A stretch of 64,000 nt of DNA. Origin: Terriglobia bacterium. Lineage in GTDB: Bacteria > Acidobacteriota > Terriglobia > Bryobacterales > Bryobacteraceae. The translations under genes were made by a program, and so were the position numbers. The notes beneath the pieces are model-generated. The model was not told the origin of the DNA and did no database searches. It saw nothing but the letters and a program-made list of their open reading frames with translations. The stretch is taken from positions 1-64,000 of the forward strand of contig JAIQFI010000015.1 in NCBI GenBank assembly GCA_020073345.1, in the 5' to 3' direction. Shown here one piece after another: positions 1 through 64,000 of the stretch; within the stretch, counting starts at the first letter, position 1, and each line of letters begins with the position of its first letter.

Positions 1-1740
1 CTCTACTTCCTGTTCAACATCGCCGTCGGCTTCTACTACAAGTCGCGCGCGCAGTCGAGCGTCGACGAATTCTTCCTGTCCGGGCGCAACGTCCCGTGGT
101 GGCTGGCAGGCACTTCCATGGTGGCGACTACCTTCGCCGCCGACACTCCCCTGGCGGTGACCGGGATGGTGGCGGCCAACGGGATCGCCGGGAACTGGCT
201 GTGGTGGTGCTTCGTTTCGAGCGGCATGCTGACGGTGTTCTTCTACGCGCGCCTGTGGCGGCGGTCGGGGGTCACCACCGACGTCGAATTCGCCGAGATC
301 CGCTACTCCGGTCGGCCCGCGGCATTCCTGCGCGGATTCCGCGCGCTATACCTGGGCATTCCGATTAACTGCATCATCCTGGGCTGGGTGAACAAGGCCA
401 TGGTGGACATCCTGATGCTGATCCTGGGAATCACCAAGCTCGAAGCCCTGGCGATCGTGATCGGATTGATTGTGATGACGTCGTTGATCTCGACGCTGTC
501 CGGACTCTGGGGCGTGCTGGTCACCGATCTGTTCCAGTTCGCGATCAAGATGGGCATGGTGATCGTGCTGGCGGTCTTTGCCGTGCGGGCTGTGGGCGGC
601 ATGGACGCGATGAAACAGAAACTACTATTGGTGGACGCGGCACGCGGCGGACCGGCAGGTGGTTCCGTGCTGAACTTCGTGCCCGATCTCCATTCGGCAT
701 GGATGCCGCTGCTGACGTTCCTGGTCTACATTTCGCTCAACTGGTGGGCGACCTGGTATCCCGGAGCTGAGCCGGGCGGCGGAGGCTATATCGCGCAGCG
801 CATGCTGAGCGCGAAGGACGAAAAGAATTCATTGCTCGCAACGCTGTGGTTTAACGTCGCGCATTACGCGATCCGGCCGTGGCCGTGGATTCTGGTGGGC
901 CTCGCGTCGCTGATCCTGTTCCCGGGCCTTGAAAAGCCCGAGACGGGCTACATCCGGGTGATGATCGCGACCCTTCCGCCGTCGCTGCGCGGGCTGATGG
1001 TAGCGGCGTTCGCGGCTGCCTACATGTCCACCATCGCCACGCAGCTCAACTGGGGCGCGAGCTACCTGGTGAACGATTTCTATCGCCGTTTCTGGAAACC
1101 CGGCGAAAGCCAGCAGCACTATGTGATGATTTCGCGGCTGGCGACGGTGTTCCTCACGCTGGTTTCAGCCATCGTCACGTTTTACCTCGATTCGATCGCG
1201 GGCGCATGGAAGCTGCTGCTGGTGACCGGCGCGGGAACCGGAGGCGTCCTGCTGCTGCGCTGGTACTGGTGGCGAATCAACGCCTGGAGCGAAGTTTCAG
1301 CCATGCTGACCGCATTCGTGGTATCGGTGGGGCTACAAGTGGGGTGGGGGCTCGATAGCGACAAGCCTCTGGACTTCGCGTGGCTGATGATCACGACCGT
1401 TGCTATCACAACCGCGGTGTGGCTGTCCGTGACCTTCCTTACGGGACCCGAAAAATCCGATGTCCTGCTTGCTTTCTACCGGCGGACTCGGCCGTCTAAG
1501 AGTGGGTGGGGGCCGATTGCCAAGCTCGCTCCAGACGTCCAGCCTTCGCGCGACGGGCTCTCCAATCTCCTGTGCTGGGGGGGAGGCTGTATGCTGATCT
1601 ATGGCGCGCTGTTCGGCGTCGGAAAACTTCTGCTGCATGAGACAAGCATCGGACTGGCGCTGCTGGCGATGGGGGCGATCGGTTTCGCCGTCATCTATCG
1701 CAATCTTTCGCGGAGGGGCTGGAGTGCGGTGGTGGATTAA
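1..1740 (+). CDS. Sodium:solute symporter family transporter, 5'-truncated by window edge
   Basis: The frame is open from base 1, so the true start lies before the window; the first in-frame ATG (118) is internal. The visible 579 residues hold about a dozen hydrophobic helices. The early part, with an SGRNVPWWLAG segment followed by TTFAADTPLAV, matches the start of the SSF (solute:sodium symporter) fold, where unwound helix 1 binds Na+ and substrate. The protein should be an inner-membrane Na+-coupled uptake carrier; the substrate cannot be told from sequence. The downstream gene overlaps it by 17 bp and encodes a glycosidase-like secreted protein, which hints at a sugar or amino-sugar derivative as substrate (inference). 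Family assignment is firm, substrate unknown. Confidence 0.85.
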   Translation, partial: LYFLFNIAVGFYYKSRAQSSVDEFFLSGRNVPWWLAGTSMVATTFAADTPLAVTGMVAANGIAGNWLWWCFVSSGMLTVFFYARLWRRSGVTTDVEFAEIRYSGRPAAFLRGFRALYLGIPINCIILGWVNKAMVDILMLILGITKLEALAIVIGLIVMTSLISTLSGLWGVLVTDLFQFAIKMGMVIVLAVFAVRAVGGMDAMKQKLLLVDAARGGPAGGSVLNFVPDLHSAWMPLLTFLVYISLNWWATWYPGAEPGGGGYIAQRMLSAKDEKNSLLATLWFNVAHYAIRPWPWILVGLASLILFPGLEKPETGYIRVMIATLPPSLRGLMVAAFAAAYMSTIATQLNWGASYLVNDFYRRFWKPGESQQHYVMISRLATVFLTLVSAIVTFYLDSIAGAWKLLLVTGAGTGGVLLLRWYWWRINAWSEVSAMLTAFVVSVGLQVGWGLDSDKPLDFAWLMITTVAITTAVWLSVTFLTGPEKSDVLLAFYRRTRPSKSGWGPIAKLAPDVQPSRDGLSNLLCWGGGCMLIYGALFGVGKLLLHETSIGLALLAMGAIGFAVIYRNLSRRGWSAVVD

Positions 1741-2593
1741 CGTCGCGCTTCTGATCCTGGCAACCGCGGCGGTACGCGCGGCCGGGCCGGTCGATTTCGG
1801 AAAAGCGGAGCTGGACGCCGCGCTGGCCGAGCGCAAGCTCAAGCTGCATGTGGATACCGAGCTTAGCCTGGATCCTCCGGAAACGTTCCGTATTACGCTA
1901 TACAAAACCGGCCTCGCGCGCGTCACCGGAGGCGACCTCCGCGGCCTGATGTACGGGCTGATCGAAGCGTCCGAGCAGATTCGCGCGACCGGCCGCCTGA
2001 AAGCAGTCAGCGGAAAACCGGCCACGGTCGTGCGCGGAGTCCGCATGGCGCTTCGGTCTTACGATCTGGCTCAGCCCTGGTTCACCTCCGACGATCGCTG
2101 GCGGGCGTATTTCCAGACGCTGGCTCGCAGTCGGCTGAACCGCGTCAGCGTGATGATCCCTTTGGCCGAGGCGGATATCGAACGCTTGCGGATTCTTTCG
2201 GAGACCGCCGCCGAGTTCGGGGTCGATTTCGTCCTGGGCATCCGCCATCTGGCGGGCGATCCGCAGGAGCTGAACGCTCGTCTGCGCGGGATCCTGGATA
2301 ACTGTCCGCTGATTCGCGGTGTGCAGATTGAGGCCGGCGATGAACCCGTGCAGTTGTACCAGGAGAGCGTGTTCACCGCTCTGCGCGAGTCGGGACGCCG
2401 CGTCATGCTGGATTTGCGCAACGCGGATGGCCGGCCGGATGTATTGCGGGCAGCCTTGGGATCCGGAGCTCCGCTTAGCCCAGCCGGGTTCGAAATGGAC
2501 GCTCCGGGCCCGGATTTCATGGGCGATCACAGCCGGGTCTATTCGACGAATGGACGGAGCAGCTACGACGCGGCGTTCCAGATCCCCAAATAA
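1724..2593 (+). CDS. Secreted glycoside-hydrolase-like protein (GH20/GH67 N-terminal-like domain)
   Basis: I place the start at GTG 1724, which overlaps the symporter stop, follows a CGGAGGGG Shine-Dalgarno at 1711-1718 and gives a clean signal peptide ending near VRAAG. The mature part begins with an alpha/beta domain of the kind found before the barrel of hexosaminidases and alpha-glucuronidases (a GDLRGLMYGLIEASEQI segment). It is followed by a partial barrel-like region with VRGVRMALRSYD and repeated beta-alpha units. At about 289 residues it is too short for a full catalytic hydrolase of those families, and no catalytic Asp-Glu pair is obvious. It may be a truncated or accessory relative. 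Translational coupling to the symporter suggests a shared substrate. Confidence 0.55.
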   Translation: MRWWINVALLILATAAVRAAGPVDFGKAELDAALAERKLKLHVDTELSLDPPETFRITLYKTGLARVTGGDLRGLMYGLIEASEQIRATGRLKAVSGKPATVVRGVRMALRSYDLAQPWFTSDDRWRAYFQTLARSRLNRVSVMIPLAEADIERLRILSETAAEFGVDFVLGIRHLAGDPQELNARLRGILDNCPLIRGVQIEAGDEPVQLYQESVFTALRESGRRVMLDLRNADGRPDVLRAALGSGAPLSPAGFEMDAPGPDFMGDHSRVYSTNGRSSYDAAFQIPK

Positions 2594-2596
2594 CCT

Positions 2597-2624
2597 TCAA
2601 CGAACGGGCCTCCAGCGGCGTATC
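2597..2624 (+). promoter_or_regulatory. Putative ECF-sigma promoter, module 1 (TCAACG-N16-CGT)
   Basis: TCAACG at 2597-2602 and CGTATC at 2619-2624 are 16 bp apart. The same TCAACG-N16-CGT arrangement occurs at 21464-21488 before the paralogous sigma gene. An AAC-containing -35 and a CGT-containing -10 are usual for ECF promoters. The predicted transcription start falls at or next to the ATG at 2630, which has no Shine-Dalgarno, so the mRNA could be leaderless or start translation at ATG 2642. Confidence 0.45.
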
Positions 2625-2629
2625 TCTTC

Positions 2630-3169
2630 ATGAAAGAAGCCATGCAAGCGGCGGCGGGAGAGATCAGTCTGGAGATCGAGCAGACGCGAAGTCAGTTCAG
2701 CTTTGACGAGCTCGTCGCGCTGCATCAGCAAAGAGTGCTGCGGACGGCTTACCGGCTGCTGGGGCGCGTGGAAGATGCCCAGGATGCCGCGCAGGAAGTG
2801 TTCCTGCGGTTGCTGAAGAATCTGCACCGGATCGAGGACGATCCGCAGGCTTGGCTGTACCGGGTGACGGTGAATATTTGTAACGATCGCTACCGGCGCA
2901 GGCATATCGTAATGGAACCGGCGTTGGATCTCGCGGATCCTGCGCCGAATCCGGAACGCGTGCTGGAGCTGGAGGAGCGTAAGCGGCTGCTCACGCAAGG
3001 ATTGCAAACTCTGCCAGAACGGGAACGCGCGGCGGTGGTGCTGCGGGATATTGAGGGCTTGTCGACGCGGGAAGTCGCGACGATCTTAGACGTGGAAGAG
3101 GTCACTGTGCGCAGCCAGATTTCCATGGCTCGCGTGAAGCTGGCGAAATATATCAGGGGACGAAAATGA
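2630..3169 (+). CDS. ECF RNA polymerase sigma factor (module 1)
   Basis: This 179-residue protein has sigma region 2 at about 25-95, with RVEDAQDAAQEVFLRLLKNL as the core-binding and -10 recognition helix. Region 4 at about 115-175 contains LPERERAAVVLRDIEGLSTREVA and the recognition helix VTVRSQISMARVKL. It lacks regions 1 and 3, as extracytoplasmic-function sigma factors do. The stop overlaps the next start (ATGA at 3166), so it is translationally coupled to its presumed anti-sigma factor. The sequence is close to the second sigma factor at 21505, including the shared LYRVTVN and ERAAVVLR-IEGLST blocks. A promoter-like motif shared with that paralogue suggests autoregulation. The signal sensed is unknown. 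Confidence 0.93.
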   Translation: MKEAMQAAAGEISLEIEQTRSQFSFDELVALHQQRVLRTAYRLLGRVEDAQDAAQEVFLRLLKNLHRIEDDPQAWLYRVTVNICNDRYRRRHIVMEPALDLADPAPNPERVLELEERKRLLTQGLQTLPERERAAVVLRDIEGLSTREVATILDVEEVTVRSQISMARVKLAKYIRGRK

Positions 3170-3627
3170 ATTGCGAGGAATGCGAACTTTTACTGGCGCA
3201 GAATGACGTCAGTTCGCAAGTGGACGCGCATGTGGCCGGATGCCCGAATTGCCGGGCGCTGGCGGCCGAGCTGCAGGCGAACGCTCACGCTTTGCGCGCG
3301 CTGGGCGAAGAAATGATGCCTCCGTTAACCGTGCCGGAACGAGGTATCCCTTGGTGGAAGTGGACCTCAGCCGCGGCGGCCCTGATCATCACGGCGGGCG
3401 CCGCCTGGTGGGCTTCGCGGCCGGTCAAGCCGCCCCAGATTGTCTCGGTTGACGTGAAGGTCACCGGGATTGTGGCACAGGCCAAAGTGCAACCTATACC
3501 GTCGGTAATTCCGGAAACACTCACGCCCAGGATCGTTCCCGCCGTTCAAGTTGCGCAGACGGAACCGCTGCGAGTGAAGATGCTGACGCCGGACCCTGAC
3601 GTCGTGATCTATTGGCTGGTTGATTAA
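3166..3627 (+). CDS. Membrane anti-sigma factor with zinc-finger motif (module 1)
   Basis: This is a 153-residue single-pass protein. The N-terminus carries Cys residues and an H-x3-C-x2-C motif (HVAGCPNC), the signature of zinc-binding anti-sigma domains that hold an ECF factor. A hydrophobic helix at about residues 66-85 (AAAALIITAGAAWWAS) spans the membrane, leaving about 65 residues outside. The extreme C-terminus ends TPDPDVVIYWLVD and matches the end of the module 2 anti-sigma (TPDPEVVILLVN), so this tail is conserved while the region before it is not. It overlaps the sigma gene by 4 bp and is followed after 17 bp by a secreted partner. The assignment rests on context and the zinc motif. 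Confidence 0.82.
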   Translation: MNCEECELLLAQNDVSSQVDAHVAGCPNCRALAAELQANAHALRALGEEMMPPLTVPERGIPWWKWTSAAAALIITAGAAWWASRPVKPPQIVSVDVKVTGIVAQAKVQPIPSVIPETLTPRIVPAVQVAQTEPLRVKMLTPDPDVVIYWLVD

Positions 3628-3644
3628 GAGAGGGGAACAAAGCT

Positions 3645-4187
3645 ATGAAGCGACTGATTTCAATCTTAGCGATCACGGCCGCGCTGGTTTGCGGGCAGGA
3701 AAAGTCGTCCAGCGCGCAGCAGAATTCAAACCTCGAACTGACAGTGTACCTGCTCTCGGGGATTGCGCAAGGAGATACTGCGGACGACGTTCCTCAGGAT
3801 CTGGTCCCTACTGTGAAGCAGTTGCGGTCGATCTTCAATTACAAGAGTTACAAGCTGACCGAATCCTTCATGCTGCGCGGGCGCCTCGGTGCCGGCGCAA
3901 AAGCAGCGGGAGTATTGCCGGGGGGCGCAGGCCTTAATTATGAGTTCCGATACGGCATGGTGACAGCGTCATCAGAAACTCCTCCGCTGTTCCGCATCAA
4001 TGGATTGCACATCATCCTGACCAGGGCGCCTCGTCGTTTAGGCGGGGAGACGATTCTGGACACGGTGGCCAGCATTCAGACCGATCTGGACATTCGCGAA
4101 GGACAGAAGACTGTGGTCGGCAAATCTAGCGTGAGCAGCACCGGAGATGCATTGATCCTGGTGATCGTGCCGAAGCTCGTGCAGTAA
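3645..4187 (+). CDS. Secreted protein of ECF module 1, related to the 22433 protein
   Basis: This is a 180-residue exported protein with a signal peptide (MKRLISILAITAALVCG) and a good AGAGAGGGG-like ribosome site upstream. The mature part is rich in beta strands, including a LELTVYLLSG strand near the start. It ends DIREGQKTVVGKSSV...ALILVIVPKLVQ, matching the end of the 256-residue protein of module 2 (EGQKTVLGKVSG...IFVVIALKVLD). That partner has an extra secretin-type N domain, and the shared part resembles the short beta core seen in secretin and pilus-assembly proteins. I do not recognise a named family. Its fixed position after sigma and anti-sigma genes suggests it is the envelope-side effector or sensor of the module (inference). 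Confidence 0.6.
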   Translation: MKRLISILAITAALVCGQEKSSSAQQNSNLELTVYLLSGIAQGDTADDVPQDLVPTVKQLRSIFNYKSYKLTESFMLRGRLGAGAKAAGVLPGGAGLNYEFRYGMVTASSETPPLFRINGLHIILTRAPRRLGGETILDTVASIQTDLDIREGQKTVVGKSSVSSTGDALILVIVPKLVQ

Positions 4188-4206
4188 AGGCCTACTTCGT
4201 CACCGG

Positions 4207-4821
4207 CTACTTTGTTACTGGTTGCAGTGAGCGGCTCTCGATGATGTGGTCGATCATCCCGTACTCCAGCGCCTGATCCGGTTCCAGAATGTAATCGCGA
4301 TCCACATCGCGCGCGATCTTGTCCACCGGCTGGCCCGTGGCCTTGGCCAGAATATCGTTCAGCGTCTCGCGCATACGCAGGATTTCCCGGGCGTAGATAT
4401 CGATATCGGTGGCCTGTCCGGCCAGCCCGCTCATGGACGGCTGATGGATCAGGATGCGCGCGTGCGGCAGGCTGTATCGCTTTCCCTTGGTTCCGCAGGC
4501 GAGCAGGACGGCTGCCATCGAGGCTGCTTGTCCCACGCAATAGGTGATGATATCCGGCTGCACCAGCCGCATGGTATCGAGAATCGCCAGGCCGGCCGTG
4601 ATGGAGCCGCCGGGGGAGTTGATGTAGAGGGAAATATCCTTCTCGGGGTCCTCCGCCGCCAAAAACAGGATCTGGGCGATGACCAGGTTCGCCACGTTGT
4701 CGTCAATGGGCGTGCCCAGGAAGATGATGTTCTCCTTAAGCAGGCGCGAGTAGATGTCAAAGGCGCGCTCGCCGCGCGAAGTCTGCTCGACGACCATCGG
4801 AACTAGAACGGAATTCTGCAT
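4207..4821 (-). CDS. clpP: ATP-dependent Clp protease proteolytic subunit
   Basis: This 204-residue cytoplasmic serine peptidase assembles into a 14-mer chamber and degrades proteins fed by ClpX or ClpA/C. The full catalytic triad is visible: Ser101 in GQAASMAA, His126 in LIHQPS and Asp176 in DVDRDY. The [11 protein letters not shown] loop and the handle region with [14 protein letters not shown] are intact. The length is standard, and the N-terminal [28 protein letters not shown] is the usual processed start. A Shine-Dalgarno (AAGGAG) lies 6 bases before the ATG. No clpX or tig lies beside it, unlike the common tig-clpP-clpX order. The leader carries three tandem hairpins. Confidence 0.97.
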
Positions 4822-4841
4822 TACTTTCTCCTTGGCGGGAC

Positions 4842-4905
4842 GCGGCCCAGAGGCCGCTCTAAACTTGGGCCAGTGGGCCCCCTAAACTCCGGGGCCGCAG
4901 GCCCC
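4842..4905. repeat. Three tandem short palindromes in the clpP leader
   Basis: Three perfect stem-loops lie about 24 bp apart: GCGGCC/GGCCGC (4842-4857), GGGCC/GGCCC (4867-4880) and GGGGCC/GGCCCC (4891-4905). Each is followed by a nearly identical CTAAA tail (TCTAAAC, CCTAAAC, TCTAAAG). Stem sequences differ between units but pairing is kept, so the structure, not the sequence, looks conserved. The block lies 20-85 bases upstream of the clpP start and may be part of its 5' untranslated region. Confidence 0.75.
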
Positions 4906-5024
4906 TCTAAAGTCTATGATACGCCACCGGATAGCGGCCGCGGGTGCAAAAAAGCCCAAGGAATCCTAAAACCTGCCGATATATTCTAGGGGTAGGGTGA
5001 CGAGTCGCCCGGCCTTACGACCAT

Positions 5025-5981
5025 ATGCGCATCCTGATCGCCGACGATAGCGTCGTCTCCCGGCACCTGCTGGAGGCCACCCTCCGCAAGTGGGGGTACG
5101 AAGTCGTCGTCGCAAGCGACGGTGTGGAAGCGTGGAATATGCTGCAAGGCGAGAATCCTCCGCGGCTGGCGATTCTCGATTGGGTCATGCCCGGTCTCAC
5201 CGGACCGGAAGTCTGCAGCCGCGTGCGGGAGAGTTCCAAAAACAAGGACCTGGACTATACTTACATCGTCCTGCTTAGCTCGAAAAGCCAGCGGGAGGAT
5301 CTGATCGAGGGGCTGGAGGCGGGCGCGGACGACTATCTGACCAAGCCCTTTGACCAGCACGAACTGAAGGTCCGCCTGCGCGCCGGGACGCGCATCATCG
5401 ACCTCCAGCGCGAGCTGGTGACCGCGCGTGAAGAACTGCGCGAACAGGCCACCAAGGATTTCCTCACGCGGATCTGGAACCGGTCTTCGATTTTAGACGT
5501 GCTGACGCGTGAGCTTTCGCGCGCTTCGCGGGAAAAGCGGTCGGTGGGCGTGGTGCTGGCGGATCTCGACCGCTTCAAATCCGTCAACGATACGTACGGC
5601 CACTTCGCGGGCGACGCGGTGCTGCGCGAGTTCACCCGGCGCATGACAGCCGCCATGCGTCCCTACGATTCCATCGGCCGTTACGGTGGCGAAGAGTTTC
5701 TGATCATTCTTCCCGGCTGCGACGAGCGGTGCACGGCCAACCAGGCGGAGCGAATGCGGGCCGCGCTGGCGAGCGAACCGATGATGATCGGCGACGTCGC
5801 GCACATCGTCACCTCCAGTTTCGGCGCCACCAGTTGGCGTCCAGACGCGAATTCTACCGCCGACGAACTCATCCATCTGGCCGACGACGCGCTGTACATG
5901 GCCAAGCACCAGGGACGCAATTGCGTGGCAGTGCTGGCTCCACCCGCAGCGGAAGCGGCTGCGCAACACCAACAGAGTTAA
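5025..5981 (+). CDS. Response regulator with GGDEF domain (diguanylate cyclase, PleD/WspR type)
   Basis: The 318-residue protein has a receiver domain (residues 1-120) with the acidic pair at Asp7-Asp8, phospho-acceptor Asp52 in LAILDWVMPG and Lys107 in LTKPFD. A coiled linker (about 120-145) leads to a GGDEF domain (about 145-310). The catalytic motif is GGEEF at 221-225, and an RxxD inhibitory site (RPYD, 212-215) lies the canonical five residues before it. It should therefore make cyclic di-GMP and be product-inhibited. Phosphorylation would drive dimerisation. No partner kinase is adjacent, so the cognate signal is unknown. The start at ATG 5025 is the natural receiver start (MRILIADDS). 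Confidence 0.95.
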   Translation: MRILIADDSVVSRHLLEATLRKWGYEVVVASDGVEAWNMLQGENPPRLAILDWVMPGLTGPEVCSRVRESSKNKDLDYTYIVLLSSKSQREDLIEGLEAGADDYLTKPFDQHELKVRLRAGTRIIDLQRELVTAREELREQATKDFLTRIWNRSSILDVLTRELSRASREKRSVGVVLADLDRFKSVNDTYGHFAGDAVLREFTRRMTAAMRPYDSIGRYGGEEFLIILPGCDERCTANQAERMRAALASEPMMIGDVAHIVTSSFGATSWRPDANSTADELIHLADDALYMAKHQGRNCVAVLAPPAAEAAAQHQQS

Positions 5982-5997
5982 CCGCGCCTGTAGCACT

Positions 5998-6663
5998 TTA
6001 GCTAGTGGACACCGTGGGTTGCGGCGTGCGGTCCACGACAGGCTTCCGCTTGCGCATCCAGGAGATTATGCGATACCCCAGCAGCACGGTGACGATGGCG
6101 GCGTACATCAGCGGCAGGCGGATGTCGGACTTCACCAGCCACCAGTAGTGGATCACGCCCGCAATGGCCGTTAGATAAACCAGCCGGTGCAGCTTCTTCC
6201 AGCGTTTAAACGTCAGCCTGCGGACCCAGCCTGCCGTGGAAGTGATCGCCAAAGGAAGCATGGCCAGGAACGCGAGCATGCCGACGGTGATGTAGCGGCG
6301 ATTGACGATGTCGTCCCAGATCGCGGGAATGGTGTTTTGCCGCGGGTCCAGGACTACCCAGACCGTGAAATGGAGGCAGCCATAGAAAAACGCGAATAGT
6401 CCCAGCATGCGGCGGAAGCGAGTGATCTGCGGCCGGTTGAGCAGCATCCGCAGCGGCGTGATGCACAGGGTAAAGCAGATGAAACGGATAGTCCAATCGC
6501 CGGTATAGTGCGTGATGTACTCGATCGGATTGGCGGAGACGTAGTCGGTGGGGTTGCCGGTCCGATAGGCCTCCCAGACCAACCACACGAGCACGCCCAG
6601 TGGCACAAGAGCCAGCAGGAACAAGACAGCCTTGGTCCACGGGCTGGAGAGGAATCGATTCAT
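5998..6663 (-). CDS. msrQ: MsrQ, heme-binding membrane subunit of periplasmic methionine sulfoxide reductase
   Basis: This 221-residue membrane protein has about six helices and the ferric-reductase-like (YedZ) pattern: TGDWTIRFICFTLCITPLR, then a histidine in YGCLHFTVWV, then WKKLHRLVYL and GVIHYWWLVKSD, whose histidines would bind heme. It passes electrons from the quinone pool to MsrP, which repairs oxidised methionines in envelope proteins. It is the last gene of a leftward operon after two msrP copies, 21 bp downstream of the nearer one. Length and motif order are standard for the family. Confidence 0.93.
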   Translation of the reverse strand: MNRFLSSPWTKAVLFLLALVPLGVLVWLVWEAYRTGNPTDYVSANPIEYITHYTGDWTIRFICFTLCITPLRMLLNRPQITRFRRMLGLFAFFYGCLHFTVWVVLDPRQNTIPAIWDDIVNRRYITVGMLAFLAMLPLAITSTAGWVRRLTFKRWKKLHRLVYLTAIAGVIHYWWLVKSDIRLPLMYAAIVTVLLGYRIISWMRKRKPVVDRTPQPTVSTS

Positions 6664-6684
6664 GCCGCGGAAACAACCTGGCGT

Positions 6685-7653
6685 TTAATGATTGACCCGC
6701 AGATCCATTCCGCTATACAGGCTGGCGACCTGCTCGCCGTAGCCGTTGAACTTCACCGTGGGCATTTCGATGCCTTGTCCCAGGAAACCGCTGCCCAGGC
6801 GCCGTTCCACCTTCTGGCTCCAGCGCGGATGGTCGACTTCCGGGTTCACATTCGAGTAGAAGCCATACTCACGGGAGGAGTAGAGTCCCCAGTCGGTGGG
6901 CGGCTCCTTCTCGACGAAGCGGATTCGGGTGATCGACTTGATGCTCTTGTAGCCGTATTTCCACGGGATCACCAGGCGGATGGGCGCGCCGTTCTGATTG
7001 GGCATGGTTTCGCCATACATCCCGAAGGAGAGCAGCGTGAGCGGATGCATGGCCTCGTCGATGCGCAATCCTTCCACATAGGGGAAGGGGATGCCGGCTT
7101 CGCGCGGCGACAGCATCTGCTTGGGATCGAAGTAGGTCTCAAACGCGACGTACTTGGCTTTGCCGGTGGGCTGAACCTGTTTGAGCAGGGTACTGAGCGA
7201 GAATCCGATCCACGGCACCACGATCGACCAGCGCTCCACACAGCGGTGCCGGTAGATGCGTTCTTCCGCAGGCGCCAGCTTCATCACCTGATCCAGACTT
7301 AGCGTCTTGGGCTGCATCACCTCGCCTTCGATCCGGATGGGCCATTCCGCCGGGAGCTTCCATTTCGGAGCGTTCGCCGCGGGGTCTTCCTTTTGCGTGC
7401 CAAATTCGTAGAAGTTGTTGTAACCGGTGACGGTGGCCTTGGGCGAAGCCTTCTCATCTCCCAGGTTGCGATAGGGACCCGTCCGGACCAGCGGCTCGAT
7501 CTTCGTGGTAGCCAGCGCCGCGGACGGCAGGGCTAACGCGCCCAGAGTCGCGGCGCCCGCGCCGATAAAACGGCGCCGGTTCAAATACACTTCCTTGGGC
7601 GTGACATCGGAATAACGGAGGTCAGCAGGTTTTCGGATGAGCATGGTCCACAA
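6685..7653 (-). CDS. msrP: MsrP, molybdopterin-dependent periplasmic methionine sulfoxide reductase (copy 1)
   Basis: The 322-residue catalytic subunit has a twin-arginine signal (LNRRRFIGAGAATLGALALPSAALA), as expected for a molybdenum cofactor enzyme folded before export. The sulfite-oxidase-fold core includes YRHRCVERWSIVVPWIGF, where the Cys ligates Mo, and the paired TLLSFGMYGETMPNQNGAPIRL and PWKYGYKSIKSI blocks typical of YedY/MsrP. It reduces methionine sulfoxide in periplasmic proteins with electrons from MsrQ. An internal Met at residue 4 is an equally possible start. A second, clearly related copy lies 62 bp upstream in the same orientation. Confidence 0.94.
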   Translation of the reverse strand: MWTMLIRKPADLRYSDVTPKEVYLNRRRFIGAGAATLGALALPSAALATTKIEPLVRTGPYRNLGDEKASPKATVTGYNNFYEFGTQKEDPAANAPKWKLPAEWPIRIEGEVMQPKTLSLDQVMKLAPAEERIYRHRCVERWSIVVPWIGFSLSTLLKQVQPTGKAKYVAFETYFDPKQMLSPREAGIPFPYVEGLRIDEAMHPLTLLSFGMYGETMPNQNGAPIRLVIPWKYGYKSIKSITRIRFVEKEPPTDWGLYSSREYGFYSNVNPEVDHPRWSQKVERRLGSGFLGQGIEMPTVKFNGYGEQVASLYSGMDLRVNH

Positions 7654-7715
7654 TCTCCCATCTCAATGGTAACTCCATAAACAGGAATCCGCAGGCGGGG
7701 TGGTTTATTCCCCGA

Positions 7716-8621
7716 TCAGTAGAAACGTTTGAGGTCAATGCTTGCGTAGAGCTTCGAAACCTGATCGCCATACCCGTTGAACATCTGCGTTTTGATGACC
7801 TTGGGACTGAAGACAGTACCCTCGCCCAGCCGCTCCTCTTCCGCTTGGCTAAAGCGGGGATGCTCACGATTGGGATTGACGTTGGAAAAGAAGCCGTAGG
7901 CCTCGGGCCAGCTCAGGTTCCACGTTGTGGGCGGCTGCTGCGCCAGGAAGCGGATCCGGACGATCGACTTGATGCTCTTGAAACCGTATTTCCACGGAAC
8001 CACCAGCCGGAGGGGCGCTCCGTTCTGATTGAGCAGCGTCTCGCCATACATGCCGACGGTCAGCAGCGTGAGCGGGTGCATGGCCTCATCCAGGCGCAGA
8101 CCTTCGACGTAGGGAAACTGGATTCCTGCCTTTCTCGACGAAAGCATTTGCTGGGGGTCGTAGAAACTTTCGAACGCGACAAACTTGGCCTTGCCGGTCG
8201 GCTGCACCTGTTTCAGCAGCGCGCTGAGCGGGAAGCCGATCCAGGGCACCACGATCGACCAGGCTTCCACGCAGCGGTGACGGTAGATACGTTCCTCGAG
8301 CGGCGCGAGCTTTAGGATCTGATCGACGTCCAGGGTCTTGGGCTGGGCCACTTCGCCTTCGATCCGAACGGTCCAGGGTGAATTGGGTTTCCACTTGGGA
8401 GCGTTCTTGGCGGGCTCGTCCTTGCCTGTGCCGAATTCGTAGTAGTTGTTGTAGGTGGTGACAATTTTTTGCGGCGTGATCTTTTCGTTGCCCGCGTTGA
8501 AGGCAGTCTTGACTGCGGTGAGCGTCGCGGCGGCGGCGGGGATGGGCAGCGCCAAGGCTGCGGCCAGGAATCGACGCCGGTTCAGGTAGATTTCCTTGGG
8601 TGTGACCTGCGAGTAGCGCAT
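7716..8621 (-). CDS. msrP: MsrP, second tandem copy
   Basis: This 301-residue paralogue of the neighbouring msrP has the same layout: a twin-arginine signal (LNRRRFLAAALALPIPAAAA), the Mo-ligating Cys in YRHRCVEAWSIVVPWIGFP, and conserved LTVGMYGETLLNQNGAPLRLV and PWKYGFKSIKSI blocks. The leader before the RRR motif (RYSQVTPKEIYLN) is nearly identical to that of copy 1, so the pair arose by tandem duplication. Differences are spread over the whole protein and all visible cofactor residues are kept, so both copies look functional. They probably share MsrQ. This is the first gene of the leftward three-gene operon. Confidence 0.92.
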   Translation of the reverse strand: MRYSQVTPKEIYLNRRRFLAAALALPIPAAAATLTAVKTAFNAGNEKITPQKIVTTYNNYYEFGTGKDEPAKNAPKWKPNSPWTVRIEGEVAQPKTLDVDQILKLAPLEERIYRHRCVEAWSIVVPWIGFPLSALLKQVQPTGKAKFVAFESFYDPQQMLSSRKAGIQFPYVEGLRLDEAMHPLTLLTVGMYGETLLNQNGAPLRLVVPWKYGFKSIKSIVRIRFLAQQPPTTWNLSWPEAYGFFSNVNPNREHPRFSQAEEERLGEGTVFSPKVIKTQMFNGYGDQVSKLYASIDLKRFY

Positions 8622-8688
8622 AACACTTCCACCTACTGGCTCCGCCCAACATGGTACACCAGCCTACGGTACGCTCAAACATTCAGGG

Positions 8689-10224
8689 ATGAACGCGATC
8701 CGCAAACCAACTTTATGGCTCATCCCGTGCCTGATCGCACAGGCGGCGCTGATGACCCATCGCCTCGATCTGCTCCCGATGTGGGGCGATGAACTGTTTA
8801 CTATGGCGGCTGCTCAGCTGCCGGTAGGGAAGATGGTCGACATGGTCCGCGGCGACGTGCATCCGCCGTTGTATTTCCTGCTGGCGCACTATTGGATAAG
8901 GGTTGCGCCTGGCGACGCGCTCGTGCAGTTGCGGCTACTGTCCGTGGTATTCGCGCTGCTGGCGACGATAGCGCTAGACCGGCTGTTTCTGAAACACATC
9001 CCGGCGCCCGTGCGGCTCTGGTGTCTGACACTGTGGACGTTTTCGGCCTGCATGCTGCTCTATTCGCGCATGGCGCGATCCTACAGCCTGCAGGTCCTCG
9101 GATTCGTGATCGTCTGCTGGGCCGCCTGGCGCTGGAGCCAGGAGTTCTCTTCGTGGAAACGGCTGATGATCTGCGCTGGTTCGCTCGCGGCACTGCTCTA
9201 CACGCACTACGCGCCGGGGTTCGCGGCGTGGGCCGGCGTCAACGTGCTGCTTCTGCCGCAGGTATTGAAAGGCGCCCGCCGGCGTCCTGGGCGCTGGCTG
9301 ACGGGAAACGCGATCGTACTGGGCGCCTATCTGCCGTGGCTCATGCTGACGTCGATGCTCACGGCCTGGCGGGCCAGGCCTGGCCTGCTCCTTGTAACCG
9401 GCAATACTCTGGCGGAAACAGGAGTCAAACTGGCGTACTGGGTCTTCTCTTTTTTCTACGGCGAAGCGATCCCGGTGTGGATGCTTCCGGTGACGGCGCT
9501 GCTGGCGATACCGGTCGTGTGGCTGCTCTGGATGGGAGTAAGGACGGGAGCGGCCCAAGGTGTCCGGGCATGGCTATTCGCCGTCGCCAGCACGACTCTG
9601 CTTGGATTCGTGGTCGTGGCTGGCTGGGTTTCCTATGCGTTCGTTCCGGCGCGGCTGCTGTTCTTATTACCGCTGGCGCTGCTCGCAATCGCCGCTGGAG
9701 CATACCGTGCGCCACGCGCGGGAAGCGTGATTGCGGCAGCGCTCCTGGCCGCGAACCTGGCCGGCATCGGTAGCTATTTCCAGGCGCGCGATCTGCTGAA
9801 CATCGGCTATCTGGCGCCGCTGGACCGCATCGCGCGGGACATCGCCGGCAGCTCGTCACCGGCTGACACGATCGTGCTGGTCGACGGACCGAATCTGAGC
9901 GGTGTCGTGCTGGATTACTATCTTCCGGGCTTCTCCGTGCGGTACATCTTTGATGAGCAGGAGGCCGAAGCCGCCTGGCGGGAAGTCAAGGCTCCCGTGA
10001 ACCGCCACGTCTGGTTTTTGCGCAATCCCCGCGATGTCACGCCGGGGCATGTGCTGGAGCGGCTGGAAACCGAGATGCGCCAGTCACCTGAATTCACAAG
10101 TCAAGGCAAGCTACACCCCTACATGTCTTTTTCGCCGACCCATAAAGCGCTGATGCGGCTGATGAATGTGCAGGTTTCTTCAGACTGGATGTACGCCGCG
10201 TGGGAGTTTCGCAAGCCTAGCTGA
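8689..10224 (+). CDS. GT39/ArnT-like polytopic glycosyltransferase (GT-C fold)
   Basis: This 511-residue inner-membrane protein has about ten or eleven helices. The first periplasmic loop has the GT-C signature: an Asp-Glu pair in MWGDELFTMAA and a DVHPPLYFLLAHYW segment, as in mannosyl- and aminoarabinose-transferases that use polyprenyl-phosphate sugars. The C-terminal soluble part (after about residue 380) has alternating strands and helices (TIVLVDGPNLSGVVLDYYLPG). It should transfer a sugar to lipid, polysaccharide or protein outside the membrane; donor and acceptor are unknown. Its 3' end overlaps the convergent response-regulator gene by 8 bp. Confidence 0.82.
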   Translation: MNAIRKPTLWLIPCLIAQAALMTHRLDLLPMWGDELFTMAAAQLPVGKMVDMVRGDVHPPLYFLLAHYWIRVAPGDALVQLRLLSVVFALLATIALDRLFLKHIPAPVRLWCLTLWTFSACMLLYSRMARSYSLQVLGFVIVCWAAWRWSQEFSSWKRLMICAGSLAALLYTHYAPGFAAWAGVNVLLLPQVLKGARRRPGRWLTGNAIVLGAYLPWLMLTSMLTAWRARPGLLLVTGNTLAETGVKLAYWVFSFFYGEAIPVWMLPVTALLAIPVVWLLWMGVRTGAAQGVRAWLFAVASTTLLGFVVVAGWVSYAFVPARLLFLLPLALLAIAAGAYRAPRAGSVIAAALLAANLAGIGSYFQARDLLNIGYLAPLDRIARDIAGSSSPADTIVLVDGPNLSGVVLDYYLPGFSVRYIFDEQEAEAAWREVKAPVNRHVWFLRNPRDVTPGHVLERLETEMRQSPEFTSQGKLHPYMSFSPTHKALMRLMNVQVSSDWMYAAWEFRKPS

Positions 10225-10870
10225 TAATGCCCTTGCGCACTGCGTACAGGATCAGCTCCGGGGCGCTGTGCAGGTTCAGCTTTTGCAGAATGTGGGTGCG
10301 GTGGGTTTCCACCGTATAGAGGCTGAGGCTCAGCATTCCCGCGATTTCCTTATTGCTCTTACCCTCGGCTACCAGTTGCAGGACTTCCCGCTCGCGGTTG
10401 GTCAGCAGCTCGTAGCTGTCTTCCGCACCCTGCTCATCGAGCTGGTGCATGTAGTCCTCTTTGAGCAGACGCCGCACGGCGGGGCTGAAAAAGGATTTGC
10501 CTTCCGTAATCGCGCCGATTGCGGCAATGAGATCGGCTTCGGCGGAATCCTTAAGCAGGTAGGCGCGCGCGCCGGCCTTGAGCGAACGGATCACGTAGCT
10601 CTCGTCTTTGTGCATGCTGAGAATCGCCACCGCGGTATGGGGATTCCGGTTGACGATCTGGCGCGTGGCCTCGACGCCGTTCAATTGCGGCATGGCGATA
10701 TCCATGATCACCACATCGGGGTTTTCCGCCGCCGCCAGATCCACGGCCTGGCGCCCATCCGCCGCTTCCCCGACAACCGTCAGATCCGGCTGGCGCTCGA
10801 GCAGCAGACGCAAGCCATTGCGCATTACGGTGTGGTCGTCGGCCAGGAGAATACGAGTCATGTGGCCCAC
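10217..10870 (-). CDS. NarL/FixJ-family response regulator
   Basis: The 217-residue protein has a receiver domain with the acidic pair at residues 11-12 and phospho-acceptor Asp57 (VVIMDIAMPQLNG), then a C-terminal LuxR-type helix-turn-helix (LTNREREVLQLVAEGKSNKEIAGML with recognition helix LYTVETHRTHIL). It is the transcriptional output of the histidine kinase whose gene ends 3 bp upstream, so the two form one leftward operon. Start choice is between Met1 and Met4 (MTRILLADDH); the second is closer to the family norm. Targets are not visible in the window. Confidence 0.94.
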   Translation of the reverse strand: MGHMTRILLADDHTVMRNGLRLLLERQPDLTVVGEAADGRQAVDLAAAENPDVVIMDIAMPQLNGVEATRQIVNRNPHTAVAILSMHKDESYVIRSLKAGARAYLLKDSAEADLIAAIGAITEGKSFFSPAVRRLLKEDYMHQLDEQGAEDSYELLTNREREVLQLVAEGKSNKEIAGMLSLSLYTVETHRTHILQKLNLHSAPELILYAVRKGIIS

Positions 10871-10873
10871 ATG

Positions 10874-12211
10874 TTAGCTCGCTAGAGGCAGCTCCACATC
10901 CACTTTTGTGCCTGTCCCTGGACTGGACTGAACATGAAACGCCCCGCCCAGGTGGCGGACCCGCTCCTCCATGCCCACCAGGCCTAGGCCGCGCACGCGC
11001 CCGGCGTCAAACCCCCGGCCGTCGTCTTCCACCGAAAGAACGATTCGGGAGTCCTCCTGGCGCACCACAACCCTCACGGAACGCGCCTGGGCGTGGCGGG
11101 CGCAATTGTGCAAAGCTTCCTGAACCACGCGGTAGATGCAGGTTTTCAGGGCGTCCGGCAGCTCTCCGGCCGAATCCGACGCCGCCACGTGCACGCGAAT
11201 TCCGGTGCGCTTGGAAACCTCGCGCGCTTGCCATTCCAGGGCCGGCACCAGGCCGAAATCGTCCAGCATGGAGGGCCGCAGCAGCAGCGTCATGTTGCGG
11301 ATGATATTCACGCTGGCTTCGGCTAGTTTCTTGATCGAATCCACGTGCTGGCGGACATGCGCGTCATCCGGAGCGACATGGGCGGCGGCGTTCCCGGCTT
11401 CCATCAGCAGGGCCGAAAGCGACTGGCCGACTTCGTCATGCAGCTCGCGCGAAATATTGCGCCGCTCTTCTTCCTGGGCCGAAACCAGACGCGCGGACAG
11501 CTCCGTCAGCTCCTGCTGGGTATGCAGAACTTGCCCGTAGCGCTGTTCCAGCTCCTGTTCCAGCCGCAAAGTTCGCCAGATGGTAAACCCGGCCAGTAGC
11601 AAGCCCATGCCCACGGCCAGAGCCACTATCAGACTCAGGCGGCGCCGCAGGCGGTCGAACGTTTCATTCATCCGGGCGTCCGATGCGGCCATCTGCCGCG
11701 AGCTGATCGCGTCCACCTGGTCCACCATCTGGATCAGTTCCGCCCGATGCTGGCGGACTTGGTTGGACAAATACTCGGAGCCGCGCAGCAGGCGGTTTTC
11801 GGCCGGGATCTCGGCGATGAAGGCCAGCAGCTTCCAGTACAACTGGAGTTCCGAGCGCAATTCATTCAAAGCGGCGCTCTCGGTGGGATCGATCAGGGTG
11901 GCGCATTCGGCCAGCGCTTGGTCCGTCCCGGCGCGGGTTTCGGCGAACCGCTCGATCTGCGCGGCGCTGCTTTTCTCATCCAGGGCCAGCAGGTAATCGC
12001 GCATGACAATGGCCGATTGGTAGATCCCGGTTCGAATCTGGTCGAGTGCGTGGTCCCGCCGGAGGTAGGTGTTGCGCTCCTCCAGGTCGCTGGTGCGGAC
12101 CTGTTCGAGGGTTCTCAGTGCATAGCCGCCGGCCAGGAGCATCAGCAGCAGCAGGCTCCCGAACCCCGCCAAAAGCAAGGGTCGTCCGCCGGGTTTCCGT
12201 GACAAAGGCAT
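10874..12211 (-). CDS. Membrane sensor histidine kinase, HisKA_3 type
   Basis: In this 445-residue kinase, two transmembrane helices (about 11-31 and 193-212) flank a roughly 160-residue helical extracytoplasmic domain of the CHASE3 or four-helix-bundle kind. After a coiled coil, the dimerisation domain has the phospho-acceptor His258 in RRNISRELHDEVGQSLSALL. The HATPase domain carries the N-box (ALHNCARHAQA) and G-box (VEDDGRGFD, GLGLVGMEERV). It should phosphorylate the adjacent NarL-type regulator. The signal is unknown. The gene is divergent from the Pal-like lipoprotein gene, with a 12-bp palindrome between them. Confidence 0.93.
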   Translation of the reverse strand: MPLSRKPGGRPLLLAGFGSLLLLMLLAGGYALRTLEQVRTSDLEERNTYLRRDHALDQIRTGIYQSAIVMRDYLLALDEKSSAAQIERFAETRAGTDQALAECATLIDPTESAALNELRSELQLYWKLLAFIAEIPAENRLLRGSEYLSNQVRQHRAELIQMVDQVDAISSRQMAASDARMNETFDRLRRRLSLIVALAVGMGLLLAGFTIWRTLRLEQELEQRYGQVLHTQQELTELSARLVSAQEEERRNISRELHDEVGQSLSALLMEAGNAAAHVAPDDAHVRQHVDSIKKLAEASVNIIRNMTLLLRPSMLDDFGLVPALEWQAREVSKRTGIRVHVAASDSAGELPDALKTCIYRVVQEALHNCARHAQARSVRVVVRQEDSRIVLSVEDDGRGFDAGRVRGLGLVGMEERVRHLGGAFHVQSSPGTGTKVDVELPLAS

Positions 12212-12251
12212 CGGAATCCTAAGTCTAACCTGAGCCTCCGATTAAGGAATA

Positions 12252-12263
12252 CCGTGTACACGG
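12252..12263. promoter_or_regulatory. 12-bp perfect palindrome in divergent promoter region
   Basis: CCGTGTACACGG reads the same on both strands and lies between the histidine kinase start (12211) and the pal-like start (12308). A dimeric regulator could bind here. No transcription factor can be named from the sequence. Confidence 0.35.
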
Positions 12264-12307
12264 GATTGCCGGATTGTCCGTCGAATGCATTAATGGAGGA
12301 AAGCCGT

Positions 12308-12907
12308 ATGAGACAAGCGAACTCACTCGTAAAGGGGATGACTGCGATTGCGCTGGTTTCTGTCGCAGCCTGTTCACACACAGTGGCTACCGTCAGCAAG
12401 CCTGCCGATGTCACGCCGGTAGCCACTACCTCGCCAAAGCCGGCGCCCACGCCCGTCAAGGCCAGAACCGATGCTCCCACTGCGCCGAAACAGGCAGCGG
12501 TGCAGGCGCCCAAACCGGCCACCATGCCGGCCGACACACGCAAGAGGCTCGACGAATATCTGGCAAAGCTCGAGGATGCGCTGTTTGATTATGACAAGAG
12601 CACCATTAGGTCCGACGCCAGCGCCGCCCTGCGCGACGACGTGAGCGTGATCCGAGGGATTCTCGCGGACTATCCGAATGAGAAGCTGGTTATCGAAGGC
12701 CACGCCGACGAACGTGGATCAGCCGAATACAATCTGGCGTTGGGCGATCGCCGGGCGCACGCCGTCCAGGAATTCCTGTCCTCGATGGGCATTCCCGGTC
12801 CGCAATTGGCGGTAGTCAGTTATGGCAAGGAGAGGCCGGTCTGCGCGGACGAATCGGAGAGTTGCTGGCAGAAAAATCGCCGCGCGCATGTGACCGCGGC
12901 ACCCTGA
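12308..12907 (+). CDS. pal: Pal-like OmpA-family outer-membrane lipoprotein
   Basis: ATG 12308 is preceded by a strong GGAGGAAAG site, so the longer upstream frame is not used. The 199-residue product begins with a lipoprotein signal (MRQANSLVKGMTAIALVSVAAC, lipobox VAAC). A Pro/Ala/Lys-rich linker (about 25-75) follows, then an OmpA-type peptidoglycan-binding domain with LFDYDKSTIR, KLVIEGHADERGSAEYNLALGDRRA and the C-terminal NRRAHV. The layout matches Pal, which tethers the outer membrane to peptidoglycan, but no tolB lies next to it, so the name is by domain only. An intrinsic terminator follows at 13015. Confidence 0.83.
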   Translation: MRQANSLVKGMTAIALVSVAACSHTVATVSKPADVTPVATTSPKPAPTPVKARTDAPTAPKQAAVQAPKPATMPADTRKRLDEYLAKLEDALFDYDKSTIRSDASAALRDDVSVIRGILADYPNEKLVIEGHADERGSAEYNLALGDRRAHAVQEFLSSMGIPGPQLAVVSYGKERPVCADESESCWQKNRRAHVTAAP

Positions 12908-12920
12908 CTCGGACTTAAAG

Positions 12921-12979
12921 CCCACAGAGGCGCGGGCGCACCTTCCATCAAAGAAGTTCGCCCGCGCCTTCATTGTGGG
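12921..12979. repeat. Long imperfect inverted repeat downstream of pal
   Basis: GGCGCGGGCG (12929-12938) pairs perfectly with CGCCCGCGCC (12959-12968), and the outer CCCACA (12921-12926) pairs with TGTGGG (12974-12979). There is no T-run on either side. It lies between the pal stop and the T-tailed terminator and may protect or help terminate the transcript. Confidence 0.55.
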
Positions 12980-13014
12980 TGATTCAAGCAAAAGTTGCCC
13001 TGCCGGAGCGAGAC

Positions 13015-13052
13015 CCCCGCCGGAGCCAAGCAGTGCCCGGCGGGGTTTTTTT
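13015..13052 (+). terminator. Intrinsic terminator after pal
   Basis: A perfect 9-bp stem, CCCCGCCGG (13015-13023) with CCGGCGGGG (13037-13045), has a 13-base loop and is followed by seven T residues (13046-13052). This is a textbook rho-independent terminator on the plus strand. Confidence 0.9.
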
Positions 13053-13127
13053 GTCTAAAACGGGTACACTGTCCTCTATGTGCGCAGCCAGGTAAGCTGC
13101 ATCGGGCCGGGCACTCCGAGGAGGACT

Positions 13128-13934
13128 ATGAAGTGGTTTTACGCGGAAGCCGGGAAGCAGGTAGGTCCCGTGGAAGAATCCGCTCTGGACGACTTGGTTC
13201 GTCAGGGCGTAGTGCGTGACGACACTCTGGTGTGGCGCGAAGGCATGGCTGCCTGGCAGCGCCATGCAGCCGTACGCGGCTCCAGCCCCGGCCAGGCATC
13301 GGCTGCCCCACCTCTTCCGGCGGCGCCCGCCGCAGCCCCGGCGTCTGCTGGCTACATCCGCTATTGCTCCGAGTGCGGCCGAGCGTTCCCGGCGAGCCAA
13401 CTCAGCACTTTCGGGGACGTATTGGTCTGCGGACAGTGCCAGCCGGCCTATTCCCAGCGCCTCTCGGGAGCACGCCAATTTGGCGGCTTCTGGATACGCT
13501 TCCTGGCGATCATTATCGACGCGATCATTATTGGTGTCGTTAGCGCCATCATTCGCATCCCGCTCGGGCTGGCGGGCCTGGGGGTAGGGTTGGGGCTGGG
13601 CCGTAATCCGGATCCCAACCAGGTGCTGGCCGCTGTGCCGGCGCTCATGAGCCTGATCGGCCTGTCCTTCTTCATTCAGATGGCTCTTTCCTTGGCATAC
13701 GACGTTTATTTCCTGACCACGAAGGGCGCGACCCCGGGGAAAATGGCGCTGGGACTCAAAGTCACGCGTGCCGACGGGGGCCCGATATCGGCCGGACTCG
13801 CCGTCGCGCGGTATTTCGCCAAGATTCTCAGTGGGCTCACTTTGTGGATCGGGTTCATCATTGCGGGGTTTGACCGTGAAAAACGATCCCTGCATGATCA
13901 CATTTGCGGCACGCGCGTGGTCAAGGTCCGTTAA
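13128..13934 (+). CDS. GYF_2 / zinc-ribbon / RDD-family membrane protein
   Basis: ATG 13128 follows a GAGGAG site and gives 268 residues; the frame extends upstream but without a ribosome site. Domains in order are a GYF_2-type domain (1-50, starting MKWFYAEAGKQVGPV and with DDTLVWREGMAAWQ), a Pro/Ala linker, a four-cysteine knuckle (YCSECGRAF...LVCGQCQP, about 78-105), and an RDD membrane domain (about 115-265) with GFWIRFLAIIIDAIIIG, TPGKMALGLKV and the closing LHDHICGTRVV. RDD proteins are small membrane proteins of mostly unknown, possibly transport-related role. The same three-part layout is common in uncharacterised bacterial proteins. Function is not assigned. Confidence 0.85.
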   Translation: MKWFYAEAGKQVGPVEESALDDLVRQGVVRDDTLVWREGMAAWQRHAAVRGSSPGQASAAPPLPAAPAAAPASAGYIRYCSECGRAFPASQLSTFGDVLVCGQCQPAYSQRLSGARQFGGFWIRFLAIIIDAIIIGVVSAIIRIPLGLAGLGVGLGLGRNPDPNQVLAAVPALMSLIGLSFFIQMALSLAYDVYFLTTKGATPGKMALGLKVTRADGGPISAGLAVARYFAKILSGLTLWIGFIIAGFDREKRSLHDHICGTRVVKVR

Positions 13935-14034
13935 AACCGGAGCGGTAAGTCGTCCAGCAGGACTTTCGTCCCAGGACCCTCCCAGGACTTGGGGTTCGTT
14001 GCACCCCACTGGATTTGGCGTCAAGATAGAAGCT

Positions 14035-16326
14035 ATGAAACGCGGTATATTCTTGCGGTGTCTGCCGTTGCTGCTATTGGTGTTGGCGTCCTGCAGCAGA
14101 GACCCGAAAAGTTACGTCGATAACGGCAACAAGTTTTTCGCCAGAGCCAAGTACAAAGAAGCCGTCATCATGTACAAAAAGGCGCTGAGCAAGGATCAGA
14201 AATTTGGCGAGGCCTATTACCGTCTGGGGCTGACCGACTTGAAGCTCGGAGCTCTCGGGGAGGCCGTCGGAATGCTTCGCCGCGCCGCGGAGCTGCAGCC
14301 CGACAACACCGACGCCGCCAACCAGCTGGCGAACATATATGTGTTCGCCTCCACTCAGGACCAGCAGCACACCGGGCAGCTTTTAAAGGAGGCCTCCGGG
14401 CTGGCTGAAACAATTCTCGCCAAGGATCCCAATTCCTACGATGGTCATCGGCTCTCCGGCCAGATTGCGCTCTTGAAACAGGATCCCAAAACTGCCATCG
14501 CGGAATTGCAGCTTGCCAATCGCATAAAACCGAATCAATCCGATGTGGTGATGGCGTATTACCAGGCGTTGGTCGTCGACAAGCAGGAAGCGGCAGCGGA
14601 AAAACTGGCTCGGGATTTCATCACTCAGCAAAAAGCTTTTGGCGCGATTTACGACCGTTTGTACGTCCAGTACATGACCGATAAGCGGCTTGACGATGCG
14701 GAAGCGATTCTGAAGCTGAAAACCGAGAATAATCCCAAATCGGCGAACTACCTGCTCCAACTGGCGGCGCACTACTATATCGTGAAACGGCAGCCGGACA
14801 TGGACGCCGTCATTCGCAAGCTGACCGGCTCCAAAGACTTCCCCGAGGGGCACTTGCTGGCGGGCGATTTCTACTTGTTCCGGCTGCGCCAATTCGAGTT
14901 GGCGAAACAGCAGTACGAAGCCGGAATCGCCGCGTTTCCGAAGGACAAAGCAGTGTATCAGAAGCGCTTGATCGAGTTGTACGCGACTACCGGAAGCAGT
15001 AGCCAGGCCAATCAGATGGTAGAAGCTCTTCTGAAGGAAAACCCCAAGGATGCCGACGCCATCGCGATGCATGCGGCCCTCATGCTGAGCAGCGGGAAAA
15101 GGGAGCAAGTGGATCAGGCCGCGATCGACCTGCAGAGCCTGGTCGCGAGAAATCCCACCAATCACCTGCTGCGATTCAACTACGCTCGAGCATTGCTGGC
15201 CAAAGGCCAGCTTGAGCCGGCCCGCTTGCAGTTGGAAGACGCGGTCAAGGCGCGTCCGGACTTCGTGGCGGCGCGCGAATTGCTGGCCAAGGTTTATCTG
15301 GCCAAACAGGATCCGGCGAAAGCGCTCCAAGTTTCTGAAGAGCTGCTGCAGCTGGACAAGAACAACCTGGTCGGACATCTCACGCACTCAGCCGCGCTGC
15401 TGTCCTTGGGGACTATCGACAAGGCTCGGCAGGAGTTGGATCTGATCACCCAGTTGTACCCGCAGAGCCCGGATGCCCGTTATCAGGTGGGCCTGCTGGC
15501 TTGGCAGGACAAAGACTATAAGAAGGCCGAAGAGGTATTCGGGGCGCTATATCGGGACAACCACGACAGCCGGGGATTGATGGGAATCACGGAAACGCTG
15601 GCCGCGCAAAACCGCCTTCCCGATGCCATCAAGGAAATGGACAAAGCTGTGGCCGCGCAGCCCGATCGGCAGGATTTGAAGCTGGGTCGGGCCAATCTGT
15701 ACGTCCGCTCGCAACGCTACGACGAGGCCATCGCGACCTATAAGGCTTTGCTGGAAAAAGAACCGAATTCGAGCGATATGCTGTTCCGGCTGGCGGAAAC
15801 CTACCGCCTTAAGGGCGATATCAATCTGGCGGCGGACATGTTCCGCAAATCCAGTCAGGCGGCACCCAATAACCCGCTTCCCCTGCTGAAACTGGGCTTG
15901 ATCCTGGAAACCATCGGTCCGGTCGACCAAGCCAAGGCGGTGTATGAGCAGATCCTCAAGATCGAACCTAACAATCCCGTCGCCCTGAACAATCTGGCAT
16001 ACCGCAAGGCCGAGGAGGGGTTGGACCTGGATTCGGCTCTCACCATGGCGCAGCGGGCCCGCCAGCTCGCGCCCAATGCGACCGCTATGGCCGATACACT
16101 GGGCTGGATCTACATCAAGAAAAACCTGAGCACGGACGCAGTTCGCATCTTCGATGACTTAGTCAGGAAAAACCCCGCGAATTCCACCTTCCGCTATCAC
16201 TACGGACTGGCGTTGATCCAGAAGGGCGACAAATCTTCCGCCCGGCGCGAACTGGAGGCCGCACTCAAGAACAAGCCTTCCAAGGACGAAGCCGGCAAGA
16301 TCCAAGATCTGCTCAAGAACCTGTAA
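14035..16326 (+). CDS. TPR-repeat lipoprotein resembling PEP-CTERM system protein PrsT
   Basis: Starting at ATG 14035, the 763-residue product has a lipoprotein signal (lipobox LVLASC) and then tetratricopeptide repeats over almost its whole length, beginning with NGNKFFARAKYKEAVIMYKKALSKD. Repeats have the usual alternation of small and aromatic residues (for example NLAYRKAEEGLDLDSALTMAQRA). It is anchored in the envelope and should act as a scaffold. Length, lipobox and repeat architecture match the long TPR lipoproteins found with exosortase and exopolysaccharide loci. The next gene encodes a CAAX-protease-like protein of the kind linked to the same systems. No exosortase or PEP-CTERM substrate is seen in this window. 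Confidence 0.75.
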   Translation: MKRGIFLRCLPLLLLVLASCSRDPKSYVDNGNKFFARAKYKEAVIMYKKALSKDQKFGEAYYRLGLTDLKLGALGEAVGMLRRAAELQPDNTDAANQLANIYVFASTQDQQHTGQLLKEASGLAETILAKDPNSYDGHRLSGQIALLKQDPKTAIAELQLANRIKPNQSDVVMAYYQALVVDKQEAAAEKLARDFITQQKAFGAIYDRLYVQYMTDKRLDDAEAILKLKTENNPKSANYLLQLAAHYYIVKRQPDMDAVIRKLTGSKDFPEGHLLAGDFYLFRLRQFELAKQQYEAGIAAFPKDKAVYQKRLIELYATTGSSSQANQMVEALLKENPKDADAIAMHAALMLSSGKREQVDQAAIDLQSLVARNPTNHLLRFNYARALLAKGQLEPARLQLEDAVKARPDFVAARELLAKVYLAKQDPAKALQVSEELLQLDKNNLVGHLTHSAALLSLGTIDKARQELDLITQLYPQSPDARYQVGLLAWQDKDYKKAEEVFGALYRDNHDSRGLMGITETLAAQNRLPDAIKEMDKAVAAQPDRQDLKLGRANLYVRSQRYDEAIATYKALLEKEPNSSDMLFRLAETYRLKGDINLAADMFRKSSQAAPNNPLPLLKLGLILETIGPVDQAKAVYEQILKIEPNNPVALNNLAYRKAEEGLDLDSALTMAQRARQLAPNATAMADTLGWIYIKKNLSTDAVRIFDDLVRKNPANSTFRYHYGLALIQKGDKSSARRELEAALKNKPSKDEAGKIQDLLKNL

Positions 16327-16353
16327 CGAGATCCATTTTCCACGAGACCCCGA

Positions 16354-17010
16354 GTGACGTCGCTCCCCTACGTCGTACCGTTCAGCGCAGTGATCGCTCT
16401 GCTTGCCGTCCATCCTTATCTCCCTCTGTCTCCTCTGGCGGAGCAGGTGGTTTGGATTCTGGTGATGACCGCTATTCTCGCTTTGGTGGCGCGGCCGGCC
16501 TTGGATCTCCGGCTACGAAACTGGAGCGGGTCGGTATTGGCGGGCGTCGCCGTCTTCGCGATTTGGATCGGTCCGGACCGGATCTTCCCCGGTTATCATT
16601 CCCATTGGTTGTTCACCAACTCCGTCATGGGTGCGGTTGTTTCCAGCCTGCCCGAATCGAGCCGCGGAGATCTGGCCGTATTGACCCTGCGGACGCTGCG
16701 GGCGGCCGTGTTCGTGCCGATTGCCGAGGAACTGTTCTGGCGAAGCTGGCTCATGCGGTGGCTCATCTCACAGGATTTCACGAAGGTTCCTCTGGGCGCC
16801 TATTCGGCCCGCGCGTTCTGGATCGTGGCCGTTTTGTTCGCAGTCGAACACGGAGCGCTGTGGGATGTCGGACTGGCTGCCGGGGTCTTGTATAACTGGT
16901 GGATGTTGCGGACCAAGAGCCTGGGCGACCTGGTTCTGGCGCATGGAGTCACCAACGCCTGTCTCAGCGCCTACGTTGTGTTCGCGGGCCGGTGGGAATA
17001 CTGGCCCTGA
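16354..17010 (+). CDS. CPBP-family intramembrane metalloprotease (PEP-CTERM-associated CAAX type)
   Basis: This 218-residue membrane protein starts at a GTG 28 bp after the TPR lipoprotein gene. The CPBP/Abi active-site motifs are present in order: EELFWRSW (Glu-Glu-x3-Arg type), FAVEHGALWDVGLAAG (second motif with His), and a third HGVTN. These residues form the metal and catalytic site of membrane-embedded CAAX proteases. The version with FWRSW and a short C-terminus matches those reported next to exosortases. It could process a membrane-anchored sorting substrate (inference). Pairing with the TPR lipoprotein looks like an operon. Confidence 0.8.
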   Translation: MTSLPYVVPFSAVIALLAVHPYLPLSPLAEQVVWILVMTAILALVARPALDLRLRNWSGSVLAGVAVFAIWIGPDRIFPGYHSHWLFTNSVMGAVVSSLPESSRGDLAVLTLRTLRAAVFVPIAEELFWRSWLMRWLISQDFTKVPLGAYSARAFWIVAVLFAVEHGALWDVGLAAGVLYNWWMLRTKSLGDLVLAHGVTNACLSAYVVFAGRWEYWP

Positions 17011-17016
17011 GCGCTT

Positions 17017-17061
17017 TTATTCAGGTTTGCGAAACAGGCTGTCGAACGCCGCCCGTGCATC
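17017..17061 (-). pseudogene. Detached 3' fragment of the zinc-ribbon gene
   Basis: On the minus strand these bases encode D-A-R-A-A-F-D-S-L-F-R-K-P-E followed by TAA, exactly the last 14 residues of the intact gene at 17163-17669, which ends in TAG. The two copies differ only at silent codon positions near the end (CGC/CGT, AAA/AAG, CCT/CCC, GAA/GAG). Similarity stops abruptly upstream of the GAT codon. The fragment is separated from the gene by a palindromic element at 17069-17166. Confidence 0.8.
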
Positions 17062-17068
17062 ACTCTAA

Positions 17069-17166
17069 GTAGCCCGCCCGCAAAACGGAGCCTGGGTCGC
17101 GGCATGGAACGCCCTGCTGGATTCGTAAATCGAAGGCCGCGACCGGCCCTTTGCGGGGCTGGCTAC
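17069..17166. repeat. 98-bp REP/MITE-like element with terminal inverted repeats
   Basis: The left end GTAGCCCGCCCGCAAA is the imperfect reverse complement of the right end TTTGCGGGGCTGGCTAC. Inner arms GGTCGCGGC and GGCCGCGACC also pair, so the whole element can fold on itself. It encodes nothing. Its right end supplies the TAG stop of the zinc-ribbon gene. An 11-base match to its left end (GTAGCCCGCCC) occurs at 48346, inside the transposon. Confidence 0.65.
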
Positions 17167-17669
17167 TCGGGCTTACGAAACAGGCTGTCGAACGCCGCCC
17201 GTGCATCTGTAGCGTTGCGCGGCTCGGGGAGACCGGCTCCTCCGGGTCCGCCCGTGGGACTCGCCGTGGGTGCGGGATGAGCCACGTCGCGCGCTACCGT
17301 GACGCGGGGCTTGAAGAGTTCGCACTCATTGGCCTGGTCTTTGACCGCGACGCGCACGGTGATCGGCTTCAGGCATTGAAAGCGCGTGGATGGCTCGAAG
17401 TGAGCGCACTGTTTGCAGCAGTGCAGGGCCACTCCGCACTTGGGACATTGCTTGAAGTCGAACGCTTCCGCCAGCAGCGTGGAGCAGTTGTAGCATCGCG
17501 AAGCGGTTACCGATTGCACCATCCGCGGCAGACGCGGGCCGGTGATGTCCAGCGGCGGGCGCGGACCCTGCGGCCGCGGGCGCTCCTCTCGCTTATATGT
17601 CCCGTTGTCGGAATTCGGACGGTCGGAGTCGTTATAGCCCCGTTGCCGGTACTTGCGGTCGCCTTCCAT
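17163..17669 (-). CDS. Zinc-ribbon protein of unknown function
   Basis: This 168-residue soluble protein has a basic, Arg/Pro-rich N-terminus (1-50) and a cysteine-rich centre. CYNCST and CPKCG form one probable zinc ribbon (about 59-80), and HCCKQCAHFEPS with a further Cys in FQCLKP and CELFKP form a second metal site. The C-terminus is a Pro/Gly linker ending in a short helix (DARAAFDSLFRKPE). I do not recognise a named family; similar Cys layouts occur in small nucleic-acid-binding or chaperone-like proteins. The 14-codon tail is duplicated downstream with silent changes, so the 3' end has been rearranged. Confidence 0.7.
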   Translation of the reverse strand: MEGDRKYRQRGYNDSDRPNSDNGTYKREERPRPQGPRPPLDITGPRLPRMVQSVTASRCYNCSTLLAEAFDFKQCPKCGVALHCCKQCAHFEPSTRFQCLKPITVRVAVKDQANECELFKPRVTVARDVAHPAPTASPTGGPGGAGLPEPRNATDARAAFDSLFRKPE

Positions 17670-17937
17670 AGAAGCTGGTTGGCACTCCTTTGTTGTTCAA
17701 GACATGCTGGGATTCGTTGGATTCAATCGGATCTGCAGAATCGGGAGACGGCGGGTCCCGCCAGACGGGGAACGATTCGATTTTTGGATACCCGCGAGAA
17801 CGTCTAAACCACTATGTACCACACACTGAGCGCAGAATCCAGCGAAATCTTTTCGGGCTCACCAGTTCCTTCGGCAGTACTAGTGACCTGCTGTAGGGCG
17901 GTACTCCCCCGAGAATTCGAGCCGGGGCGTCTGAAAT

Positions 17938-20508
17938 TCACTCTGGAGGTGTTTCGCTGGCCCATTTCAGAAGCGCATCACAAGGCCGGTTGATCGGATC
18001 GTCAAAGTGGTTGGGGGCGATCCGGACCGAAAATCCGAGGCGTCCGGTGGCGTAGGGTACGATGTCCCGCCCGAACAGAACTGCGCTTCCCTGTTGCTCG
18101 CGGGGTTCCAGGACCAATACCTGTACTTCCTCTAACTCTCCCTCCGGACCCACCCGGCCCACCAGGGCCTCGACGCGCACGTCGTCCGGTTTCAGGCCGG
18201 CCAGTTCAACCTGGGCCCGGATCGCCACAGGCAGCCCCGTGGAGACCGTCTCCGCGTCGATGCTGCAGTCGATAAAGCGCACCCGGGGCCAGCTCTCCAC
18301 CACCGTGCGGCTCCAGCGGACGCGCTCGCGGACGGCCTGGAAACGCGCGTCCGAGATAATCCGGAAGGCGCGATGCGCGGGATCGTACAGCTGCGTACGG
18401 TACTCGTCGACCATCCGCTGGCAGTTGAAGTTCGCGCTGAGCTGCCGCAGCGACTGTTTGACGCGCCGCATCCACTCCTCGGGTACTCCCTGGTCCCGCT
18501 CATAGTACAGCGGCACGATCTCGTTCTCCAGCGCCGAGTAGATCCCGGCCGCATGCGCATCGTCGCGATCCGGCGAATAGGGCTCCCGGTCGCCGATGGC
18601 CCAGCCGCCGGCCGCATCTTCGGCTTCGTCGAACCAGCCATCCAGCATGCTCATGTTCAGCGCGCCGTTGATGCCGGCCTTCATGCCGCTGGTGCCCGAG
18701 GCCTCTTCTCCGCGGCGCGGCGTGTTGAGCCAAATATCCACGCCGCCGACCAGTTCGCGCGCCACTTGAATCCCGTAGTCCTCCACGAACACGATCCGTC
18801 CGGCGAGTTCCGGATCGCGCGAGAATTCCACAATTTCGCGGATCAGTGTCTTCCCAGGTATGTCCATGGGATGGGCTTTTCCCGCGACCACCAGTTGCAC
18901 CGGCCGGGTGGGGTGGCACAGGATGCGCTTGAGCCGTCCCAGGTCCCGGAAAATCAGCGTGGCGCGTTTGTAGGTCGCGAAGCGCCGTGCGAATCCGATG
19001 GTGAGCGCTTCCGGATCCAGAACGTCCTGCAAGCGCCGGATTTCAGGCGTCGATGCGTTGCGGGTTACCGCGCTGGCGATCACGCTTTCCCGCACGAATG
19101 TCACCATGCGCCGCTTACGGCGGCGGTGCGCCTCCCATAATTCCGAGTCCGGAATGTCGGCGATCTGCTCCCAGACTTTCGGCTCGGCGTGCCCCTCGCG
19201 CCAATCCGGCTGCAGGTACTGGTCATAGAGCGCCGCGAAATCGCCGTTGATCCAGGAAGGAAGATGGACCCCGTTGGTGATGGAGGTGATGGGAATTTCC
19301 CAAACGGGGAGTTTCGGCCACAACCCTTCCCACATGTGCTGCGAAACGATCCGGTGCAGGCGGCTGACGGCGTTGCGGTAAGACGATGCCTTGATGGCTG
19401 CGACGGCCATGGAGAAGGGCTCCTGCTGATCCTGCGGATTGCGGCGTCCCAATGCCATGAGCTCTTCAAAGCCGATGCCGGCGGCCTGGCAGTAAGGTTC
19501 AAAATACAAGCGCATCAGGCCCGTGTCGAACAGATCGATGCCGGCCGCAACCGGCGTGTGAGTCGTGAAGATGTTATTGGTGCGCGAGGCTTCCAGGGCC
19601 TCTTCGATGCTCAAGTGCTGCTCCGCCATCAGCACGCGGATCCGCTCGATGGCCTGAAAAGCCGAATGGCCTTCGTTCATGTGAAAGACAGTGGGCTGAA
19701 GCCCGAGTTCCTTCAGCACCCGCAGCCCCCCGATCCCCAGAACGATTTCCTGGCAAATCCGCCTGTGGTTATCGCCGGCATAAAGCTGGCCGGTGATGTC
19801 GCGATGAAACGGGTCGGCGTTCTGGGGAATGTTGCTGTCCATCAGATACAGGCGGACGCGTCCGAGATCGATGCGCCAGACTTTCAGGAACACGGTGGTT
19901 TCCCCGGCCAGAACGTCCACGATCAGCTCGCGGCCGGCATCGCTGCCGTGGGGGCGCGTCACCGGCGTGATGGGCAGGGAATAAAAGTCGTTGACCGGGG
20001 TCCGTTCCTGCTGCCATCCGTTGGGATCCAGCGATTGGCGGAAATACCCGCGCTGGTACAGCAGGCCCAGGCCCACCAGCGGCAGGATCGCATCGCTGGA
20101 GGCTTTGAGATGATCGCCGGAGAGCACGCCCAGACCGCCGGAGTAGATCGGCATGCAATCCAGCAGGCCGTATTCCATCGAAAAGTAGGCCACCAGCATG
20201 TTCGAGCCGTCTCCGCCCGGCGCGGCCATGTAGGCGTCCTGCGTTTCACAGGCGCGGCGGTACAGGGCCAGGTAGCGGGGATCCCGCGCGGCCCGTTCCA
20301 GTGTTTCCTGGGGAACGCGCCCCAGCATCACCACCGGGTTGTGGTTCGACGCTTTCCAAATGGCCGGGTCCAGCCGGCGGAATACCGCACGCTGCGGATG
20401 GTGCCAGCTCCACATCAGGTTCAGGCCGAGCTCGGGCAGTCTGCTGAGCGCCGGGGGAAGCGCTGGCTTCACCAGGAATTCTTTAAGGGGATGAATCTGA
20501 AAAGACAT
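17938..20508 (-). CDS. glgP: Alpha-glucan (glycogen/maltodextrin) phosphorylase, GT35
   Basis: The enzyme releases glucose-1-phosphate from alpha-1,4-glucans. I start it at ATG 20508 (MSFQIHPLKEFLV), because the further upstream frame overlaps the divergent gene and has no family likeness. The 856-residue product has the N-terminal LPELGLNLMWSWHHPQRAVFRRLDP block of the short phosphorylase class. It also has EGHSAFQAIERIR, NGVHLPSW, FARRFATYKRATL, and the pyridoxal-phosphate site EEASGTSGMKAGINGALN with its lysine. A C-terminal beta-rich extension (about 760-856) is also typical of this class. It is cytoplasmic. The gene is divergent from an osmoprotectant binding protein gene, with 70 bp between them. 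Confidence 0.94.
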   Translation of the reverse strand: MSFQIHPLKEFLVKPALPPALSRLPELGLNLMWSWHHPQRAVFRRLDPAIWKASNHNPVVMLGRVPQETLERAARDPRYLALYRRACETQDAYMAAPGGDGSNMLVAYFSMEYGLLDCMPIYSGGLGVLSGDHLKASSDAILPLVGLGLLYQRGYFRQSLDPNGWQQERTPVNDFYSLPITPVTRPHGSDAGRELIVDVLAGETTVFLKVWRIDLGRVRLYLMDSNIPQNADPFHRDITGQLYAGDNHRRICQEIVLGIGGLRVLKELGLQPTVFHMNEGHSAFQAIERIRVLMAEQHLSIEEALEASRTNNIFTTHTPVAAGIDLFDTGLMRLYFEPYCQAAGIGFEELMALGRRNPQDQQEPFSMAVAAIKASSYRNAVSRLHRIVSQHMWEGLWPKLPVWEIPITSITNGVHLPSWINGDFAALYDQYLQPDWREGHAEPKVWEQIADIPDSELWEAHRRRKRRMVTFVRESVIASAVTRNASTPEIRRLQDVLDPEALTIGFARRFATYKRATLIFRDLGRLKRILCHPTRPVQLVVAGKAHPMDIPGKTLIREIVEFSRDPELAGRIVFVEDYGIQVARELVGGVDIWLNTPRRGEEASGTSGMKAGINGALNMSMLDGWFDEAEDAAGGWAIGDREPYSPDRDDAHAAGIYSALENEIVPLYYERDQGVPEEWMRRVKQSLRQLSANFNCQRMVDEYRTQLYDPAHRAFRIISDARFQAVRERVRWSRTVVESWPRVRFIDCSIDAETVSTGLPVAIRAQVELAGLKPDDVRVEALVGRVGPEGELEEVQVLVLEPREQQGSAVLFGRDIVPYATGRLGFSVRIAPNHFDDPINRPCDALLKWASETPPE

Positions 20509-20578
20509 CTTTGAAGCGCTAAAGTACTTGAGAATAGCAGACGCCGCGTTCTCCGCGGGATTCGGGATATCCTGGAGA

Positions 20579-21454
20579 ATGCTCGCCATGCTGCGTGTTA
20601 CCGCTGCCGGCCTGATGTGCCCGCTGTTGCTGGCATCTTGCGGCGGCTCGAAAAAGCCAGTGGTGGTCGGTTCGAAGAACGGGACCGAACAAATGCTTCT
20701 GGGCGAGATCGTGGCCCAGCATCTGGAACGCCGTTTGGGCCGGCCCGTCGAGCGCCGCCTGGGACTTGGCGACACCGCAATTCTGTACCAGTCCATGCTC
20801 TCCGGTGACGTCGGCATCTACCCGGAATACACCGGCCTGATCGAAGCCGATATTCTCAAGGAGCAAGCTAACCCCGATCCGCAAATCGTGCTGGCGCGCG
20901 TACGCCAGGAGATGGCCCGGGTTGCGCAGATCGAGGTCCTGGATTCTCTGGGCTTTGACAGCCCCTCGGCCATGGTGGTGAGGGCTAGCGGCCTGGAAAA
21001 GATCGCCAGCCTGAGCGAAGCGGCTAAGACGGACAAGCGCTGGAAGATGGGCTTCCCCTACGAGTTTCAGTCCCGGTCCGACGGATACAAGCAGCTTTCT
21101 TCCTACCGGCTCTCCAGCGAGTCGCCGCGCATTCTGGACCCAGCGCAGCTTTTTCCCGCGCTCGAAAAAGGCGACGTGGATATGATTGCTACGCGCGCCA
21201 CGGACGGCCATTTGACGTCGCCGGACTGGAAAATTCTGGCCGACGACCGCAAGGTGTTTCCGTCTTATGAGGCCTGCCTGCTGGTGCGGCAAGACCTGAT
21301 CGCGGCCGAGCCCGCCCTGCGCCCCGCTCTGGCGGAGTTGTCGCGCAAATTCACCGCGGATGCCATGCGCAAGGCGAACGCGGAAGTGGATGTGGCGCAT
21401 CGGCCCGTGGCCGCCGTGGCCGCTGATTTCCTGGCCCAAGCAGGCCTGCGTTAA
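20579..21454 (+). CDS. Glycine betaine/choline-type ABC transporter substrate-binding lipoprotein
   Basis: A GGAG site at 20574-20577 could serve ATG 20579 or, with better spacing, ATG 20588. The product of about 290 residues has a lipoprotein signal (MCPLLLASC). The body shows the OpuAC/ProX fold: VVVGSKNGTEQMLLGEIVAQHLE, GDTAILYQSMLSGDVGIYPEYTG, then GDVDMIATRATDGHL and a C-terminal VAADFLAQAGL. It should bind a quaternary amine compatible solute outside the inner membrane. No permease or ATPase gene is adjacent, so its transporter partner lies elsewhere or it works alone. Ligand identity is inferred. Confidence 0.85.
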   Translation: MLAMLRVTAAGLMCPLLLASCGGSKKPVVVGSKNGTEQMLLGEIVAQHLERRLGRPVERRLGLGDTAILYQSMLSGDVGIYPEYTGLIEADILKEQANPDPQIVLARVRQEMARVAQIEVLDSLGFDSPSAMVVRASGLEKIASLSEAAKTDKRWKMGFPYEFQSRSDGYKQLSSYRLSSESPRILDPAQLFPALEKGDVDMIATRATDGHLTSPDWKILADDRKVFPSYEACLLVRQDLIAAEPALRPALAELSRKFTADAMRKANAEVDVAHRPVAAVAADFLAQAGLR

Positions 21455-21463
21455 GCACCCGAA

Positions 21464-21488
21464 TCAACGTTTCACCCTCCCGATTCGT
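21464..21488 (+). promoter_or_regulatory. Putative ECF-sigma promoter, module 2 (TCAACG-N16-CGT)
   Basis: TCAACG at 21464-21469 and CGT at 21486-21488 have the same 16-bp spacer as the motif in front of the first ECF sigma gene. The spacer sequences are unrelated, so the match is not just general homology of the two regions. Transcription would start about 5-10 bases before ATG 21505. Confidence 0.45.
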
Positions 21489-21504
21489 TCTATCTGGCAG
21501 AGGA

Positions 21505-22029
21505 ATGTTGGAAGCTGCGCTCATGGGCGAGATCCCGCGCGAAACGACTGGGTCGTTCGATCGAGTAGTTCGCGAGCGGGAGGCTCAGATGCTCCGTACG
21601 GCCTTCCGCATTCTGGGCAACTGGTCGGACGCCGAAGATGTCGCCCAGGAGGTATTTCTGCGTCTGCACCGGCACGGGCTGAACTTCCCGCACGACGCGG
21701 CAGTTGGTGCTTGGTTATACCGGGTGACCGTTAACCTCTGTTTAGACCGGACCCGTTCGAGGCGATCATCGCAGGAATTGCCGGAGATGGCCAGCCCGGA
21801 TCGATCGGCCGAGGCCGCAGTGCTGATGGACGAGAAAAAGCAGCGGCTGATGGCGGCGCTGGCGATGCTGCCGCCCAAGGAGCGCGCGGCGGTGGTGTTA
21901 CGCCAAATTGAGGGATTGTCGACCGCGGAGGTCGCGGCGGCCCTGGGGTCGTCGGATGTGACGGTAAGGAGCCAGATCTCCAAGGCGATGGTCCGTCTGC
22001 GAAGCATTCTGAATCGGGAGGATGCATGA
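21505..22029 (+). CDS. ECF RNA polymerase sigma factor (module 2)
   Basis: The 174-residue ECF factor has region 2 with WSDAEDVAQEVFLRLHRHG and WLYRVTVNLC, and region 4 with LPPKERAAVVLRQIEGLSTAEVAAAL and the helix VTVRSQISKAMVRL. It is the paralogue of the 2630 sigma factor and could share promoter recognition, since region 4 helices and the upstream motif are alike. Met7 (ATG 21523, with GGAAG before it) is an alternative start. The stop overlaps the downstream anti-sigma-like gene (ATGA at 22026). Confidence 0.92.
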   Translation: MLEAALMGEIPRETTGSFDRVVREREAQMLRTAFRILGNWSDAEDVAQEVFLRLHRHGLNFPHDAAVGAWLYRVTVNLCLDRTRSRRSSQELPEMASPDRSAEAAVLMDEKKQRLMAALAMLPPKERAAVVLRQIEGLSTAEVAAALGSSDVTVRSQISKAMVRLRSILNREDA

Positions 22030-22418
22030 CCGAACAAGAGATGCGGGAAGTCTTTCGCGAAATGCGCGAGGAACCGGTTCCGGCCGATTCCCTGGCTCGA
22101 GTGAGGGCGGCGGTAGATGCGCGGACTCATCGACGGCGATGGGTGTCCCCCTGGCAAATCGCGGCGACGGTGCTAGTCGCGGCGGCTTGCGCAGTCGGAG
22201 TAGTGATGTTCCGCCCAGCCGTACCGGCTCCCGAAGCGCCGTTTGCGGGTACACTAGTGCCCGCGGCGGTGCCGGAAAGCCCCGTGCAGCCACCCGTTGC
22301 CCTGACCCCTGCCCGTCCGAAGCGTGCTCGGCCCCGGCCTCGGCCCGCTGAAATCGTGCCGGTGTCGATTCGTATCGAAACGCCGGATCCCGAGGTCGTG
22401 ATCCTGCTAGTGAATTAA
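22026..22418 (+). CDS. Single-pass anti-sigma-like membrane protein (module 2)
   Basis: This 130-residue protein has a short cytoplasmic part (1-42) that lacks the Cys/His zinc motif of the module 1 counterpart, one membrane helix (about 44-62, IAATVLVAAACAVGVVMF), and a Pro/Arg-rich outer segment ending in ETPDPEVVILLVN. The ending is shared with the module 1 protein. Position, topology and coupling to the sigma gene mark it as the presumed anti-sigma factor, although its sigma-binding part is very short. Without those clues it would be a hypothetical membrane protein. Confidence 0.7.
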   Translation: MTEQEMREVFREMREEPVPADSLARVRAAVDARTHRRRWVSPWQIAATVLVAAACAVGVVMFRPAVPAPEAPFAGTLVPAAVPESPVQPPVALTPARPKRARPRPRPAEIVPVSIRIETPDPEVVILLVN

Positions 22419-22432
22419 AGGAGCGAGTAACT

Positions 22433-23203
22433 ATGCGTACGATAATGGCGATTCTCCTGGCCGGGGCGCTTCTTCAGGCTCAAGACAAGCCAGCGGAAGT
22501 AGCAAAGCCGGAACCTCGGGAAGCCGTGATCATTCCGGTGAAGACGCTCACCGGCGATTCGTTCGACCGCCTGGTGAATCTGCTGGGGGTCTTCAACGCA
22601 CAGCTCAGGGCCGACAAGAACTTGCGCACCATCATCGTTTACGCGCCCAAGGACGTCGTCGAACAGATGCGCAAGGTTGTGAACGAACTGGACCGTCCGG
22701 GCAGCGAGGCTGCCATCGGGCGGAACATCGACATGACCATGACATTCTTGAAATGCTCGACTAGACAGATCGCACCGCCGCCTGCTGCGCTCCCCGCCGA
22801 CCTGGAAGCCGTAGCAAAACAACTGCGCGCTGCCACCCAGTACAAGAACATCGAAGTATGGGACGTCCTGCCGCTGCGCCTTCAGGAAGGCAAAGAGACG
22901 GAGCAGTCGCTACGCCTGCCTGGTTCGACGGCTCCTGGCGGCGCGTTTGCTACCGCGAATATTCGCATCCACCCGGAGTCGGTGACTCGTAAGGAGGACG
23001 GACGCTACGTTCGCTTCGCGCAAGTGCGTATCGGGTTTCGAATACCGGTGCCTACCGGTCCAAACCAGTTCCAGTACATGGATTTCGGACTGACAACGTC
23101 AGGGGACTTCATGGAAGGCCAGAAAACCGTGCTCGGTAAGGTGTCCGGAATGGAAGACGACACGGCGATCTTCGTGGTGATCGCGCTCAAGGTTCTGGAC
23201 TAG
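22433..23203 (+). CDS. Secreted protein with secretin-N-like domain (module 2)
   Basis: The 256-residue protein has a signal peptide (MRTIMAILLAGALLQAQ). Residues about 30-90 look like a secretin N1-type ring-building domain: VIIPVKTLTGDSFDRLVNLL, then RTIIVYAPKDVVEQMRKVVNELDRPG, followed by a NIDMTMTFLKCS strand as in the secretin core entry. The rest is a beta-rich domain ending MEGQKTVLGKVSG...FVVIALKVLD, shared with the 3645 protein. No full secretin pore sequence is present, so it is not a secretin itself. It may be an envelope sensor or assembly partner controlled by this ECF module (inference). Confidence 0.65.
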   Translation: MRTIMAILLAGALLQAQDKPAEVAKPEPREAVIIPVKTLTGDSFDRLVNLLGVFNAQLRADKNLRTIIVYAPKDVVEQMRKVVNELDRPGSEAAIGRNIDMTMTFLKCSTRQIAPPPAALPADLEAVAKQLRAATQYKNIEVWDVLPLRLQEGKETEQSLRLPGSTAPGGAFATANIRIHPESVTRKEDGRYVRFAQVRIGFRIPVPTGPNQFQYMDFGLTTSGDFMEGQKTVLGKVSGMEDDTAIFVVIALKVLD

Positions 23204-23206
23204 GGA

Positions 23207-26200
23207 TTACGCGACGGTCTGCGGCTCCGGCCGCACACCCAGTTGCCGCAAGCAGCGGTCGATCCACTGCTTGGTCAGCTTTTCCTGCACGCCGTTCTGC
23301 GATAGGCGTGTGCGGAGCGTGCCCCAATCCACGTGATCCAGCTGCTGATCCTGGTTGAAGCAGGAGAACACCACGGTCTCTTCACCGGTCTTAGGATCTT
23401 TGTGCAGCTGGAGGCATTGCGCGCAGATCTCTTTCATCATGCACTGCATGGGTGAATTGATGCTGCCGATGGCCTTGTGATCGGGCTTCAGAAATGGCGC
23501 CAGTACAGTATGCCGCGCGCGTGCCACGGCGCCCATCATCGCGTCCGATCCGATGACCACTAGCCGGTCGACCGAGTGGAGGGAGATGTCGGCGTCTGCT
23601 TCCGAGGCTGGTACCGCATCCGCACCCGGGGCGAAATCTCCCCGGCCGTACGCCGCGATGGCTTCGACAATATTCCCCACGAAGGCTTTGTCCTGCACGC
23701 GGCCCGGCGTGAATCCGGGAGCTTCGTCGCAGCACCAGACGACGATGTCGGCGGCCTTCTCGATCTCCTCCACCTTGTAGCGGTCGATGATCTTCTTGTA
23801 GCCGGCGAAATACACCGTGCGCGATCCCTGCGCGCGCAACTGCTGTCCGATCGAGAACAGCACGGCGTTGCCCAGTCCGCCGCCGATCAGCAATACGGTC
23901 TCCTGCGACGGTGTTTCCGTAGGGGTTCCTGTCGGCCCCATCAGGATCAGAGGCTCGCCTGGTTTGAGCAGCGCGCATAGATCGGACGACCCGCCCATTT
24001 CGAGCACGATGGTCGAGAGCAGCCCCTTTTCGCGATCGACCGACGCGCCTGTCAGCGCCAGCCCTTCCATGCCGAGAACCGTTCCGTTGACGCTCGGAGC
24101 AATCGCCTCATAATTCTGGAGGCGATAGAATTGTCCGGGCTGGAACGCGCGCGCCGCGGTCGGCGCCTCCGCCACTACTTCGACGATGTTCGGCGTCAGC
24201 CGAATAACGTCCTTCACCACGGCACGCAGTTCATAGTTGAGCTTCTTGAGCAGGTCGGCCGGCTGCGGCGATGAAGGCAGCCTGCGGACGAGAAGGCGCG
24301 ATACCACCGGATAGCCCTGTTTGGCGCTGGCCATGGCCTTCACTACGTTGCCCGCGAACGAAGGGTGCAGATCGCCGAAGAAGCTGATGCCGCGGCCGTC
24401 CTTGCGAATCGACATGAGCACCGAGGCTTGCGCCGGCTTCGCCACGCGCTCGGGCTTCACCGGATGGCCGTCCTCGCCCACCGCCTGGAACCATTTGCCG
24501 TCCAGGAAAACATTGTGCTGGTCCTCGCGTCCGAGAACCGTATTCGGCTGCGTTCCCGCGGCCACCAGGATCGACTTCGCAGGCATCCGGACTTGCTCAC
24601 CGGAGGCGGCCTTCAGGTGCAGCGCGGCGGCGTGACCGTACTGATCGAGTTCGACCTCTTGCGGTGTCAGCGATTCCGCGAACCGGATGCCCTCTTCGAG
24701 CGCCAGAGCAACTTCCTCGTGGTTCAGCGTGTAGCTCGGCGCATCGATCAGCCGGCGGCGGTAGGCGATGGTGACCCCGCCCCAGGTGTTGAGCAGTTGC
24801 GCCAGCTTGGGGTTGCGGCCTTCGCGAGCCGCCAGGGCCCGTTCCGCACGAATGGCGTAGGCATGTTTCAGAAACTCGCCCGCGGTTTCAGTTTCCTCCG
24901 GAGTCCAGCCTGCGCGTACTTCGCGATCGCCTTTTTCATCGACCAGGGTTTCGTAGCGCTCGAGAAACTTCTCGACCTGTACGGTGTAATACGCCAGCGA
25001 TTCCGTGGCCGTGTCGATGGCGGTCAGCCCGCCGCCGATCACCACGATCGGCAATCTGAGTTGCAGATTGGCCACAGAGTTGGTCTTGGCTGCGCCCGTG
25101 AGCTGCAGCGCCATCAGGAAATCGGACGCCTGCCGTACGCCGCGAGCCAGGCCGTTCTTCATCGGGATCACAGTGGGCCGGCCTGCGCCGGCGCACAACG
25201 CGACGTGGTCGAATCCTATCTCGAAGGTGCTGTCGATGGTCATCGTGCCGCCGAAGCGCACGCCGCCGAACATGCTGAATTGCGCGCGCCGCTCCAGCAG
25301 CAGCCGGATGAGCTTCAGGAAATTCTTGTTCCAGCGGACGGTGATGCCGTATTCGGCCACGCCGCCGAAGCCCGCCATCACGCGGTTGTCGAGCGACTCG
25401 TACAGCTCGTTCACATCGCGAATGGGACGGAACGGCGTACGCTCGCCGCGCACACTCACGCCGGACACATCTTCGGGAAGCGGTTCGATCTTTAATCCGT
25501 CGATTCCCACCACGGTGTGGCCGTCGTTCATCAGATGATGCGACAGCGTGAATCCGGCCGGGCCGAGCCCCACTACTAGAACCTTGTATCCGGAATCCGG
25601 ACGCGGAATGGGCCGCGCGAAGTTCAGTGGATTCCAGCGCGTCAGGAGGCTGTAAATCTCGAAGCCCCATGGCAGCTCCAGCACGTCTTTCAGCGCGCGC
25701 GTCTCGACCTGCGGGATGTCTACCGGATCCTGCTTCTGGAAGATGCAGGACTTCATGCAGTCATTGCAGATGCGGTGACCTGTGCCTGCCGCCATGGGAT
25801 TGTCGATGGTGACAATCGCCAGCGCGCCCACGGTGTTCCCTTCTTGTTTCACCAGATTCATCTCGGAGATCTTTTCTTCGAGCGGGCAGCCGGCCAAAGT
25901 AATGCCGAACACGCTCGACTTGAACGAGCCGTCCTTCTCCTTGAGGCCCGTCGAGCAACTGTCCTTCGCCTGGTTGTGGCATTTGATGCAATAATTCGCC
26001 TGATCGAGCGCCGCGTTCAGGTTCATTCCGGCATCGGTGAGCTTGAACCCTTCGCGATGCCGCCAGTGGTGCTCGGGGAGCGCCAGCATCGCCACTCCGT
26101 TGGCTCGTAAGGTTTCCACCGGGATCAGATGAGTCATCTCCAGCTTGTGGGGAACGCGAAACAGCACTCCGCGATGATGCTTCTCCATCCCTGCCGGGCA

Positions 26201-26770
26201 CAGCGCGGCCCACGCAGCGTACTGCGCGGCGATCTGGAGTTGCGGCTGGTGTTCCTTCTCGGCATCCAGCCACCGCGAGACGTGTTCCACGAAGCTCGCT
26301 TCGGTTAACGGCTCGTTGAAGAGCGCTTCCAGCTCCGCCGCCACGGCCAGGCCGTTGATGGCGCTAGCCTGCTCCTTGGTGACTCCGCTGATAGCCTTCC
26401 TCTGAACGAACCGGCGCTTCAATGCGTAGATGGGTGCCAGACTATGATGTTTGGCCTGGAGCGCGCGCAGATCGCCGGAAATCCCAAACAGCTCGCCGAT
26501 GAAATCCTCGACGTGCGGAGCTATTTCGATAATGAGTTCGGACTGCTGTTTGCGCGCGAGTGCACTAGGGTTAGCCCTTGCGTCAAGCAGACGTTGCGCC
26601 AGCGCTGGGTTGGAAGAAAACAGCTGCTCCAGGAACGTCTGGTCCAGGCGGGCCAGTCCCTCCTGGCGGTACAGGTCCTCAAAGGAGAGCCCAAATCTTA
26701 GATCGAGCTGATCAGAACCGGTGTGCATCTGTAGGGTCAGCCCGGGATAACCCTGAGGGCTGAATTTCAA
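23207..26770 (-). CDS. Giant fused FAD/Fe-S oxidoreductase (GltD-like plus PyrK-like domains)
   Basis: In this 1187-residue cytoplasmic protein, an N-terminal helical region (1-250) precedes a cysteine-rich segment with Cys261, 264, 272, 295 and Cys335, 338, 342 (CIKCH, CNDCMKSC), suiting two Fe-S clusters as in glutamate synthase small subunits. The FAD/NAD(P) domains follow, with VVGLGPAGFTLSHHLM near 400 and VVIGGGLTAIDTATES near 577. The last third resembles ferredoxin-reductase/PyrK electron-transfer subunits (GQFYRLQNYE, LLIGGGLGNAVLFSIG) and ends with CAQCLQLH...FSCFN, another probable Fe-S site. It should shuttle electrons between NAD(P)H and an unknown acceptor. The start is TTG 26770; ATG 26728 is an alternative. 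Confidence 0.8.
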   Translation of the reverse strand: MKFSPQGYPGLTLQMHTGSDQLDLRFGLSFEDLYRQEGLARLDQTFLEQLFSSNPALAQRLLDARANPSALARKQQSELIIEIAPHVEDFIGELFGISGDLRALQAKHHSLAPIYALKRRFVQRKAISGVTKEQASAINGLAVAAELEALFNEPLTEASFVEHVSRWLDAEKEHQPQLQIAAQYAAWAALCPAGMEKHHRGVLFRVPHKLEMTHLIPVETLRANGVAMLALPEHHWRHREGFKLTDAGMNLNAALDQANYCIKCHNQAKDSCSTGLKEKDGSFKSSVFGITLAGCPLEEKISEMNLVKQEGNTVGALAIVTIDNPMAAGTGHRICNDCMKSCIFQKQDPVDIPQVETRALKDVLELPWGFEIYSLLTRWNPLNFARPIPRPDSGYKVLVVGLGPAGFTLSHHLMNDGHTVVGIDGLKIEPLPEDVSGVSVRGERTPFRPIRDVNELYESLDNRVMAGFGGVAEYGITVRWNKNFLKLIRLLLERRAQFSMFGGVRFGGTMTIDSTFEIGFDHVALCAGAGRPTVIPMKNGLARGVRQASDFLMALQLTGAAKTNSVANLQLRLPIVVIGGGLTAIDTATESLAYYTVQVEKFLERYETLVDEKGDREVRAGWTPEETETAGEFLKHAYAIRAERALAAREGRNPKLAQLLNTWGGVTIAYRRRLIDAPSYTLNHEEVALALEEGIRFAESLTPQEVELDQYGHAAALHLKAASGEQVRMPAKSILVAAGTQPNTVLGREDQHNVFLDGKWFQAVGEDGHPVKPERVAKPAQASVLMSIRKDGRGISFFGDLHPSFAGNVVKAMASAKQGYPVVSRLLVRRLPSSPQPADLLKKLNYELRAVVKDVIRLTPNIVEVVAEAPTAARAFQPGQFYRLQNYEAIAPSVNGTVLGMEGLALTGASVDREKGLLSTIVLEMGGSSDLCALLKPGEPLILMGPTGTPTETPSQETVLLIGGGLGNAVLFSIGQQLRAQGSRTVYFAGYKKIIDRYKVEEIEKAADIVVWCCDEAPGFTPGRVQDKAFVGNIVEAIAAYGRGDFAPGADAVPASEADADISLHSVDRLVVIGSDAMMGAVARARHTVLAPFLKPDHKAIGSINSPMQCMMKEICAQCLQLHKDPKTGEETVVFSCFNQDQQLDHVDWGTLRTRLSQNGVQEKLTKQWIDRCLRQLGVRPEPQTVA

Positions 26771-27028
26771 CGAGCCGGATAGGGGGCTTGTGAGCCCATC
26801 ATATCAACTGTGTTTCGGCTCGCGAAAAAAAATTCTATTTTGGGAACAAACAACGGAGGCGGATCGTCCGTCTATATAACAAAGCAGCACGCCTCCGCGC
26901 GGTTTCCTTGCCCCCCAACACAAGCCTTCCGCGCGGGGGCCCTAAATCCTTTAGACACCAGTATACCGGATGTTCCGAAATCGGTCACTTCGGACGCTGT
27001 GCGCCAGCGGACAGCATGAAGCGGCAAG

Positions 27029-28621
27029 CTAATTCTTGAATTCCACCACGCGGGCAATCTTTACCGCGCGATTCTCAAGCAGTTGCCGGAGCACCGCATC
27101 GGGAACCATGCCATCGGTCTCGACGATCGCCAGTGCCTGGCGGACATCCGCTTGCTTCGGTATGGCGTCTTGACGTCCCAACGAAAAGTTGGCGATGTTG
27201 ATGCCGTTCTTTCCCAACACAGAACCGATCCAGCCGATGACTCCCGGCACGTCCTCATTCTTGAAGAACAACAGGTGACCCGATAGCGGCACCTCACAGC
27301 CGATGCCGTCCACCTGGGTCAGCCGCGGGCGATCGAAGACCACCACGCCCTCCACTGTCGTCACGCCAGTGTCGGTTTCAAGCTCGAGGCTCACCGAATC
27401 CGCGCGGCCGGCGCGAGGCTCGTGATGTTCCGCGTAGCTCACGCCCCGGTCCGCCGCGAACTGGAGCGCATTCACCACATTGGCATTTTGCGCCAGCGAC
27501 CGGCTCAGCACGCCCGCCACTCCCGCGTTGCGAACCAGCGCCGTATTCTGTTCGGCGATCTTGCCGCGATAGGTCAGCCGCACGGCGCGCGGGTTCCCGC
27601 TGGCGATATGCGCCGCGAAAGTCCCCAGGCGCTGGGCCAGCGCCGCGTACGGACCCACGGCGCGATACTGCTCGGCGGTCATGGCCGGAACGTTTACAGC
27701 ATTGAGGGCGACGCCGCGTTGCAGGTATTCCACCACCTGCTCGACGATGCGCACCCCCACGATCTCCTGCGCTTCTTCCGTGGAGCCGCCGATGTGCGGC
27801 GTGGCCAGCACCGCTTCGAGCGCGAGCAGCGGATCGCCGGCCGGGGGCGGCTCGGTCTGGAACACGTCCAGCGCGGCCCCGGCTACTTTGCCGGATTGAA
27901 TGGCGCGGACCAGCGCTTCTCCGTCGACCAGTTCCCCGCGGGCGCAGTTTACGATCCGCACGCCGGTCTTCATCTTGGCGAAGGCCGCGTCATTCAGCAT
28001 CCCGTTGGTTTCCTTGGTCAGGGCGACGTGCACGGTAATGTAGTCACTTTGAGCGTACAGCTCGTCCTGGTTCACTAGCGAAACACCGAGGTCCTTTGCG
28101 CTCTGCGAATTCACGTAAGGATCGCTCGCGAGGATCTTCATTTCGAAACCGCGCGCGCGCCCGACCACTTCGCGTCCGATACTGCCCAGGCCCAGGATCC
28201 CGAGCTTCTTGCCGCGCAGCTCGGTTCCCATGAACTTCTTCTTCTCCCATTTGCCGGATTTAGTGGACGCATGGGCTTGGGGGATCGATCTCGCCATACT
28301 GAGCATCAGTCCCAGGGTGTGCTCGGCCACCGACACAGCATTGCCGCCCGGCGTATTCATCACCAGCACGCCCGCGGCGGTGGCGGCGGGAAGATCGACG
28401 TTATCCACGCCCACGCCCGCGCGTCCGATCACTTTCAGCTTGGGCGCCTTTGCCAGCACCTCGGCGTTTACCTTGACTGCGCTACGCACCAGCAGCGCAT
28501 CCGTGTCGGCCAGGTGCTGTGCGTATTCTTTGGGATTGGAAACCACCACGTCCCAACCTGGCTGCGCCTTCAACAACTCGATTCCCGCCGCAGCAAGCGG
28601 CTCCGCAACAAGAACCTTCAT
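27029..28621 (-). CDS. serA: D-3-phosphoglycerate dehydrogenase
   Basis: This enzyme catalyses the first step of serine synthesis, oxidising 3-phosphoglycerate with NAD+. The 530-residue length and domain order match the long form: a split substrate/NAD-binding core with GRAGVGVDNVDLPAA, GKKLGILGLGSIGREVVGRA, NCARGELVDGEAL and HIGGSTEEAQ. An intervening allosteric substrate-binding domain (about 320-450) and a C-terminal ACT domain (about 455-530, HLLFFKNEDVPGVIGWIGSVLGKNGINIA) follow. The ACT domain implies feedback by serine. It is transcribed alone leftward. No serB or serC is adjacent. Confidence 0.96.
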   Translation of the reverse strand: MKVLVAEPLAAAGIELLKAQPGWDVVVSNPKEYAQHLADTDALLVRSAVKVNAEVLAKAPKLKVIGRAGVGVDNVDLPAATAAGVLVMNTPGGNAVSVAEHTLGLMLSMARSIPQAHASTKSGKWEKKKFMGTELRGKKLGILGLGSIGREVVGRARGFEMKILASDPYVNSQSAKDLGVSLVNQDELYAQSDYITVHVALTKETNGMLNDAAFAKMKTGVRIVNCARGELVDGEALVRAIQSGKVAGAALDVFQTEPPPAGDPLLALEAVLATPHIGGSTEEAQEIVGVRIVEQVVEYLQRGVALNAVNVPAMTAEQYRAVGPYAALAQRLGTFAAHIASGNPRAVRLTYRGKIAEQNTALVRNAGVAGVLSRSLAQNANVVNALQFAADRGVSYAEHHEPRAGRADSVSLELETDTGVTTVEGVVVFDRPRLTQVDGIGCEVPLSGHLLFFKNEDVPGVIGWIGSVLGKNGINIANFSLGRQDAIPKQADVRQALAIVETDGMVPDAVLRQLLENRAVKIARVVEFKN

Positions 28622-28723
28622 GAGTTACACGACCTGTTTCTTTTTGGCGATGGCCTGGGGGATTGGACTACTTTTTCAGCATAGCATCGCGTAGACTGAG
28701 GGAACTATGGCGCTGAGGAATTT

Positions 28724-29170
28724 ATGGCATTGATCGATCAGGTTCAAAAAGATATGGTGGCCGCGATGAAAGGCCACGAGGCAACCCGCCTGGACGCGCT
28801 GCGCATGCTCAAGACCGCGCTCATGAAGTACAAGGTGGACACGATGAAAGAGCTCGACGAGCAGAGCGAGCTGCAGATTCTCAACATGCTGGTCAAGCAG
28901 CGCCGCGAATCGGCCGACATGTTCCGCAAAGGAAACCGTCCCGAGCTTGCCGACAAGGAAGAAGCCGAACTGAAGCTGATCGAGTCCTACATGCCTTCCG
29001 CTCCCACAGAAGCCGAGATCGACGCCGCCATCGCCGCCGCGCTGGCCGAAACCGGGACGACTTCGCTCAAGCAGATGGGCGTGGTGATGAAAGCCGCGCA
29101 GGCCAAGCTCGCCGGCAAGCGCGTCGACGGCAAAGCGCTCAGCGAGCGAGTGCGGTCGAAACTGAGCTGA
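28724..29170 (+). CDS. GatB/YqeY domain protein
   Basis: This 148-residue cytoplasmic helical protein starts at ATG 28724 after a GAGGAA site. The sequence from KDMVAAMKGHEATRLDALRMLKTAL through RRESADMFRKGNRPELADKEEAELKLIESYMP to the C-terminal LKQMGVVMKAAQAKLAGKRVDGKALSERVR fits the YqeY family closely. It equals the tail domain of GatB, which helps present tRNA for transamidation. Stand-alone YqeY proteins have no settled role. It is divergent from serA and followed after 21 bp by a membrane protein gene. Confidence 0.9.
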   Translation: MALIDQVQKDMVAAMKGHEATRLDALRMLKTALMKYKVDTMKELDEQSELQILNMLVKQRRESADMFRKGNRPELADKEEAELKLIESYMPSAPTEAEIDAAIAAALAETGTTSLKQMGVVMKAAQAKLAGKRVDGKALSERVRSKLS

Positions 29171-29191
29171 GCCAGCACGTTAGAAAACGAC

Positions 29192-29836
29192 ATGGGCTCC
29201 ATCACGCGGGCGCAGGCGGCTCTGTTCGCCGCCATCGCGATGGTGCTGTTGACCGGCTATTACCTGGTCGATGACTTCGCTCTGATCGGAAACGCACCGG
29301 CGCTGGTGTCGTTGCTAATCGTGTTGGGCAGCGTCGTCCCGAGCGTCGTCTGGGTTGGATTCTTCTTCGCGGTCAATCGGAGCCCTTCTTCCGCCAAAGG
29401 CGCAGCCTGGATCACACTCGTCTTCGCGGTGCTCCTGGAGGCCGTGGTCGTTTACATCCGGTTTCAGCAGTCGGTCGGCTATTGGACGCCGTTCGGCAAC
29501 GCGCTCTGTCTGTCGGGCTGGCTGCTCCGGCTCGGATGGGCCGTGTTTCTGATTTCCTTCGCCCTGGCTCCCCATCACCAACGCACGCGCCGGGTCGCGC
29601 TGGTGCTGGCGATTGTCTCAGCCCCTTCCGCCCTTAGTGCCGCGTTCGATGCATTCAACACCTGGATCGGGCTCGCCTTCGACGACATTCCGAGGGAGGC
29701 ACTCTGGCGAGTTCTGATTACACCTGCAATACGGACCATCTACTGGCTGTCGCAAATTCTTTTTTTGTGGACTGCCTGGGGCGAACCCTTGAGGCGAGAT
29801 CCGATTGAGTTATCGTCCGCGCGGTTCGCACCGTAA
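29192..29836 (+). CDS. Hypothetical membrane protein, about six helices
   Basis: The 214-residue protein has hydrophobic helices around 5-25, 35-60, 66-90, 100-122, 130-150 and 180-205. I do not recognise a family or catalytic motif. The ORF is continuous and uses codons like its neighbours. It follows the yqeY-like gene closely, but no ribosome site stronger than GAAAACGAC is seen before ATG 29192. Role unknown. Confidence 0.5.
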   Translation: MGSITRAQAALFAAIAMVLLTGYYLVDDFALIGNAPALVSLLIVLGSVVPSVVWVGFFFAVNRSPSSAKGAAWITLVFAVLLEAVVVYIRFQQSVGYWTPFGNALCLSGWLLRLGWAVFLISFALAPHHQRTRRVALVLAIVSAPSALSAAFDAFNTWIGLAFDDIPREALWRVLITPAIRTIYWLSQILFLWTAWGEPLRRDPIELSSARFAP

Positions 29837-29914
29837 GAATCGCCGTCGCCTGAAAACGTGCTTGACTCGCCGCGCACGCCGCGGTATTAAAATAAAGTTC
29901 TCGAAATTTTCCCA

Positions 29915-30166
29915 ATGAGTTCCCTAGCCGCGTCCGCTGAGACATTAGGCACGGTGGTCCATGAGCTGCGCCAGCCGCTCTCGAACATCGAGACCATCGC
30001 TTATTACCTGAGCATGGTCCTGCCTAGGGATGACGCGAAGATCCAAGCGCACCTTGCCCGCATCCGGGAATTGGTGCAAGAGTCCAACGAAATCCTCTCC
30101 AGCCGTTTGCTGGCGGCCGGCGATCCCGCCAAGGCCGAGGTGAGCGGGGATGGGATGTTACCATGA
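29915..30166 (+). CDS. Stand-alone HisKA (DHp)-like small protein
   Basis: These 83 residues have the phospho-acceptor motif of histidine kinases: VVHELRQPLSNIETIAYYL, with His16 as the likely phosphorylated residue, followed by a second helix (IQAHLARIRELVQESNEILSS). No ATP-binding domain follows, and the C-terminus (LLAAGDPAKAEVSGDG) is short and disordered. It could be a phosphotransfer or kinase-regulating domain, or a remnant of a larger kinase. It lies 25 bp before trpC in the same direction. No other part of a kinase is found on either side. Confidence 0.6.
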   Translation: MSSLAASAETLGTVVHELRQPLSNIETIAYYLSMVLPRDDAKIQAHLARIRELVQESNEILSSRLLAAGDPAKAEVSGDGMLP

Positions 30167-30191
30167 GAGTTTCCCCTCGCGGTAACTCAAC

Positions 30192-30974
30192 ATGGTGCGT
30201 GCAGTCCCCGATATTCTAGCCCGCATTGTCGAACATAAGCGCGCCGAGCTGGTGCGGGATGGCGCGCGCCGCGGCGAGCTAGAACGCCGGGCGGTTTCCC
30301 GGAAAGATCATCGCGATTTCCGCCGCGCACTGACCGCACGTGCGCCCGCCATCATCGGCGAAATCAAGAAGGCATCTCCCAGCAAGGGCGTGCTGGCCGA
30401 TCAGTTCGACCCCGCTTCGATCGCGAAAATGTACGCGAGCGGAGGCGCCGCCGCCCTCAGTGTGCTGACCGACCGCCAGTTTTTCCAGGGCTCCCTCGGC
30501 GATCTGGAGGCCGCGCGCGCCGCAGTGACTTTGCCCGTCCTGCGCAAGGATTTCACTCTCGACGAGTTCCATGTGATCGAAGCCGCCGCGCACGGCGCCG
30601 ATTCCATTCTCCTGATAGCCGCGCTGCTGGATGAAAGAGAATTGCGATGCTTGCGCGAGCTGGCCGCGCAGTATGAAATGGCCGCGCTGGTGGAAGTGCA
30701 CGATGCATCCGAACTTGGAGCAGCGCTCGATTCGGGAGCCGAAATCGTAGGCGTAAATAACCGCAATCTGCACACTTTTGCGGTCACGCTCGAGACCTCT
30801 TTGCGGCTGGCCGAAAAGATTCCCGCGAATGTGGTGAAGGTCAGCGAGAGCGGGATCCATTCGCGCGCCGACGTGGCCAAGTTGGCCTCAGCCGGTTTTC
30901 ACGCGTTTCTGGTCGGTGAACATCTGATGAAGTCCGCCGATCCCGTGGCTGCCCTGAAGGAGCTGCGTTCGTGA
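30192..30974 (+). CDS. trpC: Indole-3-glycerol phosphate synthase
   Basis: This enzyme catalyses ring closure in tryptophan synthesis, from carboxyphenylamino-deoxyribulose phosphate to indoleglycerol phosphate. The 260-residue TIM-barrel protein has IIGEIKKASPSKGVL (catalytic Lys), VLTDRQFFQGSLGDL, LPVLRKDFTLDEF, LVEVHDASELGAAL, GVNNRNLHTFAV and VSESGIHSRADV, all in place. The stop overlaps the trpF start (TGATG). It begins a compact run with trpF, trpB, trpA, aroQ and tyrA. No clear Shine-Dalgarno is seen before ATG 30192; a GTTACC/GGTAAC inverted repeat ends 5 bases upstream and could affect initiation. Confidence 0.97.
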   Translation: MVRAVPDILARIVEHKRAELVRDGARRGELERRAVSRKDHRDFRRALTARAPAIIGEIKKASPSKGVLADQFDPASIAKMYASGGAAALSVLTDRQFFQGSLGDLEAARAAVTLPVLRKDFTLDEFHVIEAAAHGADSILLIAALLDERELRCLRELAAQYEMAALVEVHDASELGAALDSGAEIVGVNNRNLHTFAVTLETSLRLAEKIPANVVKVSESGIHSRADVAKLASAGFHAFLVGEHLMKSADPVAALKELRS

Positions 30975-31588
30975 TGGTGAAGGTGTGCGGCATCACCCGC
31001 CGGGAAGACGCGGAAGCTGCCGTTGCCGCGGGCGCCTCGGCGATCGGCTTCGTCTTCGTCCCCGCCAGTCCGCGCTATGTGACACCCGAAACTGCCGCCG
31101 AGCTCGGCCGCGGCCTGGATGTATTGAAAGTCGGCGTGTTCGCCGACGAATCCCCCGCGTCTATCGAAGCGGTCATGCGCGCTGCTCAGCTCGATGTCGC
31201 GCAAGTATACGGCGGCGATCTTCCTAAAGTTCCGCGCGTCTGGCGCGCTGTCAGAGTAAGGGAGATCCAGGTAGTCTTCAGACTGGGCCAGGCTCCCGCC
31301 ACTGCACCAATAGAAGTCGAGGCGATTCTATTCGACGGCCCCGCCAACGGTATCACCTTCGACTGGAATCTCGCGCGTGGGCTCGCCAAAAAGGTAATCC
31401 TCGCCGGCGGCCTCAATGCATCCAATGTCGCTGAGGCTATTCGCATCGCGCAACCCTGGGGCGTCGACGCCAGCTCGGGTCTCGAGTCCGCTCCCGGCGT
31501 TAAGGATCACGAGAAAGTCCGGCAGTTTGTAAAGGCGGCATTGGACGCAGAGAGAGCGCACAGGCGTGAGTCCGTTGTGCGCGGTTAA
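30974..31588 (+). CDS. trpF: Phosphoribosylanthranilate isomerase
   Basis: This enzyme isomerises phosphoribosylanthranilate, the step before TrpC. The 204-residue barrel starts [28 protein letters not shown], where the Cys is the general base, and contains [13 protein letters not shown], then [15 protein letters not shown] and [20 protein letters not shown], where the Asp is the general acid. ATG 30974 overlaps the trpC stop; the GTG one codon earlier is also possible. The central part is somewhat divergent ([17 protein letters not shown]) but has no frameshift. Confidence 0.95.
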
Positions 31589-31593
31589 GAGAA

Positions 31594-32799
31594 ATGATGA
31601 CTTCGCAACCTGACGCCACTGGTCACTTCGGTCCCTACGGCGGACGATTCGTGCCCGAAGTGCTCATGGCTCCGCTGGAGGAGCTCGAACAGGCCTACCG
31701 CGCGGCCAGCGCCGATCCGAGCTTTCAGGCCGAGTTGACCGATCTTCTGACGCATTACGCCGGCCGCCCGACACCCTTGTACTACGCGCGCCGGCTTAGC
31801 GAAACTCTGGGCGGCGCGAAGATCTACCTCAAGCGCGAAGATCTGCTCCACACCGGCGCGCACAAGATCAACAACTGTTTGGGACAGGCTCTGCTCGCGC
31901 GGCGCATGGGCAAGAAGCGCATCATCGCCGAGACCGGCGCGGGTCAGCACGGCGTAGCCACGGCCTCCGTGTGCGCGCTGTTTGGCCTGGAATGTGTCGT
32001 CTACATGGGCGAAGAGGACATGCGCCGCCAGCGCCTGAACGTCTTCCGCATGCGACTCATGGGCGCCAACGTCGTGAGCGTCACGAACGGCAGCCGGACA
32101 CTCAAGGACGCGATCAGCGAGGCTATGCGCGACTGGGTTACCAACGTTCACAGCACCCACTATCTGCTCGGGTCGGCCCTCGGCGCGCATCCTTATCCGC
32201 TGATGGTCCGCGATTTCCACCGCGTGATCGGCGATGAGACTCGCGTAGAGATTCTCAAGCGCGAAAGCCGTTTACCCGATTCGATTTTCGCCTGCGTCGG
32301 CGGCGGCTCGAACGCCATCGGCATGTTTCATGCCTTCATCGGTGACGAAAACGTCAAGCTGATCGGCATCGAGGCCGGTGGCCGTAGCCTGCAATTGGGC
32401 GAACACGCGGCGCGCTTTGCGGGAGGAGCTCCGGGCGTACTCCACGGAGCCAAGAGTTATCTTTTGCAGGATGCCGACGGCCAGGCGGCGCTGACGCACT
32501 CGGTTTCGGCCGGTCTTGATTATGTGCTGATCGGGCCGGAGCACGCCTGGCTCCACGATCGCGGACGCGCCGAATACACCTCTTGCAGCGACGCCGAGGC
32601 GCTCGCCGCCGCCAAGAAGCTGGCTCGCACCGAGGGGATCATCCCGGCACTCGAATCCGCGCACGCTGTCCACGAGGCCGTCCGCCGCGCGCCCGCCGAA
32701 CCCGGCAGACTTTTTGTCGTAAGTCTCTCGGGTCGTGGCGACAAAGACACCGATATTTATCGCGAAAACTTTCCGGAGCTCGATGCATCCGGAAAATGA
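31594..32799 (+). CDS. trpB: Tryptophan synthase beta chain
   Basis: The beta subunit condenses indole with serine using pyridoxal phosphate. The 401-residue length and the motifs are standard: [36 protein letters not shown] with the cofactor lysine, [13 protein letters not shown], the [10 protein letters not shown] phosphate-binding loop, and [16 protein letters not shown]. It works as an alpha2-beta2 complex with the product of trpA 12 bp downstream, channeling indole between sites. This is the TrpB1 type, based on the closely spaced alpha gene. Confidence 0.98.
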
Positions 32800-32811
32800 T
32801 GCGGCGGGAAA

Positions 32812-33600
32812 GTGATGCAGCCGACCCGAATCCAAAAGCTGTTTGATCGCACTCGCAAGGAAGGCCGCGCTGCGCTCATCGCCTACGTCACCGCCGGCGA
32901 TCCTTCGCCCGAACGCACTCCCGAAATCGTCGCGGCGCTGGAGCGCGGAGGTGTCGACCTGATTGAGCTGGGTGTGCCTTTCTCCGATCCCATTGCCGAC
33001 GGGCCTGTGATCCAGCGCGCCGCCGCGCGTGCGCTCAAGGCTGGCACCACGGTTCCCAAAGTCTTGGACATGGCGCGCGCGATCCGCAAGACTTCGGAGA
33101 TACCGATACTCCTGTTCACCTATTTGAATCCGGTGCTGCGCTACGGGCTCGACAAGCTCGCCCGCGATGCCAAAGCCGCCGGCATCGACGGCTGCCTGCT
33201 CACCGACGTCAGCGTCGAAGAAGCTGAGCCGTACGTGAACGCCATGCGCGCGGCCGAGCTCGACACCGTCTTTCTCGCCGCGCCCACGTCCACCGAACGG
33301 CGTTTAAACCAGGTCGCCCAGTATTCCACGGGTTTCGTGTATCTTGTTTCGAGGACCGGAGTCACGGGTGAGCGGGCGGATCTTTCCGGATCGTTGGTAC
33401 CGCTGCTCGAAAAAATGCGGAAAGTCACCAAGTTACCGTTAGCCGTGGGATTCGGCATCTCGACACCGGATCAGGCCGGCGCTGTCGCGAACCTCGCCGA
33501 CGGAGTAGTGGTGGGCAGCGCCATTGTCCGTCAGATTGAGGACGATCCAAATCGGCTGGAAGCCCTGGCCCGGTCGCTTGCGGAGAGAATGAAGAAATGA
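32812..33600 (+). CDS. trpA: Tryptophan synthase alpha chain
   Basis: The alpha subunit cleaves indoleglycerol phosphate to indole and glyceraldehyde-3-phosphate. The 262-residue TIM barrel has LIAYVTAGDPSPERT, DLIELGVPFSDPIADGPVIQRA (catalytic Glu), DGCLLTDVSVEEA (catalytic Asp), YLVSRTGVTGER and VGFGISTPDQA. Start is GTG 32812 or the ATG right after it. Its stop overlaps the next start (ATGA at 33597), so chorismate mutase is translationally coupled. Confidence 0.97.
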   Translation: MMQPTRIQKLFDRTRKEGRAALIAYVTAGDPSPERTPEIVAALERGGVDLIELGVPFSDPIADGPVIQRAAARALKAGTTVPKVLDMARAIRKTSEIPILLFTYLNPVLRYGLDKLARDAKAAGIDGCLLTDVSVEEAEPYVNAMRAAELDTVFLAAPTSTERRLNQVAQYSTGFVYLVSRTGVTGERADLSGSLVPLLEKMRKVTKLPLAVGFGISTPDQAGAVANLADGVVVGSAIVRQIEDDPNRLEALARSLAERMKK

Positions 33601-33896
33601 CGCCCGAAGAAGCTTCCAGACTTCTGCAAAACAGCCGGAAGAGGATCGACGACATCGATGTCACGCTCGTCGACCTGCTGAATCGCCGGGCTGGCGTGGT
33701 CGAGGATGTTGCGTCCGCCAAACGAGTCCTCAAAAAAGAGGTCGACGATCCCGGCCGCCGGGAACAAGTTCTCGCCCATGCCCGGGCGCAAAACGAGGGT
33801 CCGTTATCCAACGAAGAACTGACCAGCATCTTCGAGCGCATCATTGACAAGATGAGCGACCATCAGGTGGCCCGCCTCAAAACCGGACGCTCGTGA
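33597..33896 (+). CDS. aroQ: Chorismate mutase, AroQ type
   Basis: The 99-residue all-helical monofunctional enzyme converts chorismate to prephenate. The pattern NSRKRIDDIDVTLVDLLNRRAGVVEDVASAKRVLK and then DPGRREQVLAHARAQNEGPLSNEELTSIFERII fits AroQ, with the active-site arginine and Lys positions kept. Linkage between trpA and tyrA puts the chorismate branch point to tryptophan and to phenylalanine/tyrosine under one transcript. It lacks a fused dehydratase or dehydrogenase domain. Confidence 0.93.
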   Translation: MTPEEASRLLQNSRKRIDDIDVTLVDLLNRRAGVVEDVASAKRVLKKEVDDPGRREQVLAHARAQNEGPLSNEELTSIFERIIDKMSDHQVARLKTGRS

Positions 33897-33909
33897 AGAC
33901 GGTCGCCCC

Positions 33910-34686
33910 GTGAAAACGATAGCCATTGCCGGCGTCGGACTCATTGGCGGGTCTTTTGCGCTGGCGTTACGTAAGGCCGGATTCCAAGGAAAGATCATCG
34001 GCGTCAGCTCTGCCGCGACCCTCGAAAAGGCTCTGGCCCTCGGCGTAATCGACCAATCCATGGCGCTGCCGGAAGCCGCGCGGGCCGCGGATCTGGTCTA
34101 TCTCTCGCAGCCCATTTCCCGGATTATCGGGACGCTCGACGTACTCGAGACGGACGCATTAGTCACCGACGCGGGCAGCACGAAAGCAGTCATCTGCGAT
34201 CGCGCCCGGAAACTCAAGCGGTTCGTCGGAGGGCATCCGATGGCGGGCAAGGAATCGCGTGGTGTGGAGCATGCCGATGCGGACCTGTTCCGCGGCCGTC
34301 CCTACGTGTTGACCTCGCGCGAGCCACACTTGGAAAGCTGGATCGAACGATTTGGGGCGCGCCTGGTGATTCTGGATCCCGGGGAGCATGACCGGCAGGT
34401 CGCCTTCGTGTCCCATTTGCCCCAACTGCTCTCGACCACGCTCGCCGCGGTGCTCGCCGGGAAAGAAAACGTGGCCGGACCGGCTGCCGCCGATCTCACG
34501 CGCTTGGCGCTGAGCCCCTACGATATCTGGCGCGACATTTTCGCGACCAATGCAGAGCCGATTGATACCGCTCTCGGCGCCTTCATCGCGCGTCTAGAAG
34601 AAGTTCGCATGCAGTTGCGCAGTTCTGAGCTCGAATCGCTCTTCTCCCAAGCCGCCGCATCCGCCCGCGCCCTCCGCGGCAAGTGA
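33910..34686 (+). CDS. tyrA: Prephenate dehydrogenase
   Basis: This enzyme oxidatively decarboxylates prephenate to hydroxyphenylpyruvate for tyrosine. The 258-residue protein has an N-terminal Rossmann fold (IAGVGLIGGSFALALRKAGF) and the motifs VTDAGSTKAVI, GGHPMAGKESRGVEHADADLFRGRPYVLT and HDRQVAFVSHLPQLLST, where the histidines form the active site. There is no ACT domain, so feedback control would have to be elsewhere. It is the last gene of the aromatic run, 1 bp from the convergent toxin gene end. Confidence 0.95.
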   Translation: MKTIAIAGVGLIGGSFALALRKAGFQGKIIGVSSAATLEKALALGVIDQSMALPEAARAADLVYLSQPISRIIGTLDVLETDALVTDAGSTKAVICDRARKLKRFVGGHPMAGKESRGVEHADADLFRGRPYVLTSREPHLESWIERFGARLVILDPGEHDRQVAFVSHLPQLLSTTLAAVLAGKENVAGPAAADLTRLALSPYDIWRDIFATNAEPIDTALGAFIARLEEVRMQLRSSELESLFSQAAASARALRGK

Positions 34687-34687
34687 C

Positions 34688-35095
34688 CTACCGAAACGGA
34701 TTCCTCACTCGAACCCCGCCATAGTCCTGCCCGTCGCTCAAGTCCTCGCTCAGAATCTCGCGGCACCCGAGCGCCCGCGCCGCCTCTATGATCGCCGCGT
34801 CCCAGTAGGAGATTTGATAACGATGCTTGGTAGCCAGCGCCGCTTGAAGCACGCCCACCGTGACTTCCTGCACTGGAAACTCGCAAATCGCCTGGATAAA
34901 AGCGACCGCATCCTTGTGGGAGATATTGTGTTTGCGCGTCGCACAGGTAGCCTGGACGTAAAACTCCTGGAGCACCTGCACCGAGGTTGCCAGATCTGGT
35001 TCCTCCAGTAGGCGGAGCGCTCGCTCGGATTTCTCCCGCTCGTCGCTACCGCTGGCGATTGCGTAGATCAGGATGTTCGAGTCGACGAAGCGCAT
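34688..35095 (-). CDS. vapC: PIN-domain toxin, VapC-like
   Basis: I start the 135-residue protein at the Met of MRFVDSNILIYAIASGSDE; the frame reaches 35113. PIN-fold acidic residues are visible: Asp5 in FVDSN, Glu in VLQEFYVQ, Asp in ISYWDAAIIEAA and a late Asp in LSEDLSDG. These bind metal in VapC-type ribonucleases. The gene starts inside the upstream ribbon-helix-helix gene, overlapping it by about 50 bp, as is common for toxin-antitoxin pairs. The RNA target is unknown. Confidence 0.87.
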   Translation of the reverse strand: MRFVDSNILIYAIASGSDEREKSERALRLLEEPDLATSVQVLQEFYVQATCATRKHNISHKDAVAFIQAICEFPVQEVTVGVLQAALATKHRYQISYWDAAIIEAARALGCREILSEDLSDGQDYGGVRVRNPFR

Positions 35096-35321
35096 CTCTA
35101 TCGTGTAACTCATCGCGGCTCAATAGATCCGTCGCGCTGAAGTTCGGGTTGGCTTTCCGGATGGCCTCGATGGTCTCCCTCAGGCGCTTGGGGGGCTCTT
35201 TATCTGCGATATTCGACAGGAATTCGCTAACGAGAGCGCTGACAGAAGTATCGCGTTCCGCGGCTCGGATCCGCGCCCGCCGGTAGACGTCGTCTGGCAC
35301 AGAAACTGTGATATTCTTCAC
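35046..35321 (-). CDS. vapB: Ribbon-helix-helix antitoxin, VapB-like
   Basis: The 91-residue protein starts at GTG 35321. Its N-terminus (KNITVSVPDDVYRRARIRAAERDTSVSALVSEFL) is a ribbon-helix-helix DNA-binding domain, and the C-terminal half (ETIEAIRKANPNFSATDLLSRDELHDR) is the usual toxin-wrapping tail. It should neutralise the PIN toxin and repress its own promoter. Two short inverted repeats with ACAGT/ACTGT half-sites overlap the start region and are good operator candidates. Confidence 0.87.
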   Translation of the reverse strand: MKNITVSVPDDVYRRARIRAAERDTSVSALVSEFLSNIADKEPPKRLRETIEAIRKANPNFSATDLLSRDELHDRDALRRLEHPDLRNRQR

Positions 35322-35332
35322 AGTTTCACTGT
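35298..35332. promoter_or_regulatory. Paired palindromes at the vapB start (putative operator)
   Basis: CACAG-AAA-CTGTG (35298-35310) and ACAGT-TTC-ACTGT (35320-35332) are two perfect 5-bp inverted repeats with 3-base spacers, centred 22 bp apart, so on the same face of the helix. The second covers the GTG start and the bases just before it. Further half-sites (CACAGT at 35335, CTGTGAAA at 35358) follow upstream. Spacing and size suit ribbon-helix-helix dimers. Confidence 0.5.
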
Positions 35333-35450
35333 ACCACAGTCAGGTTGTGCCATCCATCTGTGAAATTCGAGCACACCTGGCAGGCGGCTAAGTCACTAAT
35401 AACAAAAGTGCAACCATTCGGCCTGCGGCGTGCGTCTAAAATTTTCACGT

Positions 35451-36710
35451 ATGCGCACGCTGTTGTTGTTGACCGGAGTGTTCGCGGTAGTCCTTCCAAT
35501 CGGGTGCGTTCCCCTGCCGGACGAGCCGCCCGATCAGGAAGCCGGGCCCACCAACGTGAATACCCGATTGATCGTCGAAAGCGTCCAGGTTTCCGGGCGC
35601 GGTAGCACCAAATTGAGCGACCCGCTGCGTACCGATCTCGACCAGGTCGCCGGCCAGAATTTCGACCCGCCGCTGCTGGAACGGCTGAGAGACCGTATCA
35701 AGCAGGAGCTCAAGGTGCCCGACGTCCGGATGCACGTCGCTAAAGGCGGAATGCCGGATCACGTGATTGTGAACTTCGAAATCGGCGCCCAGCGCGAGAA
35801 GCGCTTCGACCTGGATCTGGCCCGCTTTCTTTATCACTCCAAGCAAGGATGGTCGGGGCAAGGCCACGCCACGGTGAATATCCATGAGAATGCGTTCAGC
35901 TTCGGCATGGTCAGCGATGGCGACCGCCTGAACGAACGTTACGCCGGCATCCAGGCCGGCTACGAGCGGCGCCATGTGGGCACCGACCGGCTGCAGTTGC
36001 GCTTCGATTTTGCCAGCTATCACGAACAATGGAACCGGGCCACGTTGCTGGAGGCCGCGCCTGATGACATCTACCGCACCAGGACCCACTTTTCCCCCAT
36101 GGCGACCGTCGTGATCCTGGAGCCTCTCGAGGTAGACTTCGGCGTAGATTTCGCGCGATATCGGCTGAGTCTGCCGGTAGCGAAAACCGAATCGTCCAAC
36201 GCGGTGGTATCAACTCTGCGCTACCACCAGCGTTGGGGTTCGGCGAAAGACGGAGGCGAGCACGATATCCGCGCCTCCTATTCGATGCGGGCGGGGACCC
36301 ATTTCCTGGAAAGCGATCCGGTCTTCGCGCGGCATGAAGCCGACGCGCGCTATCGCTTCCGCCGCCGTCATCAGGATCTCGCGGTAGGATTCCTGGCCGG
36401 GACGATCTCGGGGCAGGCGCCCTTGTTCGAACGCTTCGTGCTGGGGAACGCTGAGACTTTGCGTGGTTGGAACAAGTTTGACCTGGATCCGCTGGGCGCC
36501 TCGCACGTGGCGCACGGATCCATCGATTACATTTATCGCGGCTTTCTGGTGTTCTACGATACAGGAGCCGTGTGGGACCGGCCGGAGGAGCGCGAGCAGA
36601 AACAGTCGCTCGGCCTGGGCTGCAGGAAAGCCGGGTTCCAATTGGCGGTGGCTTTTCCGGTGAAGAGCGGGACCGTCAATCCGGTGTTTTACGCGGGGAT
36701 GAATTTTTAG
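35451..36710 (+). CDS. Omp85/BamA-like outer-membrane protein with POTRA-like domain
   Basis: Start is ATG 35451 (MRTLLLLTGVFAVVLPIGC, lipobox-like), giving 419 residues. Residues about 35-110 resemble one POTRA domain (TRLIVESVQVSGRGSTKL...VNFEI). The rest alternates strands typical of a 16-stranded barrel, includes GNAETLRGW (the L6-loop-like motif of Omp85 proteins is RGY/RGW), and ends with Phe (GMNF), the usual outer-membrane C-terminal residue. It is shorter than BamA and has one POTRA rather than five, nearer to patatin-linked or TamA-type members. It may insert or export an outer-membrane substrate. It is followed by a DUF4390-like protein and an NtrY/NtrC pair. Confidence 0.75.
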   Translation: MRTLLLLTGVFAVVLPIGCVPLPDEPPDQEAGPTNVNTRLIVESVQVSGRGSTKLSDPLRTDLDQVAGQNFDPPLLERLRDRIKQELKVPDVRMHVAKGGMPDHVIVNFEIGAQREKRFDLDLARFLYHSKQGWSGQGHATVNIHENAFSFGMVSDGDRLNERYAGIQAGYERRHVGTDRLQLRFDFASYHEQWNRATLLEAAPDDIYRTRTHFSPMATVVILEPLEVDFGVDFARYRLSLPVAKTESSNAVVSTLRYHQRWGSAKDGGEHDIRASYSMRAGTHFLESDPVFARHEADARYRFRRRHQDLAVGFLAGTISGQAPLFERFVLGNAETLRGWNKFDLDPLGASHVAHGSIDYIYRGFLVFYDTGAVWDRPEEREQKQSLGLGCRKAGFQLAVAFPVKSGTVNPVFYAGMNF

Positions 36711-36737
36711 ACAGCGAGAGATATAAGACAACCAGTG

Positions 36738-37355
36738 ATGCGCGTGCGCACCATCAGACTGTGGTGGGTGATTGCGGCGTTTCTCTCCGGCCTGGCTTTC
36801 GCGATGGCGGCCGAGGAGTTGATCCTCAGCACCCAGGAAAGCCGTCTGGAGTTCGCCGCGCCGCGGGTGCATTTCCTGGTCGGCAAATCTCTGGAGCGCC
36901 TGCGCAACGCCTCGGAAGTGCCCTTCGATTTCAAGGTTACCCTGTGGTCGGGAACCCATAGCCACGTCCTGCGCGAAGCTCAGGACCGCTTCGTGGTGAG
37001 CTACGATCTGTGGGAGGAGAAGTTTTCGGTGACCAAGCTGGTGACTCCCCGCCGCACTGCCCGCCATTTGACCGATACCGCCGCCGAAGCGTGGTGCCTC
37101 CAGCAAATGTCCATGGATGTGACGGGCGTGCGTGATAACGAGCCGTTATGGGCGCGCTTGGAAATCCGAGCCCAGGATGGTAAAGAGGCCGGCCTGCCGT
37201 TCGGACGTGGGAATATTACCGACTCCGGTATCAGCCTGACCAGCCTGATCGAGATTTTCAGCCGTCCCGCCGCGACCACGCAGCCGCATTGGGGGCCCAT
37301 TGAGACCGGGCCCGTGACGTTGGAGGAGCTGCGGCGGGGCCGCCGGCGCGGCTGA
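36738..37355 (+). CDS. DUF4390-like exported protein
   Basis: The 205-residue protein starts at ATG 36738 with an N-terminal signal anchor (RTIRLWWVIAAFLSGLAFAMA). The mature domain is beta-rich (RLEFAAPRVHFLVGKSLERLRNASEVPFDFKVTLWSG, WEEKFSVTKLV) and resembles DUF4390. DUF4390 genes in other bacteria often sit next to an NtrY-type kinase and NtrC-type regulator, and that order is seen here too, 34 bp before the kinase. It may be the envelope sensor for that pair (inference). Confidence 0.65.
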   Translation: MRVRTIRLWWVIAAFLSGLAFAMAAEELILSTQESRLEFAAPRVHFLVGKSLERLRNASEVPFDFKVTLWSGTHSHVLREAQDRFVVSYDLWEEKFSVTKLVTPRRTARHLTDTAAEAWCLQQMSMDVTGVRDNEPLWARLEIRAQDGKEAGLPFGRGNITDSGISLTSLIEIFSRPAATTQPHWGPIETGPVTLEELRRGRRRG

Positions 37356-37389
37356 TAGTCTGGTCGTGTCGTTTGTGATTCGGTAAGAC

Positions 37390-38763
37390 ATGAACCGGCT
37401 GCGAACCCGCCTGATCGCCGTTTTTCTGGTCGCCACCCTTCTGCCGCTGGGCCTCACCCTGTGGACTTCGCTCAGTTTACTGGAGCGCAGCCTGCAGCTG
37501 GCGCCGGTAAGCGAACTGGACACGTTGTCTCAGTCTCTCGAGAGGACCGGACGCGAGCTGTATCAGCAGGCTCGCGAATCGCTGCGCCGGGATGTCGCCG
37601 AGGGCCGCATCCAAGGTGCGGATCTCAGCCCAGCCGATGCGCGGGCGTTTCGGGAACGTGGCTTGGAGGAAGAATTCGTGCTCGCGGGCGCTAACGGCGA
37701 CCGTCTGGACTACTATGTGTCCGGTAAACATGACAACGTTGTCATGTATTCACGACAACTCCGCGTGCCTCTGGGCGAGTTGACCAGGCAGATCGGGGCA
37801 GCACGGCAGACCGTGGAGACTTCGGGAGTCCGCGATTTTCGCCGGGGATTCAGCCGCACCCTGCTGCTGGTCGCGGCGTCGCTGTGGCTGGCGGCGCTGG
37901 CGGCGCTGGTGTTCATGGCCGCGCGCATCAGTCGTCCGGTACGGCAGTTGACGCAAGGGCTGGAACGTGTGGCTGCGGGCGACTTAGCCACTCGCGTCGA
38001 GGAACAAGGCTCGGGCGAAATCGCCGCGGCCATGCAGGCGTTCAATCACATGGCGAGCCAGCTTCAGCAGGCCCAGGAACGCCTGATCCAGGTCACCCGC
38101 GTGGCCAGCTGGCAGGCTCTGGCGCGCAAGATGGCGCACGAAGTGAAGAATTCGCTCACGCCGATTCGCCTGACCATGGAAGAGATCGTGAGCCGCAAGG
38201 GTGCGGCGGATGGGGCGTTCCTGGAACAAGCGGCGCAGATTGTAGCCGATGAGGTGAATACTCTGGAGAAACGGGTCCGCGCATTTTCGGAGTTTTCCGC
38301 CGAGCCTCCTGTGCTGCCGGCCGAGATCGACGTGAATGCACTGGTGGAAGAGCGCGTGTCGTTCCTCAAGAACGCGCATCCGGAAGTGATTTATCAAATG
38401 AATCTGGCGCCCGACCGGCCTAAAGCCGTCGCCGATCCGGATCTGATCAAGGGCGTGCTCACAAATCTGCTGGAGAATGCGGCCGAGGCGGCCCGCCCCG
38501 GTGGCGTCGTGATGGCGCGCACCGCGCGTTCGGGAGAGCAACTAAACATCGAAGTGCACGACTCGGGTCCGGGGCTCAGCCTGCAAGCACAATCGAGCCT
38601 GTTCGAACCGACCATTTCTTTCAAGAAAGGCGGCATGGGTCTGGGCCTATCCATCGCGCGAAGGAGCGCGCTGCTATGCGGCGGCGATATTCAGACGCTT
38701 GACGGCGAACTGGGCGGCGCGGCGTTTCGAGTGATTCTGGCCGCGGTAAGGAACGGAGTTTGA
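37390..38763 (+). CDS. NtrY-like membrane histidine kinase
   Basis: The 457-residue protein has helices at about 8-30 and 157-177 flanking an extracytoplasmic domain of about 125 residues, a HAMP domain (178-230, RISRPVRQLTQGLERVAAGDLATRV), and a HisKA domain with His250 in ARKMAHEVKNSLTPIRLTMEEI. The catalytic domain has NLLENAAEAARPGG, HDSGPGL and GGMGLGLSIARR. It should phosphorylate the sigma-54 activator encoded next, whose start overlaps its stop (TGATG). The signal may concern the outer membrane, given the upstream genes, but this is inference. Confidence 0.93.
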   Translation: MNRLRTRLIAVFLVATLLPLGLTLWTSLSLLERSLQLAPVSELDTLSQSLERTGRELYQQARESLRRDVAEGRIQGADLSPADARAFRERGLEEEFVLAGANGDRLDYYVSGKHDNVVMYSRQLRVPLGELTRQIGAARQTVETSGVRDFRRGFSRTLLLVAASLWLAALAALVFMAARISRPVRQLTQGLERVAAGDLATRVEEQGSGEIAAAMQAFNHMASQLQQAQERLIQVTRVASWQALARKMAHEVKNSLTPIRLTMEEIVSRKGAADGAFLEQAAQIVADEVNTLEKRVRAFSEFSAEPPVLPAEIDVNALVEERVSFLKNAHPEVIYQMNLAPDRPKAVADPDLIKGVLTNLLENAAEAARPGGVVMARTARSGEQLNIEVHDSGPGLSLQAQSSLFEPTISFKKGGMGLGLSIARRSALLCGGDIQTLDGELGGAAFRVILAAVRNGV

Positions 38764-40103
38764 TGGCCCAGCAGCGGCGCGTTCTGGTAGTAGACGACGA
38801 AGAAAACATCGGGCGAAGCCTGCGCCTGATTCTCGAGCGCGAAGGCTATGCGGTAAGCGTGTGCTCTTCGATCGGCGAGGCCAAAGCCTATCCGCAGCGT
38901 GCCGACGTCTATCTTCTTGACGTCCGTTTGCCGGATGGTACTGGCGTCGATCTGCTGCGATGGCTGAAGTCCAATGACAACGATGCGCCGGTGATCATGA
39001 TCTCGGGCCATGGGACCATCGCGGACGCGGTGGAAGCCACGCGCGCGGGCGCGTTCGATTTTCTGGAAAAACCTCTGGGCCGCGAGCACGTTCTGCTGGC
39101 GTTGAAGCACGCCCTGGACAACTCCAAGCTGCGCGAGGAGAACCGGCGGCTGCGCGAGCTGGTGGGCGGCGCGCGCATGATCGGCGCAAGCCCGGCCTTC
39201 GGGCGCGTTCTGGAACAAGCCACCATGGCCGCGCGCAGCGACGCACGGGTTCTGCTGGCCGGAGAATCCGGCACCGGAAAGGAGCTGCTGGCCGCGCACA
39301 TCCACGCTGAAAGCCCGTTTTCCGCGGGTCCGTTCGTCAAAGTGAACTGCGCGGCGATTCCCACCGAGCTGATCGAAAGCGAGCTGTTTGGACACGAGAA
39401 AGGCGCCTTCACCGGCGCGACCTCGGCGCGGCGCGGCAAATTCGAACTGGCCGACCGTGGCACTTTGTTTCTGGATGAGGTCGGCGACCTGCACGCGTCG
39501 TCGCAGGCCAAGCTGCTGCGAGTGTTGCAGGAGGGTGAGTTTCACCGCGTGGGCGGAGAGCAGGCCATTCGTGTGTCGGTACGCGTGATCGCGGCCACTA
39601 ATCGCGATCTGAGTGAGATGGTCGCTCAACAAAAATTCCGGGAAGACCTGTACTATCGCCTGTGCGTGGTGCCTGTACGCGTGCCGAGCCTGCGCGAGCG
39701 TCGTGAGGATATCGGCGCGCTGGCCGAGTATTTCCTGGCCGAGTTTTGCGCGCGCAACAATTTCAAGCCGAAACGGCTGGCTGCGAGCGCCCTGGAAGCA
39801 TTCGACGATTACGGCTGGCCAGGCAACATTCGCGAGCTTCGCAATACGGTGGAGCGCATGGCGATTCTGACCCGTGGCGATGAGATCGACGGCGAGGCCG
39901 TGCCGGTCGAGATCCGCATCGCTCGCGGCGCGGGCGCAAAAGGGAATCTGCGCGAGGCCCGTGAATCGGCCGAGCGCGAGCATATTCTGAAAGCGCTCGA
40001 GGAGTCCAAATGGAACGTCTCCGGCGCGGCGCGAGTGCTCGGGATGGAGCGGACCAACCTGCACAAGCGCATCCGGGCGTTAGGGTTGAGCAGGGAGAAG
40101 TAG
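38763..40103 (+). CDS. NtrC-family sigma-54-dependent response regulator
   Basis: The 446-residue protein has a receiver domain (1-120, phospho-acceptor Asp53 in VYLLDVRLPDG) and an AAA+ sigma-54 activator domain (about 138-370) with Walker A GESGTGKE at 167-174 and the sigma-54 contact loop GAFTGA at 214-219. The Walker B region (GTLFLDEVGDL) and arginine-finger region are also in place. The C-terminus has a Fis-type helix-turn-helix (VSGAARVLGMERTNLHKRIRALG). It activates promoters with a -24/-12 structure when phosphorylated. It overlaps the kinase gene by 1 base. Confidence 0.96.
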   Translation: MAQQRRVLVVDDEENIGRSLRLILEREGYAVSVCSSIGEAKAYPQRADVYLLDVRLPDGTGVDLLRWLKSNDNDAPVIMISGHGTIADAVEATRAGAFDFLEKPLGREHVLLALKHALDNSKLREENRRLRELVGGARMIGASPAFGRVLEQATMAARSDARVLLAGESGTGKELLAAHIHAESPFSAGPFVKVNCAAIPTELIESELFGHEKGAFTGATSARRGKFELADRGTLFLDEVGDLHASSQAKLLRVLQEGEFHRVGGEQAIRVSVRVIAATNRDLSEMVAQQKFREDLYYRLCVVPVRVPSLRERREDIGALAEYFLAEFCARNNFKPKRLAASALEAFDDYGWPGNIRELRNTVERMAILTRGDEIDGEAVPVEIRIARGAGAKGNLREARESAEREHILKALEESKWNVSGAARVLGMERTNLHKRIRALGLSREK

Positions 40104-40126
40104 GCTCGGCTTCGACATGATTTTAA

Positions 40127-40219
40127 TGTGGGGCAGGATTGTATCCTGCGCGCGGGTTTGTAACCCGCGCACGGCACCGATTAGAAATCGGTGCGCAGGT
40201 TGAAAAAGCCTGCCCCACA
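40127..40219. mobile_element. 93-bp MITE-like palindromic element
   Basis: Perfect 11-bp terminal inverted repeats TGTGGGGCAGG (40127-40137) and CCTGCCCCACA (40209-40219) enclose two perfect 9-bp hairpins with 3-base loops: GCGCGGGTT/AACCCGCGC (40150-40170) and GCACCGATT/AATCGGTGC (40174-40194). It encodes nothing. The design, terminal repeats plus two internal stem-loops, is that of a non-autonomous element moved by a transposase in trans. No obvious target duplication is seen. It lies just before a frameshifted antitoxin gene. Confidence 0.8.
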
Positions 40220-40256
40220 CGCAACTAGGTTCGCGACGCGGGACAATGATAGAGAC

Positions 40257-40447
40257 ATGAAGAAGCGTGTGATCAACGTAACTGAGTTGAAAGCTAAGTT
40301 CTCCGCTTGTTTGGATGAGGCTGAACGTGGCGCGTCGATCACGATTCTGAAGAACGGTCGCCCGTTTGGGTTCTGGGTCCAGCTCCGTCCGTAGGGACCT
40401 CCGCCAAGAACACCTTGGGCGCCAAGTCCCGCTCCTCTGCCAAATAG
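40257..40447 (+). pseudogene. Phd/YefM-type antitoxin with C-terminal frameshift
   Basis: From ATG 40257 the frame reads MKKRVINVTELKAKFSACLD and on through ERGASITILKNGRPF, a clear Phd/YefM antitoxin start, but it stops early at 40394 with an unfamily-like ending. Shifting by one base near 40365-40373 continues the expected GRPFxVLGPAPSVG pattern in another frame up to TAG 40445-40447. A single-base deletion would explain this. No toxin gene follows; the next gene is on the opposite strand. It is probably an orphan, decaying antitoxin. Confidence 0.65.
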
Positions 40448-40468
40448 TGAACGCCGAGAAATCGGACA

Positions 40469-41305
40469 CTACTTATCGTACTTCGGGACTTTGATCCGGC
40501 CTTCCCAAAAACTCTTGTTGTTCTCTTCGCACGAGTACTCCATGATCTGGGTGTCCGTACGGAGAGTGAACGTCCGCTTGTTGCCCCAGTCCTCGGTGTA
40601 GGTCTTGGGATCATGGATCATCACTTCGTAGGCCATGTGGCCGAGGTCGGTGCGGGTGAAACGCTCGGTGATTTCCATCGCATCGCTATGCGGATGTCCG
40701 ATGGTGTCCAGTCTGGTCTTGCCGTTGAAGTTGTTGGTGTGTACGACGAGCGTGTCGCCTTCCCAATGTCCCACCGAGTCTCCAAACCAGGTTGGATCGA
40801 GATTTTTCGCATGCGGACGGCCATCGATGGGGATCAGCTTGAACCAGGTATTCTGCTCGTACAACAAAGCCAGATACGGCGCATTCTGGATGAACTGAAT
40901 CGGGTCGGGCGAATTCATCGAGCGCATCAATCCGAAGGGCAGACAGGCACCCGTGTAGTCGCCTTCGCTGGCCTCATACTTGTCCCACTGCGCCTTGCCC
41001 AAAGCAGTGAACGGAAGCTCTTTCGGTCCGGTGGGGTCGCCCTGGCGGCTGTCCTTGGCCGGTCCCGACGCCATATTCGGCGTATACGGGCGGAACCACA
41101 GGCCGCTCAGATCGGGCTTGCCATCGGCCGCGCGGGGCGTTGGACCCGTGGGAGCAACTGGCCCGCCGCGGCCTTTGCCTTTTCCAGCTCCCTTGCCCTG
41201 CGCTTTACCTTGCCCTGGGGCGGGCTCTTGGGAAAAAGCCAAGCCGACCATCGACAGCGCAATCGCCGCGCTCAAAATTCCAACTTGGAAACGAGTGCTC
41301 ATCAT
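40469..41305 (-). CDS. Secreted protein of the GDSxGxWEGDTLVV family
   Basis: The 278-residue protein has a signal peptide ending near AFS-QEP, a Gly/Lys-rich low-complexity stretch (GKAQGKGAGKGKGRGG), then a conserved domain: DGKPDLSGLWFRP, ACLPFGLMRSM, NTWFKLIPIDGRPH, WFGDSVGHWEGDTLVVHTNNFNG, TRLDTIGHPHSDAMEITERFTR and DPKTYTEDWG. The same pattern recurs in the 49217, 50245 and (partial) 63576 genes. Function is unknown; the family is abundant in soil Acidobacteria as far as I recall. It is likely periplasmic. It is not in an obvious operon. Confidence 0.7.
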   Translation of the reverse strand: MMSTRFQVGILSAAIALSMVGLAFSQEPAPGQGKAQGKGAGKGKGRGGPVAPTGPTPRAADGKPDLSGLWFRPYTPNMASGPAKDSRQGDPTGPKELPFTALGKAQWDKYEASEGDYTGACLPFGLMRSMNSPDPIQFIQNAPYLALLYEQNTWFKLIPIDGRPHAKNLDPTWFGDSVGHWEGDTLVVHTNNFNGKTRLDTIGHPHSDAMEITERFTRTDLGHMAYEVMIHDPKTYTEDWGNKRTFTLRTDTQIMEYSCEENNKSFWEGRIKVPKYDK

Positions 41306-41352
41306 TAAACTCCTACCGTTTTCACGGCCCGAAAGACTCGTTCTATTCTACA

Positions 41353-42261
41353 TCAGCCCCCGTTTTTGAGGAACGTTCCCCGTTCCAGTTCCTCGAAGGC
41401 TTCCTTGAGTTGCTCCTGGGTGTTCATCACGATCGGGCCGTACCAGGCCACGGGCTCCTCCAACGGTTTTCCCGAGACCAGCAGGAACCGGATGCCGTCC
41501 TCGCCTGCCTGCACCGTAACTTCATCGCCCCGGTCGAACAGCACCAGCGAGCGATTGTCGGCTTGGGCCGGAGGCACCGTCTCAGCCCATCCGACGCCTT
41601 CCGTGGGGACCGCCAGCGGGCCGGAGGCGTTCGAAAACTTCCCGTCTCCCGCGAACACATACGCGAAGGCATGGCGAGTGGTTTCGACCGGCAACGACCG
41701 CCTCTTGCCCGGAGGAACCGAGACATCGATATAAATGGGATCCGCCGCGATGCCGTCCACGGGACCCTTCTTGCCCCAGAAGCTTCCGCACACCAGGCGC
41801 ACCTGGGTCCCATCGTCATCGGTGATGACGGGGATGTCGGGCGCCTTTACTTCCTGATAGCGGGGATCGGTCATCTTGAGCGACGCGGGCAGGTTGGCCC
41901 ACAGCTGGAACCCGTGCATGCGCCCGGCCTGATCGCCCTTGGGCATCTCCTGATGAATGATTCCCTTGCCGGCCGTCATCCACTGGACGTCGCCGGCGGC
42001 GATGGCTCCGCGGTTGCCCATGCTGTCGCCGTGCTCCACGGTCCCGGCCAGGACATAGGTGATGGTTTCGATCCCGCGGTGGGGATGCCAGGGGAAGCCC
42101 GCCAGATAATCGGCGGGAACGTCATTGCGGAAGTCGTCGAGCAGCAGGAACGGGTCGAAATCGGTGGTGTTGCCGAATCCGAACGCGCGGCGCAAGTGGA
42201 CCCCGGCTCCTTCCAGTGTGGGCTTGGATTTGATTAGTCGCTTCACGGGCCGGATCGACAT
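41353..42261 (-). CDS. Pirin-family protein
   Basis: This 302-residue double-cupin protein has the pirin metal site motifs FPWHPHRGIETITYVLAGTVEHGDSMGNRG and MTAGKGIIHQEMP, with two His, a further His and Glu in the expected spacing, and a C-terminal half (RSLVLFDRGDEVTVQA, EEPVAWYGPIVMNTQEQL) matching the family. Bacterial pirins include quercetin dioxygenases and redox- or metabolism-linked regulators; which applies here is unknown. It shares orientation with the DinB gene upstream (22 bp apart). Confidence 0.93.
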   Translation of the reverse strand: MSIRPVKRLIKSKPTLEGAGVHLRRAFGFGNTTDFDPFLLLDDFRNDVPADYLAGFPWHPHRGIETITYVLAGTVEHGDSMGNRGAIAAGDVQWMTAGKGIIHQEMPKGDQAGRMHGFQLWANLPASLKMTDPRYQEVKAPDIPVITDDDGTQVRLVCGSFWGKKGPVDGIAADPIYIDVSVPPGKRRSLPVETTRHAFAYVFAGDGKFSNASGPLAVPTEGVGWAETVPPAQADNRSLVLFDRGDEVTVQAGEDGIRFLLVSGKPLEEPVAWYGPIVMNTQEQLKEAFEELERGTFLKNGG

Positions 42262-42282
42262 AAATTAACTCCTGTAGGAAGT

Positions 42283-42801
42283 TTAGCGTGTTGATGAAAC
42301 CACTTCGCGGATTTGTTGTACGTGACGGTGCGGGTGAATGGCGATGATCAGCAGTGTTTCATAGCAGTTGACGGGTCCGATGAGCGGATGATGCGCGGTT
42401 CGCGAGCGCGGGTCTTCCTTCCAGGCGTGCACGTAGCGGATGGTGAGGGCGCGGCTCGTAAGGAATGCGTCGAGCGCTTCCCCCAGCGTCGGGAAGCGTC
42501 CGGTGGGCCGGGCGACCTCGGGAGCTTCCAGGCGGTTCGTGCGGTCGGCTCCGCGCTCTAAAATGCGGGCCTCGCGTGCCCGGCTGCCTACGGGCCTTTC
42601 CGAAGGCTGAGACGCTGCGATTTGCGCGAACAGGTAGTTCTCCACCAGAAACAGGTGCTCCACGCACTCGCGGACGGACCAGCGGCCAGGTTCCGGAACG
42701 CGCGCGGCCAGATCCTCCGTCACGCCGTAGAGCGCGGCGAGCAGCGCTTCGCGCCCGCTTTCGAGAGACTCCAGAAGCTCCTGTTTTTCACGGGCATCCA
42801 T
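42283..42801 (-). CDS. DinB/YfiT-like four-helix metalloprotein
   Basis: This 172-residue protein has the DinB fold motifs GRWSVRECVEHLFLVENYLFAQI (His49) and the C-terminal HPHRHVQQIREVV, whose histidines would complete a three-His metal site. The family includes thiol-S-transferases that use bacillithiol or mycothiol, and many members with unknown roles. It lies in the same direction as pirin, so the two may be cotranscribed. Substrate unknown. Confidence 0.85.
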   Translation of the reverse strand: MDAREKQELLESLESGREALLAALYGVTEDLAARVPEPGRWSVRECVEHLFLVENYLFAQIAASQPSERPVGSRAREARILERGADRTNRLEAPEVARPTGRFPTLGEALDAFLTSRALTIRYVHAWKEDPRSRTAHHPLIGPVNCYETLLIIAIHPHRHVQQIREVVSSTR

Positions 42802-42834
42802 AAGGATATTGGATGCCGCAGGTTTAAATTGGGT

Positions 42835-43338
42835 TCAAGTTCGCGGAACGTGCAGCGACATTAGCACCAGGGTTCCGTTGATCTTGCTGAACCAGTGCGG
42901 GGTGTTCTGGGGAACGATGAAGAAATCGCCCTTCGCGACGTCTTGGGACGTGCCGCCTTCGATCGCCGTACCGGACGAGTTCTCCGGGTTGGGTTGGGTT
43001 TCGCCCACGAGCTTGCCACCCGTGACCAGCGTTCCGCTTCCGTCGATGACGAAAAACATCTCCGCTTCGGTTTTGTGTGTGGCTGCCGGGCCGACGACGC
43101 CGCGGTATTCCAGATTCGCCGAATAGGGCGCGAGCTGGAGGATCCCTTGGATGAAGTTGGCCTGGTCTTGTTTCCGCTCGCTCTTGGCTTTCGCCATCAT
43201 GGCGACAATCTCCTTGGCGGAGGTGTAGGTCTTGGGTTGCTTGGGAGCTTGTTTGGCCGCCGGTTGTTGCGCAGGCAGTTGGGACACTACCGCGGCGGTC
43301 ACAAGCATCAGAGCGAGTGTGGTTAAGCGTGTACGCAT
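42835..43338 (-). CDS. Exported single-domain cupin protein
   Basis: The 167-residue protein has a signal peptide (MRTRLTTLALMLVTAAVVSQLPAQ), a basic linker, and a cupin barrel (about 70-165) with THKTEAEMFFVIDGSGTLVTGG, a His-x-Glu type metal site, and GDFFIVPQNTPHWFSKING, the second cupin motif with its His. It is probably periplasmic and metal-binding. Catalytic role or ligand is unknown. It stands alone, divergent from the LPMO-like gene 84 bp away. Confidence 0.85.
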   Translation of the reverse strand: MRTRLTTLALMLVTAAVVSQLPAQQPAAKQAPKQPKTYTSAKEIVAMMAKAKSERKQDQANFIQGILQLAPYSANLEYRGVVGPAATHKTEAEMFFVIDGSGTLVTGGKLVGETQPNPENSSGTAIEGGTSQDVAKGDFFIVPQNTPHWFSKINGTLVLMSLHVPRT

Positions 43339-43422
43339 GGGGAGATGCTATCACAGGCGACCGAGCTGTTCACATGGTGGGCAAGCGGTCTGTGCTATAC
43401 ATTTTCAAGAGGAGACGCCGCA

Positions 43423-44079
43423 ATGAGACCTTTCTTGAGTTTGTCCTTCGCCCTGGCCGCCACGGCTGCGATGGCGCCGTTCGCCGGGGCGCATTTTAGG
43501 CTGCTGGAGCCGGCTTCCTGGATTGAGGAGAACCCTCTGGGCGATCCGCAGAAGCTTGGCCCCTGTGGCGGAACTTCGGCCAATGCCGCTAAGGGAAAGG
43601 AGGCCAACCCCGGCAAGGCCACCAACGCGGTGACCAAGGTCCAGGGCGGCCAGAAGCTGCACATCAAGCTGCAGGAGACGGTGTTTCATCCGGGGCACTA
43701 CCGGATCGCGCTGGCGGTGAACTCCCGCGCCGAGCTTCCGGCAGATCCGCCCGTGGTCACCCGGGACAGCGACAAGGGCCCCTGGTCTGTTTCAGCGCGC
43801 ATCGATACGGCGCCGAAACCGCCGGTGCTGATGGACGGATTGTTCGCCCACACCTCCAAGCAAATGGATCCGTGGGAAACCGACGTCATGATGCCCAACA
43901 TCAACTGCCCCAAGTGCACGCTGCAGATCATCCAGTTCATGGCCGAGCATGGCCGGAACCCGGATGGCGATTTTTCCTATCATCACTGCGCGGACCTGCA
44001 GATCACGGCCGATCCTTCCAAGCCGCTCGACCGCGCCTGGTTGACCCGAGCCGCGGATCCTCTGCCGAACTTGAAATAA
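43423..44079 (+). CDS. LPMO-like secreted copper-protein candidate with N-terminal histidine
   Basis: Start is ATG 43423 after AAGAGGAG. The signal peptide (MRPFLSLSFALAATAAMAPFAGA) should be cut directly before His24, giving a mature protein that starts HFRLLEPASW. An N-terminal His followed by a second His in the barrel (here His89 or His92 in VFHPGHYRIAL) is the histidine brace that binds copper in lytic polysaccharide monooxygenases. Other features are paired Cys (GPCGG, NINCPKCTL, YHHCADL) and a beta-sandwich-like pattern. The 218-residue length fits. It is far from the classic AA10 sequence, so polysaccharide oxidation is plausible but unproven; a copper carrier is the main alternative. 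Confidence 0.68.
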   Translation: MRPFLSLSFALAATAAMAPFAGAHFRLLEPASWIEENPLGDPQKLGPCGGTSANAAKGKEANPGKATNAVTKVQGGQKLHIKLQETVFHPGHYRIALAVNSRAELPADPPVVTRDSDKGPWSVSARIDTAPKPPVLMDGLFAHTSKQMDPWETDVMMPNINCPKCTLQIIQFMAEHGRNPDGDFSYHHCADLQITADPSKPLDRAWLTRAADPLPNLK

Positions 44080-44100
44080 TCAGGGCCTTGAAAAATGGAA

Positions 44101-44124
44101 AGGGCCGCCGGATCCGGCGGCCCT
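44101..44124. terminator. 24-bp perfect palindrome, probable terminator of the cold shock gene
   Basis: AGGGCCGCCGGA followed directly by its reverse complement TCCGGCGGCCCT forms a 12-bp arm palindrome between two convergent genes. On the minus strand it is followed by TTTCCATTTTTC, so it should end the leftward cold shock transcript (stop at 44166). On the plus strand there is no T-run. Confidence 0.75.
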
Positions 44125-44165
44125 CTCGGTCTTAGCTTACGGATTGAATCGTCTGGGATTGCCCT

Positions 44166-44369
44166 CTAGGGGCGGTTGACGTTTTCGGCCTGGAGTCCTT
44201 TCGGGCCCCGTTTCACCTCGAACTCCACCTCCGTGCCCTCCTCCAGAGTCCGATAGCCGGACATCTGAATCGCGGAGAAGTGAACAAACACATCCTCGCC
44301 GCTGGCCCGCTGGATAAATCCATAGCCTTTGGCGGCGTTAAACCATTTGACGACACCCTTTTCTCTCAC
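44166..44369 (-). CDS. Cold shock protein, CspA family
   Basis: I start at GTG 44369, where a GAGGAG site lies 9 bases upstream. The product is then 67 residues, the normal size, and begins [20 protein letters not shown]. The GTG at 44390 used for a longer frame would put that ribosome site inside the gene. RNP1 (KGYGFI) and RNP2 (DVFVHF) motifs are intact, so it should bind single-stranded nucleic acid as an RNA chaperone. A sigma-70-like promoter at 44429-44457 lies just inside the left end of the neighbouring transposon, giving a leader of about 50 bases. Confidence 0.95.
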
Positions 44370-44428
44370 TACTAATATCTCCTCTTTCACTCCCGGACAG
44401 GGCCGGGACCGTGCTTAAAAACTCTGCC

Positions 44429-44457
44429 ATTGTCGCATGTAATTTCTTGTATTGCAA
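44429..44457 (-). promoter_or_regulatory. Cold shock gene promoter abutting the transposon
   Basis: On the minus strand, TTGCAA (44457-44452) and GACAAT (44434-44429) are separated by 17 bp. The -35 box is only 2 bases from the target duplication (44460-44467) of the IS1595 element, so insertion replaced everything upstream of the core promoter without touching it. Confidence 0.55.
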
Positions 44458-44459
44458 TC

Positions 44460-44490
44460 GGATATTTCGGAATTATGCACTTGACATACC
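44460..44490. repeat. Left target duplication and left inverted repeat of the transposon
   Basis: GGATATTT (44460-44467) is the 8-bp target duplication, and 44468-44490, starting CGGAATTATGCACTTGACAT, is the 23-bp left inverted repeat. It is identical to the reverse complement of 48361-48383. The repeat includes a TTGACA -35 box used by the transposase promoter. Confidence 0.93.
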
Positions 44491-44509
44491 CAGAGAAAAC
44501 CCTTAAGAT
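44481..44509 (+). promoter_or_regulatory. Transposase promoter with -35 box in the inverted repeat
   Basis: TTGACA (44481-44486), a 17-bp spacer and TAAGAT (44504-44509) form a near-consensus sigma-70 promoter. The expected start of transcription is at or within a few bases of the transposase ATG (44516), and no Shine-Dalgarno can fit between, so the message is probably leaderless. Confidence 0.7.
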
Positions 44510-44515
44510 TGAAGC

Positions 44516-45490
44516 ATGTCTGGGTTACTCGCTCCGCAATTCCAAAACGATGAGGCCGCAAGGAAGCACTTAGAGGCGACTCTTTGGCCGGATGGCCCGG
44601 TCTGTCCGCATTGCGGCATCATCGGCGAAGCCTACCTGATGAAGGGCGAAACCACCAGGGATGGCCTGTACAAGTGCTCCGCGTGCCGTGAGCCGTTCAC
44701 GGTGACCATTGGGACGATCTTCGAGGACTCACACATTCCGCTTCACAAGTGGCTGTTTGCGATCCACCTGATGTGCTCATCGAAGAAGGGGATTAGTGCT
44801 CACCAGCTTTGGCGCAACCTGTGGGGCGTCAATCCCGACACAGGCAAGCCGAACGGGTCCTACCGCTCCGCGTGGTTTATGGCGCACCGCATTCGCTGGG
44901 CGCTAGGCAAGGAACCAGTTGCCAGCAAGCTATCCGGCATCGTTGAAATTGACGAAGCGTACATCGGTGGAAAGTTCCGCCACGCTGGAAGCTACACGCC
45001 GAAACCGGGCGAGCGTCCGAAGGATCGCCCGTCTCCGACCGCGAACAAAGCTCCGGTCCTGTCCATCCTTCAGCGTGACGGCGAAGTGCGCTCCATGCAC
45101 ATGCCGCGCGTCACGGCGGATACATTAAAGCCGGTCATCGAAGCGATGGTAGATAAGTCCGCGCACATGATGACCGACAGCGCATCGGCGCTGCGAGGGG
45201 CACCAATGGGCTACAAGCAGAGCAAGGTGAATCACAGCGCGAAGGAATACGTCAGGCACGAAGACGGCGTGTGCATCACGACCAACACGGTCGAAGGATA
45301 CTTCTCGATCCTGAAGCGCGGTAACTACGGCGTCTATCACCACTGGGGCCAACAGTACACCGATCAGTACCTACGCGAGTTCGACTTCCGGTACAACATC
45401 CGCAAGCTGAACGACGACGCGCGGGCTACGGTCGCCTTGAAGAAAACCAAGGGGCGGCGGCTAGTCCTGAAGGCACCAAAGGGATCATGA
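44516..45490 (+). CDS. IS1595-family (ISXO2-like) transposase
   Basis: The 324-residue protein has an N-terminal zinc ribbon with Cys30, 33, 54 and 57 (CPHCG...CSAC), followed by a helix-turn-helix-like region (LHKWLFAIHLMCSSKKGISAHQLWRNL). The DDE-type catalytic core has Asp146 in VEIDEAYIGGKFRH, Asp221 in MMTDSASAL, and the third residue in NTVEGYFSILKRGNYGVYHH (Asn257 or Glu260). The HH-containing block and YLREFDFRYNIRKL ending are family hallmarks. It is full length with no frameshift, so it is probably active. It lies 25 bp from the left inverted repeat. Confidence 0.96.
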   Translation: MSGLLAPQFQNDEAARKHLEATLWPDGPVCPHCGIIGEAYLMKGETTRDGLYKCSACREPFTVTIGTIFEDSHIPLHKWLFAIHLMCSSKKGISAHQLWRNLWGVNPDTGKPNGSYRSAWFMAHRIRWALGKEPVASKLSGIVEIDEAYIGGKFRHAGSYTPKPGERPKDRPSPTANKAPVLSILQRDGEVRSMHMPRVTADTLKPVIEAMVDKSAHMMTDSASALRGAPMGYKQSKVNHSAKEYVRHEDGVCITTNTVEGYFSILKRGNYGVYHHWGQQYTDQYLREFDFRYNIRKLNDDARATVALKKTKGRRLVLKAPKGS

Positions 45491-45616
45491 TTTGTGGCAC
45501 AAATTGATCTCTAGTCGCTACTGGAGATAACGTCGTTGCTCCATACGGATAATTTCATGCTATAGTCGGTTTAGTAGGCTTTCGTCAGGTAGTTGGAAGA
45601 GGAACTTTCTGAGTAG

Positions 45617-45688
45617 GGGTGACTGGGACCCGCTCCGAAAGGAAAACCCCGGTTAGTGGCCGGGGCTTCCAAATCTATCGGGCGGAAG
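45617..45688 (+). promoter_or_regulatory. Structured leader with three stem-loops before the 42-residue ORF
   Basis: Hairpins are GGGT/ACCC (45617-45631), CCCCGG/CCGGGG with a 7-base loop (45647-45665), and CTTCC/GGAAG (45666-45688). The last one takes in the first bases of the Shine-Dalgarno (GGAAGGAGGTGA, 45684-45695). A TATAGT -10-like box at 45561-45566 could start a leader of about 130 bases. This could be a translational switch or a small structured RNA. I see no match to a known riboswitch. Confidence 0.4.
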
Positions 45689-45701
45689 GAGGTGAGGCCC
45701 G

Positions 45702-45830
45702 ATGAGGGTTGTTCACCCACCTACTATGCAGGGTTACAAGCCGCCTTCTGGCTATCGGATCGTTACGGTCCGCCAACTGGAAGACGGTACGTATGAAGTT
45801 ATGTTGGAACCTTTAGCTTGGTATCTCTAG
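45702..45830 (+). CDS. 42-residue microprotein inside the transposon
   Basis: ATG 45702 is preceded by a very strong AAGGAGGTGAGG ribosome site. The product is MRVVHPPTMQGYKPPSGYRI plus VTVRQLEDGTYEVMLEPLAWYL: a Pro-rich start and a beta-hairpin-like end, soluble, with no known motif. The strong initiation signal, hairpin leader and terminator right after it argue for a real gene. Too short for family assignment. Confidence 0.55.
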   Translation: MRVVHPPTMQGYKPPSGYRIVTVRQLEDGTYEVMLEPLAWYL

Positions 45831-45854
45831 AGCCAAAGTCCAGCTAACTTCAGG

Positions 45855-45900
45855 CCGGGGGATTAGCTCCTAACTAGTCCCTCGGTTGCTTTGATTTTAA
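45855..45900 (+). terminator. Intrinsic terminator after the 42-residue ORF
   Basis: A 12-bp stem (45855-45866 with 45874-45885, two G-T pairs) closes a 7-base loop and is followed by the T-rich TTGCTTTGATTTT. It isolates the small ORF from the HARE-HTH gene. Confidence 0.65.
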
Positions 45901-45945
45901 TGTATATCGTTACGATGTTGTCAACGGTAAAAGAGAGGTATGTCA

Positions 45946-46377
45946 ATGGTTCTAAACAAGCTACAGGAAGCATTAGCCGAGATCGGAATGCAGCGCAAGG
46001 CTCTAGACCGCGTTGAAAACCAGTTAAAGTCAATGATTTCAGAGCTTTCAGGGATTCCTGATATTGCTTCTCCGGTCTCTAGGTCCTACCCGACACCGTC
46101 TGCGGCCATGCCGGTAGTATTCCGAGAAGGGAATCGAGATAAGCTCGATGATATTGCTGATGTGCTCCGAGCGGCGGGAGGGCCGCTACATATCACGGCT
46201 ATCGCAGAGGGACTATCTAAGCTCACCAGCAAGAAGGTAGATAGGACCTCGATTGAACCGGGGCTCAATCGGCACGTGGCGACGGTGAAAGCTCGCAGGA
46301 TTGAAAAGTTTGGCCCGAGCACCTTCGGACTCCCGGAATGGAAGTCGCAGCAGCCTACGCTCGCTCATATCGCATAA
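45946..46377 (+). CDS. HARE-HTH (winged-helix) domain protein
   Basis: The second ATG (45946) is the better start: GAGAGG lies 7 bases before it, against 1 for ATG 45940. The 143-residue product has an N-terminal coiled coil (about 1-35, LNKLQEALAEIGMQRKALDRVENQLKSM), a linker, and a C-terminal winged helix (about 65-135). The wing region has LDDIADVLRAAGGPLHITAIAEGLSKLTSKK and ending FGPSTFGLPEW, matching the HARE-HTH pattern found in RNA polymerase delta subunit and in DNA-modification proteins. It likely binds DNA. Its stop is 13 bases before the tRNA gene. Confidence 0.7.
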   Translation: MVLNKLQEALAEIGMQRKALDRVENQLKSMISELSGIPDIASPVSRSYPTPSAAMPVVFREGNRDKLDDIADVLRAAGGPLHITAIAEGLSKLTSKKVDRTSIEPGLNRHVATVKARRIEKFGPSTFGLPEWKSQQPTLAHIA

Positions 46378-46390
46378 GACAATTGAGCGA

Positions 46391-46468
46391 GCGGGAGTGG
46401 CGGAACTGGCAGACGCAACCGGCTTGGAGTCGGTATGCTTACGGGTTCGATCCCCGTCTCCCGCACCA
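46391..46468 (+). tRNA. Atypical tRNA with UGG (Pro) anticodon on a Leu-like body, CCA encoded
   Basis: A full cloverleaf folds: acceptor GCGGGAG/CTCCCGC, D-arm with 3-bp stem GCG/CGC and loop GAACTGGCAGA, anticodon stem ACCGG/TCGGT, loop CTTGGAG, 6-base variable loop ATGCTT, T-arm ACGGG-TTCGATC-CCCGT, discriminator A and encoded CCA. T33 precedes anticodon TGG, which reads proline CCA codons. However, the 5' half (acceptor and D-arm) is of the kind seen in leucine tRNAs, A37 is unusual for proline tRNAs, and the long variable arm of leucine tRNAs is missing. It is carried in the transposon, 13 bp after the HARE-HTH gene. Confidence 0.82.
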
Positions 46469-46547
46469 AAATAGAGGGAAACTAAGGCACTTACACCTTT
46501 TCTTCGCCATGCGTGTCAAGCATTTTATTCACTGTGTATGCAATGAC

Positions 46548-46576
46548 TTGCATGAAAACTAGAGATCGCGTATAGT
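46548..46576 (+). promoter_or_regulatory. Sigma-70 promoter for the three-gene passenger operon
   Basis: TTGCAT (46548-46553), a 17-bp spacer and TATAGT (46571-46576) lie 130 bp before the first gene of the run. A leader of about 120 bases would follow, A+T-rich and without an evident strong hairpin. Confidence 0.55.
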
Positions 46577-46705
46577 GAAGGAGTAGTAGTCAGTTACTAG
46601 TTATCCCGTGCTTCGTTGTTTCTTTTTCCTCATTCCCCTAGCATTCTGAACTGTAAGGCTACTTGTCCTTGATCTGTAATATTTAAGAGCAGGTCCAATA
46701 GGGGA

Positions 46706-47083
46706 ATGATGAACGATAAGCCGAAAGTTCAGTTTCACTACAACAAGAGTAACTTGTTCCGTGTGATTCATGCCGATGGAGCGTGGGGCGGCCTAACACC
46801 GGACTTGAACCTCTTCGTCGGTTTTTATAGCCAGCGCCCGCCCATTCCCAACATGACTGTGCAGCCCTTGATGGACGATGGCACGCTCGGCGAGGAAATA
46901 CGCGAGGCCAAAATATCCAAGGCTGGAATCGTTCGGGAAATGGAAGCCGGTATTGTGCTCAGCGAGAGTACGGTCGATAGCCTCATTGAATGGCTTCAGC
47001 AGCAGAAGAAAAACATCGTCGATATAAAACAGAAGAAAGGTCTTAGTGACCCCAGAACTACCACTCATCCTACTGTTAGCTAA
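46706..47083 (+). CDS. Unknown passenger protein A (DUF3467-like at best)
   Basis: This 125-residue soluble protein starts at ATG 46706 or 46709 after AGGGGA. It reads as a small alpha/beta domain: a strand-rich first half (KVQFHYNKSNLFRVIHADGAWGGLTPDLNLFVGFYSQRPPIP) and a helical end (LSESTVDSLIEWLQQQKKNIVDI). The arrangement is loosely like DUF3467 proteins, but I am not sure. The gene overlaps the next by 38 bp, so the products are probably made together. Codon use is less G+C-rich than the chromosome. Confidence 0.6.
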   Translation: MMNDKPKVQFHYNKSNLFRVIHADGAWGGLTPDLNLFVGFYSQRPPIPNMTVQPLMDDGTLGEEIREAKISKAGIVREMEAGIVLSESTVDSLIEWLQQQKKNIVDIKQKKGLSDPRTTTHPTVS

Positions 47084-47594
47084 ATCTATGGCAGCCACTG
47101 CATCAACACGAAAATCCCGCGATGAAGTTTTCTCTATCGATATAGCGGAATCCTATGGTGCTGCCCCGCACGTGCTCCGGATTGATGCGATTCAGTATTG
47201 GAACGAATCCACGGCTGCCGGAGCTGATGGAATCATTAAACAGCTTCAGGATCTTCGTAATAATCAAGAACGATTTGACGAGGACGAGCCCCGTCCCGCT
47301 GACGGCGCCTTCGATGCGATTAGGGACATACTGCGAGGGGCCGAAGGAAAGCACGCAAAGTTGCCACGAGCCGAAGTATCCGCATTTTATGGTGAACTTG
47401 CCGTCACTTGGCGTATCGAGAACCGGACACTGCGTCTAGTCTCGTACTCCGATGGTAGACAGCCGCTCTTGTATTTTCACACCGATACCGCAGAGGCCCT
47501 TTCTCGCGGAGAAACCATCTGCCCAGCCACTGCCGATATCCTTAAAGAGCGAATTTCTTGGCTAGGTGGTGAGTTGGCGTTTATGGCTAGCTGA
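47046..47594 (+). CDS. Unknown passenger protein B
   Basis: GTG 47046 (with AAAGG upstream) gives 182 residues; ATG 47088 (MAATASTRKSRDE) is an alternative. There is no signal peptide. The centre is acidic and helical (LQDLRNNQERFDEDEPRPADGAFDAIRDILRG), and the C-terminal half is strand-rich (YGELAVTWRIENRTLRLVSYSDGRQPLLYFHTDT) with an ending ILKERISWLGGEL. No catalytic motif stands out. It overlaps gene A and is followed 15 bp later by gene C. The tight packing suggests a complex of A, B and C, possibly a defence or addiction module (inference). Confidence 0.6.
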   Translation: MTPELPLILLLAKSMAATASTRKSRDEVFSIDIAESYGAAPHVLRIDAIQYWNESTAAGADGIIKQLQDLRNNQERFDEDEPRPADGAFDAIRDILRGAEGKHAKLPRAEVSAFYGELAVTWRIENRTLRLVSYSDGRQPLLYFHTDTAEALSRGETICPATADILKERISWLGGELAFMAS

Positions 47595-47609
47595 CGCTAG
47601 CGTGGCCCA

Positions 47610-48038
47610 ATGCCGCTACCTCCTCACACAGAGGTATATCGCGCACTTCTTAGGGACTCCAAGCCTAGCATCGACAATTTCCGCCTTCGACCACAAACTG
47701 AAAAACGGCCCGCTGAAGATAGTCTCTCGATTGCGCTAACCGAGTTAAAGGCTCGCGACTATCTGAATTGCAAGGGCTATGCAGTCTTAACCGTGGAGGG
47801 AATCGAAGCCATTCAGGGACTCACTGTTCAGCAGAAGAGACAGGAACTTCAGCCTGATCCAAACAATCCAGATGAAGAACTTCTAGAGGTCATGGGATTG
47901 CCTCTTGCAGCGGATGATCCAACCAGGATACTTGATATCGCGCAAGCGTTGATCAGGGCGGTTGTTCGATCTGAATCGTTCCCAAAGCCCATAAAGCTTG
48001 AGCCTCCCGAACAAGAGATCCCGGCTGTCCAGGGCTAG
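47610..48038 (+). CDS. Unknown passenger protein C
   Basis: This 142-residue soluble protein is mostly helical, starting MPLPPHTEVYRALLRDSKPS, with a middle ALTELKARDYLNCKGYAVLTVEGIEAI that could be a winged-helix-like strand pair, and a Pro/Glu-rich tail. No Shine-Dalgarno is clear before ATG 47610, which fits translation coupled to gene B. No family recognised. It is the last gene of the three-gene run. Confidence 0.55.
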   Translation: MPLPPHTEVYRALLRDSKPSIDNFRLRPQTEKRPAEDSLSIALTELKARDYLNCKGYAVLTVEGIEAIQGLTVQQKRQELQPDPNNPDEELLEVMGLPLAADDPTRILDIAQALIRAVVRSESFPKPIKLEPPEQEIPAVQG

Positions 48039-48072
48039 CTATTGATCGGGAATCGGGAGTAAACTGCTAATC

Positions 48073-48234
48073 GTGGCAAAACCCGCAACTAACATCCGCA
48101 TTCCGCTCCGCACGGACGAAGCCATCGCGCTCATCGCGCGCGTTAAGCCCGACGCCACGATGCCCCGGCCAGGGGCACAAGCGACGAAGGCGAAGCCGAA
48201 AGCGAAGCGCGGTAAGAGGCAACCCCGTGCATGA
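48073..48234 (+). CDS. 53-residue basic microprotein
   Basis: GTG 48073 starts a frame reading VAKPATNIRIPLRTDEAIAL, then IARVKPDATMPRPGAQ, and ending in a Lys/Arg/Ala-rich tail. The first half looks like the beta-helix start of small ribbon-helix-helix or arc-like proteins, with the MPRPGA linker and basic tail of nucleic-acid binders. The ribosome site is weak (GGGAG, about 15 bases upstream). It overlaps the next microprotein by 8 bp. G+C is higher than in the rest of the cargo, so it may have a different origin. Confidence 0.45.
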   Translation: MAKPATNIRIPLRTDEAIALIARVKPDATMPRPGAQATKAKPKAKRGKRQPRA

Positions 48235-48313
48235 CTACGGCGTGCAGGAACTCATCGTCCTCTTCGTGCTTTTCCTGGTCGTATTCGGACGACGACTGAA
48301 CAAACGCCCATAG
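48227..48313 (+). CDS. 28-residue TatA-like membrane microprotein
   Basis: From GTG 48227 the product reads VHDYGVQELIVLFVLFLVVF and then GRRLNKRP. A short N-terminus, a Gln-Glu-Leu before one membrane helix, and a Phe-Gly hinge followed by a basic stretch match the start of TatA/E proteins, without the amphipathic helix that normally follows. It starts inside the upstream ORF, so it may be translationally coupled. Too small for certainty; it could be a TatA mimic, a membrane-active toxin or chance. Confidence 0.4.
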   Translation: MHDYGVQELIVLFVLFLVVFGRRLNKRP

Positions 48314-48360
48314 TCTGAAAACTCCGGCCTGCCACGCACTTACGGTAGCCCGCCCATCAG

Positions 48361-48391
48361 GGTATGTCAAGTGCATAATTCCGGGATATTT
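48361..48391. repeat. Right inverted repeat and right target duplication of the transposon
   Basis: 48361-48383, starting GGTATGTCAAGTGCATAATT, is the exact reverse complement of 44468-44490, and GGATATTT (48384-48391) repeats the left flank. The pre-insertion site would read from the cold shock promoter straight into the lipoprotein leader at 48392. Confidence 0.93.
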
Positions 48392-48463
48392 ATCGGTTGG
48401 AGGCTCCTTTTCACGGGTTTGGAGGGGGGGCTCAAGTTAACCCCGCCAAGGGACGATAAACAC

Positions 48464-49003
48464 GTGGTGGCAAACCTCTTCCCAAGAAACGGTCTAAGAA
48501 TCTGCGGGCCATTGCTGGCGGGTCTCGTGCTGGCGGGCTGCGGCGGTGGGTTTGATCCCAACGGCGTTGTGGAATCGCGCCCCGTGCGGCTGGACGGGGA
48601 ACAGGTGGTGCTGGATCTGGGGCAGGTGGAATGCGGCGCCCGAGAGGACCTGTGGACGATCTCGCGCTTGGACGAGAGCCGGTCCGTCGGTCGGCTGACG
48701 CAGAAAGGCCGCGATCTCCAGTTCAGCGATGATGTGCAAATTGGCGATCCGGGCATCGGGGTTCCCTACGTGCAGATTCACGGTTCCTTTCCGGTCAAGG
48801 TGATGCGGATGGGTACCATCCTCGACGAGGACGGCTACACCAAGCTGGCCAACGCCAGAGCAGGCGTGAAGATCGCCCACAGTTGCTTCCCGAACCCGCT
48901 GACCCTGATGGGGATCCGGCATGGACAGTTCGACCAGTCCACACCCCCGATCTTTCGACTCAAGCTGGACGCCGACTGGCACGTGGATCAGGTGATTCAT
49001 TAG
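48464..49003 (+). CDS. Predicted lipoprotein of unknown function
   Basis: GTG 48464 is chosen because it starts right before a lipoprotein signal (VVANLFPRNGLRICGPLLAGLVLAGC, lipobox LAGC); the frame runs further upstream into the transposon flank. The 179-residue product is strand-rich, with RPVRLDGEQVVLDLGQVECGAREDLW and VPYVQIHGSFPVKVMRMG. No family recognised. Its promoter region was split from the cold shock gene by the transposon, whose end is 80 bp away, so its expression may have changed. Confidence 0.65.
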   Translation: MVANLFPRNGLRICGPLLAGLVLAGCGGGFDPNGVVESRPVRLDGEQVVLDLGQVECGAREDLWTISRLDESRSVGRLTQKGRDLQFSDDVQIGDPGIGVPYVQIHGSFPVKVMRMGTILDEDGYTKLANARAGVKIAHSCFPNPLTLMGIRHGQFDQSTPPIFRLKLDADWHVDQVIH

Positions 49004-49061
49004 TCCCGCTTTCTTCCCTAACTCCTCTGAAGTCCATGTATTGCAAGATCGGCCGGCGACG

Positions 49062-49091
49062 TTGACTTGCCTGGGATAGTGTGAGTAGTAT
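49062..49091 (+). promoter_or_regulatory. Putative promoter of the 49217-50928 genes
   Basis: TTGACT (49062-49067), an 18-bp spacer and TAGTAT (49086-49091) fit a sigma-70 promoter. A short inverted repeat TTGAC-CGA-GTCAA (49127-49139) lies just downstream and could be an operator. Confidence 0.4.
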
Positions 49092-49216
49092 GGTTCTCAC
49101 CGAAGGGCTTGTCCAGGGGGCGTAACTTGACCGAGTCAACTAGCGCCTAATGATATGGCGTGTAAGCTCTCGGTCCCGTGCTTCCATCCAAGAGGAACAC
49201 CAGGAGGATTCTTAAC

Positions 49217-50236
49217 TTGACTAGACCTATCAGTTCCATTCTGTCCGCGGCGGGCATATTTGTCGGCCTGTCTTTGCTGTCGGTGCCGGCTGCCGCCCAG
49301 CGTGGCGGGGGTGCGCCGCAGCCTGAAGGTTGCCCGGGTCCACCCCAGTGGCTACTGGATCGCAACGCCGCGGCAGCTGCCGCTCGAGGGGGCGCTGCCG
49401 CCCCGGGCGCTGGACGAGGAGCGGCCGCTCCTGAGGGAGCGCTGGCTGCCGGTCGTGGTGGACGCGGTGGTCGAGGCGGAGCTCAGGCTGCTGAGTTGCC
49501 ACCGGTGCCGCGGTTCCCGAATGAGCCTCAGTACGGGGTCCAAGCGGGCAAACCCGATTTCGGCGGTCTGGCCAAGGGCGTGTGGAGCGTACCCTACATC
49601 GTCAATCTCCAGATCAATGCTCACGACGAAAAGGGCTGCCAGTACATTTACCCGCCGTTTACGCCCGCCGCCAAGGCATTGTGGGAACAGCGCGAGCTGA
49701 AGGATCTAGAGAAAGACGATCCCGAGGGCTTCTGTCTGCCTCCCGGCGTGCCGCGCATGCTGTACACGCCGTATCCGACGCAGATCTATCAGATGCCGGA
49801 CCGCATTCTGTTCGTGTTCGAGGGTGGTGCGCACGTCTGGCGCCTGGTTTGGATGGATGGAAGGAAACTTCCTAACCCCGACGATGTGAATCCCACTTAT
49901 CTGGGTTATTCCGTAGCCCACTGGGAGGGAGACACGTTGGTCATCGAATCCAACGGCTTTAACAACCGCACCTGGCTGGACGCTTCCGGCCATCCGCACG
50001 GCGAACAGTTGAAGGTCACCGAGAAGCTCACTCGGACGGACTTCAACAACATCAAAGTGGAAGCCACAATCGATGACCCCGAGTTCTACACCAAGCCATG
50101 GACTGTGATCACCGGAATTACGTGGACGCCTAACCGCACGGGCCCGTTCACCATGCGCGGCGGAGAGATCCTGGAATATATCTGCCAGGAGAACAATCGC
50201 GATCAGATCCACATCCACGGGGTGTTGGGTAAATAG
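49217..50236 (+). CDS. Secreted GDSxGxWEGDTLVV-family protein with Gly/Ala-rich insert
   Basis: TTG 49217 has an AGGAGG site 9 bases upstream and gives a normal signal peptide (LTRPISSILSAAGIFVGLSL and on to VPAAAQ); GTG 49178 is the longer option. The 339-residue protein has an Ala/Gly/Arg low-complexity segment (about 45-95), then the family core: FCLPPGVPRMLYTPYP, RILFVFEGGAHVWRLVWMDGRKL, YLGYSVAHWEGDTLVIESNGFNNRTWLDASGHPHGEQL, and DPEFYTKPWTVITGITW. It is followed 8 bp later by a paralogue. Function unknown; the recurrence of this family beside tannases and sorbosone dehydrogenase suggests a role in aromatic or sugar breakdown (inference). Confidence 0.7.
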   Translation: MTRPISSILSAAGIFVGLSLLSVPAAAQRGGGAPQPEGCPGPPQWLLDRNAAAAAARGGAAAPGAGRGAAAPEGALAAGRGGRGGRGGAQAAELPPVPRFPNEPQYGVQAGKPDFGGLAKGVWSVPYIVNLQINAHDEKGCQYIYPPFTPAAKALWEQRELKDLEKDDPEGFCLPPGVPRMLYTPYPTQIYQMPDRILFVFEGGAHVWRLVWMDGRKLPNPDDVNPTYLGYSVAHWEGDTLVIESNGFNNRTWLDASGHPHGEQLKVTEKLTRTDFNNIKVEATIDDPEFYTKPWTVITGITWTPNRTGPFTMRGGEILEYICQENNRDQIHIHGVLGK

Positions 50237-50244
50237 CTTCGGCT

Positions 50245-50928
50245 TTGCGTAGCAAACTTTGGCTGATACCGGCGGCGAGCTTATGTGCTCTTCTGCCGGT
50301 CATCGGCCAGGTCGCGAATCAGCCAGACCTTGGCGGTTCCGGGGTTTGGAATCTTCCCAACGTCCCCGACGTGACGCCTCACATCGTCGATCCAAAGCAA
50401 GGTGGCGCGCCGTTCAACGCCAAGGGCAAACAAGTCTGGGACGATCGGCGGCGAACCCAGTCCGTTGACGATCCTGAAAAGTCCTGCCTGCCGTCGGGCG
50501 TGCCGCGCATCATGTACTCGTCGTATTCCATGGAGATCCTGCAGCTCCCCAATCGTGTGGTGATCGTCTATGAGGGCGGTACGCATATCTTCCGCTCGAT
50601 ACCAATCGGTACGAAGGCGGGCTTGAAACATCCGACGGAACCTAATCCCTCCTACATGGGCGATTCCTACGGTTGGTGGGATGGCGACTCGCTGATAGTC
50701 GACGTGGTAGGTTTCAATGACCGGACCTGGCTGGACTCCTTCGGGCATCCGCATGGCGAGAAGCTGCATGTGGTCGAAAAGTACACCCGGCGGGATACGC
50801 TGACGCTTGATTATACGGCGACCATCGACGATCCCGAATACTACACCGAGCCTTGGACCGTTACGATTACGGCCACGTATCGCCCGAACGATCGGCTGAA
50901 GGAAGTTATCTGCCAAGAGAAGCAGTGA
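50245..50928 (+). CDS. Secreted GDSxGxWEGDTLVV-family protein, paralogue
   Basis: This starts at TTG 50245 with a signal peptide (LIPAASLCALLPVIGQ). The 227-residue core mirrors the upstream gene without the low-complexity insert: SCLPSGVPRIMYSSYSMEILQLPNRVVIVYEGGTHIFRSIPI, YMGDSYGWWDGDSLIVDVVGFNDRTWLDSFGHPHGEKL and DPEYYTEPWTVTITATY. The WEGDTLVV motif is altered to WWDGDSLIV. Adjacent, same-strand and 8 bp apart, so the pair is a tandem duplication in one operon. Activity unknown. Confidence 0.7.
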   Translation: MRSKLWLIPAASLCALLPVIGQVANQPDLGGSGVWNLPNVPDVTPHIVDPKQGGAPFNAKGKQVWDDRRRTQSVDDPEKSCLPSGVPRIMYSSYSMEILQLPNRVVIVYEGGTHIFRSIPIGTKAGLKHPTEPNPSYMGDSYGWWDGDSLIVDVVGFNDRTWLDSFGHPHGEKLHVVEKYTRRDTLTLDYTATIDDPEYYTEPWTVTITATYRPNDRLKEVICQEKQ

Positions 50929-50929
50929 A

Positions 50930-51793
50930 CTACTGCAATTCCTGAACAGGGATATCGAAGTGCGCGGTGTTGACCACGCCATTGCGCTGGAACTGGACCC
51001 ACACCCGGTAATTCCCCGGCCGCGGGAACGTCAGATTGAACTGAATATTGGGGCCGCCATCGGCGATGAACGGGTGTGTGTGGATCAGATCGATCAGATC
51101 CTCGCTGGCCGCGAGCATGTGTCCCCAGGCTCCCAGATATTTTTCGAGTCCGTCGCCCGGCTTTACGGTGAAGTGAAGCTGGGTCTTCAGGCCGGCGATC
51201 ACTTGCGGCGGATCGGTTCTGAAATCCACCTGCATATTGGTCGCGTCTTTCGGCGAGTAATCCCGCGAGAGGTGCACCGCCGCGGGAGGAGTCCTCGCCA
51301 CGAACATGGTTTTCGCGATCAACTGCGGCGTGGCGCCGTCGGGATAGAAATCGCCTAGCACCCGGTACATTCCGGGCTTGGGAAGCGTGAGATTGTCGTA
51401 GCGGAAGGATCCGTCGGGCTGGAAGACCGGGTGATTGTGCACGAAGAACTCCAGATCCTGGCTGATCACGAACATGTGGAAGAGCTTCTCATGCACCACC
51501 TGGAAATTGGTCACCGGGCGGCCTTTCCACGGATCGTGGATGGCGAAGGTCAGTTGGGCGGGCTGGCCAACCTGGAGCGTTCGCGGCAAGGTGCTCAGAT
51601 CCATGTGATATTCGGTGGCTTCCGGGATCTTGTCGGCCAGTTTCATGCCGCAGCGCGGGCACACGCCCGGGGTGCTCGAACGCACGTCCGGATCCATGGG
51701 GCAAACCCAGACCTGATCCTGCGGCCACAGGGAGCCGGCGAAGATCAGCATCGCTATCAGGGCGACGCCGAGGATGGACAGGGTCTTCCGCAC
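50930..51793 (-). CDS. Exported protein with heavy-metal-binding domain and YtkA-like region
   Basis: The 287-residue protein has a signal peptide (RKTLSILGVALIAMLIFAGSLW). Residues about 28-48 (WVCPMDPDVRSSTPGVCPRCGMKL) are a heavy-metal-binding domain, with CPMD and CPRCGM motifs as found at the N-termini of copper-efflux adaptor and ATPase proteins. The rest holds two beta-sandwich repeats (LTFAIHDPWKGRPVTNFQVVHEKLFHMFVISQDLEFFVHNHP and LHFTVKPGDGLEKYLGAWGHMLAASEDLIDLIHTHP), each ending in a His-rich loop, suggestive of metal binding. Likely periplasmic copper or zinc handling (inference). Confidence 0.72.
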   Translation of the reverse strand: MRKTLSILGVALIAMLIFAGSLWPQDQVWVCPMDPDVRSSTPGVCPRCGMKLADKIPEATEYHMDLSTLPRTLQVGQPAQLTFAIHDPWKGRPVTNFQVVHEKLFHMFVISQDLEFFVHNHPVFQPDGSFRYDNLTLPKPGMYRVLGDFYPDGATPQLIAKTMFVARTPPAAVHLSRDYSPKDATNMQVDFRTDPPQVIAGLKTQLHFTVKPGDGLEKYLGAWGHMLAASEDLIDLIHTHPFIADGGPNIQFNLTFPRPGNYRVWVQFQRNGVVNTAHFDIPVQELQ

Positions 51794-51849
51794 GCCCTCA
51801 TCATATCGCCAATTGAAGTTATCTGCTACGATGCGGGTTTGGAGGAATC

Positions 51850-53151
51850 ATGCACAAACTGAGCGTGAGCGCTGCTGCGCTCCTGGTTGCCGCCGCGGGC
51901 TGGATGGTGATTCAGGCGGCTGAAAAAGTCGACGTCAAGAGCCTGCGTACCGGAGAGGCCGCGTTTGCCGATGCAAAATCGCTAACGCCGGGCACGTTCC
52001 ACAAGATCACTCCCGCCGATCTCCCGAAGCCTTTTGCGACGAAATCGGCCATGAACTTCCCGACGGTTGTTGCCCGCCCTGCGAATGCCTGGCCCAAGGC
52101 GCCCACGGGCTTCAAAGTCGATCTATATGCCGAGAAAGTCGGAACGGCCCGCCAGATCCGTACGGCGCCGAATGGCGACTTCTTCATGGCCGACGCGGCC
52201 GGGCAAATCGTCGTCTTTCGGGGCATCAGCAAGGATGGCAAGGCGGAGCAGACCTCGGTGTTCGCCGGCGGACTGGGCAAAGTCTTCGGGATCAACTTTT
52301 ATCCCAATGGAGCGAATCCGCAGTGGGTCTACGTGAGCGATCCGAAGTCGGTTGTCCGCTTCCCCTACAAAAATGGAGACATGAAGGCCAGTGGTGCGGC
52401 GCAGACGCTGATCTCCGATCTTCCGGCCGCCGGGTTCCACGACACCCGGGACATCGTTTTTTCGAAAGACGGGCAGCGAATGTTCGTAGCGGTGGGCTCG
52501 GGCTCGAACATCGACGATCCTGATACTCATCCTGGTGAGAAGAATCGCGCGGATATTCTCGAGTACACGCCGGACGGAAAGTTCGTGAAGATCTATGCGT
52601 CGGGAATACGGAATCCTGTGGGGCTTGCCGTGAATCCTGAGACTGGAGAAGTCTGGTGCTCGACCAACGAACGCGATGAACTGGGCGACAACCTGGTTCC
52701 CGATTACGTTTCCTCAGTGAAAGAAGGCGGCTTCTACGGCTGGCCGTACTTCTACATGGGCGGGAATCCTGATCCCCGTCTCAATGGAGCGCATGCCGAC
52801 CAGAAGAGCAAGGTCCTCGTGCCCGACGTGCTGATCCAGCCGCATAGCGCTTCGCTCGGCATCACCTTCTATACCGGCACGCAGTTCCCGGCGGAGTATC
52901 GCGGCGATCTGTTCGCAGCCGAGCATGGGTCGTGGAATCGCGCGAACCGGTCGGGGGGTGAGGTCATCCGCGTGCCGCTCGAAAAAGGCAAAGCCAGCGG
53001 CGTCTACCAGGACTTCCTCACTGGGTTCGTCACGCCCGAGGGCCAAGTGTGGGGACGGCCTGTGGGAGTTGCCGTGGCGAAGGACGGATCGATTCTGGTG
53101 ACCGATGAGGGGTCGAAATCGATCTGGCGGGTGAGCTACATCGGGAAATAG
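51850..53151 (+). CDS. Sorbosone dehydrogenase-like PQQ/GDH-fold protein
   Basis: The 433-residue periplasmic protein starts after GGAGGAATC and has a signal peptide (MHKLSVSAAALLVAAAGWMVIQ). The six-bladed propeller sequence contains GFKVDLYAEKVGTARQIRTAPNGDFFMADAAGQIVVF, FGINFYPNGANPQWVYVSD, VGSGSNIDDP, RNPVGLAVNPETGEVWCSTNERDELGDNLVPDYVSSVKEGGFYGWPYFYMGG and ADQKSKVLVPDVLIQPHSASLGITFYTGTQFP, all as in L-sorbosone dehydrogenase and soluble glucose dehydrogenases. It likely oxidises a sugar-like substrate outside the cell with a quinone cofactor. Substrate unknown. Confidence 0.85.
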   Translation: MHKLSVSAAALLVAAAGWMVIQAAEKVDVKSLRTGEAAFADAKSLTPGTFHKITPADLPKPFATKSAMNFPTVVARPANAWPKAPTGFKVDLYAEKVGTARQIRTAPNGDFFMADAAGQIVVFRGISKDGKAEQTSVFAGGLGKVFGINFYPNGANPQWVYVSDPKSVVRFPYKNGDMKASGAAQTLISDLPAAGFHDTRDIVFSKDGQRMFVAVGSGSNIDDPDTHPGEKNRADILEYTPDGKFVKIYASGIRNPVGLAVNPETGEVWCSTNERDELGDNLVPDYVSSVKEGGFYGWPYFYMGGNPDPRLNGAHADQKSKVLVPDVLIQPHSASLGITFYTGTQFPAEYRGDLFAAEHGSWNRANRSGGEVIRVPLEKGKASGVYQDFLTGFVTPEGQVWGRPVGVAVAKDGSILVTDEGSKSIWRVSYIGK

Positions 53152-53157
53152 CCGCGT

Positions 53158-53817
53158 TTACTGGGCCGGGAGCAGGGCGATTTTCGCGCCGGGTGGGATG
53201 CCGCGGATCACGGTGCGCGCCGGAAGATTCACGGGCGTCTGGAACAGAAACGGATGCCCGAATTGCATCTTGTAATCCTGCAGCCACAATAAGGGCTGGA
53301 TGCTGCCGTCGGGAAGCTGGGCAGTGATCTGAAACGAGCCTTTCTCGGGGACCTTCTCCGGCCACAGCCCGTCTAAGCTGAACGCACTTTTCAGTGCGAA
53401 GTCGCCAGTGACACTCAGTTCGCCTTTGGAGTGACGGAACGTCTCGGGCTCGAGCGATTTGGGCGGCTCAGGCATGTCTTTGGGCTCGCCCTCGGGCACG
53501 CCGCCGTCGGACCAGCTCACGATGCGCTCCATTTCTTCCGGCGTCAGCGCCTGATCGTTGCGGAATTCGCCGAATCCTTTGATCGCGCCCCAGGGAGGCA
53601 TGCGGCGGCGAAGAATTTCTTCCTTGATGGCGACGGCCCAGGGACGCGCATCGGAGTAGGTCATCAGCGAGAACGCTGAGCCGCCGGGATGATGGCAGGA
53701 GGCGCAGTGATTGTTCACGATGCGGGAGATGTCCCGGGTGAAAGTGATCGACGTGGTGATGATGTCGTGGCCCTGAGCCGCCCAGCAGACCGCGAGCAGC
53801 AGGAGACAGCGCTTCAT
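53158..53817 (-). CDS. Exported cytochrome c-like protein with single CxxCH
   Basis: Start is ATG 53817 (MKRCLLLLAVCWAAQG); the frame extends upstream without a signal. The 219-residue product contains ITFTRDISRIVNNHCASCHHPGGSAFSLMTY, a c-type heme site (CASCH), followed by MPPWGAIKGFGEFRNDQALTPEEMERIVSWSDGGVPEGEP, a typical cytochrome helix pattern with Met/Pro before the end. The C-terminal half is a beta domain ending ARTVIRGIPPGAKIALLPAQ. It may accept electrons from the nearby sorbosone dehydrogenase-like protein (inference). Confidence 0.8.
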   Translation of the reverse strand: MKRCLLLLAVCWAAQGHDIITTSITFTRDISRIVNNHCASCHHPGGSAFSLMTYSDARPWAVAIKEEILRRRMPPWGAIKGFGEFRNDQALTPEEMERIVSWSDGGVPEGEPKDMPEPPKSLEPETFRHSKGELSVTGDFALKSAFSLDGLWPEKVPEKGSFQITAQLPDGSIQPLLWLQDYKMQFGHPFLFQTPVNLPARTVIRGIPPGAKIALLPAQ

Positions 53818-53840
53818 GACATCCCCATTATAGGGATACA

Positions 53841-55346
53841 ATGACTCACGATATGCGCTTGTTGATTTTAGTAGCGGCCGCACTTCCCGCGGTATTCCCT
53901 GCAAGTGGCGCGACGTGCGAGAGCCTGGCACAACTCAGCTTGCAGAACACGACGGTAACGATGGCGCAACCGGTCGCGGCGGGTGCGTTTACCCAGGGCA
54001 AGCAGAATGACGCCTTTCGCGCGCTGCCGGCCTTTTGCCGCGTGGCGGCCACCATCCGGCCGGTGGCTGATTCCGAAATCAAGATCGAGGTCTGGATGCC
54101 GGCTTCCGGGTGGAATGGGAAATTCCGCGGCACCGGGAATGGCGGCCTGGGCGGATCGATGAACTTCAACGGGATCGCGGCAGCAATGCGCGGGGGGTAC
54201 GCAGTGGCGGGCAACAACACCGGCCACGACGGCGGCGCCAGCCTGATGATGGGGCATCCGGAGAAGATCCGCGATTTCGGCGAGCGCGCGGGGCATGAGA
54301 TGACCGTCAAGGCGAAAGCAATTGTCGAGGCGTTCTACAACGATCGTCCGCGGCATTCGTATATGGTCGAGTGCGGCGGCGGGAGTATGGCCGCGATGAA
54401 AGCGGCCCAGCGTTTCCCGACGGATTACGACGGCCTGGTGGCGGGCGGTCTCGCCACCTACCTGACGCATCACGTGTTCGGGCAGATCTGGATCTGGCAG
54501 GCGACCCATCTGGATCCGGCCAGCACCATCCCGCCCGAGAAATATCCCGCGATCCACAACGCGGTTCTTGCCACTTGCGACCGGCTCGACGGCGTGCAGG
54601 ATGGTGTGCTGGAGGATCCCACGCGCTGCAAGTTCGATCCCAAGGTTCTGGAGTGCAAGACTGCCGACGGCCCGTCGTGCCTGACGAAGCCCCAGGTGGA
54701 GGCGGCCCGCAAACTCTATTCGCCCGCGACGAATCCGCGGACGAAGAAGGAAATTTTCGGGCCTTTGTTCCCGGGAAGCGAGCTACTGTGGGCGCAGTCG
54801 GCGGGTCCGGCGCCTGTGTCAATCTCCTCGGACTTCTTCAAGTACTTCGCGTTCAAGGATCCGAACTGGGACCCGATGAAGCGGCCGGTCAACTTTGATA
54901 GCGATCTGGCCCAGGCGGATACACCGGAGAACACCGTGATCAACGCGAACGATCCGGACATCAGCAAATTTGCGGAGCGTGGGGGGAAGCTGATCATCTA
55001 TGGAGGCTGGAGTGATGCGGGAATTCCTCCGCGGCTCGCGGTCGACTACTACAAGAGCGTGGTGGACAAGCTGGGAAGCCGTGCGGTGAAGGATTCCCTG
55101 CGGCTGTTCATGGTGCCGGGGATGGGCCACTGCAATGGCGGCGACGGGACGGACAACTTCGACATGCTGAGCGCGATCGAGCAGTGGGTGGAGCGCGGCA
55201 AGGCTCCGGACCGGATCGAAGCGTCACGCGTGCGGGATGGGAAGAGCGACCGGACTCGTCCGCTGTGCGCGTATCCGCAGGTGGCGGGCTATAAGGGGTC
55301 GGGCAGCACCGACGACGCAGCCAATTTTACGTGTAAGATGCCATAG
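53841..55346 (+). CDS. Tannase/feruloyl esterase-family protein lacking the catalytic serine
   Basis: The 501-residue exported protein has the fold signatures of the tannase family: VEVWMPASGWNGKFRGTGNGGLGG, NNTGHDGG, RPRHSYMVECGGG, the later YGGWSDAGIPPRL (Asp) and VPGMGHCNGG (His with its Cys). In functional members, including two paralogues downstream, the nucleophile motif is Cys-Ser-x-Gly-Gly; here it is Cys178-Gly-Gly-Gly-Ser, so the Ser position is Gly179. The Cys of the CS-D-HC disulfide is kept. It is likely a non-hydrolytic paralogue, perhaps a binding protein, although Ser182 could be an unusual substitute. Start ATG 53841 has an AGGGA site. Confidence 0.85.
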   Translation: MTHDMRLLILVAAALPAVFPASGATCESLAQLSLQNTTVTMAQPVAAGAFTQGKQNDAFRALPAFCRVAATIRPVADSEIKIEVWMPASGWNGKFRGTGNGGLGGSMNFNGIAAAMRGGYAVAGNNTGHDGGASLMMGHPEKIRDFGERAGHEMTVKAKAIVEAFYNDRPRHSYMVECGGGSMAAMKAAQRFPTDYDGLVAGGLATYLTHHVFGQIWIWQATHLDPASTIPPEKYPAIHNAVLATCDRLDGVQDGVLEDPTRCKFDPKVLECKTADGPSCLTKPQVEAARKLYSPATNPRTKKEIFGPLFPGSELLWAQSAGPAPVSISSDFFKYFAFKDPNWDPMKRPVNFDSDLAQADTPENTVINANDPDISKFAERGGKLIIYGGWSDAGIPPRLAVDYYKSVVDKLGSRAVKDSLRLFMVPGMGHCNGGDGTDNFDMLSAIEQWVERGKAPDRIEASRVRDGKSDRTRPLCAYPQVAGYKGSGSTDDAANFTCKMP

Positions 55347-55362
55347 AGGAGGCCAACAAATC

Positions 55363-56898
55363 ATGAAACTCGCAGGACTGTTGTTGTTCGCGCTCGTGCT
55401 GGCCGTATGTCTTTCGACACAGGCCGTGGCCGCGTCATGTGAGAGCCTGAGCTCGCTTTCGATTCCCCACACCATGATCGTCGCGGAGTCGGTGGCCGCG
55501 GGGGCGTTCGTGCAAGCGGCGCCGGCGGGCGGAAAAGGCAAGGCCAAAGGCGGCGGCGCTAACCCGTTTGCCGACCTGAAGGAGTTCTGCCGCGTTCAGG
55601 TAACCTCCAAGCCTTCAGCCGACTCCGATATCAAGATCGAATACTGGCTGCCGGTCAACGGATGGAACGGGAATTTCGAGGCCAACGGCAACGGCGGCTG
55701 GAGCGGATCGATCACGGCCAACACTCTGGCCACGGGAATGCAGCGCGGCTACGCGGCGGCCATGACCGACACCGGTCACGACGGCGGCAGTGCCAGCTTC
55801 GCGATGGGTCATCCCGAAAAGGTGATCGATTTCGGATATCGCGCGGTGCACGAGATGGCGACGACCGGCAAAGCGCTGATCAAGGCATTCTATGGCCGCG
55901 ATGCGAAGCATTCGTATTGGAACGGCTGCTCGGCGGGTGGGCGGCAAGGGCTGATGGAAGCCCAGCGCTATCCGCAAGATTTCGACGCGATTGTCGCGGG
56001 CGCTCCGGCCATCAATTTCACCGGCCGGTCAGCCCAGGCGGTTTGGATCGGCCAAGCCACTCACAAGGACGAATCGAGCGCGCTGCCGCAGAACAAGTTC
56101 GCGGCGATTCACGACGCTGTGCTGGAAGCCTGCGACGCCAAAGACGGCGTGAAGGACGGCGTGCTGGAAGATCCCACCAAGTGCAAGTTCGATCCGAAAA
56201 CGCTGGAGTGCAAGGGCGCCGATGCGCCTACCTGTTTGACCTCGGCCCAAGTGGAGACGGTCCGGAAGATTTACTCGGATGTCGTCAATCCGCGCACCAA
56301 GAGCGTCATCTTCCAGGGGCACGAGCCTGGCAGCGAGAACGGCTGGACCACCATGGCGGGGAATAACGTGTTCACCATCGCAACGGACACGTTTAGATAC
56401 GCAGTTTTCGAGGACAACAACTGGGACTACAAGACGCTCAACTTCGACAGCGACATGGCCACGACACTGCAGAAAGCAGGCAACGTGATCAATGCGCTGG
56501 ACCCGAATCTGAAGCCGTTCCTGGCGCGCGGCGGGAAGATCATTCAGTATCACGGCTGGTCCGATCCGCAGATTTCCCCGCGCAGCAGCGTGGAGTACTA
56601 CAAAAGCGTGGCCGCGGCCATGGGCGGGGCCAGCAAGATCAACGACAACTACCGGTTGTTCATGGTTCCGGGCATGGCGCACTGCGGCGGCGGCGACGCT
56701 ACGGCTAACTTCGACATGCTCGCGGCGATGGAGCAATGGGTGGAACAGGGAAAGGCTCCGGACCGGATCGAGGCATCGCGCACGCGCAACGGGCAGACCG
56801 ACCGGACGCGTCCGCTGTGTCCGTATCCGCAGGTGGCCAGCTACAAGGGGTCGGGGAACACGGACGACACGGCCAGCTTCGTCTGCAAGGCGCAGTAA
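55363..56898 (+). CDS. Tannase/feruloyl esterase-family hydrolase
   Basis: Start is ATG 55363 after AGAGGAGG. The 511-residue protein has a signal peptide (MKLAGLLLFALVLAVCLSTQ). The mature part has ASCESLSSLSIPHTMI, a Lys/Gly insert (PAGGKGKAKGGG), EYWLPVNGWNGNFEANGNGGWSGS, and the intact nucleophile motif YWNGCSAGGRQGLMEAQRYP. Catalytic Asp lies in HGWSDPQISP and His in VPGMAHCGGGD. It should cleave ester bonds of aromatic acids such as gallate or ferulate esters outside the cell. It is tandem with the preceding serine-less copy, 16 bp apart. Confidence 0.92.
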   Translation: MKLAGLLLFALVLAVCLSTQAVAASCESLSSLSIPHTMIVAESVAAGAFVQAAPAGGKGKAKGGGANPFADLKEFCRVQVTSKPSADSDIKIEYWLPVNGWNGNFEANGNGGWSGSITANTLATGMQRGYAAAMTDTGHDGGSASFAMGHPEKVIDFGYRAVHEMATTGKALIKAFYGRDAKHSYWNGCSAGGRQGLMEAQRYPQDFDAIVAGAPAINFTGRSAQAVWIGQATHKDESSALPQNKFAAIHDAVLEACDAKDGVKDGVLEDPTKCKFDPKTLECKGADAPTCLTSAQVETVRKIYSDVVNPRTKSVIFQGHEPGSENGWTTMAGNNVFTIATDTFRYAVFEDNNWDYKTLNFDSDMATTLQKAGNVINALDPNLKPFLARGGKIIQYHGWSDPQISPRSSVEYYKSVAAAMGGASKINDNYRLFMVPGMAHCGGGDATANFDMLAAMEQWVEQGKAPDRIEASRTRNGQTDRTRPLCPYPQVASYKGSGNTDDTASFVCKAQ

Positions 56899-56912
56899 AG
56901 GAAAAGCCGAAT

Positions 56913-58184
56913 TCAGGCGCTGGTGCTTAAGGAGGATGCGTTAAAAGCGCGATCCCTGATCCGGCCGAAGCGCGGATCCGCGCGCAGTGGATCCACTCGC
57001 GGGTCTACATCCAGGACGAATAGCGCGGCGGAATTTTCGTCCACCGCCCGCTCCAGTTCCAGGAAGGCTTCGTCCTTCCGTCCCAGCGCGTGCTGGAGTA
57101 TGGCCTGGAAATAGGCGTCCACGTATTCGGTTTTGCGAAGTTCTTCCAACTGCTGCAAGATGGCCGAGGCCTCCGCACGGCGGCCGCTATTGGCCAGGCA
57201 GATCCCTTCCAGCGCCCGCAGCCATGCGATGTCGGGACAAAGAACCGTGGCCATGCGGTATTGCCTGAGTGCTTCTTCGGTATCGCCGGAGGATTCCAAA
57301 GCCTGGGCGTAGAGCGCCCGGCCCAAAGGCAGATACGGATGCAATTCCAGGGCTTCGCGGGCGGCGGCCAGGGCCTCCGGCAATTCCCGGCGAAAGAAAC
57401 GCACGAAGACTTCGGAAGCGGGGAGCTGCACCCACAGCGGATCGATGGCGCGGACTGCCTCCACTTGTTCGAGGGCCTCATCCAGGCGTCTGGTGCCGGC
57501 ATAGAGCATGATCATGCGCATGTGCACGGGCACCCACTTGGGTTTTTCCCGCAGCGCTTGCAGGAGGTCCGCTTCGGCTTCGGCGGTTTTGTGCTCAAAA
57601 ATGTGCAAGCCCTGGGCGCGATCGGCGCGCAGATCCGGCGTTAGCCCGCTTAAGGCAACTGCCCGGCGGTGCGCCTCGAGGAACCCCTGGTACATCTCGC
57701 GGGCCGGCCGCATCCCGCAGGTGCCCATCATCATGTAGCACAAAGAGGCTCCCTCGAAGGCCCGCGGATCGTTGCTTTCTTGCGACGCGCGCCGGAAGTA
57801 ACACAAGGCTTTCTCAAACCCTTCCCGCGTGCCACGATTCCAGCAGTGCCAGCCCTGCCGGACAAGATCGTCGGCGTTGGGGGTTTCGAAGCAATAGCCC
57901 ATTCGAGGGCGGTAGCTGATCAAGGGTCCGAATTCGCCCAGGATCTTCTTCACTTCGCCGACGGTGACGGCGACCGTGTGCTTGGACACCAGGTTGCCGT
58001 TCCAGGCGTCTTGAATCATCTGGTCGTAGCTCACATGGCGGCCGCTGTTTTGAACCAGAACCTGCAGAACGTGTAACGCCTGGGGCCGGACCTCGATCTC
58101 CATTCCGTCGCGTAGCAGCCGCGAATTGGCGGCGTCCAGGCAAAAGGGGCCGAAGGGGATGGGCTCTACGGGGACTCTCACCAT
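56913..58184 (-). CDS. Winged-helix (OmpR/CadC-type) regulator with TPR sensor domain
   Basis: ATG 58184 gives 423 residues; the TTG 2 codons earlier is possible. Residues about 8-100 form a winged helix (PFGPFCLDAANSRLLRDGMEIEVRPQALHVLQVLVQNSGRHVSYDQMIQDAW...SKHTVAVTVGEVKKILGE) like the C-terminal DNA-binding domain of OmpR, here at the N-terminus as in CadC. The rest is a chain of TPR-like helices (SGDTEEALRQYRMATVLCPDIAWLRALEGICLANSGRRAEASAIL). There is no membrane helix. It is divergent from the TonB-receptor gene, 154 bp away, and convergent with the tannase pair, so it is the likely regulator of the locus (inference). Confidence 0.83.
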   Translation of the reverse strand: MVRVPVEPIPFGPFCLDAANSRLLRDGMEIEVRPQALHVLQVLVQNSGRHVSYDQMIQDAWNGNLVSKHTVAVTVGEVKKILGEFGPLISYRPRMGYCFETPNADDLVRQGWHCWNRGTREGFEKALCYFRRASQESNDPRAFEGASLCYMMMGTCGMRPAREMYQGFLEAHRRAVALSGLTPDLRADRAQGLHIFEHKTAEAEADLLQALREKPKWVPVHMRMIMLYAGTRRLDEALEQVEAVRAIDPLWVQLPASEVFVRFFRRELPEALAAAREALELHPYLPLGRALYAQALESSGDTEEALRQYRMATVLCPDIAWLRALEGICLANSGRRAEASAILQQLEELRKTEYVDAYFQAILQHALGRKDEAFLELERAVDENSAALFVLDVDPRVDPLRADPRFGRIRDRAFNASSLSTSA

Positions 58185-58338
58185 AACCAACCTAAGAATT
58201 TGACGCTGTTTTGATCAACGCCGGATGAAGTTTAGCATACAATTCCGTGAGAGGCTAGCCGTGGGTTTTGCCAAGTTGCCCCTACTGTACTCTACCTGTC
58301 CCCACGTCCCAAAGACTCCCAAAAATGAAAGGGAACCT

Positions 58339-61300
58339 ATGAGATCCAGGAACTTACTGCGCCTTTTGCTGGCAATCGTCGTCGCGTTTGCCGTTGGAAT
58401 CCCCGCTCTCCTGGCCCAGTCGGCCGGTACCGGAGCGCTTACCGGGACGCTGACGGACCCGTCCGGGGCCAGCGTTCCGAATGCAACGGTCACCTTGACC
58501 AACGCGGAGACCAATCAAGTGCGCACGACCACCACCGGGAGCGATGGCGGATACCGGTTTACCCTGATTCCGCCGGGGACCTACCGGGTGCGCTTCGCCG
58601 CGAACGGGTTCAAGACGTCCGAGGTGACTACGGTCACCGTGAGCGTTACCGAGACGCCGGTGCTGGACCGGAAGCTGGAACTCGGCGCGGCGACCGAGCA
58701 GGTCACGGTCGAGGCCGTGCAGGAAACCCTGCAGACCGCGACGTCGACTCTGGGGACCACGGTCAGTTCGCGCACAGTGAGCGAGCTGCCTTTGGCAAAC
58801 CGGAATTTCACGCAGATCATCGGCCTGTCCGCGGGAGCCAACGTGGGCGTGAACAACGCCACTTCCTTCGGTAAAGGCACCTTGGATATGAGCGTGAACG
58901 GCAGCACGCCGGGCCAGAACAACTTTCAGATGGACGGCGTGGCAGTGCAGAGCATGGCCGGTAACGGCAGCGCCAACGACGGCGGTATCTACGTGGGCAT
59001 CGCGGTGCCCAGTCCGGATGCCATTCAGGAATTCAAGATCCAAACCTCCACTTACGACGCCACCTACGGGCGCAATCCTGGCGCGAACGTGAACGTGGTG
59101 ACGAAGTCCGGTACCAATACGTGGCACGGAACTGGCTTCGAGTTCTTCCGCAACGCCCAGTTGAATTCCAACGACTTCTTTTACAATCGCGACACCTGCC
59201 GGACGACTTATGCCGGGCAAGATTGCCCCAAGCAGGTGCTGAACCAAAACCAGTTCGGCGGCGTGATCGGCGGCCCCATCAAGAAAGACAAGATATTCAT
59301 TTTTGGCAGCTACCAAGGTACGCGCCAGCGCAACGGCGTGAACGCGGCGGGGAACGCCAACGTCTCGCTCTATCCGATCATTCCCGCCGGAGACCGGACC
59401 ACGCCGGCGTTCGTGTCGCAGTTAATCGCGGCCAACTGCCAGCTTCCTTCCTTTGGACCTCCCGGAGACAACGGAGTCCTGCCGTGTTCCTCCACCAGCG
59501 TCAGCCCCGTCGCGTTGAAGATGCTGCAGGTGAAAAACGCCGACGGCAGCTTCTACTTTCCCACCCACACCAGCTTCGGCGACCCATTGAGCTTCAACAA
59601 TCCGGCGCCGTTTAGCGAGGATCAATACATCGTCAATGCCGACTACGTTGTGAACGCCAAGAATACCCTGGCGATGCGCTATTTCTATAGCAACGATCCG
59701 CGGACGTTTAACTTCAATACGCCGATCGGCGGTGCGCTTCCGGGAGCACCCAATCCTGTCGAGTACTCGAACACGAATGCCGCGCTCAGGCTGACCACGG
59801 TGGTCACCAACTCGTTTGTGAACGAGGCGCGCGTCTCGTTCCAGCGCTTCTTTTCACAGGCCACGGATCAACTTCCCGCCGGGTGGACGCCCCAGAACCT
59901 GGGAATTACCCCCATCGTCCCGAGCCAAACGCAAGGGCCGGCTATTTCCTTCTTGATTAACGGCTTCGGCGTCGGCGGATTTCTGGAACCGCAATTCAGC
60001 CCCACGAACCAGATTCAATATTCCGACCAGATCTCGTGGTCGCACGGAAGGCACACCATTCGCGCCGGCTTCGAGCTTGAAAAAACGCAATGGAACCTCG
60101 ACTTCGCCGGACTGGAGCGCGGGTGGCTCTTCATCGGAAGCTTTACGAACCTGCTCGCCGCGAACAATCCCGGAAACATCTTCCAGTGCCTGTTCTGCGT
60201 ATCGAGCGGCCCTCCCGCGGCCGGAGGCATCATTCATGCGTATCGCGAAACCAATCTGAATTCCTTTGTGCAGGACGATTGGAAGGTGAGCTCCAAGCTG
60301 ACTGTGAATGCCGGCGTGCGGTGGGAATACGACGGCACGTTCTCTGACAAGTACGGCAACTTGACCAATACCTGGGTGAGCAAGCTGGCGCCGAATTCGC
60401 AAGTGCCAACCGGACCGTTGGGCCTTCCCGCCAACTTCGCGGGCTGGGTGACCGCGGGCAACTATCTCGACCACTATCCGCAGCCGCCGAACGGGGTCTT
60501 CGTCAACACCAGCGGCACGGGAGCGATTCGCGAGCACCCGCCCCTATCCAATTTCGGCCCGCGCATCGGATTCGCTTATCAGGCTTATAGCAAATTGGTA
60601 GTCCGAGGCGGCGTTGGAATGTTCTACGACCGCGTTGGCGCCGACCGTTTTGTGCACGGCATGGAGCAAGGCAATCCATACTCGACCACCCTCGATTACA
60701 GTGGCGGCGCTGCAGCCCCATTTACGATCCAGAATCCGTTCCCCAATTTGCCCTTGGGCACCTTCGTTCAGCGCTGGGCAAACCCTGCCACACTGACGAG
60801 TTCCAACCTGAGTGTGCCGTTTCTGGGCGAGGTGATACACACGCCCCTGATTCGCCAGTACAATTTAAATCTCCAGTATGAATTTGCCCCCAGCTGGGTG
60901 CTGGAAACCGGGTATGTCGGTTCTAGTGGCATCAACTTGCTGGATTACAACCACAACATCAATACCGCGTCGATCGCATCGGCCGCGAATCCGGTCAACG
61001 GGTATACCACGACCACGGTGGCGAACACCGCATTCCGCGTGCCTTACATCGGGTACGCTCCGGCGGGTCTCCAAGCCACCGCCTTCGACGGCAGCTCGAA
61101 CTTCAACAGCTTGCAGATCACCGTCCGGAAGCAATTCACCCACGGCTTCTCATTCCAGGCCGCCTACACGTGGAGTAAGTCTCTTACCAATCTCCTTGAC
61201 GACGCCGCCAACAGCAACAATGCCACCAATTTGAGCCAGCAGTACGGCCCATCGTTCTTCAATCGGCCCCAGCGATTCATCCTCTACTATTCCTGGGACA

Positions 61301-61932
61301 TCCCGACCGGCAACTTGAACCGAATCGCGAAAAAGGCCCTGGGCGGCTGGAATCTCTCGGGTGTGACCACGATTCAGGACGGCGTTCCGTTTACCTTTGT
61401 CGACGGCGGCGCCGGCACCGCGTTCGGAACCAATGGCACGGGTCCGACGTCCGGCTTCGGACGCGCGCAAATGTGCCCGGGCAAGACCTATGCCGATATC
61501 AAGACTCCTGGCGGCATCGAAGACCGGTTGGGAGGATTCAGCGGCGGTCCGGGTTACTTCAACGCCAGCGCATTCTGCGCCGCTCCGGCGATTATGCCGG
61601 ACGGCGTGACCGTAACGACGCAAGCCGCGTGCCCCACCTGCGCGACTCTATTCGGGAACTCGGGACCTGGCATTCTGCTCGGGCCCGGCCAGGTAAACTT
61701 CGACGCCAACCTGCGGAAGCAGTTCAACCTTACCGAGCGTGTGAATCTCCAGTTCCGCGCCGAGTTCTTCAATTTGCTCAATCATCCGCAATTTAGCGGA
61801 CTGAGCCCGGCAGGTGGAACGGGCGGGGTTACGGGTTTCGTTCCACAGCCTCTGAACGCCGGCGCGAGCACCATCACGTCCACCAGCGTGAACCCGCGCG
61901 TTATTCAGCTCGGGCTGAAGATCCAGTTCTGA
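58339..61932 (+). CDS. TonB-dependent receptor with N-terminal carboxypeptidase-regulatory domain (Oar-like)
   Basis: I start at ATG 58339 (MRSRNLLRLLLAIVVAFAVGIPALLAQ signal, GGGA upstream). The 1197-residue outer-membrane protein has a carboxypeptidase-regulatory-like domain (about 30-115, GALTGTLTDPSGASVPNATVTLTNAETNQ), a plug (about 120-240, including MDGVAVQ), and a large barrel. Strand motifs include GTNTWHGTGFEFFRN and NQFGGVIGGPI near the start and VNLQFRAEFFNLLNHPQF at the end, with a C-terminal Phe (GLKIQF). It should import a substrate with energy from TonB, most simply the products or substrates of the adjacent esterases. Such large Oar-like receptors are typical of Acidobacteria. 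Confidence 0.94.
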   Translation: MRSRNLLRLLLAIVVAFAVGIPALLAQSAGTGALTGTLTDPSGASVPNATVTLTNAETNQVRTTTTGSDGGYRFTLIPPGTYRVRFAANGFKTSEVTTVTVSVTETPVLDRKLELGAATEQVTVEAVQETLQTATSTLGTTVSSRTVSELPLANRNFTQIIGLSAGANVGVNNATSFGKGTLDMSVNGSTPGQNNFQMDGVAVQSMAGNGSANDGGIYVGIAVPSPDAIQEFKIQTSTYDATYGRNPGANVNVVTKSGTNTWHGTGFEFFRNAQLNSNDFFYNRDTCRTTYAGQDCPKQVLNQNQFGGVIGGPIKKDKIFIFGSYQGTRQRNGVNAAGNANVSLYPIIPAGDRTTPAFVSQLIAANCQLPSFGPPGDNGVLPCSSTSVSPVALKMLQVKNADGSFYFPTHTSFGDPLSFNNPAPFSEDQYIVNADYVVNAKNTLAMRYFYSNDPRTFNFNTPIGGALPGAPNPVEYSNTNAALRLTTVVTNSFVNEARVSFQRFFSQATDQLPAGWTPQNLGITPIVPSQTQGPAISFLINGFGVGGFLEPQFSPTNQIQYSDQISWSHGRHTIRAGFELEKTQWNLDFAGLERGWLFIGSFTNLLAANNPGNIFQCLFCVSSGPPAAGGIIHAYRETNLNSFVQDDWKVSSKLTVNAGVRWEYDGTFSDKYGNLTNTWVSKLAPNSQVPTGPLGLPANFAGWVTAGNYLDHYPQPPNGVFVNTSGTGAIREHPPLSNFGPRIGFAYQAYSKLVVRGGVGMFYDRVGADRFVHGMEQGNPYSTTLDYSGGAAAPFTIQNPFPNLPLGTFVQRWANPATLTSSNLSVPFLGEVIHTPLIRQYNLNLQYEFAPSWVLETGYVGSSGINLLDYNHNINTASIASAANPVNGYTTTTVANTAFRVPYIGYAPAGLQATAFDGSSNFNSLQITVRKQFTHGFSFQAAYTWSKSLTNLLDDAANSNNATNLSQQYGPSFFNRPQRFILYYSWDIPTGNLNRIAKKALGGWNLSGVTTIQDGVPFTFVDGGAGTAFGTNGTGPTSGFGRAQMCPGKTYADIKTPGGIEDRLGGFSGGPGYFNASAFCAAPAIMPDGVTVTTQAACPTCATLFGNSGPGILLGPGQVNFDANLRKQFNLTERVNLQFRAEFFNLLNHPQFSGLSPAGGTGGVTGFVPQPLNAGASTITSTSVNPRVIQLGLKIQF

Positions 61933-62034
61933 GTAGGGCGGCACAAAGAGATTCGGCCCGTGGCGCTGGGACTGCAGGCCCAGTCTTTCCCGCACAAATG
62001 GGCGTGGTAGTAGGCTAGTATGGAGCCGCATGCC

Positions 62035-63564
62035 ATGACCCGAATACCCGCGATAACTACGTTCCTATTGACGATCGGCGCTTTCGGCATCGCCCCTGTT
62101 TTTGGCGCTGCTACCTGCGAAAGCCTGATGGGGCTGAAGCTGAAGAACACGACCATCACAGCGTCGGAGCCGGTCGCGGCGGGGGCTTTCACGCCACCAG
62201 GGCCAGCGGGCGGGAAGGGCAAACAAGCCGCGGCGTTCCAAAATCTGCCAGCCTTCTGCCGGGTGGCGGCCACACTCACGCCGTCGAGCGATTCCGAAAT
62301 CAAGATCGAGGTCTGGCTGCCCGAGACCGGGTGGAACGGGAACCTGCAATCGGTGGGCAACGGGGCTTGGGCCGGGACCATCAGCTATCCCGCCATGGCG
62401 ACGGCTCTCACGGCGGGCTACGCGACCGCCAGCACCGATACGGGCCATACTGGCGGCAATCCGGCGACATTTGTTCCGGGACATCCGGAGAAAGTGATCG
62501 ATTTTTCGTATCGTGCGGTGCACGAGATGACGGTCGCGGCGAAGGCGATCATCGCAGCGCGCTATGGGAACGGTCCGAAATATTCTTATTGGAATGGATG
62601 TTCCACCGGCGGCCGCCAGGCGCTGACGGAAGCGCAGCGCTATGCAGCCGATTACGACGGGATCATCGCCGGAGCGGCAGCGATCTACACCACGCACCTC
62701 CAGGGCGCGCAAGTGTTTAGCGCGGCAGCGGTCCACAAAGACGAAGCCAGTTACATCCCGCCCGCCAAGTACGCGGTTCTGCATTCCGCGGTGCTCGAAG
62801 CGTGCGATGAGCTGGATGGCGTGAAGGACGGTGTCCTTGAGAATCCCACCAAGTGCCGCTTCGATCCGCAAAAACTCTTGTGCAAAGATGCGGACGGTCC
62901 GTCGTGCCTTACTGCGCCACAGGCAGAGGCCGCGCGGCAGATCTACGCGGGACCGGCGAACTCGCGCGGGAAGTCGCTGTTTCCTGGCCTCGAACGTGGC
63001 AGCGAAACCGGCTGGGCGACGCTCTCCGGGCCGAAGCCCATGGCGCTCGCGGATGAGACTTACAAATTCCTGGTGTTTCAGGACGCCAACTGGAACTATC
63101 TGACGTTTAATGCCGAGCGCGACATGGCGGCGGGGGATAAGACGGCCGGCGCGCTGATGAACTCCATCGATCCAAACCTGAATCCGTTGTTCAGCCGCGG
63201 CGGGAAGGTGCTGATGTACCACGGCTGGGCGGATCCTGGAATCGCTCCGCAGAACAGCGTGAACTACTACAACAGTGTCATCGAAAAGCTGGGCAAGGCG
63301 GCGGTGTCAAACTCGATGCGCCTGTTCATGGTGCCGGGCATGGGGCATTGCGCGGGCGGCGACGGCACCAGCACGTTTAGCATGATCGACGCGATGAGCG
63401 CCTGGGTCGAGCAGGGCAAGGCGCCGGATCGTATCGAGGCGTCGCGCGTACGCGCCGGAAAAACCGACCGCACGCGTCCGCTGTGCCCGTATCCGCAGGT
63501 GGCTGTTTACAATGGGTCGGGCAGCACCGACGAGTCGGTGAATTTTTCTTGTAAGGTTCAGTGA
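62035..63564 (+). CDS. Tannase/feruloyl esterase-family hydrolase, second active copy
   Basis: ATG 62035 has GGAG 9 bases upstream; ATG 62020 is also in frame. The product of about 509 residues has a signal peptide (TRIPAITTFLLTIGAFGIAPVFG), the insert PPGPAGGKGKQ, and LPETGWNGNLQSVGNGAWAG. It has the intact nucleophile motif YWNGCSTGGRQALTEAQRYA, the Asp motif HGWADPGIAP and the His motif VPGMGHCAGGD. It is an exported aromatic esterase. It lies 102 bp after the TonB receptor gene and is followed 11 bp later by another secreted-family gene. Confidence 0.92.
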   Translation: MTRIPAITTFLLTIGAFGIAPVFGAATCESLMGLKLKNTTITASEPVAAGAFTPPGPAGGKGKQAAAFQNLPAFCRVAATLTPSSDSEIKIEVWLPETGWNGNLQSVGNGAWAGTISYPAMATALTAGYATASTDTGHTGGNPATFVPGHPEKVIDFSYRAVHEMTVAAKAIIAARYGNGPKYSYWNGCSTGGRQALTEAQRYAADYDGIIAGAAAIYTTHLQGAQVFSAAAVHKDEASYIPPAKYAVLHSAVLEACDELDGVKDGVLENPTKCRFDPQKLLCKDADGPSCLTAPQAEAARQIYAGPANSRGKSLFPGLERGSETGWATLSGPKPMALADETYKFLVFQDANWNYLTFNAERDMAAGDKTAGALMNSIDPNLNPLFSRGGKVLMYHGWADPGIAPQNSVNYYNSVIEKLGKAAVSNSMRLFMVPGMGHCAGGDGTSTFSMIDAMSAWVEQGKAPDRIEASRVRAGKTDRTRPLCPYPQVAVYNGSGSTDESVNFSCKVQ

Positions 63565-63575
63565 AGAGGAGCAAT

Positions 63576-64000
63576 ATGGGCAGGATTCTGATCGTCTTCG
63601 TGTTAGCGCTTGTTCCCGCGTTTGCCCAGATCGATTTGTCGGGCGAGTGGAATCCCGTGTTCCATGAGGATCAGCCGGAACGTATTCCGGGGCCGGAGAT
63701 CGGCGACTATCTGGGGCTTCCGATCACCGACGCGGCTCGCCTGCGCGCCGAAGCCTGGGACGCGGAGATCCTCACGCTGCCCGAGCACCAGTGCAAGCCG
63801 CATCCTTCCGACTATGGGCCGCGCGGACCGTTCAATCTGCGGATCTGGAAGGAAGTCGATACGGCCACGCAGCAGATTATCGCCTGGCATACGCACGGCT
63901 CCTGGCAGGCTCCCGAGCGAACCATCTACATGGATGGCCGGCCGCATCCGCCGGAATATGCGGCGCACACCTGGCAGGGATTCTCGACGGGCAAATGGGA
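63576..64000 (+). CDS. Secreted GDSxGxWEGDTLVV-family protein, 3'-truncated by window edge
   Basis: It starts at ATG 63576 after AAGAGGAG and runs off the end of the window with 141 codons visible. Signal peptide MGRILIVFVLALVPAFAQ is followed by IDLSGEWNPVFHEDQPERIPG, then HQCKPHPSDYGPRGPFNLRIWK, TIYMDGRPHPPEYAAHTWQGFSTGKWE. The last segment is where the WEGDTLVV core of this family begins. It is the fourth member of the family in the window and the only one directly in the tannase run. Function unknown. Confidence 0.7.
   Translation, partial: MGRILIVFVLALVPAFAQIDLSGEWNPVFHEDQPERIPGPEIGDYLGLPITDAARLRAEAWDAEILTLPEHQCKPHPSDYGPRGPFNLRIWKEVDTATQQIIAWHTHGSWQAPERTIYMDGRPHPPEYAAHTWQGFSTGKW

Follow-up and report, generated by a model that had tools for sequence, protein, structure and literature searches.

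A transposon-borne three-gene cassette with relatives in several phyla: a candidate toxin-antitoxin-like system in a Terriglobia bacterium

What are three small, closely spaced genes of no evident family, here called A, B and C, doing inside a mobile element of a Terriglobia bacterium? The window, that is, the whole stretch of 64,000 nucleotides analysed here (from contig JAIQFI010000015.1), had been described in an earlier note, which proposed that the three genes formed a module with its own promoter on a transposon, and that this module was the best candidate there for an undescribed system, of the defence, addiction or host-manipulation kind. We found the module to be real, mobile and not ordinary, while its function is something that we infer.

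The placement on a transposon was borne out, and the element could be delimited (Table 1). Its transposase matched PF12762 (4.6e-32, 111.6 bits; cut-off 27), PF12760 (1.2e-13) and NF033547 (2.8e-48, 164.6 bits; cut-off 75), its terminal inverted repeats are perfect, and it is flanked by two copies of GGATATTT. The element thereby combines the features of the IS1595 family, namely an ISXO2-type DDE transposase, terminal inverted repeats and a target duplication of 8 bp, the usual length in this family. It is present as a single copy, with one full-length match within its own 6.2-Mb genome, the remaining 15 matches being its own two ends pairing with each other and fragments of 21-36 bases. Passenger genes in IS1595 elements have already been discussed in print. 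Here, the HARE-HTH-like ORF forms a second cargo type within the same element and is directly followed by a tRNA gene in which the CCA is encoded, and whose body we take to resemble that of a tRNA-Leu minus the variable arm. A terminator-like stem of 14 pairs (45853-45887) separates the transposase gene from the passengers; stems of this kind occur in the element at chance level (four found versus 4.0 expected).

Table 1. Coordinates, within the window, of the transposon and the features that it carries
Feature	Position	Strand	Basis
IS1595-family transposon, 3,916 bp	44468..48383		transposase, inverted ends and target duplication
Left copy of 8-bp target duplication	44460..44467		sequence
Right copy of 8-bp target duplication	48384..48391		sequence
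Left 24-bp terminal inverted repeat	44468..44491	+	perfect reverse complement of 48360-48383
Right 24-bp terminal inverted repeat	48360..48383	-	inverted-repeat search
IS1595-family transposase, 324 aa	44516..45490	+	Pfam and NCBIfam
Passenger ORF, weak HARE-HTH (winged-helix) resemblance	45940..46377	+	PF05066, E 0.019, below cut-off
tRNA gene, called tRNA-Pro(TGG)	46391..46468	+	ARAGORN; RF00005, 51.1 bits, E 3.2e-9
Predicted RNA hairpin, 3' arm (46699-46713) covering the A start codon	46626..46713	+	inverted repeat and folding
Gene A, 125 aa, common first gene of three-gene cassettes	46706..47083	+	25 distinct loci; AF2 pLDDT 86.5
Gene B, 182 aa, GTG start, proposed inhibitor	47046..47594	+	C-terminal domain related to PDC-M32A end
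Gene C, 142 aa, proposed effector	47610..48038	+	related to family following B

The three open frames begin where the earlier note had placed them (46706, 47046 and 47610) and do overlap or nearly touch, with 38 nt shared by A and B and a gap of 15 nt between B and C. As two small co-oriented neighbours, B and C have the gene arrangement of type II toxin-antitoxin loci. Because homologues of all three exist elsewhere, A, B and C are real genes and not chance frames. What had been called a good promoter did not hold up: TTGCAT-N17-TATAGT is present at 46548-46576, but its first hexamer agrees with the sigma-70 consensus at 3/6 positions, and a scan of the element that required at least 4/6 in each hexamer returned two sites versus 2.5 expected, with the 46548 site absent from the list. 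This promoter is no better than chance and was discarded as evidence. The predicted hairpin over the A start codon had a folding z of -2.49, with 3/200 shuffles equally stable, and could prevent expression of the cassette from transcripts that run into the element wherever it newly inserts.

Profile searches of Pfam, NCBIfam, PADLOC and PHROGs returned nothing over cut-off for window A, B or C, hence no direct match to a known toxin-antitoxin or defence model, and no match to a housekeeping family. Weak rows for GvpK, GDPD, a rhamnosidase and Cas7fv, each covering short stretches, were discarded. Searches of PDB sequences gave no credible relative for A, B, C, the TIGR04255 proteins introduced below or three payload proteins. 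A DUF3467-like resemblance had been suggested for A. DUF3467 proteins are similar in size to A and could be aligned to it over 97 columns in a plausible register, but the resemblance was not significant, with no match of A to PF11950 in Pfam up to E 5 and a profile-profile probability of 9.4%. DUF3467 was found in 20/21 relatives searched and is thus ordinary genome content there. A second, divergent DUF3467 gene in the genome of the window (L105, G000 C54:53500-60500) lies directly after an HTH-regulator-like gene, a position that recalls an antitoxin setting.

The AF2 model of A comprised five strands and a long helix (pLDDT 86.5, pTM 0.55), for which Foldseek returned no match at E up to 0.001. 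VIA-align listed COMM proteins (Z 5.0), Pur-alpha (3.8), PC4 (3.4) and Whirly (3.0), all within the range below Z 8 that the tool itself calls uninformative. SecB had no row among the structural matches listed for A by either program, and the PDB sequence search of A likewise gave no relative. For C, an AF2 model built from a 5-row alignment reached a pLDDT of 38.9, with no fold assignable, and for window B no DNA-binding domain, a frequent though not obligatory feature of type II antitoxins, was detected by Pfam. In a 12-row alignment of C, R11 and S40 were invariant and a near-invariant histidine was replaced in window C, a warning that other copies of C may be better suited to testing. An ADP-ribosyltransferase-like nature of C, an idea that came from motif spacing, is not claimed. 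Among 72,556 plasmid records searched by tblastn, neither window B, window C nor three other C proteins had a match, while A matched one record, the Methylorubrum extorquens AM1 megaplasmid, where no two-gene payload was seen by eye, and one TIGR04255 protein matched a single Mycobacterium record. Viral contigs contained no relative when searched with window C, the A profile or the typical C profile.

Taken one by one, the genes seem scattered: among 237 genomes of the same family, B was present in six, A in three and C in two, the own genome being counted each time. Their contexts contradict scatter. A C-family gene came after B in all 23 B loci read for context, and a TIGR04255 gene preceded B in 18 of them. 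These loci comprised 20 from the same family (17 places from a PDC-M32A search of 101 genomes and three from a search for homologues of window B, which also returned one of the 17) and three from Alphaproteobacteria (3/289 genomes). Many of the 23 rows had gone into building the profiles used for counting; rows independent of profile building were L035, L036, L038, L040, L041 and L108-L110 for C, and L037-L041, L044, L045, L109 and L110 for TIGR04255. One further locus, L004, was kept outside the 23 since its contig ends 441 bases past B; in it (442-2217) the B-family gene lies behind a gene for an SDH/Clp-type serine protease, and no C was recognised before the contig end. The C frames of L038, L040 and L050 were broken or short. 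The B N-termini of L032, L035 and L050 look ribbon-helix-helix antitoxin-like by weak matches, specifically to ParD (0.024) for the B of L003, which is the same place as L050, and to EndoAI (0.14) and CopG (0.52), behind an unrelated best row, for that of L035, while L032 was included by its resemblance to L035.

The pair has a counterpart among listed defence candidates. With PADLOC, PDC-M32A was matched (E up to 0.1) by 6/11 B proteins, a typical B giving the lowest value of 1.3e-12 over model residues 262-351, and 2/12 C proteins weakly matched PDC-M32B (0.0063 and 0.017). Three TIGR04255 proteins compared with PDC-M32A gave no match, and window B and C matched neither model up to E 5. It is profile-profile comparison that bridges this gap and ties window B and C to the PDC-M32-like family. 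Probabilities for C were 91% between the window type and the typical type, 58% between the typical and L060 types, and 0.3% between the window and L060 types; the corresponding values for B were 66%, 96% and 36%, and all 15 unlike pairs (B-C, B-A and C-A) fell below 1%. Judging from these profile likenesses, B-C is a divergent branch related to PDC-M32, a listed but uncharacterised candidate, and hence is not wholly undescribed. PDC-M32 has been annotated in Sinorhizobium prophages (PMC12429752), and PDCs are guilt-by-embedding candidates, mostly unvalidated (PMC12988326). Our literature search found no paper on TIGR04255 or DUF7689, the latter a family that appears below.

These likenesses invite a reading as an anti-phage system that is not of the toxin-antitoxin kind, in which B and C would act together, as sensor and effector subunits, against nucleic acid or protein of the phage, with recognition left to an interchangeable subunit, either A or TIGR04255. 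Such a system would account for the resemblance of B-C to PDC-M32, for the prophage annotations (PMC12429752), and for TIGR04255 taking the position before B in 18/23 loci, meaning that the front subunit is exchangeable. We nevertheless regard it as quite unlikely, given that PDCs are, by the account cited (PMC12988326), mostly unvalidated, that a shared regulator would explain the unrelated pairs found behind A (see below) more easily than a recognition subunit would, and that no defence neighbours were noticed at the loci read, albeit by unsystematic inspection.

A scan with a three-row A alignment across one genome per species (84,980 species) identified 15 loci, in Planctomycetales, several Acidobacteriota, Alphaproteobacteria (Roseomonas and Alsobacter), Chthoniobacterales, Zipacnadia, Myxococcales and unplaced Proteobacteria. 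A 16-row A profile applied to whole genomes found A in 7/396 genomes of the phylum, own included, in 2/270 Alphaproteobacteria, both loci being already known, and in 3/169 of the Myxococcales phylum, one of which was already known. After removal of duplicates (L054 = L064, L055 = L073, L114 = L063, and G634/G636 = L068/L071), 25 distinct A loci were read, including the window and the Methylorubrum plasmid, and in 19 of these A headed a three-gene operon.

The two genes behind A belonged to several classes. B-C followed in seven loci from several phyla (the window, L060, L062, L064, L069, L081 and L082). A conserved partner protein of 155-217 aa together with a DUF7689 protein followed in six (L059, L065, L066, L067, L071 and L072); the assignment was made by PF24738 for L065 (8.8e-38) and by blastp to L065 for the other five. 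By eye, the DUF7689 proteins (YNCIAWAAG...) have conserved C and H residues that suggest a hydrolase. A third gene that is tentatively HicA-like was present in three loci, by a Pfam HicA match below cut-off in L073 (0.029) and by eye, with no NCBIfam match, in L084 and L085; the L073 and L085 proteins did not match each other in blastp. The third gene of L061 was weakly HEPN-like (PADLOC PDC-M49B 0.0027, HEPN 0.0091; no Pfam or NCBIfam match). L083 had a pair of a DUF5678-like (0.0049) and a retropepsin-like protein (PF13975, over cut-off), and L115 an unclassified pair, papain-like by eye, with no database match. The remaining six loci (L056, L063, L068, L070, L086 and L116) had no two-gene payload after A.

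In an all-versus-all blastp of 18 cassettes, in which L084 was not included, second genes matched second genes and third genes matched third genes, always within a class, and the downstream pair therefore moves as a unit. In this set window C had no match at E 0.01. The types of L060 and L062 did not match each other either, and their placement in the B-C class therefore rests on the profile-profile comparison. On the A tree, payload classes required nine changes among 19 payload loci, in a topology that was weakly resolved (4/22 inner branches well supported); when 'none' was included as a label, 13 changes were needed versus a mean of 15.3 after label shuffling, with values as low in 16/200 shuffles, so that clustering by class exceeded the shuffled level only slightly. 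This pattern fits frequent exchange of pairs without measuring it.

A, B and C are thus not an obligate trio, as A precedes exchangeable pairs and B-C usually follow TIGR04255 instead. The three-gene module of the earlier note stands in the sense that A-B-C occur together in 7/25 A loci and C follows B in 23/23 B loci. That note had also named what would undo its proposal, namely homologues scattered and never together, or matches to housekeeping families; the same two counts and the profile searches speak for neither. As to its being undescribed, the novelty lies in A, which forms an unnamed family of its own, and in the pairs exchanged behind it, while B-C are related to the listed candidate PDC-M32. 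Neither the A family nor a cassette headed by A turned up in our literature search, which was for the most part directed at other terms and covered published papers, few of them from subscription journals.

Carriers of a second transposase family were also recognised. In L062, A-B-C lie inside a 2,445-bp IS1-family element with both ends visible, a transposase matching NF033558 (108 bits; cut-off 100), 13-bp ends that agree at 12 positions and an 8-bp duplication, AATTTTCC. These ends were recognised by reading the flanks and then located, a scripted search having missed them. The end motif derived from L062 was afterwards sought in 21 A loci and was near the cassette in five. Downstream of the payload, at a distance of 48-121 bp, the motif was exact in L071 (which has a DUF7689 pair) and, in two copies, in L085 (HicA-like), and had two mismatches in L082 (B-C); in L061 it preceded A, again with two mismatches. 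The hits in these four loci are after the fact, and three further loci gave none. By letter shuffling of one locus, the chance level was 0.04 per 10 kb at two mismatches and none at zero or one, and distant two-mismatch matches in L062, L070, L071 and L073 were set aside. A transposase fragment before A in L064 resembled the L062 transposase over 36 residues (28% identity), and in L072 an IS1595 transposase lay divergently upstream of A, with no ends seen enclosing the cassette. At eight further A cassettes and a B-C locus, nine regions in all, no enclosing inverted repeats were recognised, nor was a carrier at the remaining A loci. In L082 (2661-4905) and L064 (377-2400), which belong to separate genomes, A-B-C lie just upstream of a gene that by eye is rpsL-like, perhaps a common insertion site.

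The adjacency of A cassettes to IS1 and IS1595 transposases could mean that these are accessory genes of the transposons, with A a nucleic-acid-binding helper of transposition or a regulator of the transposase and the pairs unrelated cargo. Although the weak structural rows of A include the nucleic-acid-binding folds Pur-alpha, PC4 and Whirly (Z 3.0-3.8) beside COMM (Z 5.0), values below 8 are uninformative by the tool's own note, most A loci have no recognised transposase or end near A, and the operon of A contains the pair but no transposase gene, so that we hold this explanation to be highly improbable. It also appears improbable that the cassette has no present function and is decaying or neutral cargo. 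The single copy of the element, the strong divergence of window B and C, the absence of the family histidine from window C, and the damaged or truncated C frames of L038, L040 and L050 would fit decay, but the window has all three frames intact and perfect transposon ends, and cassettes of this type stand in seven loci, one of them on an IS1 element of separate origin.

Because the gene anatomy and the relatives fit such a model, our preferred reading, which we hold tentatively and would place just short of probable, is that A-B-C form a transposon-borne, three-component cassette of a toxin-antitoxin-like kind, in which the effector is C, its inhibitor B, and the third, common component A. The putative effector C would be cytoplasmic and toxic, and B, encoded directly before it, is proposed as the cognate inhibitor that would neutralise it; B would pair a constant C-terminal domain with an exchangeable N-terminal part, ribbon-helix-helix DNA-binding-like in some relatives. 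A, which heads other two-gene pairs in 12 loci besides those with B-C, may serve many unrelated pairs; the simplest mechanism would be that it stabilises the inhibitor or keeps the complex inactive. A trigger, either phage infection or loss of the element, would then remove the hold of A, as happens with the chaperone in CmdTAC, and the benefit would lie in maintenance of the element, phage defence or both. Since A stands at the head of several different pairs of this sort in other bacteria, it may be what unites a bacterial family of such systems, for defence or self-maintenance, that still awaits characterisation. Several points weigh against the toxin-antitoxin-like model: window A, B and C have no direct match to a toxin-antitoxin or defence model, the HicA-like and HEPN-like labels are weak, C has no matching model or PDB relative, window C lacks the family histidine, 6/25 A loci have no two-gene payload, and the window and L060 types of C do not match directly (0.3%). 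The earlier suggestion of a defence or addiction system agrees with the likeness to PDC-M32 and with the HicA-like and HEPN-like pairs behind A, themselves weak matches; the function it names is one that we infer.

A broader version of the toxin-antitoxin-like model is conceivable, though on the unlikely side. A would be the hub of an undescribed tripartite, polymorphic class, set before effector and inhibitor pairs as unlike as B-C, the DUF7689, HEPN-like and HicA-like pairs and the aspartic protease one, and serving as trigger, chaperone or sensor, with pairs exchanged behind it and IS1- and IS1595-type elements carrying the cassettes between phyla. If true, orphan PDC-M32-like, DUF7689 and HicA/HEPN-like pairs would be linked through a common first gene, the genes behind A would offer a handle for finding more such pairs, transposons of very small size would emerge as carriers of three-gene cassettes for defence or addiction, and what the third gene does in tripartite toxin-antitoxin systems could be tested with a protein not recognisably SecB.

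Among known systems, PDC-M32 is comparable in that 6/11 B proteins match the end of PDC-M32A and 2/12 C proteins weakly match PDC-M32B, in the same gene order, whereas window B and C match neither model and their front position is taken by A, which is unrelated to TIGR04255. In CmdTAC, the antitoxin is shielded by a chaperone until a capsid protein of the phage lures the chaperone away (PMC11618068). The resemblance lies in a single operon of three small genes, presumably cytoplasmic in the window too, in which an effector and its inhibitor, both putative in the window, are joined by another component. In the window cassette, by contrast, A comes first and has no detected relationship to SecB, the type of chaperone that toxin-antitoxin-chaperone systems have as third gene. 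Tn3-family transposons carry exchanged toxin-antitoxin pairs as cargo, HEPN pairs among them, by the account in PMC7157771, and so resemble the A cassettes in bearing exchangeable pairs on transposons, while the A cassettes differ in their IS1595 and IS1 carriers, their conserved extra first gene and their own operon. Finally, Panacea (DUF4065) is presented in PMC8832971 as an antitoxin domain with many toxin partners, and, like A, it is one conserved small protein beside many unrelated effectors; the shared protein of PanAT is, on that description, the antitoxin of a two-gene pair, whereas A precedes pairs that are already complete.
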